A stretch of 33,912 bases of DNA, from NCBI GenBank assembly GCA_903918235.1, contig CAIXDN010000052.1, forward strand, positions 1 through 33,912, read 5' to 3'. Position 1 is the first letter of the stretch, and the number at the start of each line of letters is the position of its first letter. Below are positions 1 to 33,912 of the stretch, one piece after another. The position numbers and the translations under genes are program-made. The stretch is from Candidatus Uhrbacteria bacterium (GTDB taxonomy: Bacteria; Patescibacteriota; Patescibacteriia; 2-12-FULL-60-25). Below the pieces are notes generated by a model, which did not search any database, had not been told where the DNA came from, and saw nothing but the letters and a program-made list of their open reading frames with translations.

Positions 1-420
1 CACCCAGATATACCGTCCATCGAATGCAAGAGTAGCTGGAGCCGAACCAACGGCAACCGTCGCAACAACCGCATTTGTCGTAACATCAATTTTAGAAACC
101 GAATTGCTCATCCAATTCGCCACCCAAAGATACTGGCCATCAAATGCAATACCTTCCGGATTAGAACCAACAGCAACCGTTGCAACAACCGCATTTGTCG
201 TAACATCAATTTTAGAAACCGAATCCCAACCTGAATTAACCACCCAAATATACTGGCCATCAAATACAACACCAGAAGGCGACCAATCAACGGCAACCGT
301 CGCAACAACCGCATTTGTCGTAACATCGATCTTAGAGAGAGTATTGCTGTTCATGTTTGCTACCCACAAATAACTACCATCAAATGCAACACCAAAAGGA
401 CTCGTACCAACGGCAACCGT
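1..420 (-). repeat. 120-bp tandem repeats encoding 40-residue propeller blades
   Basis: Units beginning near 1, 121, 241 and 361 have a period of exactly 120 bp. The segments around 52-105, 172-225 and 292-335 are nearly identical in DNA, for example GCAACAACCGCATTTGTCGT in each. Near-identity at silent positions points to recent duplication or gene conversion. The fourth unit (361-420) has diverged. More units may lie beyond the left edge. Confidence 0.85.
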
Positions 421-2967
421 TGAACTACCCGTTCCATAAATCGTATTATTCAACAGCGGTGAAGTGAACCAACGATTCAAATACAAAGCATCTAATCGAT
501 CCGACACCGTAACACCCTGGCTTGCAGCCAATTCAATTGATCCATTCGATTTTGAAATAAAACCATCCCCATAAGACGTCGACCCTGCCCCTGCCACAAA
601 AGCACCATTCGTATAAACGCTAGACGCTGATCCAATATTCCCAGCAACAAATAAATCCTTACCCGTCAGCTGAAACAAGCTATTCATGCCAGTAGATGTC
701 GTTGCTCCAATAACGACATCCGCACGAGTTTGTCCTGCCATCGTCTGACCAATAATAAGTCGACTAGACGTTGTGTTTGTATCAAAACGGAATGGAGCGG
801 TATTAAGTGCAGCATTTCCAATAATCAAATCCGTTGTTCCTGTCGCATTTCTAACAAAATCACCAGCGAAATTAAACGTCCAGTTAAGATCAGCCCCACC
901 GCCAGAAGGAAGACAGTTCGTACCATCCGCAAGACAAACGTTCTGACCTCCTGAAACAATCGATCCACCAACAGCCAAATCTCCAGAAATATTTGCCGAC
1001 TGTCCAATGGTGACACCACCAAGGAACGAAGCATCAACTCCAAACAAATTATTTCTTACCGATAATGTTCCTGTCTCAATGCCACCTGTTTCAAGCTGTT
1101 GGACATAGGCACCACCCATATCGAAGACCTGCATCGTATTTGCCGTACTATTTGCAACATAGGCATATCGTCCCTGAACATAAACCGATGATGGGTTTGC
1201 TCCTGTCGCTACAGCGCCAATGCTGAGCATTGCGGCAGGGTCAGAAACATCAAATACCTGCAATGTACTAGATAAAAGATTTGTAACATAAGCATATCTA
1301 CCCTGAACATAAACCGAATCAGGAAAAGATCCAGTAGCAATTGTACTAATACCAATAGGAGTAGTTGGATCAGAAACATCAAATGTTTGCAAATAATCAA
1401 AACCTCCATTATTTACAACGTACGCGTATCGCCCCTGGACATAAACCGATTGTGGGTTTTCATTTGTAGCAACAACTCCAACAGAAATTGGATTCATCGG
1501 ATCCGCGGCATCAAAAATCTGTAACGAATTTGAAGCGACTCCATTTAACAAATAAACATATCGTCCCACAACGGTAACTGAACGAGGGTTCGCACCTGTA
1601 GCAACAGTCCCCAAACCAGAAGGAGCTGATGGATCAGACACGTCTACAATTTGTAATGAATTTGAAGCTGTATTTGTAATATATGCATAACGACCTTGTA
1701 TATATATTGAATTTGGCGAAACTCCAGTGCTAAAAGAACCTACCACTAAAGGAGCTTTTGGATTGGAGACATCAAAAATCTGCAATGTATTCGAAGTTTG
1801 ATTTAGTACATAAGCATACTTTCCTTGTACATAAACCGCTTGAGGAAATACGTTTGTCGCTGTCGTGCTTAAGCTTATTGGAGATGATGAATTTGAAACA
1901 TCAAGTATTTGCAACAAATTTGCAAATGAATCTACTACGTACACATATCTCCCTACAACAAAAGTCGAGTTAGGAGTTGCTCCCGTACCAACCGATCCAA
2001 CTGCCCCTGTCGGAACCTTGCCTGCGACATGCATTTGCGTAATAGGACTCGCCGTTCCAAAACCAGCATTTCCTGAAAAACTCGAGACATTCGATACTGT
2101 AAAATCACCCACAACATCAAATGTCCCCGTGACACTTGATGCTCCTGCATCAAATCCTCCAAACAATGAAAGCGTCGTCGTCGTATAATCTCCGCGATTC
2201 GTAACCGTCTGCAACGTATCCGTCTCAACTCCTGCACCAGCAGAACAAAATGATCCATCAGAAAGACATACTCCAACCCCACCTACCGTCGTAGACGCAA
2301 AAGCAGCATTGCCTTGTCGATTAACAGAAAATACTGTTGATCCAGAATCATCAATACCTCTAATGAGGTAATCAAAATCATTCGACGTTCCCATAGAACG
2401 AACATCGAGAGCAGAACGATCACTAAGCGCAGCGTCATTACTTGTTTGATTGATCGTAAACAATGTTTCCCCACTTAATGCCGTACTCGAGGCATACATT
2501 CCCTGTAACTGTCTTGCATTAAAAGCCTGGGGCACAGAAGCAAAACGCTTTCTCGGTAACATTTCAGAATCTCCGTTAACACTTACGCCAAGATAAATCG
2601 CATCGCTATTCCAATCAACGCTATCCAATGAATTCTGAGATCCTCCATCAACAGAAGTATCTCCAAGAAGAACGGTAAACAAACCATTCTGAACAGTCAC
2701 CGGTAATTCCGTAGGGACACCCGTTGTTCCCGTAGCCGTCCAAAGTGTAACACCTCCAGCAGACGCATTATAAAGCGAAAATTTTATCAAATAACTACCA
2801 TCTGCTACCGGAAAACCAGAAGCATCCATCAAACGCGCCTGATAATTAATTTGGTTATTAATTCCAATATTTGCTACTGGTGCCGCAAGAGCAGAAGAAA
2901 ACGAGAAGGCCACCCCACCAACAAGGAGGGCTAACGTGAGAAGAAAAGAACGTAAGAAGCGGGTCAT
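1..2967 (-). CDS. Large secreted beta-propeller surface protein (C-terminus outside window)
   Basis: 989 codons are open from ATG at 2967 to the left window edge, so the C-terminus is missing. A signal peptide covers about residues 1-28 (MTRFLRS, hydrophobic core, cleavage near ALA-A). Residues ~36-170 carry a module common in secreted repeat proteins (YQARLMDASG, FSLYNASAGG, LWTATG, then EMLPRKRFASVPQAFNA). Residues ~313-625 hold seven LVIVD-type repeats (YVQGRYAYVTN, LQIFDVSDP) of 43-44 residues each, enough for a seven-bladed propeller. From residue ~845 to the edge there is a second repeat type of exactly 40 residues (FDGQYLWVANW, SKIDVTTNAVVATVAVG), YVTN/NHL-like, in at least four copies. 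AAAGG sits 6 nt before the start. It is the last visible gene of the minus-strand surface cluster, 422 bp after the 1096-residue protein. Cell-surface location is well supported; ligand and role are unknown. Confidence 0.85.
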   Translation of the reverse strand, partial: MTRFLRSFLLTLALLVGGVAFSFSSALAAPVANIGINNQINYQARLMDASGFPVADGSYLIKFSLYNASAGGVTLWTATGTTGVPTELPVTVQNGLFTVLLGDTSVDGGSQNSLDSVDWNSDAIYLGVSVNGDSEMLPRKRFASVPQAFNARQLQGMYASSTALSGETLFTINQTSNDAALSDRSALDVRSMGTSNDFDYLIRGIDDSGSTVFSVNRQGNAAFASTTVGGVGVCLSDGSFCSAGAGVETDTLQTVTNRGDYTTTTLSLFGGFDAGASSVTGTFDVVGDFTVSNVSSFSGNAGFGTASPITQMHVAGKVPTGAVGSVGTGATPNSTFVVGRYVYVVDSFANLLQILDVSNSSSPISLSTTATNVFPQAVYVQGKYAYVLNQTSNTLQIFDVSNPKAPLVVGSFSTGVSPNSIYIQGRYAYITNTASNSLQIVDVSDPSAPSGLGTVATGANPRSVTVVGRYVYLLNGVASNSLQIFDAADPMNPISVGVVATNENPQSVYVQGRYAYVVNNGGFDYLQTFDVSDPTTPIGISTIATGSFPDSVYVQGRYAYVTNLLSSTLQVFDVSDPAAMLSIGAVATGANPSSVYVQGRYAYVANSTANTMQVFDMGGAYVQQLETGGIETGTLSVRNNLFGVDASFLGGVTIGQSANISGDLAVGGSIVSGGQNVCLADGTNCLPSGGGADLNWTFNFAGDFVRNATGTTDLIIGNAALNTAPFRFDTNTTSSRLIIGQTMAGQTRADVVIGATTSTGMNSLFQLTGKDLFVAGNIGSASSVYTNGAFVAGAGSTSYGDGFISKSNGSIELAASQGVTVSDRLDALYLNRWFTSPLLNNTIYGTGSSTVAVGTSPFGVAFDGSYLWVANMNSNTLSKIDVTTNAVVATVAVDWSPSGVVFDGQYIWVVNSGWDSVSKIDVTTNAVVATVAVGSNPEGIAFDGQYLWVANWMSNSVSKIDVTTNAVVATVAVGSAPATLAFDGRYIWV

Positions 2968-3389
2968 GTAAGACCTTTGAAATCCACATACAACGGTGGA
3001 ATCAAAAGCTATTACTATTCTATAAAATCCAATTCATCACAATCGATAATGCAAATATTTGCTGTATACAGAGCAAAATAATCTCACAAAACAAACAAGA
3101 ATATTCTAGATAAAATATGTGGATAAACTGTGAATAGCCAAAATTCTTCTTTCAAGCAGAGAAAAATGCCAGCTCAAATAATACGCAACGCAAAAAAGAA
3201 CATCTTTTACCTACAGAAGAGCAGACCAATATTTCCTATAAAGCCAATAATTCCCCAATCATTAGCAAAGGAAGCTCTCCTACAAATATCAAAGCGGTGT
3301 TTAGCGCTCACCCATAAGTATAGGGCGGAACAATAAACACCGCATATTTAGCTAAACCAAAACAAAGATATCCCTACTGCTAAAACAAC
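2968..3389. other. Intergenic region in the surface-protein cluster
   Basis: AT-rich, with no convincing gene. On the minus strand, TAGAAT (3022-3017) is a possible -10 about 50 nt before the propeller-protein start, without a good -35. A perfect DnaA-box-like 9-mer (TGTGGATAA) lies at 3118-3126. A 10-bp inverted repeat (GCGGTGTTTA/TAAACACCGC) lies at 3294-3343. The 68-codon plus-strand ORF at 3130-3336 has low-complexity, lysine/asparagine-rich content and no family resemblance, so it is not called. Confidence 0.5.
3294..3343 (-). terminator. Inverted repeat downstream of the 1096-residue protein, possible terminator
   Basis: Perfect 10-bp arms (3294-3303 and 3334-3343) enclose a 30-nt loop, starting 47 nt after the stop of the Fn3/carboxypeptidase-regulatory gene on the minus strand. 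There is no U-tract and the loop is long, so a regulatory site is equally possible. Confidence 0.3.
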
Positions 3390-6300
3390 TTAAGCTGGGG
3401 ATAATTTGTGAGCAACCCTGCTAAGAGCAATGTGCTTATCAACGACCGCTTCTTTCACCGCAAACAAATTAATATCCTCTGTTTTAAACCGCTCAAATCC
3501 CGGCTTCTCCGCAGTCACAAAGTACATGCTCTTCGCAGCAAAGAAACCATAGCGCCCCTTTGGAGTTGTAACCTGCGTTTCCAAAAGCTTATTAAACTTT
3601 TTATCAAAGATACGAACAACAACCGAGCCAAGTGGTTTTCTCGTAACTGCATCGTAAACAATGCCCCAACCCTTTGGTTTCTTTGGCAGTGCCAAGCGCC
3701 TAAACAAGAAATACGTACACACTTGAAACGCTACTAAACCTGCCAACATCCAGCTTGGCGATACAGCTAGCGCACCGATTGTAACAAAAACCCCAATCAA
3801 ACTAACAGCATGTTGCAGACGGCGCAAATAACGCTTCCACAATACAGAGCGAGGCGTTTCTTCCTTCATCGCAGGATCAATAGGGATATTGACCGCTAGG
3901 TTTACTTCATCCGTAATCTCGATATTTTCGCCATGATACAAATCAAGCAAATCCACATCTTCATGTTCATCTTTCAAATACTGGGTCGGAAACGCATATC
4001 CTGGCTTAACAACCTCAATACGATATAGCCCAGGCCTAACAAGAAAAGTAAATCGACCATTCATATCCGTGATACTTGTTTGTACAACAGCCCTGGTCTG
4101 CGCCTGCAATAAACGTACAACAACCAAATCCAGCGGAGCTTTTGACAGCGCATTATAAACAACACCCCATTTCTGACGTTTTTTTCTTCGGAAAAGAAGA
4201 ACGGGTTGTGTGATTAAAAAGCCAAGATAATTCAAAAGACTAAACAAAGAACCAGCTGTTGCAACGTTTGCGATCACAATAGCAGCAACGACAGGAGCCG
4301 AGACCGTCGCAACTTGCCGCGCCTGCTCCGATTGTAAAATCTCTATAATTGGCCCAAGAATAGGAATAGCTACTGAAACAGGAAGGATAATATCAATAGA
4401 AGCATAATTTTGTGTAACTTCAATCTCTTTTTCTTGCGTCACATAACCATCTTTAACAACCTCAATACGATACGAACCATTCTTAACTAAATATCCATAC
4501 GTTCCTTGCTCCGTCGTAACAATCGTATTCACCTGACTATACGGTGCCCCCTTCCACTCTTGCCACTGACCATCAACACGCTCAAATAAGCGCACAGTAG
4601 CATTTTTTACAGGCGATAAATCAGAAGCAACATCTTTTCTCTCAAGCACACGACTAGGCGAAATGGTTTCTATCGTACCAGGAGCATACGCAGAGCGTTC
4701 ATCCTCTAATTGCACTTGCACAGTAGCCTGTGTGCGCCCAGCATCATAAGAAGGCACAAATGTTGCTCCATAATAGGTACTTCCCGGTAATGGTGTCAGC
4801 GAATATACGGACGAGCCAACACGAATCATCGCGCTCTTAATCATCGCCGGAAGATCCAACGCAGAAACACGTACAAGCACCGACGTACCTTGTGGCACGC
4901 GAATAACACCAGCCGCATCAGGCTGAAGCGACAATAAGCCATTGTTTGCAGAATATTCAGGCTTAATCACAAAGCTCGATACACCAGGCTCAACCGGAGG
5001 CGTTGAAGTCACAACAGGAAACTCAACAGTTGGAACCGTAGAAGTACCTGAGCCACTCCCAACAGAAGGAACGACCGGAATCGTTGTTGTAGCCGCTATT
5101 CCACCTGATCCCACACCACCAGTAGGACCGCCAGACGGAGGTCTTGTCGGCGGTCTTATGACCGGAGGAACAACTGGAGGAGGCGGAACAACCGGAGGAG
5201 GTACAATCGCTATATGAACAGGCGTAGCATCCGCATTAGCTCCACTAGAAAAATTTCCGGAACGATCAAAAGCAAAATTCGTATAGTAATACTTCACGCC
5301 ATTAACAAGGCCCGTATCAATGAACGAGGTAGCACCTCCTTGATAAACGTCTCTCCCATCATCTGGCCTCATTGGGTAACCATCCATTCTCGCTCGTATT
5401 TTCACAAGAGAGAAATCTCGATCGCTTGGGTTTCTCCAGCTCAGACTATTTTGTGTATCTCCAGCGGTGGCTACAAAACGATAGACATTGGCAGGCGGAG
5501 TAACATCGCCAGTTGTCGTAAATGTATAATCAGCAGAAGCGCTTGTTAAGGAATCAATCGGCTCTGTAGAGCTCGCCTGAAAATGATAAAGGGTCGCAAT
5601 CGTTAATCCCGACAAAACCACAGAGTGACTCGTCACATTACCAGCACTAGACGCTTCCAAACCATAAACACCCGTCAAACCATAATGAACATGACTTGAT
5701 GCTGGTAATCGTGTACTCCAAGTAATAACCGCGCCATGATCCGTAATGGATGTTGCTCGAACATTAGAAATAACCGGCAATAAGCCGACAGCAACAGTAG
5801 TAAATACAATATCTGGACTATGTGAAACATTCCCCATCGCATCAATAGCCGATATCTTAAAATGAATCACCGTACCCATTGGAAGATCTATCAAAGAAAC
5901 AACATGACTTATTAAATAGGAAGAAATCGTTGTAGAGCCTAGTAAATAAGATGTATTCGTTCCCCAAACAAAATTACTTCGAGCCGCCTCATCTGTATCC
6001 CAAATAATATCAGCGGTAGAGGAGGTAATATTTAAGACCTGAATGTTTAAAATGGATGGAGCTATAACGTCTGAACTGCTTCCTCCCGGAGCCGGGACCG
6101 TAGCGGAAATTCCACCAGAAATGCCAACAGAATCATTTGTCTTAATCGGAACATCAATACCACCAACATCGCCAAAGGTTCCACCAATAGAAAGAGAAAT
6201 GCGACCGCCTCCTCCTGACGGATTGATAATCTGGCGTGAACCACCAACTACAGTTAAACCAATGCGAACATACACAAGATCCCCAGACGCGATCTCTCCA

Positions 6301-6680
6301 ATAACCGCATCCGTAGGAGCAATAAGCGTAATCTTTTGCCCTACGATATCCGCACCCCAAACTCCAGCAGCCGCAGCTCCGGCGATTGTTGGATTTGTTT
6401 CAAAGCCCGTAATAGCACCATGAAACAAACCAATATCAGCAGATGTAATTGAAGTGAGATCAAATCCAGACGGAAAATCAATGGTAATGGTATCTGTTGG
6501 TGCATCAACACCGCTAACAGTAATAAATCGAATCTCATGATCAGAAGCAGCACCAACGCTTTGCCTTGTCATAACATCACGACGACCCGTAAGAACATCA
6601 GCCTTTACACCAGTAAAGGGCAACATCGCAAACAACGCGGTGAAAACCGCGGCAAAAATACAAAAAGAGTGTCGTCTCAT
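3390..6680 (-). CDS. Secreted and membrane-anchored Fn3 / carboxypeptidase-regulatory-like domain protein
   Basis: 1096 residues from ATG at 6680. A signal peptide occupies residues 1-27. A beta-rich N-terminal domain (~28-190) is followed by two Fn3-like domains with the purple-acid-phosphatase-like pattern (~208-296 and ~302-390) and a third Fn3-like domain (~395-488). A Pro/Gly-rich linker covers ~492-545. Three carboxypeptidase-regulatory-like sandwiches lie at ~688-767, ~837-932 and ~1003-1085; each has the pattern 'variable ornament, G-x-Y/F, Y-x-I/V-x-V/A-E-K-x-G-Y/F'. Hydrophobic stretches at ~793-830 and ~957-994 separate them, each followed by basic residues (FRRKKRQK, FRRLALPKKPK). 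By the positive-inside rule the last two sandwiches could be cytoplasmic, which is odd for this fold. It starts 66 nt after the DUF916-like gene, probably co-transcribed. No enzymatic motif is visible; a structural or anchoring role is inferred. Confidence 0.85.
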   Translation of the reverse strand: MRRHSFCIFAAVFTALFAMLPFTGVKADVLTGRRDVMTRQSVGAASDHEIRFITVSGVDAPTDTITIDFPSGFDLTSITSADIGLFHGAITGFETNPTIAGAAAAGVWGADIVGQKITLIAPTDAVIGEIASGDLVYVRIGLTVVGGSRQIINPSGGGGRISLSIGGTFGDVGGIDVPIKTNDSVGISGGISATVPAPGGSSSDVIAPSILNIQVLNITSSTADIIWDTDEAARSNFVWGTNTSYLLGSTTISSYLISHVVSLIDLPMGTVIHFKISAIDAMGNVSHSPDIVFTTVAVGLLPVISNVRATSITDHGAVITWSTRLPASSHVHYGLTGVYGLEASSAGNVTSHSVVLSGLTIATLYHFQASSTEPIDSLTSASADYTFTTTGDVTPPANVYRFVATAGDTQNSLSWRNPSDRDFSLVKIRARMDGYPMRPDDGRDVYQGGATSFIDTGLVNGVKYYYTNFAFDRSGNFSSGANADATPVHIAIVPPPVVPPPPVVPPVIRPPTRPPSGGPTGGVGSGGIAATTTIPVVPSVGSGSGTSTVPTVEFPVVTSTPPVEPGVSSFVIKPEYSANNGLLSLQPDAAGVIRVPQGTSVLVRVSALDLPAMIKSAMIRVGSSVYSLTPLPGSTYYGATFVPSYDAGRTQATVQVQLEDERSAYAPGTIETISPSRVLERKDVASDLSPVKNATVRLFERVDGQWQEWKGAPYSQVNTIVTTEQGTYGYLVKNGSYRIEVVKDGYVTQEKEIEVTQNYASIDIILPVSVAIPILGPIIEILQSEQARQVATVSAPVVAAIVIANVATAGSLFSLLNYLGFLITQPVLLFRRKKRQKWGVVYNALSKAPLDLVVVRLLQAQTRAVVQTSITDMNGRFTFLVRPGLYRIEVVKPGYAFPTQYLKDEHEDVDLLDLYHGENIEITDEVNLAVNIPIDPAMKEETPRSVLWKRYLRRLQHAVSLIGVFVTIGALAVSPSWMLAGLVAFQVCTYFLFRRLALPKKPKGWGIVYDAVTRKPLGSVVVRIFDKKFNKLLETQVTTPKGRYGFFAAKSMYFVTAEKPGFERFKTEDINLFAVKEAVVDKHIALSRVAHKLSPA

Positions 6681-6746
6681 ACAAGAGAAATCATCCTCAG
6701 CAGCCGGCCTCGCGTCTAAAGCAAGGTCGATGGCCGAAAAATCTTC

Positions 6747-7631
6747 TCAACCCAATTGCCTCAATGCTCTACGACCAAAAAGAAGCAAAATCACAAATGA
6801 AATGAATCCACCAAAGACCAACAACATCATTTTCCAAGGCCAAATCTGAAAAGAAACAGTCGATTCTCCAACAGCTCCAACGCGTCCAGCGACACGGATA
6901 TGCGCCTGGTACCATCCAAAACCACCATCATTCCAATCACTTGTATAAAGACGATTTGATCCTGGCAAAATTCTTCCTTTGGTCATGTTTCCATCAATGG
7001 TCGCCACATTTCTTCCAAACATATTCGTAAGATCAATCTGAATATCCGGACGAACATGAACGTTGCCTTGATTCTGCACATCTTCAATAAAACGAACAGG
7101 CGATGAACCCTGTGAAACCTGCTCAACACGCGCGCTCTGCAAAGACATACGCTCATTCAAATTTCCGTTAACCGTAGCAAAAACTAAAATACCAATACGT
7201 GGAATCGCGGAAACATTATTTCCAACAACAGAATCAATAGTTGTCTGCGTTAAGAAAATGGCTGCAAAATGACCGCCAGAAGAAGCATCATCTGGAACAC
7301 GTAATGAAACTGGAAGTTTTTTTGTTTCTCCAGGCCTTAATGTAATCGTCGGGGCATCTAAATATAACCAATCTGGCAACCCTGACGTATCACTTGATGA
7401 TAAAAAACGAACACCCCCACCTTCACCCTCCGATAAAAACTTCTGAATTGTCAACGCATACGTCATTGGTTTAGACTCATCATTGCTTACGACGATAGAA
7501 AAATCCTTCTGTGTACCAACATCAGCAGAAACCTCGATAATTGCTGGATTAACACTAATAGCTCTGACATGAAATCCAAAAAAAACAGACGTTGTAAGGA
7601 GCAAAGCGACAAAGAAAGAACGAAAACGCAT
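6747..7631 (-). CDS. DUF916 / WxL-interacting-like membrane-anchored surface protein
   Basis: 294 residues. A signal peptide covers residues 1-24. An immunoglobulin-like domain (~25-135) has the DUF916 pattern (ISVNPAIIEVSADVGTQKDF, LRPGETKKLPVSLRVP, GGHFAAIF). A second beta domain spans ~150-260 (FIEDVQNQGNVHVRPDI, RILPGSNRLY) and resembles DUF3324. One C-terminal transmembrane helix lies at ~267-287, followed by a short basic tail (RRALRQLG). In Firmicutes this arrangement is that of WxL-interacting proteins, which bind peptidoglycan and WxL-domain partners. The start codon lies 1 nt after the stop of the upstream secreted gene, with no separate Shine-Dalgarno, so translation is probably coupled. 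This supports a shared complex. The family call is from remembered sequence patterns, not a search. Confidence 0.75.
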   Translation of the reverse strand: MRFRSFFVALLLTTSVFFGFHVRAISVNPAIIEVSADVGTQKDFSIVVSNDESKPMTYALTIQKFLSEGEGGGVRFLSSSDTSGLPDWLYLDAPTITLRPGETKKLPVSLRVPDDASSGGHFAAIFLTQTTIDSVVGNNVSAIPRIGILVFATVNGNLNERMSLQSARVEQVSQGSSPVRFIEDVQNQGNVHVRPDIQIDLTNMFGRNVATIDGNMTKGRILPGSNRLYTSDWNDGGFGWYQAHIRVAGRVGAVGESTVSFQIWPWKMMLLVFGGFISFVILLLFGRRALRQLG

Positions 7632-7632
7632 A

Positions 7633-8556
7633 TCAGTAATTTGCCGTTAGCGTGTAATAAACATTTTGCGAATAAGTACCTGCATTTGTTGTAGGAGAAA
7701 TAGACAACTTATAGACCATACCGATCTTATCAGACGTGGGTCCAGTAGCAGCACCGCTCGTCTGAACAATTCTTTGTGTTGCTGTTACAGCAAGATCCGT
7801 ACCAGAAGAAAAAGCCGTTGCCCCGGTTGTTTCCGCGCCATATTCTTCGCTACCCAAAGTAACAGAACCATCAGCCACGGAAGAAAATACTTGCGCCGTA
7901 GCATTTTGAAGCTCCTGATCAGCCAGTAAATACAACGTATAACCAGTAGAAACATTTGATAATACCGATGTTCCAACAATAGAAGTATAAGGAATATTGA
8001 TTACGATACTCCCAAAATTTATTGAATTTGAATTCAATAAAAAAACCTTATCATCACCGCCAGCAGGTACCGCATTCATAAGAGCACCATCTCCATCGAA
8101 TCGATCAACTGAAATAACGAGACCAACAATGCTAGAAATGCGTCCTACCGCAACATAGCGAGAAAAATCAGCATTTTCACTAACAGCAATCAAATTTCCA
8201 ACAGAAAACCCAGCAGCTGAACTTACGGTGACAGTATTACCAACAGCATTAAATCCCGTATAAGAACGACTCACAGAAGCAGAGCTCGCGCTTACTTGAT
8301 ACGTAAGCGTATCTACACCTTCCGGAGCTCGATAACCCGCAGAAAGCTGAAAATTTGCGCTTGTACTCGTACCGGAACCAGTGCCGCCAATAGAATCCGT
8401 TGAAGAAAAGTTTGTACTCGAAGAACGATCTAAACCACCAGAATTCACATTATCCCAAGGGATGAGAAAATGAGTGCTAGACATCGCCAAAACATTGTTC
8501 CCTGCAAACAACAGAGACAACATAACAAGAAGGAACAAAGGCTTGTTCAATGACAC
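7633..8556 (-). CDS. Secreted WxL-like surface protein
   Basis: 307 residues with a GTG start at 8556, TAGG 5-6 nt upstream. Signal peptide 1-24 (LLFAGNNVLA). Residues ~40-77 carry the secreted-protein motif SSTNFSSTDSIGGTGSGTS then SANFQLSAGYRAPEG. The remainder is Ser/Thr/Val-rich beta protein. It ends in GTYSQNVYYTLTANY, which matches the spacing of the C-terminal G-x-Y...W-x-L block of WxL domains except that Tyr replaces Trp. It is first in the cluster and directly coupled to the DUF916-like gene, as WxL proteins are with their partners in Firmicutes. No transmembrane segment follows the signal peptide, so it is presumably released or held by the neighbour. The family assignment is an inference. 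Confidence 0.65.
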   Translation of the reverse strand: MSLNKPLFLLVMLSLLFAGNNVLAMSSTHFLIPWDNVNSGGLDRSSSTNFSSTDSIGGTGSGTSTSANFQLSAGYRAPEGVDTLTYQVSASSASVSRSYTGFNAVGNTVTVSSAAGFSVGNLIAVSENADFSRYVAVGRISSIVGLVISVDRFDGDGALMNAVPAGGDDKVFLLNSNSINFGSIVINIPYTSIVGTSVLSNVSTGYTLYLLADQELQNATAQVFSSVADGSVTLGSEEYGAETTGATAFSSGTDLAVTATQRIVQTSGAATGPTSDKIGMVYKLSISPTTNAGTYSQNVYYTLTANY

Positions 8557-8628
8557 GTACCTATTTTATCAAAAATTTACAAAAGATTCAATCATGAAAT
8601 ATAAGCGTCGTAAAACATATATGACAAT

Positions 8629-8668
8629 ATATCCATTATTCGGCTAATGTTAGCTAAATAATGGATAT
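8629..8668. repeat. 40-bp near-perfect palindrome
   Basis: Outer arms of 12 bp (8629-8640 and 8657-8668, ATATCCATTATT/AATAATGGATAT) are perfect. An inner 5-bp inverted repeat (GCTAA/TTAGC, 8643-8654) is separated from them by a 2-nt mismatch. It lies about 70 bp upstream of the first surface-cluster gene. There is no U-tract on either side, so a protein-binding site is as likely as a terminator. Confidence 0.7.
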
Positions 8669-8862
8669 GTAAATAAAATACTTTTATGAACAGTTATACA
8701 AAATTCAATAAAATTATAGTAAATATTTATCAAAAAAACATCATAGATCGCATAACCTTCAAAACATCTATTCCACATTTTGACATAATAAAAATCGAAA
8801 CACCTATAAATCATAAAAGATAAACGCTGAATCAAAAAACACATACTCATACATACAATATA

Positions 8863-8878
8863 TGTTTCACATGAAACA
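8863..8878. other. parS-like site 1 (one mismatch)
   Basis: TGTTTCACATGAAACA differs at one central base from the ParB-binding consensus TGTTNCACGTGAAACA. It sits in a longer flanking palindrome (ATATA...TATAT). Confidence 0.75.
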
Positions 8879-9073
8879 TATATATTCACTCAATATATGC
8901 CAAGAACATCTAAAAGTAGCGAAATATTAGAAAAAATCATCGATATATCAAATTCAGTCACTAAATAGTATCGAAACAAAAAATTGTGAATATCGGATTC
9001 ATATATCAACCATTACAAGAAGAACATTTTGTCTAGAAACTCAAAATAACATATCTCTAAAACACGCTCTTTA

Positions 9074-9089
9074 TGTTTCACGTGAAACA
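9074..9089. other. parS site 2
   Basis: TGTTTCACGTGAAACA is a perfect match to the bacterial chromosomal parS consensus. The palindrome extends to 22 bp (9071-9092). Confidence 0.9.
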
Positions 9090-9175
9090 TAAATTTTAGT
9101 AAGCCGATATTCTATAAGCGATAATTTTAGCATGTACTAACAATTACATAATTATGTACCTAACTATCCAGCATT

Positions 9176-9191
9176 TGTTTCACGTGAAACA
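9176..9191. other. parS site 3
   Basis: Perfect TGTTTCACGTGAAACA. The palindrome extends to 20 bp (9174-9193). Confidence 0.9.
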
Positions 9192-9388
9192 AAACATTCT
9201 ACAATAATTAGAACGCAGCGCTTTAACAATTAAACTATTAACTATTAGATCGTAAACAAAAATATTTTTCGTATTAAAGCAATGCTTTCGGCACACTGAA
9301 ATAAATATATTTCTAAACAAATATTCTTTGCAGAAGGTACTAGACACTGCCTTAGCACTATGTGATTAAGACAAATAATATCCAGATT

Positions 9389-9404
9389 TGTTTCACGTGA
9401 AACA
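9389..9404. other. parS site 4
   Basis: Perfect TGTTTCACGTGAAACA, extended to 20 bp (9387-9406). It ends about 30 bp from the 3' end of the tRNA-Ala gene. Confidence 0.9.
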
Positions 9405-9435
9405 AAAACATTCTGCAATTAGCAGAATGTTTTCA

Positions 9436-9511
9436 TGGTGGACCAAAGGAGATTCGAACTCCTGACCTCTGCAATGCGAATGCAGCGCTCTACCAACTGA
9501 GCTATTGGCCC
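9436..9511 (-). tRNA. tRNA-Ala (anticodon CGC)
   Basis: 76 nt with encoded CCA. The acceptor stem GGGCCAA/TTGGTCC contains the G3:U70 pair that identifies alanine tRNAs. The D-arm is GCTCAGTTGGTAGAGC; the anticodon stem CTGCA/TGCAG closes loop TTCGCAT; the T-arm is AGGAG-TTCGAAT-CTCCT. It lies between parS sites 4 and 5. Confidence 0.95.
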
Positions 9512-9599
9512 AAATAAGTAAAATATTTTTCTTATTTAAGCGATTGTCTTCTCACTATAGTTCAATAACGATGATTGTAGTCATGCTTGAAGCTAAGAA

Positions 9600-9615
9600 T
9601 GTTTCACGTGAAACA
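9600..9615. other. parS site 5
   Basis: Perfect TGTTTCACGTGAAACA between the tRNA-Ala and tRNA-Arg genes, 21 bp from the tRNA-Arg 3' end. Confidence 0.9.
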
Positions 9616-9636
9616 AATTTACTATAAATATTTCTC

Positions 9637-9711
9637 TGGTGCCTCCACGAGGAATTGAACCTCGATCTAGGGCTTAGGAGTCCCTCGTTCTATCCGTTAA
9701 ACTATAGAAGC
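9637..9711 (-). tRNA. tRNA-Arg (anticodon CCT)
   Basis: 75 nt with encoded CCA. The acceptor pairs GCTTCTA with TGGAGGC. The D-stem is GTTT/GAAC, the T-arm CGAGG-TTCAATT-CCTCG. The anticodon loop CTCCTAA gives anticodon CCU, which reads AGG. The last anticodon-stem pair (A31-G39) is a mismatch, the only blemish in the cloverleaf. Confidence 0.92.
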
Positions 9712-9789
9712 TTAAGTGTCGTAAAATATTTAATGTACAATCATCATTTCTCGAGAGGGAAGTGACAGTAGTATATTTTTAATATGGCT

Positions 9790-9856
9790 TCAAGTCAACG
9801 TATGAACATAGCGCTTGACTTATTCCTTGGCTAAGGCTAATCTTAGGCAACTTCAT
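9790..9856 (+). promoter_or_regulatory. Structured leader before rpsT
   Basis: Two inverted repeats precede the ATG: AAGTCAA (9792-9798) with TTGACTT (9815-9821), and CTAAG (9831-9835) with CTTAG (9842-9846) around loop GCTAAT. S20 is autogenously controlled in E. coli; control through this leader is inferred only. Confidence 0.35.
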
Positions 9857-10120
9857 ATGCCAAATAAGCATGCCGCAGTAAAAGACCTCCGCAAGAATGA
9901 GCGCCGCGCTCTTCGTAACGCACGTCTTAAGACACACGTTAAGTCGCTTTCGAAGCAACTTAAAGAAGTTGCAAAAGCCGGAAGCAAAACCGAGGTTGTT
10001 GAAGCAGCCCGCAAGCTTCAACAAGCATCAGCAAAAGCAGCAAAAAATCACGTTCTACATTTTAACAAAACACGTAGAATGACCTCCGCAGCCAGCAAAC
10101 TAGTAACAGCGACAAAGTAA
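9857..10120 (+). CDS. rpsT: 30S ribosomal protein S20
   Basis: 87 residues starting MPNKHAAVKDLRKNERRALR. S20 is a three-helix protein that binds 16S rRNA early in small-subunit assembly. The high Lys/Arg/Ala content, helical pattern and length match the family (about 85-90 residues). The reading frame extends upstream to a TTG at 9815, but family members begin at the MPN/MAN position, so ATG 9857 is chosen. No strong Shine-Dalgarno is visible; TAGG lies about 10 nt upstream. It is a lone plus-strand gene facing holA, and both end at the same bidirectional terminator. Confidence 0.93.
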   Translation: MPNKHAAVKDLRKNERRALRNARLKTHVKSLSKQLKEVAKAGSKTEVVEAARKLQQASAKAAKNHVLHFNKTRRMTSAASKLVTATK

Positions 10121-10121
10121 C

Positions 10122-10153
10122 AAAAAACCTCGCTTAAACAGCGAGGTTTTTTT
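10122..10153. terminator. Bidirectional intrinsic terminator (rpsT / holA)
   Basis: AAACCTCGCT (10125-10134) pairs with AGCGAGGTTT (10140-10149) around a 5-nt loop. A-runs on the left and T-runs on the right give a U-tract in both directions. It starts 2 nt after the rpsT stop and 15 nt from the holA stop. Confidence 0.9.
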
Positions 10154-10167
10154 ATCTATTTACAAGT

Positions 10168-11010
10168 CTAAGGAATAAGTGCTTTCGACTCTTCTTCCGT
10201 ACAATAACCAGCTCTTTGCAGCAACAACATTTTTACTATCGCGAGAAGCGAAGCCTCAGCATACAAAAACTTTTGTGATTGTAATTTATTAATAACAAAA
10301 GGAGAAAGACCAGCAAAATCGCGATCACGAACTCGTAAAACATTCACAAACTGTTGATGCAAACCTGCCAGTTCCTGATAACGCAACTCCATCGAATCAA
10401 CCGTAAATCTTCTTTGATTTTGGCCTTGTACAATTTGATCTGCAAGCTGAAAAACATTCGCATCAGCAAATACGCTGTCAACATTTATGGGTGCTCCAGC
10501 AGAAAGCTTCGTAAGCTCATTGATAAACCGCCAAGAATCCCCAGAGCAAGATTTTGCCAATACAAGAGCATCATTCTCATCAACATTACCTAGTGTTTTT
10601 ACAATAGTTTTTGCCCATTCAAGAAAAGCTCTATCCGTAAGAAACAGATATTCTTGAACAAGAATCTTTGGCAAGGACTCAAATAATTTCAACGTGCTTA
10701 CTGGTGGCTTTACTTCTTCAACAGAAACAACAATAAGTGAATCAGCATCTCTGGATAACGCTTCCAAAAGCGCGTGTTGTTTTGATTTTGGACAACTAGA
10801 AACAATTCCATCAACACGTAAAAATCGTCTTGGGGAAAATAAACTCGCTCCTGCTGCTTTTGAAATAATTTCTTCAACACCCTCTTTTCCGGAAGATAGT
10901 CGCTCTACAGAATGACCTTCTGGATCGTATTTTTGCTTGAATCCTAACTCAAGCTCTTTCGCTCTTGCGATAGCGCGATAACTATCGGGACCGCAACACA
11001 AAATAAACAC
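10168..11010 (-). CDS. holA: DNA polymerase III delta subunit (clamp loader)
   Basis: 280 residues, GTG start at 11010. HolA is the clamp-loader wrench that opens the beta ring (dnaN, in this window). The N-terminal AAA-like domain begins MFILCCGPDSYRAIARAKEL with no Walker A lysine motif, as expected for delta. Patterns SLFSPRRFLRVDG, LIVVSVEEVKP and the C-terminal collar-like helical region (NVFQLADQIVQGQNQRRF, LLLQRAGY) match HolA. The family is usually ~330 residues, so this one is short. A small hairpin (CCACG-TAT-CGTGG, 11011-11023) touches the start codon in place of a Shine-Dalgarno. It lies 43 nt downstream of polA in the same direction, so co-transcription is likely. Confidence 0.85.
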   Translation of the reverse strand: MFILCCGPDSYRAIARAKELELGFKQKYDPEGHSVERLSSGKEGVEEIISKAAGASLFSPRRFLRVDGIVSSCPKSKQHALLEALSRDADSLIVVSVEEVKPPVSTLKLFESLPKILVQEYLFLTDRAFLEWAKTIVKTLGNVDENDALVLAKSCSGDSWRFINELTKLSAGAPINVDSVFADANVFQLADQIVQGQNQRRFTVDSMELRYQELAGLHQQFVNVLRVRDRDFAGLSPFVINKLQSQKFLYAEASLLAIVKMLLLQRAGYCTEEESKALIP

Positions 11011-11053
11011 CCACGTATCGTGGCGATAGGGGAACGTCCTGTCAAAACAAACC

Positions 11054-13699
11054 TTAAACCGACGTCATTTCATCCCAATTATTACCAAATTTTGCTTCTA
11101 CTTTAATAGGAACACCAACCGATTCTACCGTTTCCATAAGCTGACAGACAAATGCCGAAACACGTTGGACCTCGTGAACAGGAACCTCAAGCACCAATTC
11201 ATCATGCACCTGCAACAAAACACGAGACTCAGGAGAATACTCAGGCAACTCCAACGCGAGCTTGATCATCGCTAACTTCATCAAATCAGCATCCGTTCCT
11301 TGAACAGGCATATTAATAGCCATTCGTTCTGCCTGAGCTCTTACCATTGGTAACGTAGAATAAAGTTCCGGTATATAGCGACGTCTTCCAAAAAGTGTCT
11401 CAACATAGCCAAGTTTTTTAGCAGACTCCTTCGTCTCAGCCATATACACCTTTATACCTATATAGACCTCAAAGTACCTATCAATAAACTCCCTAGCCTC
11501 TTTAAACGTGATACCCGCTGTCTGCGCCAAGCCCTGAGGACCCTGTCCAAAGATTAATCCAAAGTTAATGGCTTTCGCGATCCGACGCTGCTCCTTTGTA
11601 ACGTCAGCGAAAGCAATCTTCCAAATCGATGCTGCCGTAGCTGTATGGACATCATCTCCTCGTTCAAACGCTTTCATCATTTCTGTATCATGAGAAAGAG
11701 CTGCGACCAATCTCAATTCTATCTGGGAATAGTCACATGAGACCAATGTAAAACCAGGCTTCGCAATAAAAGCATGACGGATTTTTCTTCCAACTTCTGT
11801 TCGTATTGGAATATTTTGTAAGTTTGGCTCCATGGATGACAAACGACCCGTAGAAGTAATCGCTTGATTATATGTCGTATGAATTCTTCCATTCACATCC
11901 GCAAGACTTGGCAAAACGTCAACGTATGTAGAAAGAAGTTTTGACAGTTCACGATAGGCTTCTATCAATTCAATGATCGGATGCAAACCGCGTAATTTTT
12001 CCAACTCATTTGAAGCCGTAGAGTATGCGGATTTACCTTTTTTTATTCCTTTTGTTGGTAGCGCCAATGTGACAAACAATAGATCAGCAAGTTGCGAAGG
12101 TGAGCCTGGATTAAAATCCCGCCCAGCAATCTCTATCATCTGTTTTTCCAATGAGCGTTTCTCAAGAGACATCTCTGTAGAAAGCGAATGCAAATAATCT
12201 CGATGAATCAAGATCCCTTCTTTTTCCATCGCACGTAACACAGGAATCAAAGGAAGTTCAAATCGATTCAAAATTGGTAATAGCTGTTCCGTTTCAAGAG
12301 CAGATCTCAAAGGATTGATACAAGCTCTGATAACACTCACTTCTAGTAATGGACCTGATTCTTGTTCAAGAACAACAGAACAATATTTTGTTCCAATCGT
12401 GACTAAATCATGATTACGTTCTCCCGCAGATAAAAGATAACTTGCGAGCATCGTATCAAAACTCCATCGCAAAAGAGTAAGTCCCAAGCCTTCTGCAAGT
12501 CGCATTTCTTCCTTGGCATCATGCGCAACAAACTGACGGACTTCTTCTGAAAAAAACTCTTGCAAAAGCTCGACAGAAGAACGGACGCAGGAAGCAGAAA
12601 AAAGATAGGCGGTCTGATCATCCGCAAGGACAATTCCTCCGGCTTCATTTCCAAACAAAGATCCTTGAGAAGCGCGAACAACACGGACGATAACATCTTG
12701 AGATTTCCGTAGCCTGTCTAATGCATTTTTTACATCAAAACTTTTTTCAACTGAAATATCTCTTAAGGCGATCTGGTGAAGAGAGAGCGAAGCCGGCTGT
12801 ACCGGCTTAATATTCTTTTCTTTCTTTACATACACACCAGGGATTTTTTCCAGCAATGTCTTAAAACCATTTTCTGATAAAAAAAGTTGTAATCCTTCCT
12901 TGTCTTTCGGAAAGGTTCCATCCTTCACTTCATACAAAATCGGCACGTTCCGATCGATGGTCACAAGCGACAAAATAGCAGGGACATCCTTCTCCGCGTG
13001 AAGAAGTTTTTCTCGAAGAGATTTTGATAGCTCGGAAGACGCATCATGAGCTGCCACAAAAATATGTTTCAGATCACCATACTTCTGCAAAAGATCAGTT
13101 GCACCAACATCACCAATACCTCGAATACCAGGAATATTGTCAGACGTATCACCACGCATCGCTTTATATTCTAAAAATTGCTCTGGAGTAAGCCCATATT
13201 CTTCCTGAATCGCGTCAATATCATAACGCTTTGTTTCTGTAACACCCTTCACAAAAGCCATAACAGAAATTCCTGGACAGACAAGCTGCAAAGCATCGCG
13301 ATCACCCGTCACAATCGTGACATCCCAACCCTTATTTTTTGAACGCTCAGCAAATGTACCAATCAAATCATCAGCCTCATAACCATCTTTTTCAAATGAC
13401 TCAACACCCAAAAGAGCAAACCCTTCCTTTACCCAAGGAATCTGCTCATAAAGTTCCTCCTCCTTATGTTCACGATTTGCCTTATAAGCTTCATAAGCGA
13501 TATGTCGAAACGTTGGAGCCTTCGTATCCCAACAAGCAATAAACGCATCCGGCTTTTGCTCATTTAAAAGTTTCATCACCGACAGCAACATGCCATACAC
13601 GCAATTCACAACCTGCCCCTTCGGGTTCGTAAGCGGATGGATCGCATGCCAAGAACGATGCAACAAAGCATTTGCATCCAAAATATAGAGTCGTTTCAT
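11054..13699 (-). CDS. polA: DNA polymerase I
   Basis: 881 residues. It fills gaps after Okazaki primer removal and in repair. The 5'-nuclease domain (~1-290) has the acidic signatures LDAN, GYEADDLIGT, VTGDRD and RGDTSDNIPGIRGIG. The middle domain (~330-470) is a 3'-5' exonuclease fold lacking the DxE motif I (VIVRVV at the expected place), so proofreading is probably lost. The polymerase domain has motif A (DYSQIELR, D656), the O-helix RRIAKAINFGLIFG (K709, F713) and motif C (VHDELVLEV, D833). The O-helix residue equivalent to E. coli Tyr766 is Phe717. Length is near the family norm. It starts 77 nt after the unknown gene and precedes holA. Confidence 0.96.
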   Translation of the reverse strand: MKRLYILDANALLHRSWHAIHPLTNPKGQVVNCVYGMLLSVMKLLNEQKPDAFIACWDTKAPTFRHIAYEAYKANREHKEEELYEQIPWVKEGFALLGVESFEKDGYEADDLIGTFAERSKNKGWDVTIVTGDRDALQLVCPGISVMAFVKGVTETKRYDIDAIQEEYGLTPEQFLEYKAMRGDTSDNIPGIRGIGDVGATDLLQKYGDLKHIFVAAHDASSELSKSLREKLLHAEKDVPAILSLVTIDRNVPILYEVKDGTFPKDKEGLQLFLSENGFKTLLEKIPGVYVKKEKNIKPVQPASLSLHQIALRDISVEKSFDVKNALDRLRKSQDVIVRVVRASQGSLFGNEAGGIVLADDQTAYLFSASCVRSSVELLQEFFSEEVRQFVAHDAKEEMRLAEGLGLTLLRWSFDTMLASYLLSAGERNHDLVTIGTKYCSVVLEQESGPLLEVSVIRACINPLRSALETEQLLPILNRFELPLIPVLRAMEKEGILIHRDYLHSLSTEMSLEKRSLEKQMIEIAGRDFNPGSPSQLADLLFVTLALPTKGIKKGKSAYSTASNELEKLRGLHPIIELIEAYRELSKLLSTYVDVLPSLADVNGRIHTTYNQAITSTGRLSSMEPNLQNIPIRTEVGRKIRHAFIAKPGFTLVSCDYSQIELRLVAALSHDTEMMKAFERGDDVHTATAASIWKIAFADVTKEQRRIAKAINFGLIFGQGPQGLAQTAGITFKEAREFIDRYFEVYIGIKVYMAETKESAKKLGYVETLFGRRRYIPELYSTLPMVRAQAERMAINMPVQGTDADLMKLAMIKLALELPEYSPESRVLLQVHDELVLEVPVHEVQRVSAFVCQLMETVESVGVPIKVEAKFGNNWDEMTSV

Positions 13700-13776
13700 A
13701 CCAACAGCATGACAGGAACGAACAGCAAAAAGAAGAGGACCCTGACAAAAATGCCAAGGTCCATAATAAGAGGGTT

Positions 13777-14691
13777 TTAGCTACTCGCTCTCAAATACGC
13801 CCACAGAACCAACCCGGCAAAATCATTAACAGGGTAACGAGAAACAAGGAAACCATCGACCGCCCAACGTTGCGTCAGAATCGTCTTTGCAGAAAGAGTG
13901 CGTTCAATGTGTTGTACAGAGCCATCCGTATCTCGATCAATCGCCTCACCAGGAAGTGACGTCGATTCGCTCCAATAGATTTTTCCCTCAGCATCAATCG
14001 TTAACAAACGATATTCACCAGAGGAAAGCGCTACCAGACTAACGACGCTTCCATCGGAATCGTAAACAAAACGACCCGCATCCAGGATACCCTGAATATT
14101 AGGTGCCAATGTAAGACGATTCCAAACCAATTGACCATCACAGACTTTTTTTGCCATCACGATCTCAAGCGACTTCTCTCCAGAGCGCAAAGAAATCGCA
14201 TAAACAATTCCTTCTGGAACGTTGATCCCGACGACAGCGGGACCAGAACCATTAGCGGTACAATCGATCCATTTTCCACCAAAACGGAACAGACAGCACT
14301 CAAGTTCTCCGACAAAACGTGCCTGATGAGAAATAAGACCCGTATCTTGATCCTTTTGCTGATGTAAAACGCCCACAAGAGCATCAAGCGTTGCCGTGTC
14401 CTCAAGAAGCTCCCTGAGTCGTGCGCTTCCAGTAAGAAAAACGCAGTTTCCAAGAGCATAGTATCCACGGATCCGAATCTCGCTGTGTTCACAAGCGAGA
14501 AACTGCGTATCAACAGCGCTCGACATACGCGCCAAACGAACATGGCGACGAGACTTATCTCCTTGTACCGCAAGCAAAATCAATCGATCGTGATGCTCCG
14601 TGATCCGTGCATTCAGGGAGTATATTGGCACCATCTCGTCTAGCATGACATCAAATGGAAGACTGGTTTCACAAGAACGATTAAAGGACAT
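13777..14691 (-). CDS. Protein of unknown function, beta-rich
   Basis: 304 residues from ATG 14691, chosen because GGAGAGG lies 5 nt upstream; an in-frame ATG at 14808 would add 39 Cys-rich residues without a Shine-Dalgarno. I do not recognise a family. Short repeated beta patterns (DRLILLAVQGD, GNCVFLTG, GIVYAISLRSGEKSLEIVMAKK, EYRLLTIDAEGKIYWSES, LTQRWAVDGFLVSRYP) suggest a propeller-like protein. There is no signal peptide or membrane segment, so it is probably cytoplasmic. It lies upstream of polA in the same direction with a 77-nt gap. Confidence 0.7.
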   Translation of the reverse strand: MSFNRSCETSLPFDVMLDEMVPIYSLNARITEHHDRLILLAVQGDKSRRHVRLARMSSAVDTQFLACEHSEIRIRGYYALGNCVFLTGSARLRELLEDTATLDALVGVLHQQKDQDTGLISHQARFVGELECCLFRFGGKWIDCTANGSGPAVVGINVPEGIVYAISLRSGEKSLEIVMAKKVCDGQLVWNRLTLAPNIQGILDAGRFVYDSDGSVVSLVALSSGEYRLLTIDAEGKIYWSESTSLPGEAIDRDTDGSVQHIERTLSAKTILTQRWAVDGFLVSRYPVNDFAGLVLWAYLRASS

Positions 14692-14810
14692 CTCTACCTC
14701 TCCATTCCCATTCACAGCACTGCAAACGGGATAAGAAGATACAATAGGCACAGGATACCGTAAAGGGTACAGACAAAAACAATGTATACCGCTTGCGAAA
14801 AACTCCATCT

Positions 14811-14828
14811 CTCGCTAATATTGGCGAG
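14811..14828. repeat. 18-bp near-palindrome with GCTAATATTGGC core
   Basis: CTCGCTAAT/ATTGGCGAG is self-complementary apart from one T-G pair. It lies between the divergent unknown gene and tRNA-Cys, just 5' of another hairpin (14829-14855). Its core resembles those at 8643-8654 and 20871-20882. Confidence 0.5.
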
Positions 14829-14855
14829 CCTCGTAAGACAAAGTCTTTTACGAGG
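14829..14855. other. Hairpin overlapping the 5' end of tRNA-Cys
   Basis: CCTCGTAAGAC (14829-14839) pairs with GTCTTTTACGAGG (14843-14855) with a 2-nt bulge. The right arm includes the first two bases of tRNA-Cys, so it would compete with the acceptor stem in a precursor starting upstream. Confidence 0.55.
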
Positions 14856-14928
14856 CGTGGTAGCCAAGTGGTAAGGCACGGGTCTGCAAAACCTGTATTC
14901 GTGGGTTCAATTCCCACTCACGCCTCCA
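14854..14928 (+). tRNA. tRNA-Cys (anticodon GCA)
   Basis: 75 nt with encoded CCA and U73, the cysteine discriminator. The acceptor pairs GGCGTGG with TCACGCC. The anticodon stem CGGGT/ACCTG closes loop CTGCAAA. The T-arm is GTGGG-TTCAATT-CCCAC. It is followed at once by an intrinsic terminator. Confidence 0.95.
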
Positions 14929-14933
14929 TAACA

Positions 14934-14963
14934 AAACCCCGACGAATGTCGGGGTTTGTTTTT
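14934..14963. terminator. Bidirectional intrinsic terminator (tRNA-Cys / 3D-domain gene)
   Basis: AAACCCCGAC (14934-14943) pairs with GTCGGGGTTT (14948-14957) around GAAT, followed by GTTTTT on the plus strand. The opposite strand also gives GGGGTTTTG. It starts 6 nt after tRNA-Cys and overlaps the stop codon of the convergent gene. Confidence 0.9.
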
Positions 14964-15561
14964 AACTCTGCTCAATCGGTTCTTCCGCCGGGCCATACTT
15001 ACCAATCCTGTGTAAATCCGCCGTACGCCCCTTCCACTGATCCCAATTACGTTTACCGTTTCCCATCTCAACAACTTCAACAACGATATTTCTCTTAACT
15101 CCATGTCGCTTAGCCGTCTGTAAATCCTTCATCCAAATATCAACACGATTGGAATATCGGCTACTTGTCCGATCATGTACCTCAAAAATCTTATCGCCAA
15201 AAATCGTCGGTAAACGGATCTTTGTACCAATAGGCAAGACATTCGTCGCAACATATCCATCACGAACGACTGAACCATCAGCCGTAATAAACGGCAAACC
15301 ATCACGTTCTTGGATGCGCGAAGTATAAGCCGTAGAATCCAAGTGTATCGTTTTAATCGTTAATGGACGCGATTTTTCTGGAATAGTAAATACACTGTCA
15401 GAAAGAAGTGGTACATTCGTTCTGTTCCAAAAGAGTCCAGGTATAAGATCTTGAGCCATGGCCACTGAGGCACCAGTCTGTACGCCAAGCAAAACGAGCG
15501 CCATAATAGCAAGACACGTTATTTTGGCTACGTTATACTGATTGCGAGTACAAGTAGTCAT
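14962..15561 (-). CDS. Secreted 3D (Asp-Asp-Asp) domain protein, probable cell-wall hydrolase
   Basis: 199 residues from ATG 15561; a TTG four codons upstream is less likely. A signal peptide (~13-36) ends at AMA-Q. The C-terminal half is a 3D-type double-psi beta-barrel: LDSTAYTS (~74-81), DGYVATNVLPIGTKIRLPTI (~101-120), FEVHDR (~126-131) and NRVDIWM (~138-144). The Asp of HDR and of RVDIW fit the acidic residues of the domain, which in relatives such as MltA and YocH cleaves or binds peptidoglycan. It is divergent from the penicillin-binding-protein gene by ~70 bp, consistent with shared envelope work. Hydrolase activity is inferred from the fold. Confidence 0.8.
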   Translation of the reverse strand: MTTCTRNQYNVAKITCLAIMALVLLGVQTGASVAMAQDLIPGLFWNRTNVPLLSDSVFTIPEKSRPLTIKTIHLDSTAYTSRIQERDGLPFITADGSVVRDGYVATNVLPIGTKIRLPTIFGDKIFEVHDRTSSRYSNRVDIWMKDLQTAKRHGVKRNIVVEVVEMGNGKRNWDQWKGRTADLHRIGKYGPAEEPIEQS

Positions 15562-15599
15562 AGTTAAAAACAATAATTAAGAAGAAACAATAACATAAC

Positions 15600-15622
15600 A
15601 AAACCCTATCATCAAGGGTTTT
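15600..15622. other. Hairpin in the divergent promoter region upstream of the PBP gene
   Basis: AAAACCCT (15600-15607) pairs with AGGGTTTT (15615-15622), 7-nt loop, ending 10 nt before the ATG at 15633. It could be a terminator-like element or a translational control hairpin; no Shine-Dalgarno is seen outside it. Confidence 0.45.
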
Positions 15623-15632
15623 ACTCAATAAA

Positions 15633-18491
15633 ATGGCTAACTTTAGCAAAAATCTAAGAGACATGCGCTTCAAATTGCGTCCTCTGAGCCGTAAACTTGG
15701 ACCAAAAGCATGGCTTTCACTGAAAATAGCCATTTTAGGAGGCTTTTCGATACTCATCATCGGATTATTCGTTTTCACATTATTCGCTGCTTGGGTGAGT
15801 AGAGATCTCCCAGATCCAAATTCCCTCATCACAAGAAACGTCCAACAATCCACAAAAATCTACGATAGAACAGGGGAACACCTCCTCTATGAAATCCACG
15901 GCGATGAGCGCCGTACCCTTGTAAAGATTGAAAACATTCCAGACTCCATGCAAAAAGCCGCGATCGCAATAGAGGACCGTCTCTTCTACGAACATAACGG
16001 TATCTACTGGAGAGGCTTAGTGAGAGCTGTCGTGATGAGCGTTGTTAACGGACAAAAACTCCAAGGCACCTCAACACTAACGCAGCAACTTGTCCGAAAC
16101 GCCATTCTCACAACAGAACGTTCTTACACACGCAAACTCAAAGAAATCATTCTCTCGCTTCAGATCGAACAAAAATACTCCAAACAGGAAATTCTTCAGA
16201 TGTATCTCAATGAAATTCCTTTTGGCTCAAACCTCTACGGCGTAGAATCAGCTGCTCAAACATATTTTGGAAAACCAGCAAAAGATCTCACCTTGGATGA
16301 ATCCGCTCTTTTTGCCGCCATCATCCAAAGACCAGACTATTTTTCTCCCTACGGAACAGGCTTGAGCGGAGACAATCGCCCAAGACTGATCCAACGCCAA
16401 CATACTGTTCTTGATAAAATGGTCGCAGAAGGATTTATAACCAAAGCCGACGCCGATGCAGCAAAAGAAATTAAAACCCTCGACAAAATTAAACCTAGAA
16501 GCGTTGGCAATATTAATGCGCCACATTTTGTCATGTATGTCCGTGATCTCCTTGAAACAACCTATGGAGACAGAACGGTTGCTCAAGGCGGGTTAAAAGT
16601 CCTAACAACGTTGGACTGGAACATGCAACAAGCTGCAGAGGAAGAAGTAAAAAAAGGCGTAGAAAATCTTGGAACACGCTACAAATTCACCAACGCAGCA
16701 CTCATCGCTCTTGATCCAAAAACCGGACAAGTTCTCTCCATGGTTGGATCCAAAGACTTTTATGATGAGAAAAGCGATGGCCAATTTAACGTCATTCTTT
16801 CAAAGAGACAGCCAGGTTCAAGCTTTAAGCCAATTGCTTATGCCGCCGCATTTATGCGTGGGTACCTTCCAGAAACACAGCTCTGGGATGTAAACACGAC
16901 CTTCAAAACAGATATCGGAATCTATGAACCAAAAAACTATAGCTTAAAAGAAAATGGCCCTGTCTCCATCCGCCAAGCATTAGCCGGATCACTAAACATT
17001 CCTGCAGTAAAAGTTTTGTACCTCGTAGGTGTTGGACGTGTACTCGATTTTGCAGAATCTCTCGGCTACACGACACTTGCCGATCGTAGTCGTTTTGGTC
17101 TCTCACTCGTTCTTGGTGGCGCAGAGGTAAAACCAATTGAACATGCCGCCGCGTACGCAGCATTCGCAACAGAAGGCGAGTGGCGTCCAACGTCCGCAGT
17201 TCTCCGCGTAGAAGACGCCGATGGAAAAATTCTTGAAGAATGGAAAGTACCAGAACCACGCCGTGTCATGGATCAACAAATCGCACGGCTCGTAAGCGAC
17301 GTTCTTTCTGATAACAATGCTCGCGCCTATATCTTTGGAGGAAGCAACTATCTCACCCTTCCAGATAGACCCGTTGCCGCAAAAACCGGAACAACAAACA
17401 ACAACCACGATGCCTGGACCGCAGGATATACACCTGATCTTGTTTCCGTCGTCTGGGTCGGGAATAATGACAACTCAGAAATGAAAACCGGTGCCGACGG
17501 CTCAATTGTTGCTGCACCAATCTGGCAAGGCTTTATGAAACGCGCACTCAAAGGCAAGCCCGTAACACCATTCACAAAACCAGCGCCATCAGAAACAACA
17601 AACCAAGCGCTCCTTGGAAGGGTCTTTGAACGCATGATAAAAGTAAATACGCTCACCGGAAAACTCGCAACCGACCAAACACCGCCAGAACTAGTAGAAG
17701 AGCGCATCGGCCGCGAAGCGCATTCGCTGCTTTACTACATCGATAAAGACGATCCAACTGGTCCACCACCAAACAATCCAGCTGATGACCCTCAATTCAG
17801 CAACTGGGAGTCAGCGATTCAAAACTGGGTAACAAGAACGGGCTGGAACGCAACAAGCACCATTCCAACAGAAACCGACAGCGCTTTTACTGAAGCAACT
17901 CGACCTCAAGTTTCCGTCCTATCTCCTCAACTAAACGCCTCAATAACCACACGTCAAACACAAATAAGCGCATCAATGAACGGAACGCGTCCCATCACTC
18001 GCGTAGAAGCATTCGTAGACGGCGCTCTTGTTGGAACCGGTATCAGCGAGCCTTGGACATTCAATATTCGCATTCCAAACAGAATAGAAAAAGGCTATCG
18101 TACCCTCATCGTTCGAGCATACGACAACATGGGACAATGGGGTGAAGCAAGTGTCACATTCAATCTTGATGCAGAAATCGATCCAAGCGAACCAGTCATA
18201 AACATCCTCTCACCAGCAAGCAATGAAATCTGGGCACGCTCTACATTCCCAAAAAAAATTCATATCCGCGTAGAGAATCCCTCACAATATGAACGCATCG
18301 ACATAAGTTTTGTCGGCACCGATGGAATCGATCGCCTCGTAAGCACAGAACCAAATCCAACAAGTAACGATATTTCTGTTTCCGTCCCCGCAGGTCCACC
18401 AGCTGGCCAATACAATCTACAAATAAAAGCAAAAAAAATTGGTACAGAGCAATACGACCAAATACAAACATCAATAGATATCACAGACTAA
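15633..18491 (+). CDS. Class A penicillin-binding protein (transglycosylase/transpeptidase)
   Basis: 952 residues. It polymerises glycan strands and cross-links peptides on the outer face of the membrane. A basic cytoplasmic tail precedes one transmembrane helix (~29-54). The GT51 domain (~75-250) has the catalytic Glu motif AIEDRLFYEHNG (E114) plus GTSTLTQQLVRN and QRPDYFSPY. The transpeptidase has SSFK (S396, K399), SLN (453-455) and KTG (584-586). Past ~residue 758 there are two Ig-like beta domains (RVEAFVDGALVGTG, GYRTLIVRAYDNMGQWGEASVTF), longer than in most PBP1 proteins; these may bind wall or surface polymers. pyrD follows 6 nt later, so they share an mRNA. PBP1a-type is the closest description. 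Confidence 0.93.
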   Translation: MANFSKNLRDMRFKLRPLSRKLGPKAWLSLKIAILGGFSILIIGLFVFTLFAAWVSRDLPDPNSLITRNVQQSTKIYDRTGEHLLYEIHGDERRTLVKIENIPDSMQKAAIAIEDRLFYEHNGIYWRGLVRAVVMSVVNGQKLQGTSTLTQQLVRNAILTTERSYTRKLKEIILSLQIEQKYSKQEILQMYLNEIPFGSNLYGVESAAQTYFGKPAKDLTLDESALFAAIIQRPDYFSPYGTGLSGDNRPRLIQRQHTVLDKMVAEGFITKADADAAKEIKTLDKIKPRSVGNINAPHFVMYVRDLLETTYGDRTVAQGGLKVLTTLDWNMQQAAEEEVKKGVENLGTRYKFTNAALIALDPKTGQVLSMVGSKDFYDEKSDGQFNVILSKRQPGSSFKPIAYAAAFMRGYLPETQLWDVNTTFKTDIGIYEPKNYSLKENGPVSIRQALAGSLNIPAVKVLYLVGVGRVLDFAESLGYTTLADRSRFGLSLVLGGAEVKPIEHAAAYAAFATEGEWRPTSAVLRVEDADGKILEEWKVPEPRRVMDQQIARLVSDVLSDNNARAYIFGGSNYLTLPDRPVAAKTGTTNNNHDAWTAGYTPDLVSVVWVGNNDNSEMKTGADGSIVAAPIWQGFMKRALKGKPVTPFTKPAPSETTNQALLGRVFERMIKVNTLTGKLATDQTPPELVEERIGREAHSLLYYIDKDDPTGPPPNNPADDPQFSNWESAIQNWVTRTGWNATSTIPTETDSAFTEATRPQVSVLSPQLNASITTRQTQISASMNGTRPITRVEAFVDGALVGTGISEPWTFNIRIPNRIEKGYRTLIVRAYDNMGQWGEASVTFNLDAEIDPSEPVINILSPASNEIWARSTFPKKIHIRVENPSQYERIDISFVGTDGIDRLVSTEPNPTSNDISVSVPAGPPAGQYNLQIKAKKIGTEQYDQIQTSIDITD

Positions 18492-18497
18492 ATCTCT

Positions 18498-19607
18498 ATG
18501 TTCGCAACCAGATTTCAACAGTTTGGCTATCGGCATATTGCAAAGCCAATCTTTTTTCGTTGCGATCCAGAAAAAGTACATGACGTGATCAATATCGTTG
18601 GAAAAATACTCGGTCGATATACAATAACACGCAAAGCAACTGAAATACTCTTTGCGTATAAACACCCTTCCTTACAATCAACGATTCTAGGAATGAAGTT
18701 TTCAAATCCAGTCGGGCTCTCCGCCGGCTTCGATAAAAATGGAGAGCTTACAGACCTAATGCCATCTGTAGGATTTGGATTTGAAGAAATCGGCTCAATA
18801 ACAGGCGAGTCATGTGAAGGAAACCAAAAACCTCGTCTCTGGCGATTACCAAAATCAAAAGCTCTTATCGTCTATTACGGATTAAAAAATGATGGCTGCG
18901 AAGCAATTGCAAAGCGACTTAAACAAAAGACATTCTCAATTCCCATCGGAACAAGTATCGCAAAAACAAACAGTCCAAAAACCGTTCCAGCAGACGCGGC
19001 CATCGCCGATTACAAAAAAGCCTTTCAAGCATTCGCCACGATTGGAGATTACTTCACAATAAATATCAGCTGTCCAAATGCCTTTGGTGGTGAACCCTTT
19101 GCCGATCCAGAAAGACTTGAGCAATTACTATCAGAACTCGACACGGTTGCAACAACAAAACCAATCTTTCTAAAATTTGCAGCCGACATTTCAACAAGTG
19201 AAATCGATACACTCGTACAAGTAGCCGACCATCATCGCGTACATGGCTTTATCCTCACTAACCTCACAAAAAACAGAAACAATCCACAAATCCATCAACA
19301 AGAATTGGATCATGTGGGTAAAGGTGGAATAAGCGGAAAACCCGTCGCAGATCTCTCAAATACTCTCATTTCACATCTTTATAAAACCGTCGGAAAACGC
19401 TACGTACTCATCGGTGTCGGCGGCATCTTCTCTGCACAAGATGCCTACAAAAAAATACAACGTGGCGCTTCCTTGGTTCAACTGATTACCGGCATGATCT
19501 ATGAAGGTCCACAGCTGATCGGGCAAATCAACCACGATCTAAAGGAACTTCTAAAAAAAGACGGCTACAAAAACATCCAACAAGCCATAGGAACCTACAA
19601 AGAATAA
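18498..19607 (+). CDS. pyrD: Dihydroorotate dehydrogenase, class-2-like with class-1-type active-site Cys
   Basis: 369 residues. It oxidises dihydroorotate to orotate using FMN in pyrimidine synthesis. The N-terminal extension (FFRCDPEKVHDV) followed by NPVGLSAGFDKNGE is the membrane-associated class 2 layout, which passes electrons to quinone. FMN-site patterns GFGFEEIGSIT, FLKFAAD, GKGGISGKP and IGVGGIFSAQDA are present. The active-site loop is NISCPNAFGG: the base is Cys192, where class 2 enzymes have Ser and class 1 enzymes have Cys. No other pyrimidine gene is nearby. It starts 6 nt after the PBP stop and ends at a strong terminator. Confidence 0.92.
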   Translation: MFATRFQQFGYRHIAKPIFFRCDPEKVHDVINIVGKILGRYTITRKATEILFAYKHPSLQSTILGMKFSNPVGLSAGFDKNGELTDLMPSVGFGFEEIGSITGESCEGNQKPRLWRLPKSKALIVYYGLKNDGCEAIAKRLKQKTFSIPIGTSIAKTNSPKTVPADAAIADYKKAFQAFATIGDYFTINISCPNAFGGEPFADPERLEQLLSELDTVATTKPIFLKFAADISTSEIDTLVQVADHHRVHGFILTNLTKNRNNPQIHQQELDHVGKGGISGKPVADLSNTLISHLYKTVGKRYVLIGVGGIFSAQDAYKKIQRGASLVQLITGMIYEGPQLIGQINHDLKELLKKDGYKNIQQAIGTYKE

Positions 19608-19636
19608 AAAAATGCCCCATAGATTGGGGCATTTTT
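19608..19636. terminator. Bidirectional intrinsic terminator (pyrD / dnaN)
   Basis: AAAAATGCCCCA (19608-19619) pairs with TGGGGCATTTTT (19625-19636) around TAGAT. It sits between the pyrD stop and the convergent dnaN stop, with U-tracts both ways. Confidence 0.93.
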
Positions 19637-19637
19637 C

Positions 19638-20768
19638 TTACTGTCTGATCGGCATCACAATATATCTGAACCCTTCTTGATCCTTTGGCGTCACAACAAT
19701 CGGATTCATCGCATCAATCATTTTGATAACAACCTTGTCTGTTCCCATCGCACTCAAACCGTCAGAAATATAACGGAAGTTCAAAATAACTTTGTTTGCC
19801 TCTCCGGTAATCTCCGCCTTCAACATCGTCTTATGTGCACCAGTACCAGTATCTGCCGATGAAACCTTCAAACCTTCCTCCGGAACAACCTCAAAATGAA
19901 TATCAAACAATCCTTGGCGAGAAAACAATGAAGCAGCTCGAATCGCTTTTTGAATCTCAGAACGAGACAAAACAAGCGTGGTTTTAAAGTTTTCCGGAAT
20001 TAACTGTCGATAATCAGGGAAAGAAGCTTCAATCAAACGAGAGATAAGCTCAACATTTCCATAAGTCATCACCATCTGACTATCCGTAATCGACCATTCA
20101 ACCTGTTCCGGCATTCCAACGTCATCTTTGTATGCGGTCAAAATTCTGGCCGCCTCCTGCATCGCACGAGCCGGTACGATACATTTACCATCTAACTGAC
20201 TCCCGCTACCTTCAAGAGGCAAAATACGCTCCGAGAGACGATAGGAATCCGTAGCAGCGATAACCAAGCTACCTTTGATCTGTGTATGAAAATAACACGA
20301 CACACCTGAGAGCTCTGGACGAGACTCTGAACCTGATACAGCAAAAGCGACCTGACCAATAGCATTTCTCAAAGCCTCTGCTTTCAAATGATATCCACCT
20401 TCTTTTGCTAACTTGGGGATAAGAGGAAACTCTGATGATGGCATTCCCTTAATAGATGTAGACGATCCGTCAGCTCGAACCTCAAGGGCGTCTTCTGTAA
20501 GTACAAGCTCAACCTTTCCAGAAGGAAGTAACGAGATATAGTCCTGAAGGAGCTTGGCTGGCACCGTAAACTCTCCTGGAGCCTCTACGCGCCCTCGTAC
20601 TTGTGCAGAGACAGCCATCTCTAAATTAGTAGTACATAACTTAAGTCCACCGGCATCCGTTTTAAGAAGAACATTTCCCAAAATAGGAAGGTTGGCATTC
20701 TTTCCAGAGATGTGGCTTACAAGAGAGAGCCCTTGTAAAAGATTTTCCTGAGTACAAGCGAAGTGCAT
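19638..20768 (-). CDS. dnaN: DNA polymerase III beta subunit (sliding clamp)
   Basis: 376 residues, the usual clamp length. It dimerises into a ring that tethers polymerase to DNA. Three repeated clamp folds begin MHFACTQENLLQGLSLVSHI and TNLEMAVSAQVRG; EFPLIP ends the first domain, and the protein ends YIVMPIRQ, matching the clamp C-terminal M-P-M/I-R pocket. It lies downstream of dnaA in the same direction, separated by the probable oriC, the classical origin arrangement. It has no close Shine-Dalgarno. Confidence 0.97.
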   Translation of the reverse strand: MHFACTQENLLQGLSLVSHISGKNANLPILGNVLLKTDAGGLKLCTTNLEMAVSAQVRGRVEAPGEFTVPAKLLQDYISLLPSGKVELVLTEDALEVRADGSSTSIKGMPSSEFPLIPKLAKEGGYHLKAEALRNAIGQVAFAVSGSESRPELSGVSCYFHTQIKGSLVIAATDSYRLSERILPLEGSGSQLDGKCIVPARAMQEAARILTAYKDDVGMPEQVEWSITDSQMVMTYGNVELISRLIEASFPDYRQLIPENFKTTLVLSRSEIQKAIRAASLFSRQGLFDIHFEVVPEEGLKVSSADTGTGAHKTMLKAEITGEANKVILNFRYISDGLSAMGTDKVVIKMIDAMNPIVVTPKDQEGFRYIVMPIRQ

Positions 20769-21041
20769 ATTTTCTGTCTGATGTTTACACTCCGTGATGT
20801 CTTAATCAAGTTTAAATATTTACAGTAGTAACAATAGGGTATGTGTACAAAAGGGATAACGTAAAACGTGGCTAATATTAGCCACGTTTTACGTCTATTC
20901 TATCCACTGTTGACGGGGACATCATCTGTTCAATACGTGGATGAAATGTCTGTTCTGGTCTTGTTCTGAACCTTATCCAAGGGTTATACAGAGTTTTATC
21001 CCCACCTATCCACAGTTTTATCCACAGGTGATTTTGCTAAC
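20769..21041. other. Probable chromosome replication origin (oriC)
   Basis: This 273-bp dnaA-dnaN spacer holds a cluster of DnaA-box-like 9-mers: TTATCCACA (21018-21026, perfect), CTATCCACA (21006-21014), TTATCCCCA (20996-21004), TTATACAGA (20984-20992), TTATCCAAG (20973-20981) and CTATCCACT (20900-20908). An AT-rich stretch near 20800-20835 could be the unwinding element. A perfect 36-bp palindrome lies between them. Function is inferred from content and gene context. Confidence 0.8.
20859..20894. repeat. Perfect 36-bp palindrome in the origin spacer
   Basis: The two 18-bp arms (20859-20876 and 20877-20894) are exact reverse complements with no loop; the core is GGCTAATATTAGCC. There is no adjacent U-tract on the dnaA side (TATCCCTTTTG follows). 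It may be a dnaA terminator or an origin protein site. Confidence 0.9.
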
Positions 21042-22430
21042 CTATGCACTGTGGCTATAGAGGCGTTCTCTAAGCGTTGTAAGATCGTGCTTAAGCTGAT
21101 CATCGTCTTTAAGCATTTCATTGATTTTGTTGCAGGCGTGCATGGCGGTCGTATGATCTCTTCCTCCAACCTGATCACCGATAGAAGGATAAGAACATTT
21201 TGACTCTTCGCGTAGCAAATACATGGCAATTTGTCTCGGGAAAGCAAGGCGTCGCTCACGACTCTTGCCAAGAATATCATCCATAGAGATGTCAAAATAG
21301 GTGATGACGACCTCTAAAAGAAGTCTTGGAGTAATATTGCGCTTGGTGATAGTAGGGGAAAGACTTTGCAAAATTGGCTGAACGGTAAGAAGTGTTGGTG
21401 GAACGTTTTTGAATTGATGATAAGCGATGATTTTATTCATCGCGCCTTCTAATTCGCGTACATTTGACTGGATAGCGCCAGCAATCGCATGAAAGATCTC
21501 TGTAGATAAAGCATAATTTTTATCTCGAGCCTTTGCTTGAAGAATAGCGACGCGTGTCTCAAAATCTGGTTTAGAAATATCAACCATCATTCCCCACTCA
21601 AAACGTGACTGAAGTCGACTTTCTAATGTCTGAATATCTTTTGGAGGTCGGTCAGAGGCAATAACAATCTGCTTATCTTTTTGATGCAAAGCGTTAAACG
21701 TATGAAAAAACTCCTCTTGTGTACCTTCTTTTCCAGTAAGGAATTGGATATCATCAATTAAAAGGACGTCTACCAAGCGATATTTGTTATTAAACTCATT
21801 CATCCTCCCGCCACGCACGGATTGAATAAACTCATTGGTAAAACTTTCGCAAGTGACATATCGGATTTTTGCCTCAGGAACTCTTGCTTGAATATGATGG
21901 CCAATCGCATGAAGAAGGTGTGTTTTACCCATTCCAGCGCTCCCATGGATAAAAAGTGGGTTATAGACGTCGCCTTTTGCGGCCACGGCTTGGCTGGCCG
22001 CATGAGCAAGTTCATTGCCTTTTCCTACGATAAACGTGCTAAACGTGTAGCGTGGATTAAGACCAACATCGCTTATAGGCGCAATAGGTTTAGATGGCGC
22101 GTCAAAATGCGTAGAGTCCTGGGAGACGGACGTCTCAGAATAAGAAGGTTGAACAGGCTCGATCTGTAGGACGGTTGTATTTTTTACCTCGATATTATAA
22201 ACAACTTCTCGTATAGGAAGGCTGGAAGCATTTCTAAGAGCTTTAACGATTTGGTCGTTATACTTCTTCTCCATCCAGGTCTTCGTAAAGGTATTTGGAA
22301 CAGCAACGACGGCCTTTATGCCCTCTACACTGATAAGATAAGTGTTTTTAAACCAGGTCGTAAAATTTGCTTTAGAGAGACTCAATTCGAGCTCTCCGAG
22401 TACCGCTTGCCAAAGGGCTTGCTGATCCAT
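21042..22430 (-). CDS. dnaA: Chromosomal replication initiator DnaA
   Basis: 462 residues from ATG 22430 (MDQQALWQAVLGELEL, the usual DnaA beginning); an in-frame ATG at 22448 would add six hydrophobic residues. Domain I spans ~1-80, linker ~90-125, AAA+ ATPase ~130-340 with Walker A GSAGMGKT (163-170) and Walker B LLIDDIQF (D226, D227), and domain IV with the DNA-binding signature GGRDHTTAMHACNKI. It binds DnaA boxes and melts oriC, which lies just downstream. The rpmH-rnpA operon diverges from its promoter, a classical order. Codons near the start show no Shine-Dalgarno. Confidence 0.97.
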   Translation of the reverse strand: MDQQALWQAVLGELELSLSKANFTTWFKNTYLISVEGIKAVVAVPNTFTKTWMEKKYNDQIVKALRNASSLPIREVVYNIEVKNTTVLQIEPVQPSYSETSVSQDSTHFDAPSKPIAPISDVGLNPRYTFSTFIVGKGNELAHAASQAVAAKGDVYNPLFIHGSAGMGKTHLLHAIGHHIQARVPEAKIRYVTCESFTNEFIQSVRGGRMNEFNNKYRLVDVLLIDDIQFLTGKEGTQEEFFHTFNALHQKDKQIVIASDRPPKDIQTLESRLQSRFEWGMMVDISKPDFETRVAILQAKARDKNYALSTEIFHAIAGAIQSNVRELEGAMNKIIAYHQFKNVPPTLLTVQPILQSLSPTITKRNITPRLLLEVVITYFDISMDDILGKSRERRLAFPRQIAMYLLREESKCSYPSIGDQVGGRDHTTAMHACNKINEMLKDDDQLKHDLTTLRERLYSHSA

Positions 22431-22443
22431 AAAAATTAAGACG

Positions 22444-22472
22444 ATCATTCCAACTGTGCATAACTATGTCAA
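22444..22472 (-). promoter_or_regulatory. Putative dnaA promoter with an overlapping DnaA box
   Basis: On the minus strand TTGACA (22472-22467) is 17 nt from AATGAT (22449-22444, weak -10). A consensus DnaA box TTATGCACA (22463-22455) lies between them, so DnaA could repress its own gene. The 5' leader would be only a few bases, fitting the missing Shine-Dalgarno. Confidence 0.45.
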
Positions 22473-22554
22473 ACCTGAGGACTAAAACCAAGCGAAAGGG
22501 TTAATACTTGCCAATTTTTGCGAAATACTATATCTTACTCGGGTCTCCAATTAT

Positions 22555-22722
22555 ATGGCAACTAAGAGAACCTACCAACCAAAGAAGCGTCGAAGAGCCC
22601 GTGTACACGGCTTTCGTTCACGCATGAGTACCCGTACCGGACGCGAGGTATTGTCGCGCCGTCGCAAGAAGGGTCGCCGCGTTTCGGCGATTAAAACCGT
22701 CGTTAAGCGCTCCCGCCGTTAA
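22555..22722 (+). CDS. rpmH: 50S ribosomal protein L34
   Basis: 55 residues ([20 protein letters not shown], then [19 protein letters not shown]). Extremely basic, with the strictly conserved L34 core R-T-[YF]-Q-P...HGFR.RM.T..GR.VL..RR.KGR. It is longer than the usual 44-46 residues by a C-terminal extension ([13 protein letters not shown]). Too short for standard ORF cut-offs. It is first gene of the rpmH-rnpA-yidD unit, divergent from dnaA; TATATC at 22529-22534 is a possible -10. Confidence 0.96.
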
Positions 22723-22736
22723 AAAGCGGTAGAATA

Positions 22737-22760
22737 GACGAGGGTAACCCCTCGTCTTTT
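22737..22760 (+). terminator. Terminator-like hairpin between rpmH and rnpA
   Basis: GACGAGGG (22737-22744) pairs with CCCTCGTC (22749-22756) around TAAC, followed by TTTT. It ends 3 nt before the rnpA ATG, covering its ribosome-binding position, so it may attenuate rnpA. A TAGAAT hexamer (22730-22735) just upstream could alternatively be an rnpA -10 element. Confidence 0.65.
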
Positions 22761-22763
22761 CAT

Positions 22764-23171
22764 ATGTTGCCAAAAAACGAACGCCTTCGCCGTGCAAAAG
22801 ACTTTGCCCTCCTCTCTCAGAAGGGTCGTGTTGTGTATAGCCCGTTCTATGCACTTCGTATTCGAGCGAGCCAGGAGCCGACAAAAGTCGGCTTCGTAAC
22901 ATCAGCGAAAGTCTTTAAAACAGCCGTCGCTCGCAACCGAGGTAAACGGCGCATGCGAGACATTCTGCGCCTCCTTAAGGCAGAGTGGCCTACAAAGATG
23001 GACATTCTCTTTATCTTAAAGCTAGAAGTCCTAAAGGCCGATTTTAGCGAGCTTCAAGCAATGGTCCGCCGATCATTTGAAAAGATTCCAGAAGCGATGA
23101 GCAAACCACCGACACCAAGAAAGCTCAAAGCAAGAAAAAAATCATCGGTTGTTTATAAAAACGAATCATGA
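22764..23171 (+). CDS. rnpA: Ribonuclease P protein component
   Basis: 135 residues. Protein partner of the RNase P ribozyme, which matures tRNA 5' ends; the RNA subunit gene is not in this window. Begins MLPKNERLRRAKDFALLSQKGR and has the family centre KVFKTAVARNRGKRRMRDILR (R-N-R-x-x-R-R motif). Slightly longer than the ~115-residue norm, with a Lys-rich C-terminal tail. It overlaps yidD by 4 nt (ATGA), so translation is coupled. No Shine-Dalgarno; a hairpin abuts the start. Confidence 0.95.
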   Translation: MLPKNERLRRAKDFALLSQKGRVVYSPFYALRIRASQEPTKVGFVTSAKVFKTAVARNRGKRRMRDILRLLKAEWPTKMDILFILKLEVLKADFSELQAMVRRSFEKIPEAMSKPPTPRKLKARKKSSVVYKNES

Positions 23172-23419
23172 ACCCTTGGAATTTGCCAAGATACCTTGGT
23201 CAAACAATGATCAGGATCTATCAAAACACTCTTTCACCGGATCACGGTTTTTTTAAGGACTTATACCCATACCGTGTGTGTAAGTTTCATCCAACCTGTT
23301 CACAATACACAAGTGACGCCATAGGAAAATATGGCTTAATAAAAGGAAGTTGGATCGGCTTCCGCCGCATCCTACGATGTAATCCTTGGAGCCACGGTGG
23401 TATTGATCACGTTCGCTAA
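23168..23419 (+). CDS. yidD: Membrane protein insertion efficiency factor YidD
   Basis: 83 residues. Small membrane-associated protein assisting YidC/Sec insertion. The full family signature is present: CKFHPTCSQYTSDAIGKYG, then GFRRILRCNPWSHGGIDHV. Begins inside the rnpA stop (ATGA). The usual next gene, yidC, is absent; instead a DUF167 gene converges, and the two stop codons overlap by 2 nt. Confidence 0.96.
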   Translation: MNPWNLPRYLGQTMIRIYQNTLSPDHGFFKDLYPYRVCKFHPTCSQYTSDAIGKYGLIKGSWIGFRRILRCNPWSHGGIDHVR

Positions 23420-23673
23420 ATCCCAAGAAGAGATTTAATATCCTCATCCGGCAAAGGAATGTTAATGCGCTTCCGCTTGCCCATGGAACCCTTATCAATA
23501 GAAATCTCCGAAGGCGCTAACCCAAGTTTCTTGGCAAGAAACTTAACAAGCGCTTCATTAGCTTTTCCCTCAACCGGAGGAGCCGCCAAGCGAATCTTCA
23601 AAGCCCCATCATGCATCCCAACGATTTCAGTAATGGACGCATTCGGCACAACAGAAATAGCGAGATAAGACAT
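23416..23673 (-). CDS. DUF167 / YggU family protein
   Basis: 85 residues from ATG 23673 (MSYLAISVVPNASITEIVG); the frame is open further upstream but the family begins here. Core signature GALKIRLAAPPVEGKANEAL is followed by LGLAPSEISIDKGSMGKRKRI. Small alpha/beta protein of unknown biochemical function, widespread in bacteria, archaea and eukaryotes. The stop overlaps that of convergent yidD. It lies downstream of tig, but a strong terminator intervenes, so it probably has its own promoter. Confidence 0.9.
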   Translation of the reverse strand: MSYLAISVVPNASITEIVGMHDGALKIRLAAPPVEGKANEALVKFLAKKLGLAPSEISIDKGSMGKRKRINIPLPDEDIKSLLGI

Positions 23674-23684
23674 ACAACCATCAT

Positions 23685-23730
23685 AACAAAAAAAATCGTA
23701 GGGGCAATTCATGAATTGCCCCTACGATTT
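23685..23730 (-). terminator. tig terminator built from a perfect 38-bp palindrome
   Basis: Perfect arms 23693-23711 and 23712-23730 with core GGGGCAATTCATGAATTGCC, followed on the minus strand by eight T. It begins 10 nt after the tig stop. The core looks like a dispersed palindromic repeat family seen in many bacterial genomes (recollection, not searched). Confidence 0.9.
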
Positions 23731-23739
23731 ATATTGCGG

Positions 23740-25023
23740 CTATTTAATGCACTCATTCTTCACCCAATCCAATGTTCTTCGGTTGCGCATCGTTACTTTT
23801 ACATAGTCACGATAGTCCGGGCTAGAGACATGGGAGCGAGTCTCGGTTTCATGTGGCGGTAAGTTCTCGAGGATACGATCAAGCTCTGCATCAACTTCCT
23901 CATCGGCAACATCAATGTCTTGTTGCTTAGCGAGAGCTTTGATCAAAACAGCAGTCTGGATTCTGCGAATAGCTTGCTGAACAAAATCAAGTTTCAAATC
24001 AGCTTCCGTTTTCTTGATGGAAGAAAGATAGTCCTCCCATTTCATGCCCTGTTCCTCGATATTGCGTTGCAATTCCTGTTGCATGCGACGTACCTCTTCA
24101 TTGATCAAGATTTCTGGAACTTCAGAAAAACTGGACTGCTCAACAAGCTTTTCAAGCATCTCGATCTCCGCAGCATCCGAGCTACGCTGATCAAGTTCCT
24201 TCTGCATATTCTCACGAAGTTTTGTGTTGAGAGCCTCCATGTTTTCAACACCTACACCTTTTGCAAATTCATCAGTAAGCTCAGGCATTTCCAAAGCATG
24301 AACAGATTTTGCATTGACCTTAAAGTCAACATCTTTTCCAGCGATATGCTTTTGGAGATAGTCCTCAGGAAAGGGAAGGACAAACGTGCGCTCTTCACCC
24401 TCCTTGATGCCGTTAAGTTTTTCCGCAAGGCCAGCAAGATACTGTGGCTCAGAAAGGTAGATCCGATAGTCTCTGCCGGTACCGCCCTCAAGAGCAACAT
24501 GCTCACGGGACAATTCCATATCGACAATGACGAGATCTTCCATGGTTGCTGGGCGATCTACGCGTACTTCCGTTCTGCGCATTCTGCGCATTTCCTGAAG
24601 AGCATCTTCAACCTCTTTGTCGGTTGCAGCCTTCAATTTTTTCTCAACCTTACAGTCTTTCACAACAGGCATCTTGGTGATTTCTGGAGCGATTGGCGTA
24701 TGCGTGGTAAATTTAATCTCTTGCCCAGGCGTGAGCTGATCAACGCTGACAGCGGGGGATCCGACCGTCTCAAGTTTCTCGCCCACCACAGCTTTTACGT
24801 AAAAAGATCGGACAATGCGTTCAATGGCGGTCTCAAGAATCTTCATTTCACCGACTAAACGAGAGACGTCAGCATAAGTCGCTTTGCCGGGACGAAATCC
24901 TGGCAAGGGTTTTGCTTTAGAAATTTCAACAACAGCTTCTTCACGGTAAGGAGCAGACTCCTCCCAGGAGATCTCAAACGCGATTTTGACTTCCGATTTT
25001 GGTAGTTTAGTTACAGTATACAT
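23740..25023 (-). CDS. tig: Trigger factor (ribosome-associated chaperone)
   Basis: 427 residues, normal length. Binds L23 at the tunnel exit and shelters nascent chains. The N-terminal ribosome-binding domain contains the signature PGFRPGKA (residues ~38-45). The FKBP-like PPIase domain spans ~150-245 (EDLVIVDMELS, LNGIKEGEERTFVLPFPEDY, FKVNAKSVHALEMPELTDEFA). The helical C-terminal cradle follows (~255-420: VPEILINEEVRRMQQELQRN, MKWEDYLSS). Divergent from ychF by 111 bp. It ends 10 nt before a strong palindromic terminator. A 312-codon antisense ORF within it is a shadow. Confidence 0.96.
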   Translation of the reverse strand: MYTVTKLPKSEVKIAFEISWEESAPYREEAVVEISKAKPLPGFRPGKATYADVSRLVGEMKILETAIERIVRSFYVKAVVGEKLETVGSPAVSVDQLTPGQEIKFTTHTPIAPEITKMPVVKDCKVEKKLKAATDKEVEDALQEMRRMRRTEVRVDRPATMEDLVIVDMELSREHVALEGGTGRDYRIYLSEPQYLAGLAEKLNGIKEGEERTFVLPFPEDYLQKHIAGKDVDFKVNAKSVHALEMPELTDEFAKGVGVENMEALNTKLRENMQKELDQRSSDAAEIEMLEKLVEQSSFSEVPEILINEEVRRMQQELQRNIEEQGMKWEDYLSSIKKTEADLKLDFVQQAIRRIQTAVLIKALAKQQDIDVADEEVDAELDRILENLPPHETETRSHVSSPDYRDYVKVTMRNRRTLDWVKNECIK

Positions 25024-25101
25024 AGAGAAATTTAGACATCGAACCTACGTGATTTTAGAGCAATCGTCAACCTTAAAAATCAGAACGCATACGCCCTTGT
25101 C

Positions 25102-25115
25102 AAAACACGTGTTTT
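25102..25115. promoter_or_regulatory. 14-bp palindrome in the tig-ychF divergent spacer
   Basis: AAAACACGTGTTTT is perfectly self-complementary and lies 19 bp before the ychF ATG. It could be an operator for either gene; nothing further supports this. Confidence 0.35.
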
Positions 25116-25134
25116 CCAGCACTCTACTGACACT

Positions 25135-26217
25135 ATGGCTCTCCAAATTGGCATTGTCGGTCTTCCAAACGTGGGCAAGTCCACGCTGTTTTCCGCAATC
25201 ACAAAAAAGCAGGTTGATTGCGCAAACTACCCATTCTGTACGATCGACCCAAATGTCGGCGTTGTTGAAGTTCCGGATGCTCGCCTCGCCGTCCTCGCTA
25301 AAATTAGCCAAACAAAAAAAATAATCCCTACGGTCATTGAATTTGTCGACATTGCTGGTCTCGTAAAAGGCGCCTCAGAAGGCCAAGGTCTTGGCAACAA
25401 ATTCCTCGCAAATATCCGCGAGACTGATGCGATCGCACAAGTTGTCCGCGCGTTTGAAGACTCCAACATCCTCCACGTCGACGGTTCCATCAACCCGCTC
25501 CGCGATGCAGAAACGATCAACACAGAGCTCGCGCTCGCTGACTTAGACGTTCTCACAAAACGCTCCTCAACCATCGAGAAGCAAATGAAGAGTGGCAAAA
25601 CAAAAGACCTTGAGGCAGAAGCTCTTGCGGTTGCCAAAGCGATCGAAAATTTGAATGCGGGAACCATGCTCCGCGACGTTGAGTGGACCGATGACGAGCG
25701 TTTTTCGCTTCGTATTTTGCAGGCGCTCACAATGAAGCCAATGCTTTACGTTGTAAATGTCAGTGAGGCCCAGCTCGGTGACGGCTCATGGAAAGCGCGC
25801 GTTACGGGATTAAATGGCCTCGTTGTTCCTGTCTGCGTAAAAATGGAAGCCGACCTTTCAACCATGTCCGATGAGGAAAAAAATGAATACCTAGAAATGG
25901 CCGGTCAAACGCAAAGCGGTTTAAACAGATTGATCCAAGAAGCCTACGTCGCTTTAGGACTGATTACCTACCTCACGACGGGAGAAATTGAAACCCGCGC
26001 CTGGACCACCAAAAAAGGCTCAACCGCCCCACAAGCCGCTGGTGTCATCCATACCGATTTTGAAAAGAACTTCATTCGCGCAGAAATTACTCCATACCAA
26101 GATTACGTCGACTGCGGCTCAGAAGCCGTCTGCCGCGAAAAAGGAAAAACCCGCATCGAAGGAAAAGATTACATCATGCAAGACGGCGACGTCTGTTATT
26201 TCAGAATAGGAGCATAG
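25135..26217 (+). CDS. ychF: YchF/Obg-related ATPase
   Basis: 360 residues, family length. Ribosome-associated P-loop ATPase linked to stress and translation control. Walker A GLPNVGKST (9-17), switch region DIAGLVKGASEGQGLGNKFL, and NVSE in place of the GTPase NKxD motif, which gives ATP preference in this family. C-terminal TGS domain (~280-358: IETRAWTTKKGSTAPQAAG, IEGKDYIMQDGDVCYFRI). Divergent from tig. No strong Shine-Dalgarno. Confidence 0.97.
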   Translation: MALQIGIVGLPNVGKSTLFSAITKKQVDCANYPFCTIDPNVGVVEVPDARLAVLAKISQTKKIIPTVIEFVDIAGLVKGASEGQGLGNKFLANIRETDAIAQVVRAFEDSNILHVDGSINPLRDAETINTELALADLDVLTKRSSTIEKQMKSGKTKDLEAEALAVAKAIENLNAGTMLRDVEWTDDERFSLRILQALTMKPMLYVVNVSEAQLGDGSWKARVTGLNGLVVPVCVKMEADLSTMSDEEKNEYLEMAGQTQSGLNRLIQEAYVALGLITYLTTGEIETRAWTTKKGSTAPQAAGVIHTDFEKNFIRAEITPYQDYVDCGSEAVCREKGKTRIEGKDYIMQDGDVCYFRIGA

Positions 26218-26241
26218 CTCGTCACGGCCTCCATAAAGGCA

Positions 26242-26247
26242 TAGAAT
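26242..26247 (+). promoter_or_regulatory. Possible -10 element (TAGAAT) of the caspase-like gene
   Basis: TAGAAT ends 8 nt before the ATG at 26256. With normal promoter spacing, transcription would start next to the start codon, giving a leaderless or nearly leaderless mRNA. No Shine-Dalgarno is present. No clear -35. Confidence 0.35.
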
Positions 26248-26255
26248 GTATAAAT

Positions 26256-27869
26256 ATGGAAATGTCTCGACGAACAGCCTTGAGCGCATTAGCTATAGGA
26301 GCAGTAGCCATAGCGGGGAAGGATATTCTGAGCAGCTTAGATAGAATTATTCCTGAAGAGGCTCCAAAGCCACCAAAGAAACAAGAAATCCAACGCGATG
26401 AAGTTGAATTTTCTGAACCGCATGACCAAACAATACGTTGGGAAGTTGGAAGCCGCCTCCATAAAGATGAAGAGAATGATGCGCGTGAAATAGCAGCATT
26501 TCAATTAGAAATAAACGATTTTGCAAAAAAACTAAGACAAGAAATTGGCTTTGTGCCAAATGGAAGTAGCGATGCTAGCCAAGAACAAGAGGCGGCACGG
26601 AAGGCGCTTCTTGCATCGGTACTTCCCGAGAGGATAAAGCAAATAGCAAAAATCCTAACGCGATATCCCTCGACACGAGGGCAGGAAGCACGGCTACTAT
26701 ATGAAGACGCGCTACAGCTTTTTAGCTCATGTCATGGACAAGGCTTAGTATTTAAAGCATGGAACGAGGCTCTTGCAACAGAGGGCAAAGAGGTTTCTTT
26801 TGATAGAAATGGACAATACTATGAGACGCGGATGCGAGACTATGTTCCAGCAAGTCCAGACATATGGAGCCAGGACATGGATCCGAGAAATAAGCCGAAT
26901 CGTCCGGAAGCAGACAGGCAACGTATGCAAGAAAAACCAGGCTGGTCTGGAAAGCAGCGTAAAAAGCTCTTCAAAAGACTTTCATCTCAGCCTTGGATGA
27001 TCGAGCTAGGAAAACAAGAAGACCTTACACTCGTGGAATACTATTCATTTATAAAATCGTATATACATGAAAAAAGCGAGTCAGATGAAGAATCGCCAAG
27101 AGCGCTCGCAGAACGATTGCTGGAAGCAAGACGCACGATGCTTGAGCGGTCGATTGTAGACGCATCGACAGAGCAGGTGATTATATTTGCAGGAAACGAT
27201 GCAAGATATTTTTCAGGAACAGAAGACGGCGCATGGGATGAGGTTCTCGAATCATCTGGAGTAAATCAAGACCGTATAAACAAAATTGCAACACCAGAAG
27301 GAGGCTCAAACTCAGAAACGCTCGGCATGTTAAAAAAAGTTATTGCTTCATCAAAAGGAAAAACGCTGCTGGCATTTAGTACGCATGGAGCAGAGCATTT
27401 TTTGGGGATGGGCCATCAAGGAGGAGCTGAGGCAATTACAGATGTTGCATTAGCAGAGGCATTACTTGCTCGTGTACAGGAACAACACAGCGCAGAAACG
27501 CTAAAAGATATTACCGTGATAATGGACGCATGCCATACATATGAGTTTGCAAAAAATGTCATGCAAAAAATGAAAGAAGCATGGCAGGCAAAACAGCCTC
27601 GTCCTTTTCCATTCGCACGCATCCAGTTGCCCTGCATCGTAGCTGGCGTACAAGAAGGTTCAGTAGGACAAGCAGGATCAGTCATCTCGCGAGTCTTGCA
27701 AAACCAGTTAGGAGGTATTGAAAAAGACAGAGGCATTTCCGGAAGAAGACTCCTTCAAAACGTGCAACCAACTTCTTATGAGGAAAACGACATGACATTT
27801 TTTTCTCCAGGAACCGGCTTAGAATTTGCAGATAACAGCGGGCATCTTTCACAAGAAAGGATCGTGTGA
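26256..27869 (+). CDS. Caspase-like (clan CD) cysteine peptidase with twin-arginine-like leader
   Basis: 537 residues. N-terminus MEMSRRTALSALAIGAVAIA has S-R-R followed by a hydrophobic core and a possible AIA-G cleavage site, so Tat export or membrane anchoring is plausible. A charged helical region follows (~40-300). The C-terminal domain has the caspase-fold dyad: beta strand then His (LLAFSTHGAEHF, H377) and, about 49 residues later, VIMDACHTYEF (C426). It ends with substrate-strand-like segments (LPCIVAGVQEGS). Related folds include C13/C14 peptidases and gingipain/clostripain; which is closest is unclear. Neighbours ychF and UDP-glucose dehydrogenase give no functional clue. The assignment rests on the two motifs and secondary-structure pattern; cleavage specificity is unknown. 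Confidence 0.72.
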   Translation: MEMSRRTALSALAIGAVAIAGKDILSSLDRIIPEEAPKPPKKQEIQRDEVEFSEPHDQTIRWEVGSRLHKDEENDAREIAAFQLEINDFAKKLRQEIGFVPNGSSDASQEQEAARKALLASVLPERIKQIAKILTRYPSTRGQEARLLYEDALQLFSSCHGQGLVFKAWNEALATEGKEVSFDRNGQYYETRMRDYVPASPDIWSQDMDPRNKPNRPEADRQRMQEKPGWSGKQRKKLFKRLSSQPWMIELGKQEDLTLVEYYSFIKSYIHEKSESDEESPRALAERLLEARRTMLERSIVDASTEQVIIFAGNDARYFSGTEDGAWDEVLESSGVNQDRINKIATPEGGSNSETLGMLKKVIASSKGKTLLAFSTHGAEHFLGMGHQGGAEAITDVALAEALLARVQEQHSAETLKDITVIMDACHTYEFAKNVMQKMKEAWQAKQPRPFPFARIQLPCIVAGVQEGSVGQAGSVISRVLQNQLGGIEKDRGISGRRLLQNVQPTSYEENDMTFFSPGTGLEFADNSGHLSQERIV

Positions 27870-27883
27870 TGAGATAGGTTGAT

Positions 27884-29170
27884 ATGAACGTCGCTATTGT
27901 CGGTACCGGTTATGTCGGACTTGTTTCCGGCGCTTGTCTCGCTGAGCTCGGTCATCACGTCACATGCGTGGATCTCGATCCTCAAAAAATTGAAAAACTT
28001 CGCCAAGGCATCATGCCGATTTTTGAGCCAGGATTAGAAGAAACCGTAAAGCGTAATGTTGGAAACGGCCGTTTGAAATTTACAACAGAGTACACAGAAG
28101 CTGTCCCAAACGCAGAATGGGTTTCCATCGCTGTCGGCACGCCTTCCGCAGAGGACGGCTCAGCGGATCTTTCCTATGTATTTGCTGCCGCAGAAGCAGT
28201 AGCTAAGCACATGAATAAATACATCGTTGTTGCAGATAAAAGTACCGTACCTGTTGGTACCGCGGAACGCGTGCGCGAATGTATCAAAAAACACTATTCC
28301 GGTGATTTCGACGTCATTTCAAATCCGGAAATTCTCCGAGAAGGTCACGCCGTTTCCGATTTCATGAATCCAACGCGCATCATTATTGGTTCACCATCAG
28401 AGCGCGCAACAGAATTAGCAAAGCAACTTTTCGCAGTTCTTGATTGTCCAAAACTCATCATGTCACCTCGTTCCGCCGAGCTCACCAAATATGCGGCAAA
28501 CGCATTTCTCGCAACAAAAATCAGTTACATAAACGAGATCGCGCATCTCGCGGAAATGCTCGGCGCCGATATTGAAGAAGTCGCGATAGGCATTGGTTCA
28601 GATCCGCGCATCGGTAAAGATTTTTTACGCGCCGGTCTCGGTTGGGGCGGATCCTGTTTTCCAAAAGACGTACGTGCCATTCGCAAAGTCGGAGAAGCGC
28701 TCGGCCATCCGATGTCTATCGTTTCCGCGGCTTGTGAGATGAACGAGCGCGCCAAATCGCGCATCGTAGATCGTGTGGAGCAAGCACTCGGTGGTCTTTC
28801 AGGAAAACACATCGGTCTCCTCGGACTCGCTTTCAAAAACAATACCGACGACACACGCGAATCCGCCGCACTAGAACTGGCACGTCGTTTTCATGAAGCG
28901 GGCGCATCCGTTGCCGGTTACGATCCCGAGGCTGTTATCTACGACCCCGACGCTATGCGTTACGTGTTACGCGGTACAAGCCCTCTCGAAGTCGCACAAA
29001 ATGCCGACGCTATCGTGATCGCCACAGAATGGGATGAATTCCGCAACCTAGACTTGTCTGCCATTCGCAAAGCAATGAAAGGAGATTTGCTCATGGACGC
29101 CCGCAACCTGTTAAAACCCGAAGCCGTCCGCGCCGCCGGTTTCCGCTCATTGTCCGTCGGAAGAGCTTGA
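27884..29170 (+). CDS. UDP-glucose 6-dehydrogenase family
   Basis: 428 residues. Oxidises UDP-glucose to UDP-glucuronate with two NAD+, providing acidic sugars for surface polysaccharide. N-terminal Rossmann motif GTGYVGLVSGACLAELGH, central dimer domain with catalytic Cys in GWGGSCFPKD (C258), and C-terminal domain GLAFKNNTDDTRES. AGG 9 nt before ATG. It starts 14 nt after the peptidase gene, so one mRNA is possible. Its last 24 nt overlap the convergent unknown gene. UDP-ManNAc or other nucleotide-sugar dehydrogenases share the fold, but the length and motifs favour the Ugd/TuaD group. Confidence 0.93.
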   Translation: MNVAIVGTGYVGLVSGACLAELGHHVTCVDLDPQKIEKLRQGIMPIFEPGLEETVKRNVGNGRLKFTTEYTEAVPNAEWVSIAVGTPSAEDGSADLSYVFAAAEAVAKHMNKYIVVADKSTVPVGTAERVRECIKKHYSGDFDVISNPEILREGHAVSDFMNPTRIIIGSPSERATELAKQLFAVLDCPKLIMSPRSAELTKYAANAFLATKISYINEIAHLAEMLGADIEEVAIGIGSDPRIGKDFLRAGLGWGGSCFPKDVRAIRKVGEALGHPMSIVSAACEMNERAKSRIVDRVEQALGGLSGKHIGLLGLAFKNNTDDTRESAALELARRFHEAGASVAGYDPEAVIYDPDAMRYVLRGTSPLEVAQNADAIVIATEWDEFRNLDLSAIRKAMKGDLLMDARNLLKPEAVRAAGFRSLSVGRA

Positions 29171-29842
29171 TTGTGTAGGCGAGAACAATTTTGAATACTT
29201 GGCAAAATGTTCGTGGGCTCTTTTGTCGAAAAGATTTTTTACGTCCGCATCTTCTGATGCGATTTCGTCCTGGGCCTCGATAACAAAAATACCATCCTCC
29301 GTCATTTGAGCCTTTTGCAACAGAGCACGAACAAGTTCAAAAAATTTTTTGGTATCGGCAAGATATTCATTCTGATGGGGATAGACCCATAAGTTATTTG
29401 GATCAACACTGGGATCCGTGTATTTTTCCGTATTTATTTTTATAGCAGTCTCATTAATAAGATTTTCATCTAAATTTGCAAAATATTCACTCAATTGAAG
29501 CGCGGAGAATTCCCAAAAGCCAGTCGCATCAAGAAGATCCCGTGACACGTATTCACCTATCGTATCTCCTAAGTATTCATGGGCTAAGCTGCCAAAACGC
29601 AAATCAAGAAGCGTGAAAAGCCACATGAGCTGCGTCTCGGTAAAAGGATTCTTAAGAGAATCAAAAACCATATCACCGCAAGCGTACTTTTCGAGCTCAT
29701 GGCGTATGCTGTCATACGGCTTGTTAAGCATGCCTCGCATGGTTTGCACCATTTCGGGCAAAGCATCCCAAGCACTATCAGCAGTCTTAGCGCTCCAAGC
29801 ATGAAACTTTAGATCAAGGCTCATAGAACATGAATATAACAT
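29147..29842 (-). CDS. Protein of unknown function
   Basis: 231 residues from ATG 29842 (GGAG 3 nt upstream); ATG 29824 is an alternative (225 residues). I recognise no family. Mostly helical, acidic, with aromatic-rich stretches (TETQLMWLFTLLDLRFGSLAHEY, split here as TETQLMWLF and DLRFGSLAHEY; ATGFWEFSALQLSEYFANLD; NEYLADTKKFFELVRALLQK) and a Ser/Gln-rich tail. No signal peptide or transmembrane helix. The 3' end overlaps UDP-glucose dehydrogenase on the other strand by 24 nt; the start is 36 nt from divergent comEC. It reads as a genuine gene because the frame is long and the composition coherent. Confidence 0.7.
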   Translation of the reverse strand: MLYSCSMSLDLKFHAWSAKTADSAWDALPEMVQTMRGMLNKPYDSIRHELEKYACGDMVFDSLKNPFTETQLMWLFTLLDLRFGSLAHEYLGDTIGEYVSRDLLDATGFWEFSALQLSEYFANLDENLINETAIKINTEKYTDPSVDPNNLWVYPHQNEYLADTKKFFELVRALLQKAQMTEDGIFVIEAQDEIASEDADVKNLFDKRAHEHFAKYSKLFSPTQSSSSDGQ

Positions 29843-29878
29843 TGACTCCAAACCAAAACAATGGAACGGAGTTAAAGG

Positions 29879-31033
29879 GTGCAATCATCACTCTGGAAAA
29901 TCTCCGGCTGGTTCCTTTCCGCTTTTTTGATTGGAACCGCACTCCACAGTCCATTCCCATGCGCAAAAATCGGAATGGACTGTTTTGCATTCGGTGCGGT
30001 GATGGCTGTTCTTGCAATTGTTATAGCGTCAAAACCAACCACAAAACTTGTCGCGCTTATTGTGCTGGCTTTACTCCTCGGTCTTTGGCGTTTTGAATCG
30101 TCCGTCATTCCCGGCAACCTTCGTTTTCTTGATCCAAAAGGTTTTGCGTATACACGAGTCGCATCAAATCCATGGCGTGAACAACTAACCGCACGCATTC
30201 GGCAAGGCTTGCCCGGCGATGAAGGTGCATTGCTCGCCGGCATTTTGTACGGAGAACGAAATCTTTCAAAAGAATCAAAAACCGCATTCCGCACCGCCGG
30301 TATGACGCACCTGATCGCCGTGTCCGGTTCAAATGTAATGATCGTTGTTCTTGCCGCGATGCAACTTTTTGGACTGTTTCATTTCTCACGCAGGAAAACT
30401 TTTTTACTTCTTACGGGCGTGTTGATCGCATTCGTCTGGCTCGTTGCGCCGCAAGCGCCGGTCGTTCGCGCCGCGATCATGGGCTGGCTCATCACGCTCG
30501 CCCCAATGGTCGGTCGCATCCCTTCAACAAAACGACTGCTCCTTGTCGCGGCCGTTGTCTTTGCCGCATGGAAACCTTGGTCGCTCGTTTACGATCCCTC
30601 ATTCGCCTTATCGTTCTTAGCAACAGCCGGTCTCATGACATGGGGAAAACGCTTCGACGGCTATTTTGAAAAGCGCATCCCGTGGAAAGGGTTGCGTGAA
30701 AGCATTTCCATGACGCTCGCCGCCACACTCATGACAACGCCATATGCGACATGGGCATTTGGCCAAACTACGGTGATCGGCGTATTCACAAATTTGCTAG
30801 CGCTTCCGTTAATTCCATGGGCGATGGGAACCGGACTGATCGCGCTCATACTTCCATTTGAACCGTTCACACTTCCGGCCAGAGGTTTTCTCTCCGCGCT
30901 CTTATGGATTGCGGACACCGCACAAAGTCTCGGTTGGGGATCTTGGTCAGGTTTGGGCGTGACTCCGTGGTTTATGTTTGCCTGCTATGCAGTGATTTGG
31001 TGGGCTTGGAAGAAGTTACCCACAGAACAGTAA
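29879..31033 (+). CDS. comEC: ComEC/Rec2-type DNA uptake channel, competence domain only
   Basis: 384 residues, GTG start with GGAG 9 nt upstream. Contains the ComEC competence core (ALLAGILYGERNLSKESK, FRTAGMTHLIAVSGSNVMIV, APVVRAAIMGW, YDPSFALSFLATAGLM) within about nine hydrophobic segments. Full-length ComEC proteins are ~700-800 residues with an N-terminal OB-like domain and a C-terminal metallo-beta-lactamase-like domain. Here the N-terminal part is short and the C-terminal nuclease-like domain is absent: the protein ends FACYAVIWWAWKKLPTEQ. It is predicted to pass single-stranded DNA across the membrane. No other competence gene is in the window. Confidence 0.88.
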   Translation: MQSSLWKISGWFLSAFLIGTALHSPFPCAKIGMDCFAFGAVMAVLAIVIASKPTTKLVALIVLALLLGLWRFESSVIPGNLRFLDPKGFAYTRVASNPWREQLTARIRQGLPGDEGALLAGILYGERNLSKESKTAFRTAGMTHLIAVSGSNVMIVVLAAMQLFGLFHFSRRKTFLLLTGVLIAFVWLVAPQAPVVRAAIMGWLITLAPMVGRIPSTKRLLLVAAVVFAAWKPWSLVYDPSFALSFLATAGLMTWGKRFDGYFEKRIPWKGLRESISMTLAATLMTTPYATWAFGQTTVIGVFTNLLALPLIPWAMGTGLIALILPFEPFTLPARGFLSALLWIADTAQSLGWGSWSGLGVTPWFMFACYAVIWWAWKKLPTEQ

Positions 31034-31280
31034 GATAAAATAATCCACAGGCTCTACGCGAGTTCTGTTAGATAAGAAGCCGCGTCATAAAAAGAAAACA
31101 AAATAATTCAAACAAGCACGTCATTAAAAAGAGGAAAGAAACAAAGTCAAAACTGTTATGTCGATGAAGACAAACAGATATTTTGACGCGATACTCTGCA
31201 ATTCCTACTATGTAATTATGGCACGAGGGAACGTATACATCCGTACGTGTCGTAAACAAAAAACACATTGCTCGTTGAAA

Positions 31281-31353
31281 GGAAGCTCCCAGGTTTACCG
31301 GCCTGGAAAGCTTCCGTGATCCGGACCTCTTCATGCTTGCAGGTCTAGATCAC
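31281..31353 (+). ncRNA. Two tandem hairpins, possible structured RNA
   Basis: Hairpin 1: GGAAGCT (31281-31287) with AGCTTCC (31309-31315), then CCAGG with CCTGG inside. Hairpin 2: GTGATC (31316-31321) with GATCAC (31348-31353), then GGACCT with AGGTCT inside, including one G-U pair. The hairpins are directly adjacent and have the same two-part architecture. Transcription and strand are unproven. Confidence 0.45.
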
Positions 31354-31502
31354 GCCTTAAAGCAAAGTAAATCAATGTAATGATTAAACGTGGAATATCA
31401 AGAAAGTCTCAGGTGAATTGACGCTGACTCATGAGTAGTCAAACCCTGATCATCTCGATATTGGTGGTACGACCAACCGCCTCTGTTCAATCAGCCTTCA
31501 GC

Positions 31503-31555
31503 GCCGGGGTAACCCCTGGCCGTGCTCACAATGAGTGTTGAGCGCGGTCGGGAGG
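31503..31555 (+). promoter_or_regulatory. Leader hairpins and Shine-Dalgarno of the lipoprotein gene
   Basis: GCCGGGG-TAA-CCCCTGGC (31503-31520) and CCGTGCTCA (31520-31528) pairing with TGAGCGCGG (31539-31547, one G-U pair) precede GGGAGG (31550-31555), which is 5 nt before the ATG. This is the strongest Shine-Dalgarno in the window. The second hairpin ends 2 nt before it, so folding could affect ribosome access. Confidence 0.5.
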
Positions 31556-31560
31556 TTCCT

Positions 31561-31944
31561 ATGCGCCGATGGATCATCTTCATGCTCGTGACAGTCACCA
31601 GTCTCATCCTTTTTCCCGCAATCGCTGGCTGCGCTCAAGGTTACGATGTAACCAAACACCAAAGCGAATGGCTAACTCAAGACGCCGGAGCTGCAACTCG
31701 CGTTATGGCCGCAACAGAAGTCTGCAACGGTTTCGATGACGACTATGACGGCCGCGTTGATGAAAACTTTGAATGTAGCCTCGGTCAAATCGGACCGATC
31801 TGTTATATGAGAAGTGGAATTATGAGCCGTCTAAAATGCCAGTGGCCCTACTGCCTGTGGAGCCGTGAATGCTGCGGCTCAGAAGTCTGCGGAGACAGCT
31901 TCGATAATGATTGCGATGGATTTATCGATGAAAATTGTTACTAA
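31561..31944 (+). CDS. Small lipoprotein with two MopE-type putative metal-binding motifs
   Basis: 127 residues. ATG 31561 is chosen over 31522 because GGGAGG sits 5 nt upstream. A lipoprotein signal peptide (MRRWIIFMLVTVTSL) ends in lipobox PAIAGC. The mature part has two copies of the Cys/Asp-rich motif: EVCNGFDDDYDGRVDENFEC and EVCGDSFDNDCDGFIDENC. Their D-x-D-x-D-G spacing resembles calcium loops, and the motif is the 'putative metal-binding motif' of MopE-type proteins, common in deltaproteobacteria. Additional cysteines (PICYMRSG, WPYCLWSRECCG) could form disulfides. It stands alone between a long structured leader and a terminator hairpin. Strong Shine-Dalgarno use and higher GC than its neighbours hint at horizontal acquisition. 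Confidence 0.8.
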   Translation: MRRWIIFMLVTVTSLILFPAIAGCAQGYDVTKHQSEWLTQDAGAATRVMAATEVCNGFDDDYDGRVDENFECSLGQIGPICYMRSGIMSRLKCQWPYCLWSRECCGSEVCGDSFDNDCDGFIDENCY

Positions 31945-31963
31945 CAATCGCAAGCCTACTGAA

Positions 31964-31992
31964 GCCCCGATCCGAATCTATCGGGTCGGGGC
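31964..31992. terminator. Strong hairpin between the lipoprotein gene and recA
   Basis: A 12-bp stem (31964-31975 with 31981-31992, one T-G pair, GC-rich) and a 5-nt loop begin 20 nt after the lipoprotein stop. No U-tract follows (ACTTCTAT), so termination would be imperfect. Confidence 0.6.
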
Positions 31993-32072
31993 ACTTCTAT
32001 AAACTTATCCACTTTACCCAAAACGAAGAGTCCCGTATCGTATAGAACATAAATCGAACACATGAAAAAAAT

Positions 32073-33155
32073 ATGGCAAAAAAAGTAAATGATGAACAAG
32101 CAGGTCGCAACGCAGCAGCACAAACAGCAATCGATCAAATTAAAGAAAAATTTGGTGATGGATCAATTATGCGACTTGGGGAAGCACGCAAGATGGATGT
32201 AGAAACAATCCCAACGGGATGTCTCTCTCTCGATCTCGCGCTCGGAGTCTTTGGAGTTCCGCGCGGACGTATCATTGAAATCTACGGCCCAGAAGCATCT
32301 GGTAAAACGACGCTTGCCCAGCACATCATTTCAGAAGCACAAAAAATGGGTGGCATCGCCGCCTTCGTAGACGCAGAACACGCGCTCGATCCAGAATATG
32401 CAAGAAAGATCGGTGTAAATATCGATGAAATGCTCATCTCTCAACCAGATAACGGAGAGCAGGCTCTCGATATCGTAGAAACACTCGTTCGATCAAATGC
32501 CGTAGACGTCATCGTCGTCGACTCCGTAGCAGCCCTCACACCAAAAGCAGAAATCGAAGGAGAAATGGGCGACCACCACATGGGTCTACAAGCTCGTTTG
32601 ATGTCCCAAGCATTACGCAAACTCACAAGCATTGTCTCTCGTTCAAAAACAACCGTCATCTTCATTAACCAGATTCGTATGAAGATCGGTGTAGTCTTTG
32701 GAAACCCAGAAACAACAACAGGAGGAACAGCGCTTAAGTTCTATTCATCGATGCGTATCGAGGTTCGACGCAGCGCTCAGATAAAAATGGGCGAAAAGAT
32801 TATCGGAAACCGTGTAAAAGTAAAAATCGTAAAAAACAAAGTCGCCGCCCCATTCCGCACAACAGAGTTCGATATTATGTACAACGAAGGCATTTCCGTT
32901 CCTGGTGACTTGCTTGATTGCGGTGTAGAACTTGGCGTTGTAAACAAATCAGGAAATTCCTATTCATTTGGTGGAGAAAAGCTCGGAGTTGGGCGTGAAA
33001 ACGCAAAACTTTCGCTAAAAGAACGCCCAGCAGTCATGAAAGAAATCCGTGAAAAGTCGATCGCTACATGGAAAGAACGCGAGCAAACAGGCACCGCAAT
33101 AAAAAAGACCGACGACTCAGATAGCATGGCAGACGAGATTCCAGCAGAAGAATAA
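32073..33155 (+). CDS. recA: Recombinase RecA
   Basis: 360 residues, normal length. Forms filaments on single-stranded DNA for homologous recombination. Walker [10 protein letters not shown] (72-80), catalytic-Glu region [13 protein letters not shown], Walker [11 protein letters not shown], loop L1/L2 regions [20 protein letters not shown] and [20 protein letters not shown]. The C-terminus is acidic, as usual. No recognisable LexA-type operator lies upstream (GAAC occurs twice as a direct, not inverted, repeat near 32045-32058), so SOS control is not evident. The ftsK gene follows after 36 nt. Confidence 0.98.
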
Positions 33156-33173
33156 AACAGAAAACCAAAATTC

Positions 33174-33182
33174 TGATAGAAT
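33174..33182 (+). promoter_or_regulatory. Possible extended -10 element of ftsK
   Basis: TGATAGAAT matches the extended -10 pattern TGnTATAAT at 8 of 9 positions and ends 9 nt before the ATG. The resulting mRNA would have almost no leader; no Shine-Dalgarno is present. Confidence 0.45.
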
Positions 33183-33191
33183 GATGCGGTT

Positions 33192-33912
33192 ATGGCCAGA
33201 CGTAAAAAAAAGTCTTTTGACTTAGCCTTAGATTCGGAAACAGGCAAAGGTATAGCGATAATACTGCTATTCTTTATTTCCTTTTTTCTATTGCTGGCCA
33301 TGTTTGATTTTGCAGGAGCTTTTGGCCATGCATTAAACAACGGAGTTTCCTATGTATTCGGTTGGGATAAAATCGTTGTTCCATTCTTGCTACTAGCCTG
33401 GGCATATCACGTACTCGCCCCAGAAAGACTACCTCTAAAATTCTCTAACGTTATCGGGTTTTTATTGTTTTTTGTCAGCTTAAACCCGCTGGTTCATATT
33501 GTTACTTTCCCTGGAATAGAAAATGTTGCTGACGGAGCCCTCATGTCCTCAGGAGGAAAGCTCGGTGAAATGATCGGCTTACCTCTTGTAGGAATGATGG
33601 GTATGGCAGGAACAATGGCAATATTGGCAGCGCTATTTATTGTTTCGCTTTTACTAACATTCAACGCTTCATTAAAACAGATTTTATTTTTCTTTGACCT
33701 TATGTTCAAAGGAGGAGCAAATTTGGTCCGTGCGATCATGATACCGTTTCAGAAATGGAGCGATTCAAGAACCCGTGCTGCAGAAGCAGCGATGATTCAG
33801 CAAAGCCAAGCTCCAATGCTAGCAAAGTCAGATGAATCAAAAAAGACAACATTCACAAATAGCAATGAGGAGGAAGAGAATGAGAAAGAAAGTGATGAGG
33901 AAGAGGAGGAGG
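33192..33912 (+). CDS. ftsK: DNA translocase FtsK, N-terminal membrane part (cut by window end)
   Basis: 240 codons open to the right edge. A basic start (MARRKKKSF) precedes about four hydrophobic segments (~20-38, ~60-76, ~84-100, ~128-157), the FtsK membrane-anchor pattern that localises it to the division septum. A linker follows, ending in a very acidic run (EEEENEKESDEEEEE, ~225-240). The motor and gamma domains, which would confirm FtsK, are outside the window. The position next to recA and the 4-segment layout support the call. Confidence 0.75.
   Translation, partial: MARRKKKSFDLALDSETGKGIAIILLFFISFFLLLAMFDFAGAFGHALNNGVSYVFGWDKIVVPFLLLAWAYHVLAPERLPLKFSNVIGFLLFFVSLNPLVHIVTFPGIENVADGALMSSGGKLGEMIGLPLVGMMGMAGTMAILAALFIVSLLLTFNASLKQILFFFDLMFKGGANLVRAIMIPFQKWSDSRTRAAEAAMIQQSQAPMLAKSDESKKTTFTNSNEEEENEKESDEEEEE

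Follow-up and report, generated by a model that had tools for sequence, protein, structure and literature searches.

Peptidases of clan CD share a core of four strands and helices 1-3, in which strand 3 ends at the catalytic His and strand 4 at the catalytic Cys, and parts of the chain beyond this catalytic core often keep the enzyme inactive (PMC4357240). Membrane helices are predicted in about 15% of the prokaryotic metacaspases, where many of them could be signal peptides, and single-domain prokaryotic metacaspases with one N-terminal helix, possibly a signal peptide, make up 46/398 (PMC3501461). An earlier note on the DNA studied here, a stretch of 33,912 nucleotides from a Candidatus Uhrbacteria genome (the window), had described an exported caspase-like peptidase and had called its layout unusual, on the grounds that caspase homologues of bacteria mostly reside in the cytoplasm. 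In view of the metacaspases with membrane helices, and of three C14 proteins with Sec-like leaders from the same class (L046, L047, L048), this generalization was overstated, and to call the protein unusual because it is exported is a weak argument, as exported bacterial caspase homologues are already known. Export alone is not unusual; what is unusual is the C13-like sequence, a new N-terminal domain, and a Tat-type leader without a detected TatC.

The host genome comprises 874 kb in 81 contigs. The open reading frame exists as it had been described, i.e., it starts with ATG and encodes 537 amino acids in the standard code. On the same strand, a gene for a YchF-type GTPase and one for a UDP-glucose dehydrogenase flank it, separated from it by gaps of 38 and 14 bases. 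Its GC3 of 0.348 is below that of both direct neighbours; as it falls within the range of the window (0.26-0.53), it is no evidence of transfer. Two further genes of the window attracted attention. One (3390-6680, minus strand) encodes a protein of 1096 aa, likely a large surface protein, in which a Sec-like leader is combined with a fibronectin-like domain and several beta-sandwich domains of the carboxypeptidase-regulatory-like type, and the other (31522-31944, plus strand) encodes a short leader-bearing protein with matches to a MopE-like copper-binding motif. The features of the gene under study are as follows, with their basis in brackets:

26256-27869, plus strand: whole gene, with leader, N-terminal helical domain and putative C13-like clan CD peptidase domain (sequence; nine family members)
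26256-26315, plus strand: leader MEMSRRTALSALAIGAVAIA, possibly cut by signal peptidase I at A-I-A, behind residue 20 (sequence, hydrophobicity)
26478-27110, plus strand: N-terminal, mainly helical domain, residues 75-285, about 210 residues (conservation, prediction)
26838-26888, plus strand: signature motif DYVPASPDIWSQDMDPR, residues 195-211, DFLPxxxEIxxxEIDPR in relatives, with P, D, P and R invariant (alignment)
27024-27056, plus strand: second motif LTLVEYYSFIK, residues 257-267, LTLAExYSLxK in relatives (alignment)
27123-27866, plus strand: putative C-terminal clan CD (C13-like) peptidase domain, residues 290-537 (model, conservation, profile matches)
27384-27386, plus strand: predicted catalytic His377 (THG), after strand 3 (conservation, model)
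27531-27533, plus strand: predicted catalytic Cys426 (DAC), after strand 4 (conservation, model)
27651-27668, plus strand: QEGSVG after predicted strand 5, residues 466-471, by its position a possible substrate-pocket loop (sequence, model)

A scan of genome contigs with the single protein yielded no relatives, and a scan with a pair alignment matched only the copy of Candidatus Magasanikbacteria GW2011_GWA2_56_11, which is in the same class as the host and thereby assigns the window to it. With a three-sequence profile the gene was found in 7/381 genomes of the class and with an improved profile in 5/46 genomes of a Magasanikbacteria-like family; 3 of the 41 genomes of the host's own family carry it. 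The gene is thus spread patchily across one class of the Patescibacteria, which we take to be ABY1 for the host as well as for the homologue-bearing genomes. No credible member outside the class was found among 380 sampled genomes of the phylum, a set that included genomes of the class and would miss rare members; a match in G427 (E 5.8e-4) was judged to be due to chance, because it spans only model positions 257-343 and no family-length open reading frame is present there. The family was not found in viral contigs and phages, PADLOC gave no match, and the only PHROGs match, a weak one of a single member, was taken as chance.

Nine family members, including the window protein, were read from their loci, and their identities are about 18-39%. 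For G038 the N-terminus was taken from a separate contig fragment (C37), which is either the missing start or a second copy, and the two halves of the G224 gene lie on different contigs. The G038 fragment itself (L026:1450-1908, contig 37) has a perfect SRRGFLK leader and runs off the contig end. In a full-length tree the window protein groups with the G017 protein (support 99/98), and a gene-tree test for horizontal transfer gave no resolved grouping besides this pair. The gene neighbours mostly differ between the homologue genomes and therefore do not imply a partner, and no shared neighbours that point to a substrate were found among the homologue loci.

The dyad and the two-domain layout are conserved in this family. 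H377 lies within FSTHGA (THG, residues 376-378) and C426 within IMDACH (DACH, residues 424-427), exactly where the earlier note had placed them. When the 233 columns of the C-terminal domain were ranked by divergence from background, H377, invariant in 9/9 members, was first and C426, kept in 8/9, was third, and thus the pair stands clearly above chance. In clan CD the His usually stands in HG, and both His and Cys come after hydrophobic strands; here the His is followed by Gly in eight of the nine members (G185 has HS), and C460, the other Cys of the domain, is outside the 25 most conserved columns. Judged by these ranks, the dyad is under strong constraint within the family. The charged helical region that had been noticed in front of the peptidase turned out to be a conserved domain of its own: residues 75-285 are conserved among the members reaching that far, and this part is predicted to be helical in a low-confidence model. 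It has no significant relatives in Pfam or the PDB, where a profile search gave zero matches; a match to L27/CASK came from one profile, disappeared with a profile of the N-terminal domain alone, and was rejected. Because parts outside the core often hold clan CD enzymes inactive, a regulatory role of the domain is a reasonable inference.

Taken together, the favoured and moderately probable explanation is a membrane-attached or exported, outward-facing clan CD cysteine endopeptidase that is nearest to C13 and would be a distant relative of legumain and caspases. The leader or anchor would place both domains beyond the cytoplasmic membrane, the His377/Cys426 dyad would form the active site where strands 3 and 4 end in a caspase/haemoglobinase fold, and the N-terminal helical domain would probably cover, position or regulate this site, or bind the substrate. 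We infer an active enzyme that would serve in the processing of exported or surface proteins of the cell itself. The host bacteria probably live on other cells and depend on a partner, and an action on the partner cell is possible.

The S-R-R leader of the earlier note corresponds to residues 4-6 and is a genuine twin-arginine leader; in relatives the motif is more complete, RRxFL. Twin-arginine leaders are present in 8/9 members and RRxF in seven (in G038 via fragment C37, in G224 via two contigs). The leader of the window protein reads SRRTAL, without the Phe, and has a hydrophobicity of 1.71, and G185 has a hydrophobic anchor (2.08) without the arginine pair. In a 17-residue Kyte-Doolittle window the RR leaders reached 0.86-1.74, compared with 2.0-2.7 on the same scale when leaders and anchors were taken from other proteins of the same genome and class that appear to be exported. 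On this scale most RR leaders appear as weakly hydrophobic as Tat signals. Most of the leaders are followed by an AxA site or by a Cys in a lipobox-like position. RRxFL-like leaders were also observed on unrelated proteins in G024, G002 and G017, genomes of the host's family (L025, with KRNFL, L027 and L028), and TatC was not found above the cut-off there.

The check for tatC that had been proposed was negative: at E<=10 TatC was found neither in the own genome, which is 89% complete, nor in six other homologue genomes (the seven named in this search do not include G750 and G759), and none of the 41 genomes of the host's family had a match above the cut-off. Three of 363 class genomes contain a clear TatC, and therefore the model is able to detect TatC in this class. 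Sub-threshold matches in relatives were set aside; L014, the one that was read, resembles a different kind of protein, a short one with two membrane helices. For freshwater CPR bacteria, a survey reported Tat in other classes, and ABY1 is not named (PMC9166423). Export thus stands as probable, while the Tat route lacks support because TatC was not found, although the leader looks Tat-like.

The same observations could indicate that the peptidase resides on the cytoplasmic side, with the RR leader as a relic or a membrane-touching helix after the loss of Tat, and that it acts inside the cell, e.g., in stress or protein quality control. The negative TatC searches in the seven homologue genomes and, above the cut-off, in the 41 relatives would fit, and the RR leaders are less hydrophobic than the Sec-type leaders and anchors. 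However, most leaders are followed by the AxA site or lipobox-like Cys, even distant members conserve the RR motif, a clear hydrophobic anchor takes the place of the RR leader in G185, and Sec tolerates paired arginines (PMC5539426), and thus a cytoplasmic location is considered unlikely. It is more speculative still, and rather improbable, that Patescibacteria without a recognizable TatC read twin-arginine leaders via a highly divergent or different translocase, which would bring a C13-like processing enzyme to the cell surface.

For the favoured exported endopeptidase the question of its nearest relatives was addressed by a comparison with C11, C13, C14 and C25, as the earlier note had proposed. 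In Pfam, Peptidase_C13 (PF01650) was the best family for 5/9 members, with a best E-value of 0.004, which does not reach the cut-off; the window protein scored 16.5 bits versus the curated cut-off of 22.8, with about 87 residues aligned. When the domain profile was compared with PDB sequences, seven of the ten matches (E-values 0.18-1.9) were C13 enzymes, namely GPI transamidases at the top, asparaginyl endopeptidases and peptide asparaginyl ligases, and in the printed alignments the HG and C of the query are opposite the HG and C of the enzymes. No single PDB match was significant, and no Pfam family cut-off was reached anywhere. Each match being sub-threshold, the weight lies in the enrichment of one family and in the agreement with the conserved residues, which suggest a relationship to C13. 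Pfam C14 (PF00656) had no match listed for the family at E<=10 and none in the own genome, and C11 and C25 did not match. In a profile comparison with the same-class C14 proteins FSTHG/FSGHG and MDACH/LDCCN align, with an hhalign probability of 49%. The score exceeded that of 200/200 column shuffles; because 17/200 motif-keeping block shuffles (15-column blocks) scored as high, the likeness is one at the level of motifs. Of the term "caspase-like peptidase", the clan CD part is thus supported by conservation, sub-threshold C13 matches and predicted strand order, while the closest relatives would be C13 (legumain/GPI transamidase) and not caspases proper, a relation that is supported but below threshold. 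In addition, a 328-aa open frame with an above-cut-off C13 match (IVYFGTHGG ... IADACHSGS) was noticed at another locus (L049 in G036, same family); it has a hydrophobic, leader-like segment in which GGAGC may be a lipobox.

The GPI transamidases and peptide asparaginyl ligases among these matches raise the prospect of a C13-like transpeptidase, which would cut a surface protein and join it to another molecule, and for which an extracytoplasmic placement is plausible. However, the PDB matches are below significance, C13 also holds ordinary proteases, between which and ligases the sequence cannot tell, and no sorting-signal partner was identified, and thus this activity is regarded as very unlikely.

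One member deviates at the dyad: in G017 (L002:1486-3096) the catalytic Cys is replaced by Asn in an otherwise intact gene, and this protein is likely a catalytically dead pseudo-peptidase. The grouping of this protein with the window protein could be extended to a non-proteolytic family, with the fold as a binding scaffold, and inactive bacterial caspase homologues are known, accounting for 8.6% of bacterial orthocaspases (PMC6426788). However, both residues are kept in eight of the nine members, including the window protein, and rank within the top three columns by conservation, which makes a dead family highly improbable.

For the structure prediction, AF2 was given two sequences, the window protein and the Magasanikbacteria copy. 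The full-length model was too poor to be used (pLDDT 42), and its fold search was meaningless. The model of the C-terminal domain had a pTM of 0.61, and most core strands and helices had a mean pLDDT of about 57-82, with 70-82 in the best blocks. In window numbering, strands were predicted at 307-312, 341-345, 370-374, 419-423 and 459-462, and helices at 326-334, 352-365, 396-410 and 428-446. The order along the chain is b1-a1-b2-a2-b3-His377-a3-b4-Cys426, and this predicted arrangement of strands, helices and dyad agrees with the clan CD core, with support below threshold. Foldseek gave no match at E<=0.001 for either model; for the moderate-confidence domain model the top matches were assorted alpha/beta proteins. 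A Geobacter protein, 3bij, which we take to be a caspase homologue, came only fifth (E 0.023). Of the expected caspase sheet, with strands in the order 2-1-3-4 and H377 close to C426, the chain order and the positions after strands 3 and 4 were thus recovered in the model, while a significant fold match was not. That the motifs arose by chance in an unrelated Rossmann-like alpha/beta fold would fit the assorted Foldseek matches and the lack of a significant family match, but is next to negligible in view of the conservation ranks of H377 and C426, the repeated dyad-aligned C13 matches and the dyad after strands 3 and 4.

The analysis adds an apparently undescribed, patchily distributed family of C13-like peptidases that carry a leader and a new N-terminal domain and occur in very reduced bacteria, and it poses the puzzle of Tat-type leaders without a detectable TatC. 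If the enzyme acts at the surface, it would be a candidate processor of proteins used in the contact with partner cells.

Compared with Tat-dependent exported proteins (SRRxFLK), most family members share the twin-arginine motif and the weak hydrophobicity, but searches of seven homologue genomes did not reveal TatC. With C11 (clostripain) and C25 (gingipain) the family has the clan and the dyad in common in general; C11, in contrast, is extended by additional strands and by a long C-terminus of helices (PMC4357240), whereas the extra domain of the window family is N-terminal. C14 (caspases, metacaspases, orthocaspases; PF00656) is similar in clan, dyad and predicted core strand order, and the three same-class C14 proteins also bear leaders, whereas the window protein has no Pfam C14 match and is not fused to known signalling domains. 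C13 (legumain, asparaginyl endopeptidase, GPI transamidase; PF01650) differs in that legumain has a C-terminal prodomain instead of the N-terminal helical domain, and the window family has a twin-arginine leader and misses the curated cut-off; nevertheless, the HG and C motifs align to the catalytic dyad of C13, and the predicted strand order is the same.
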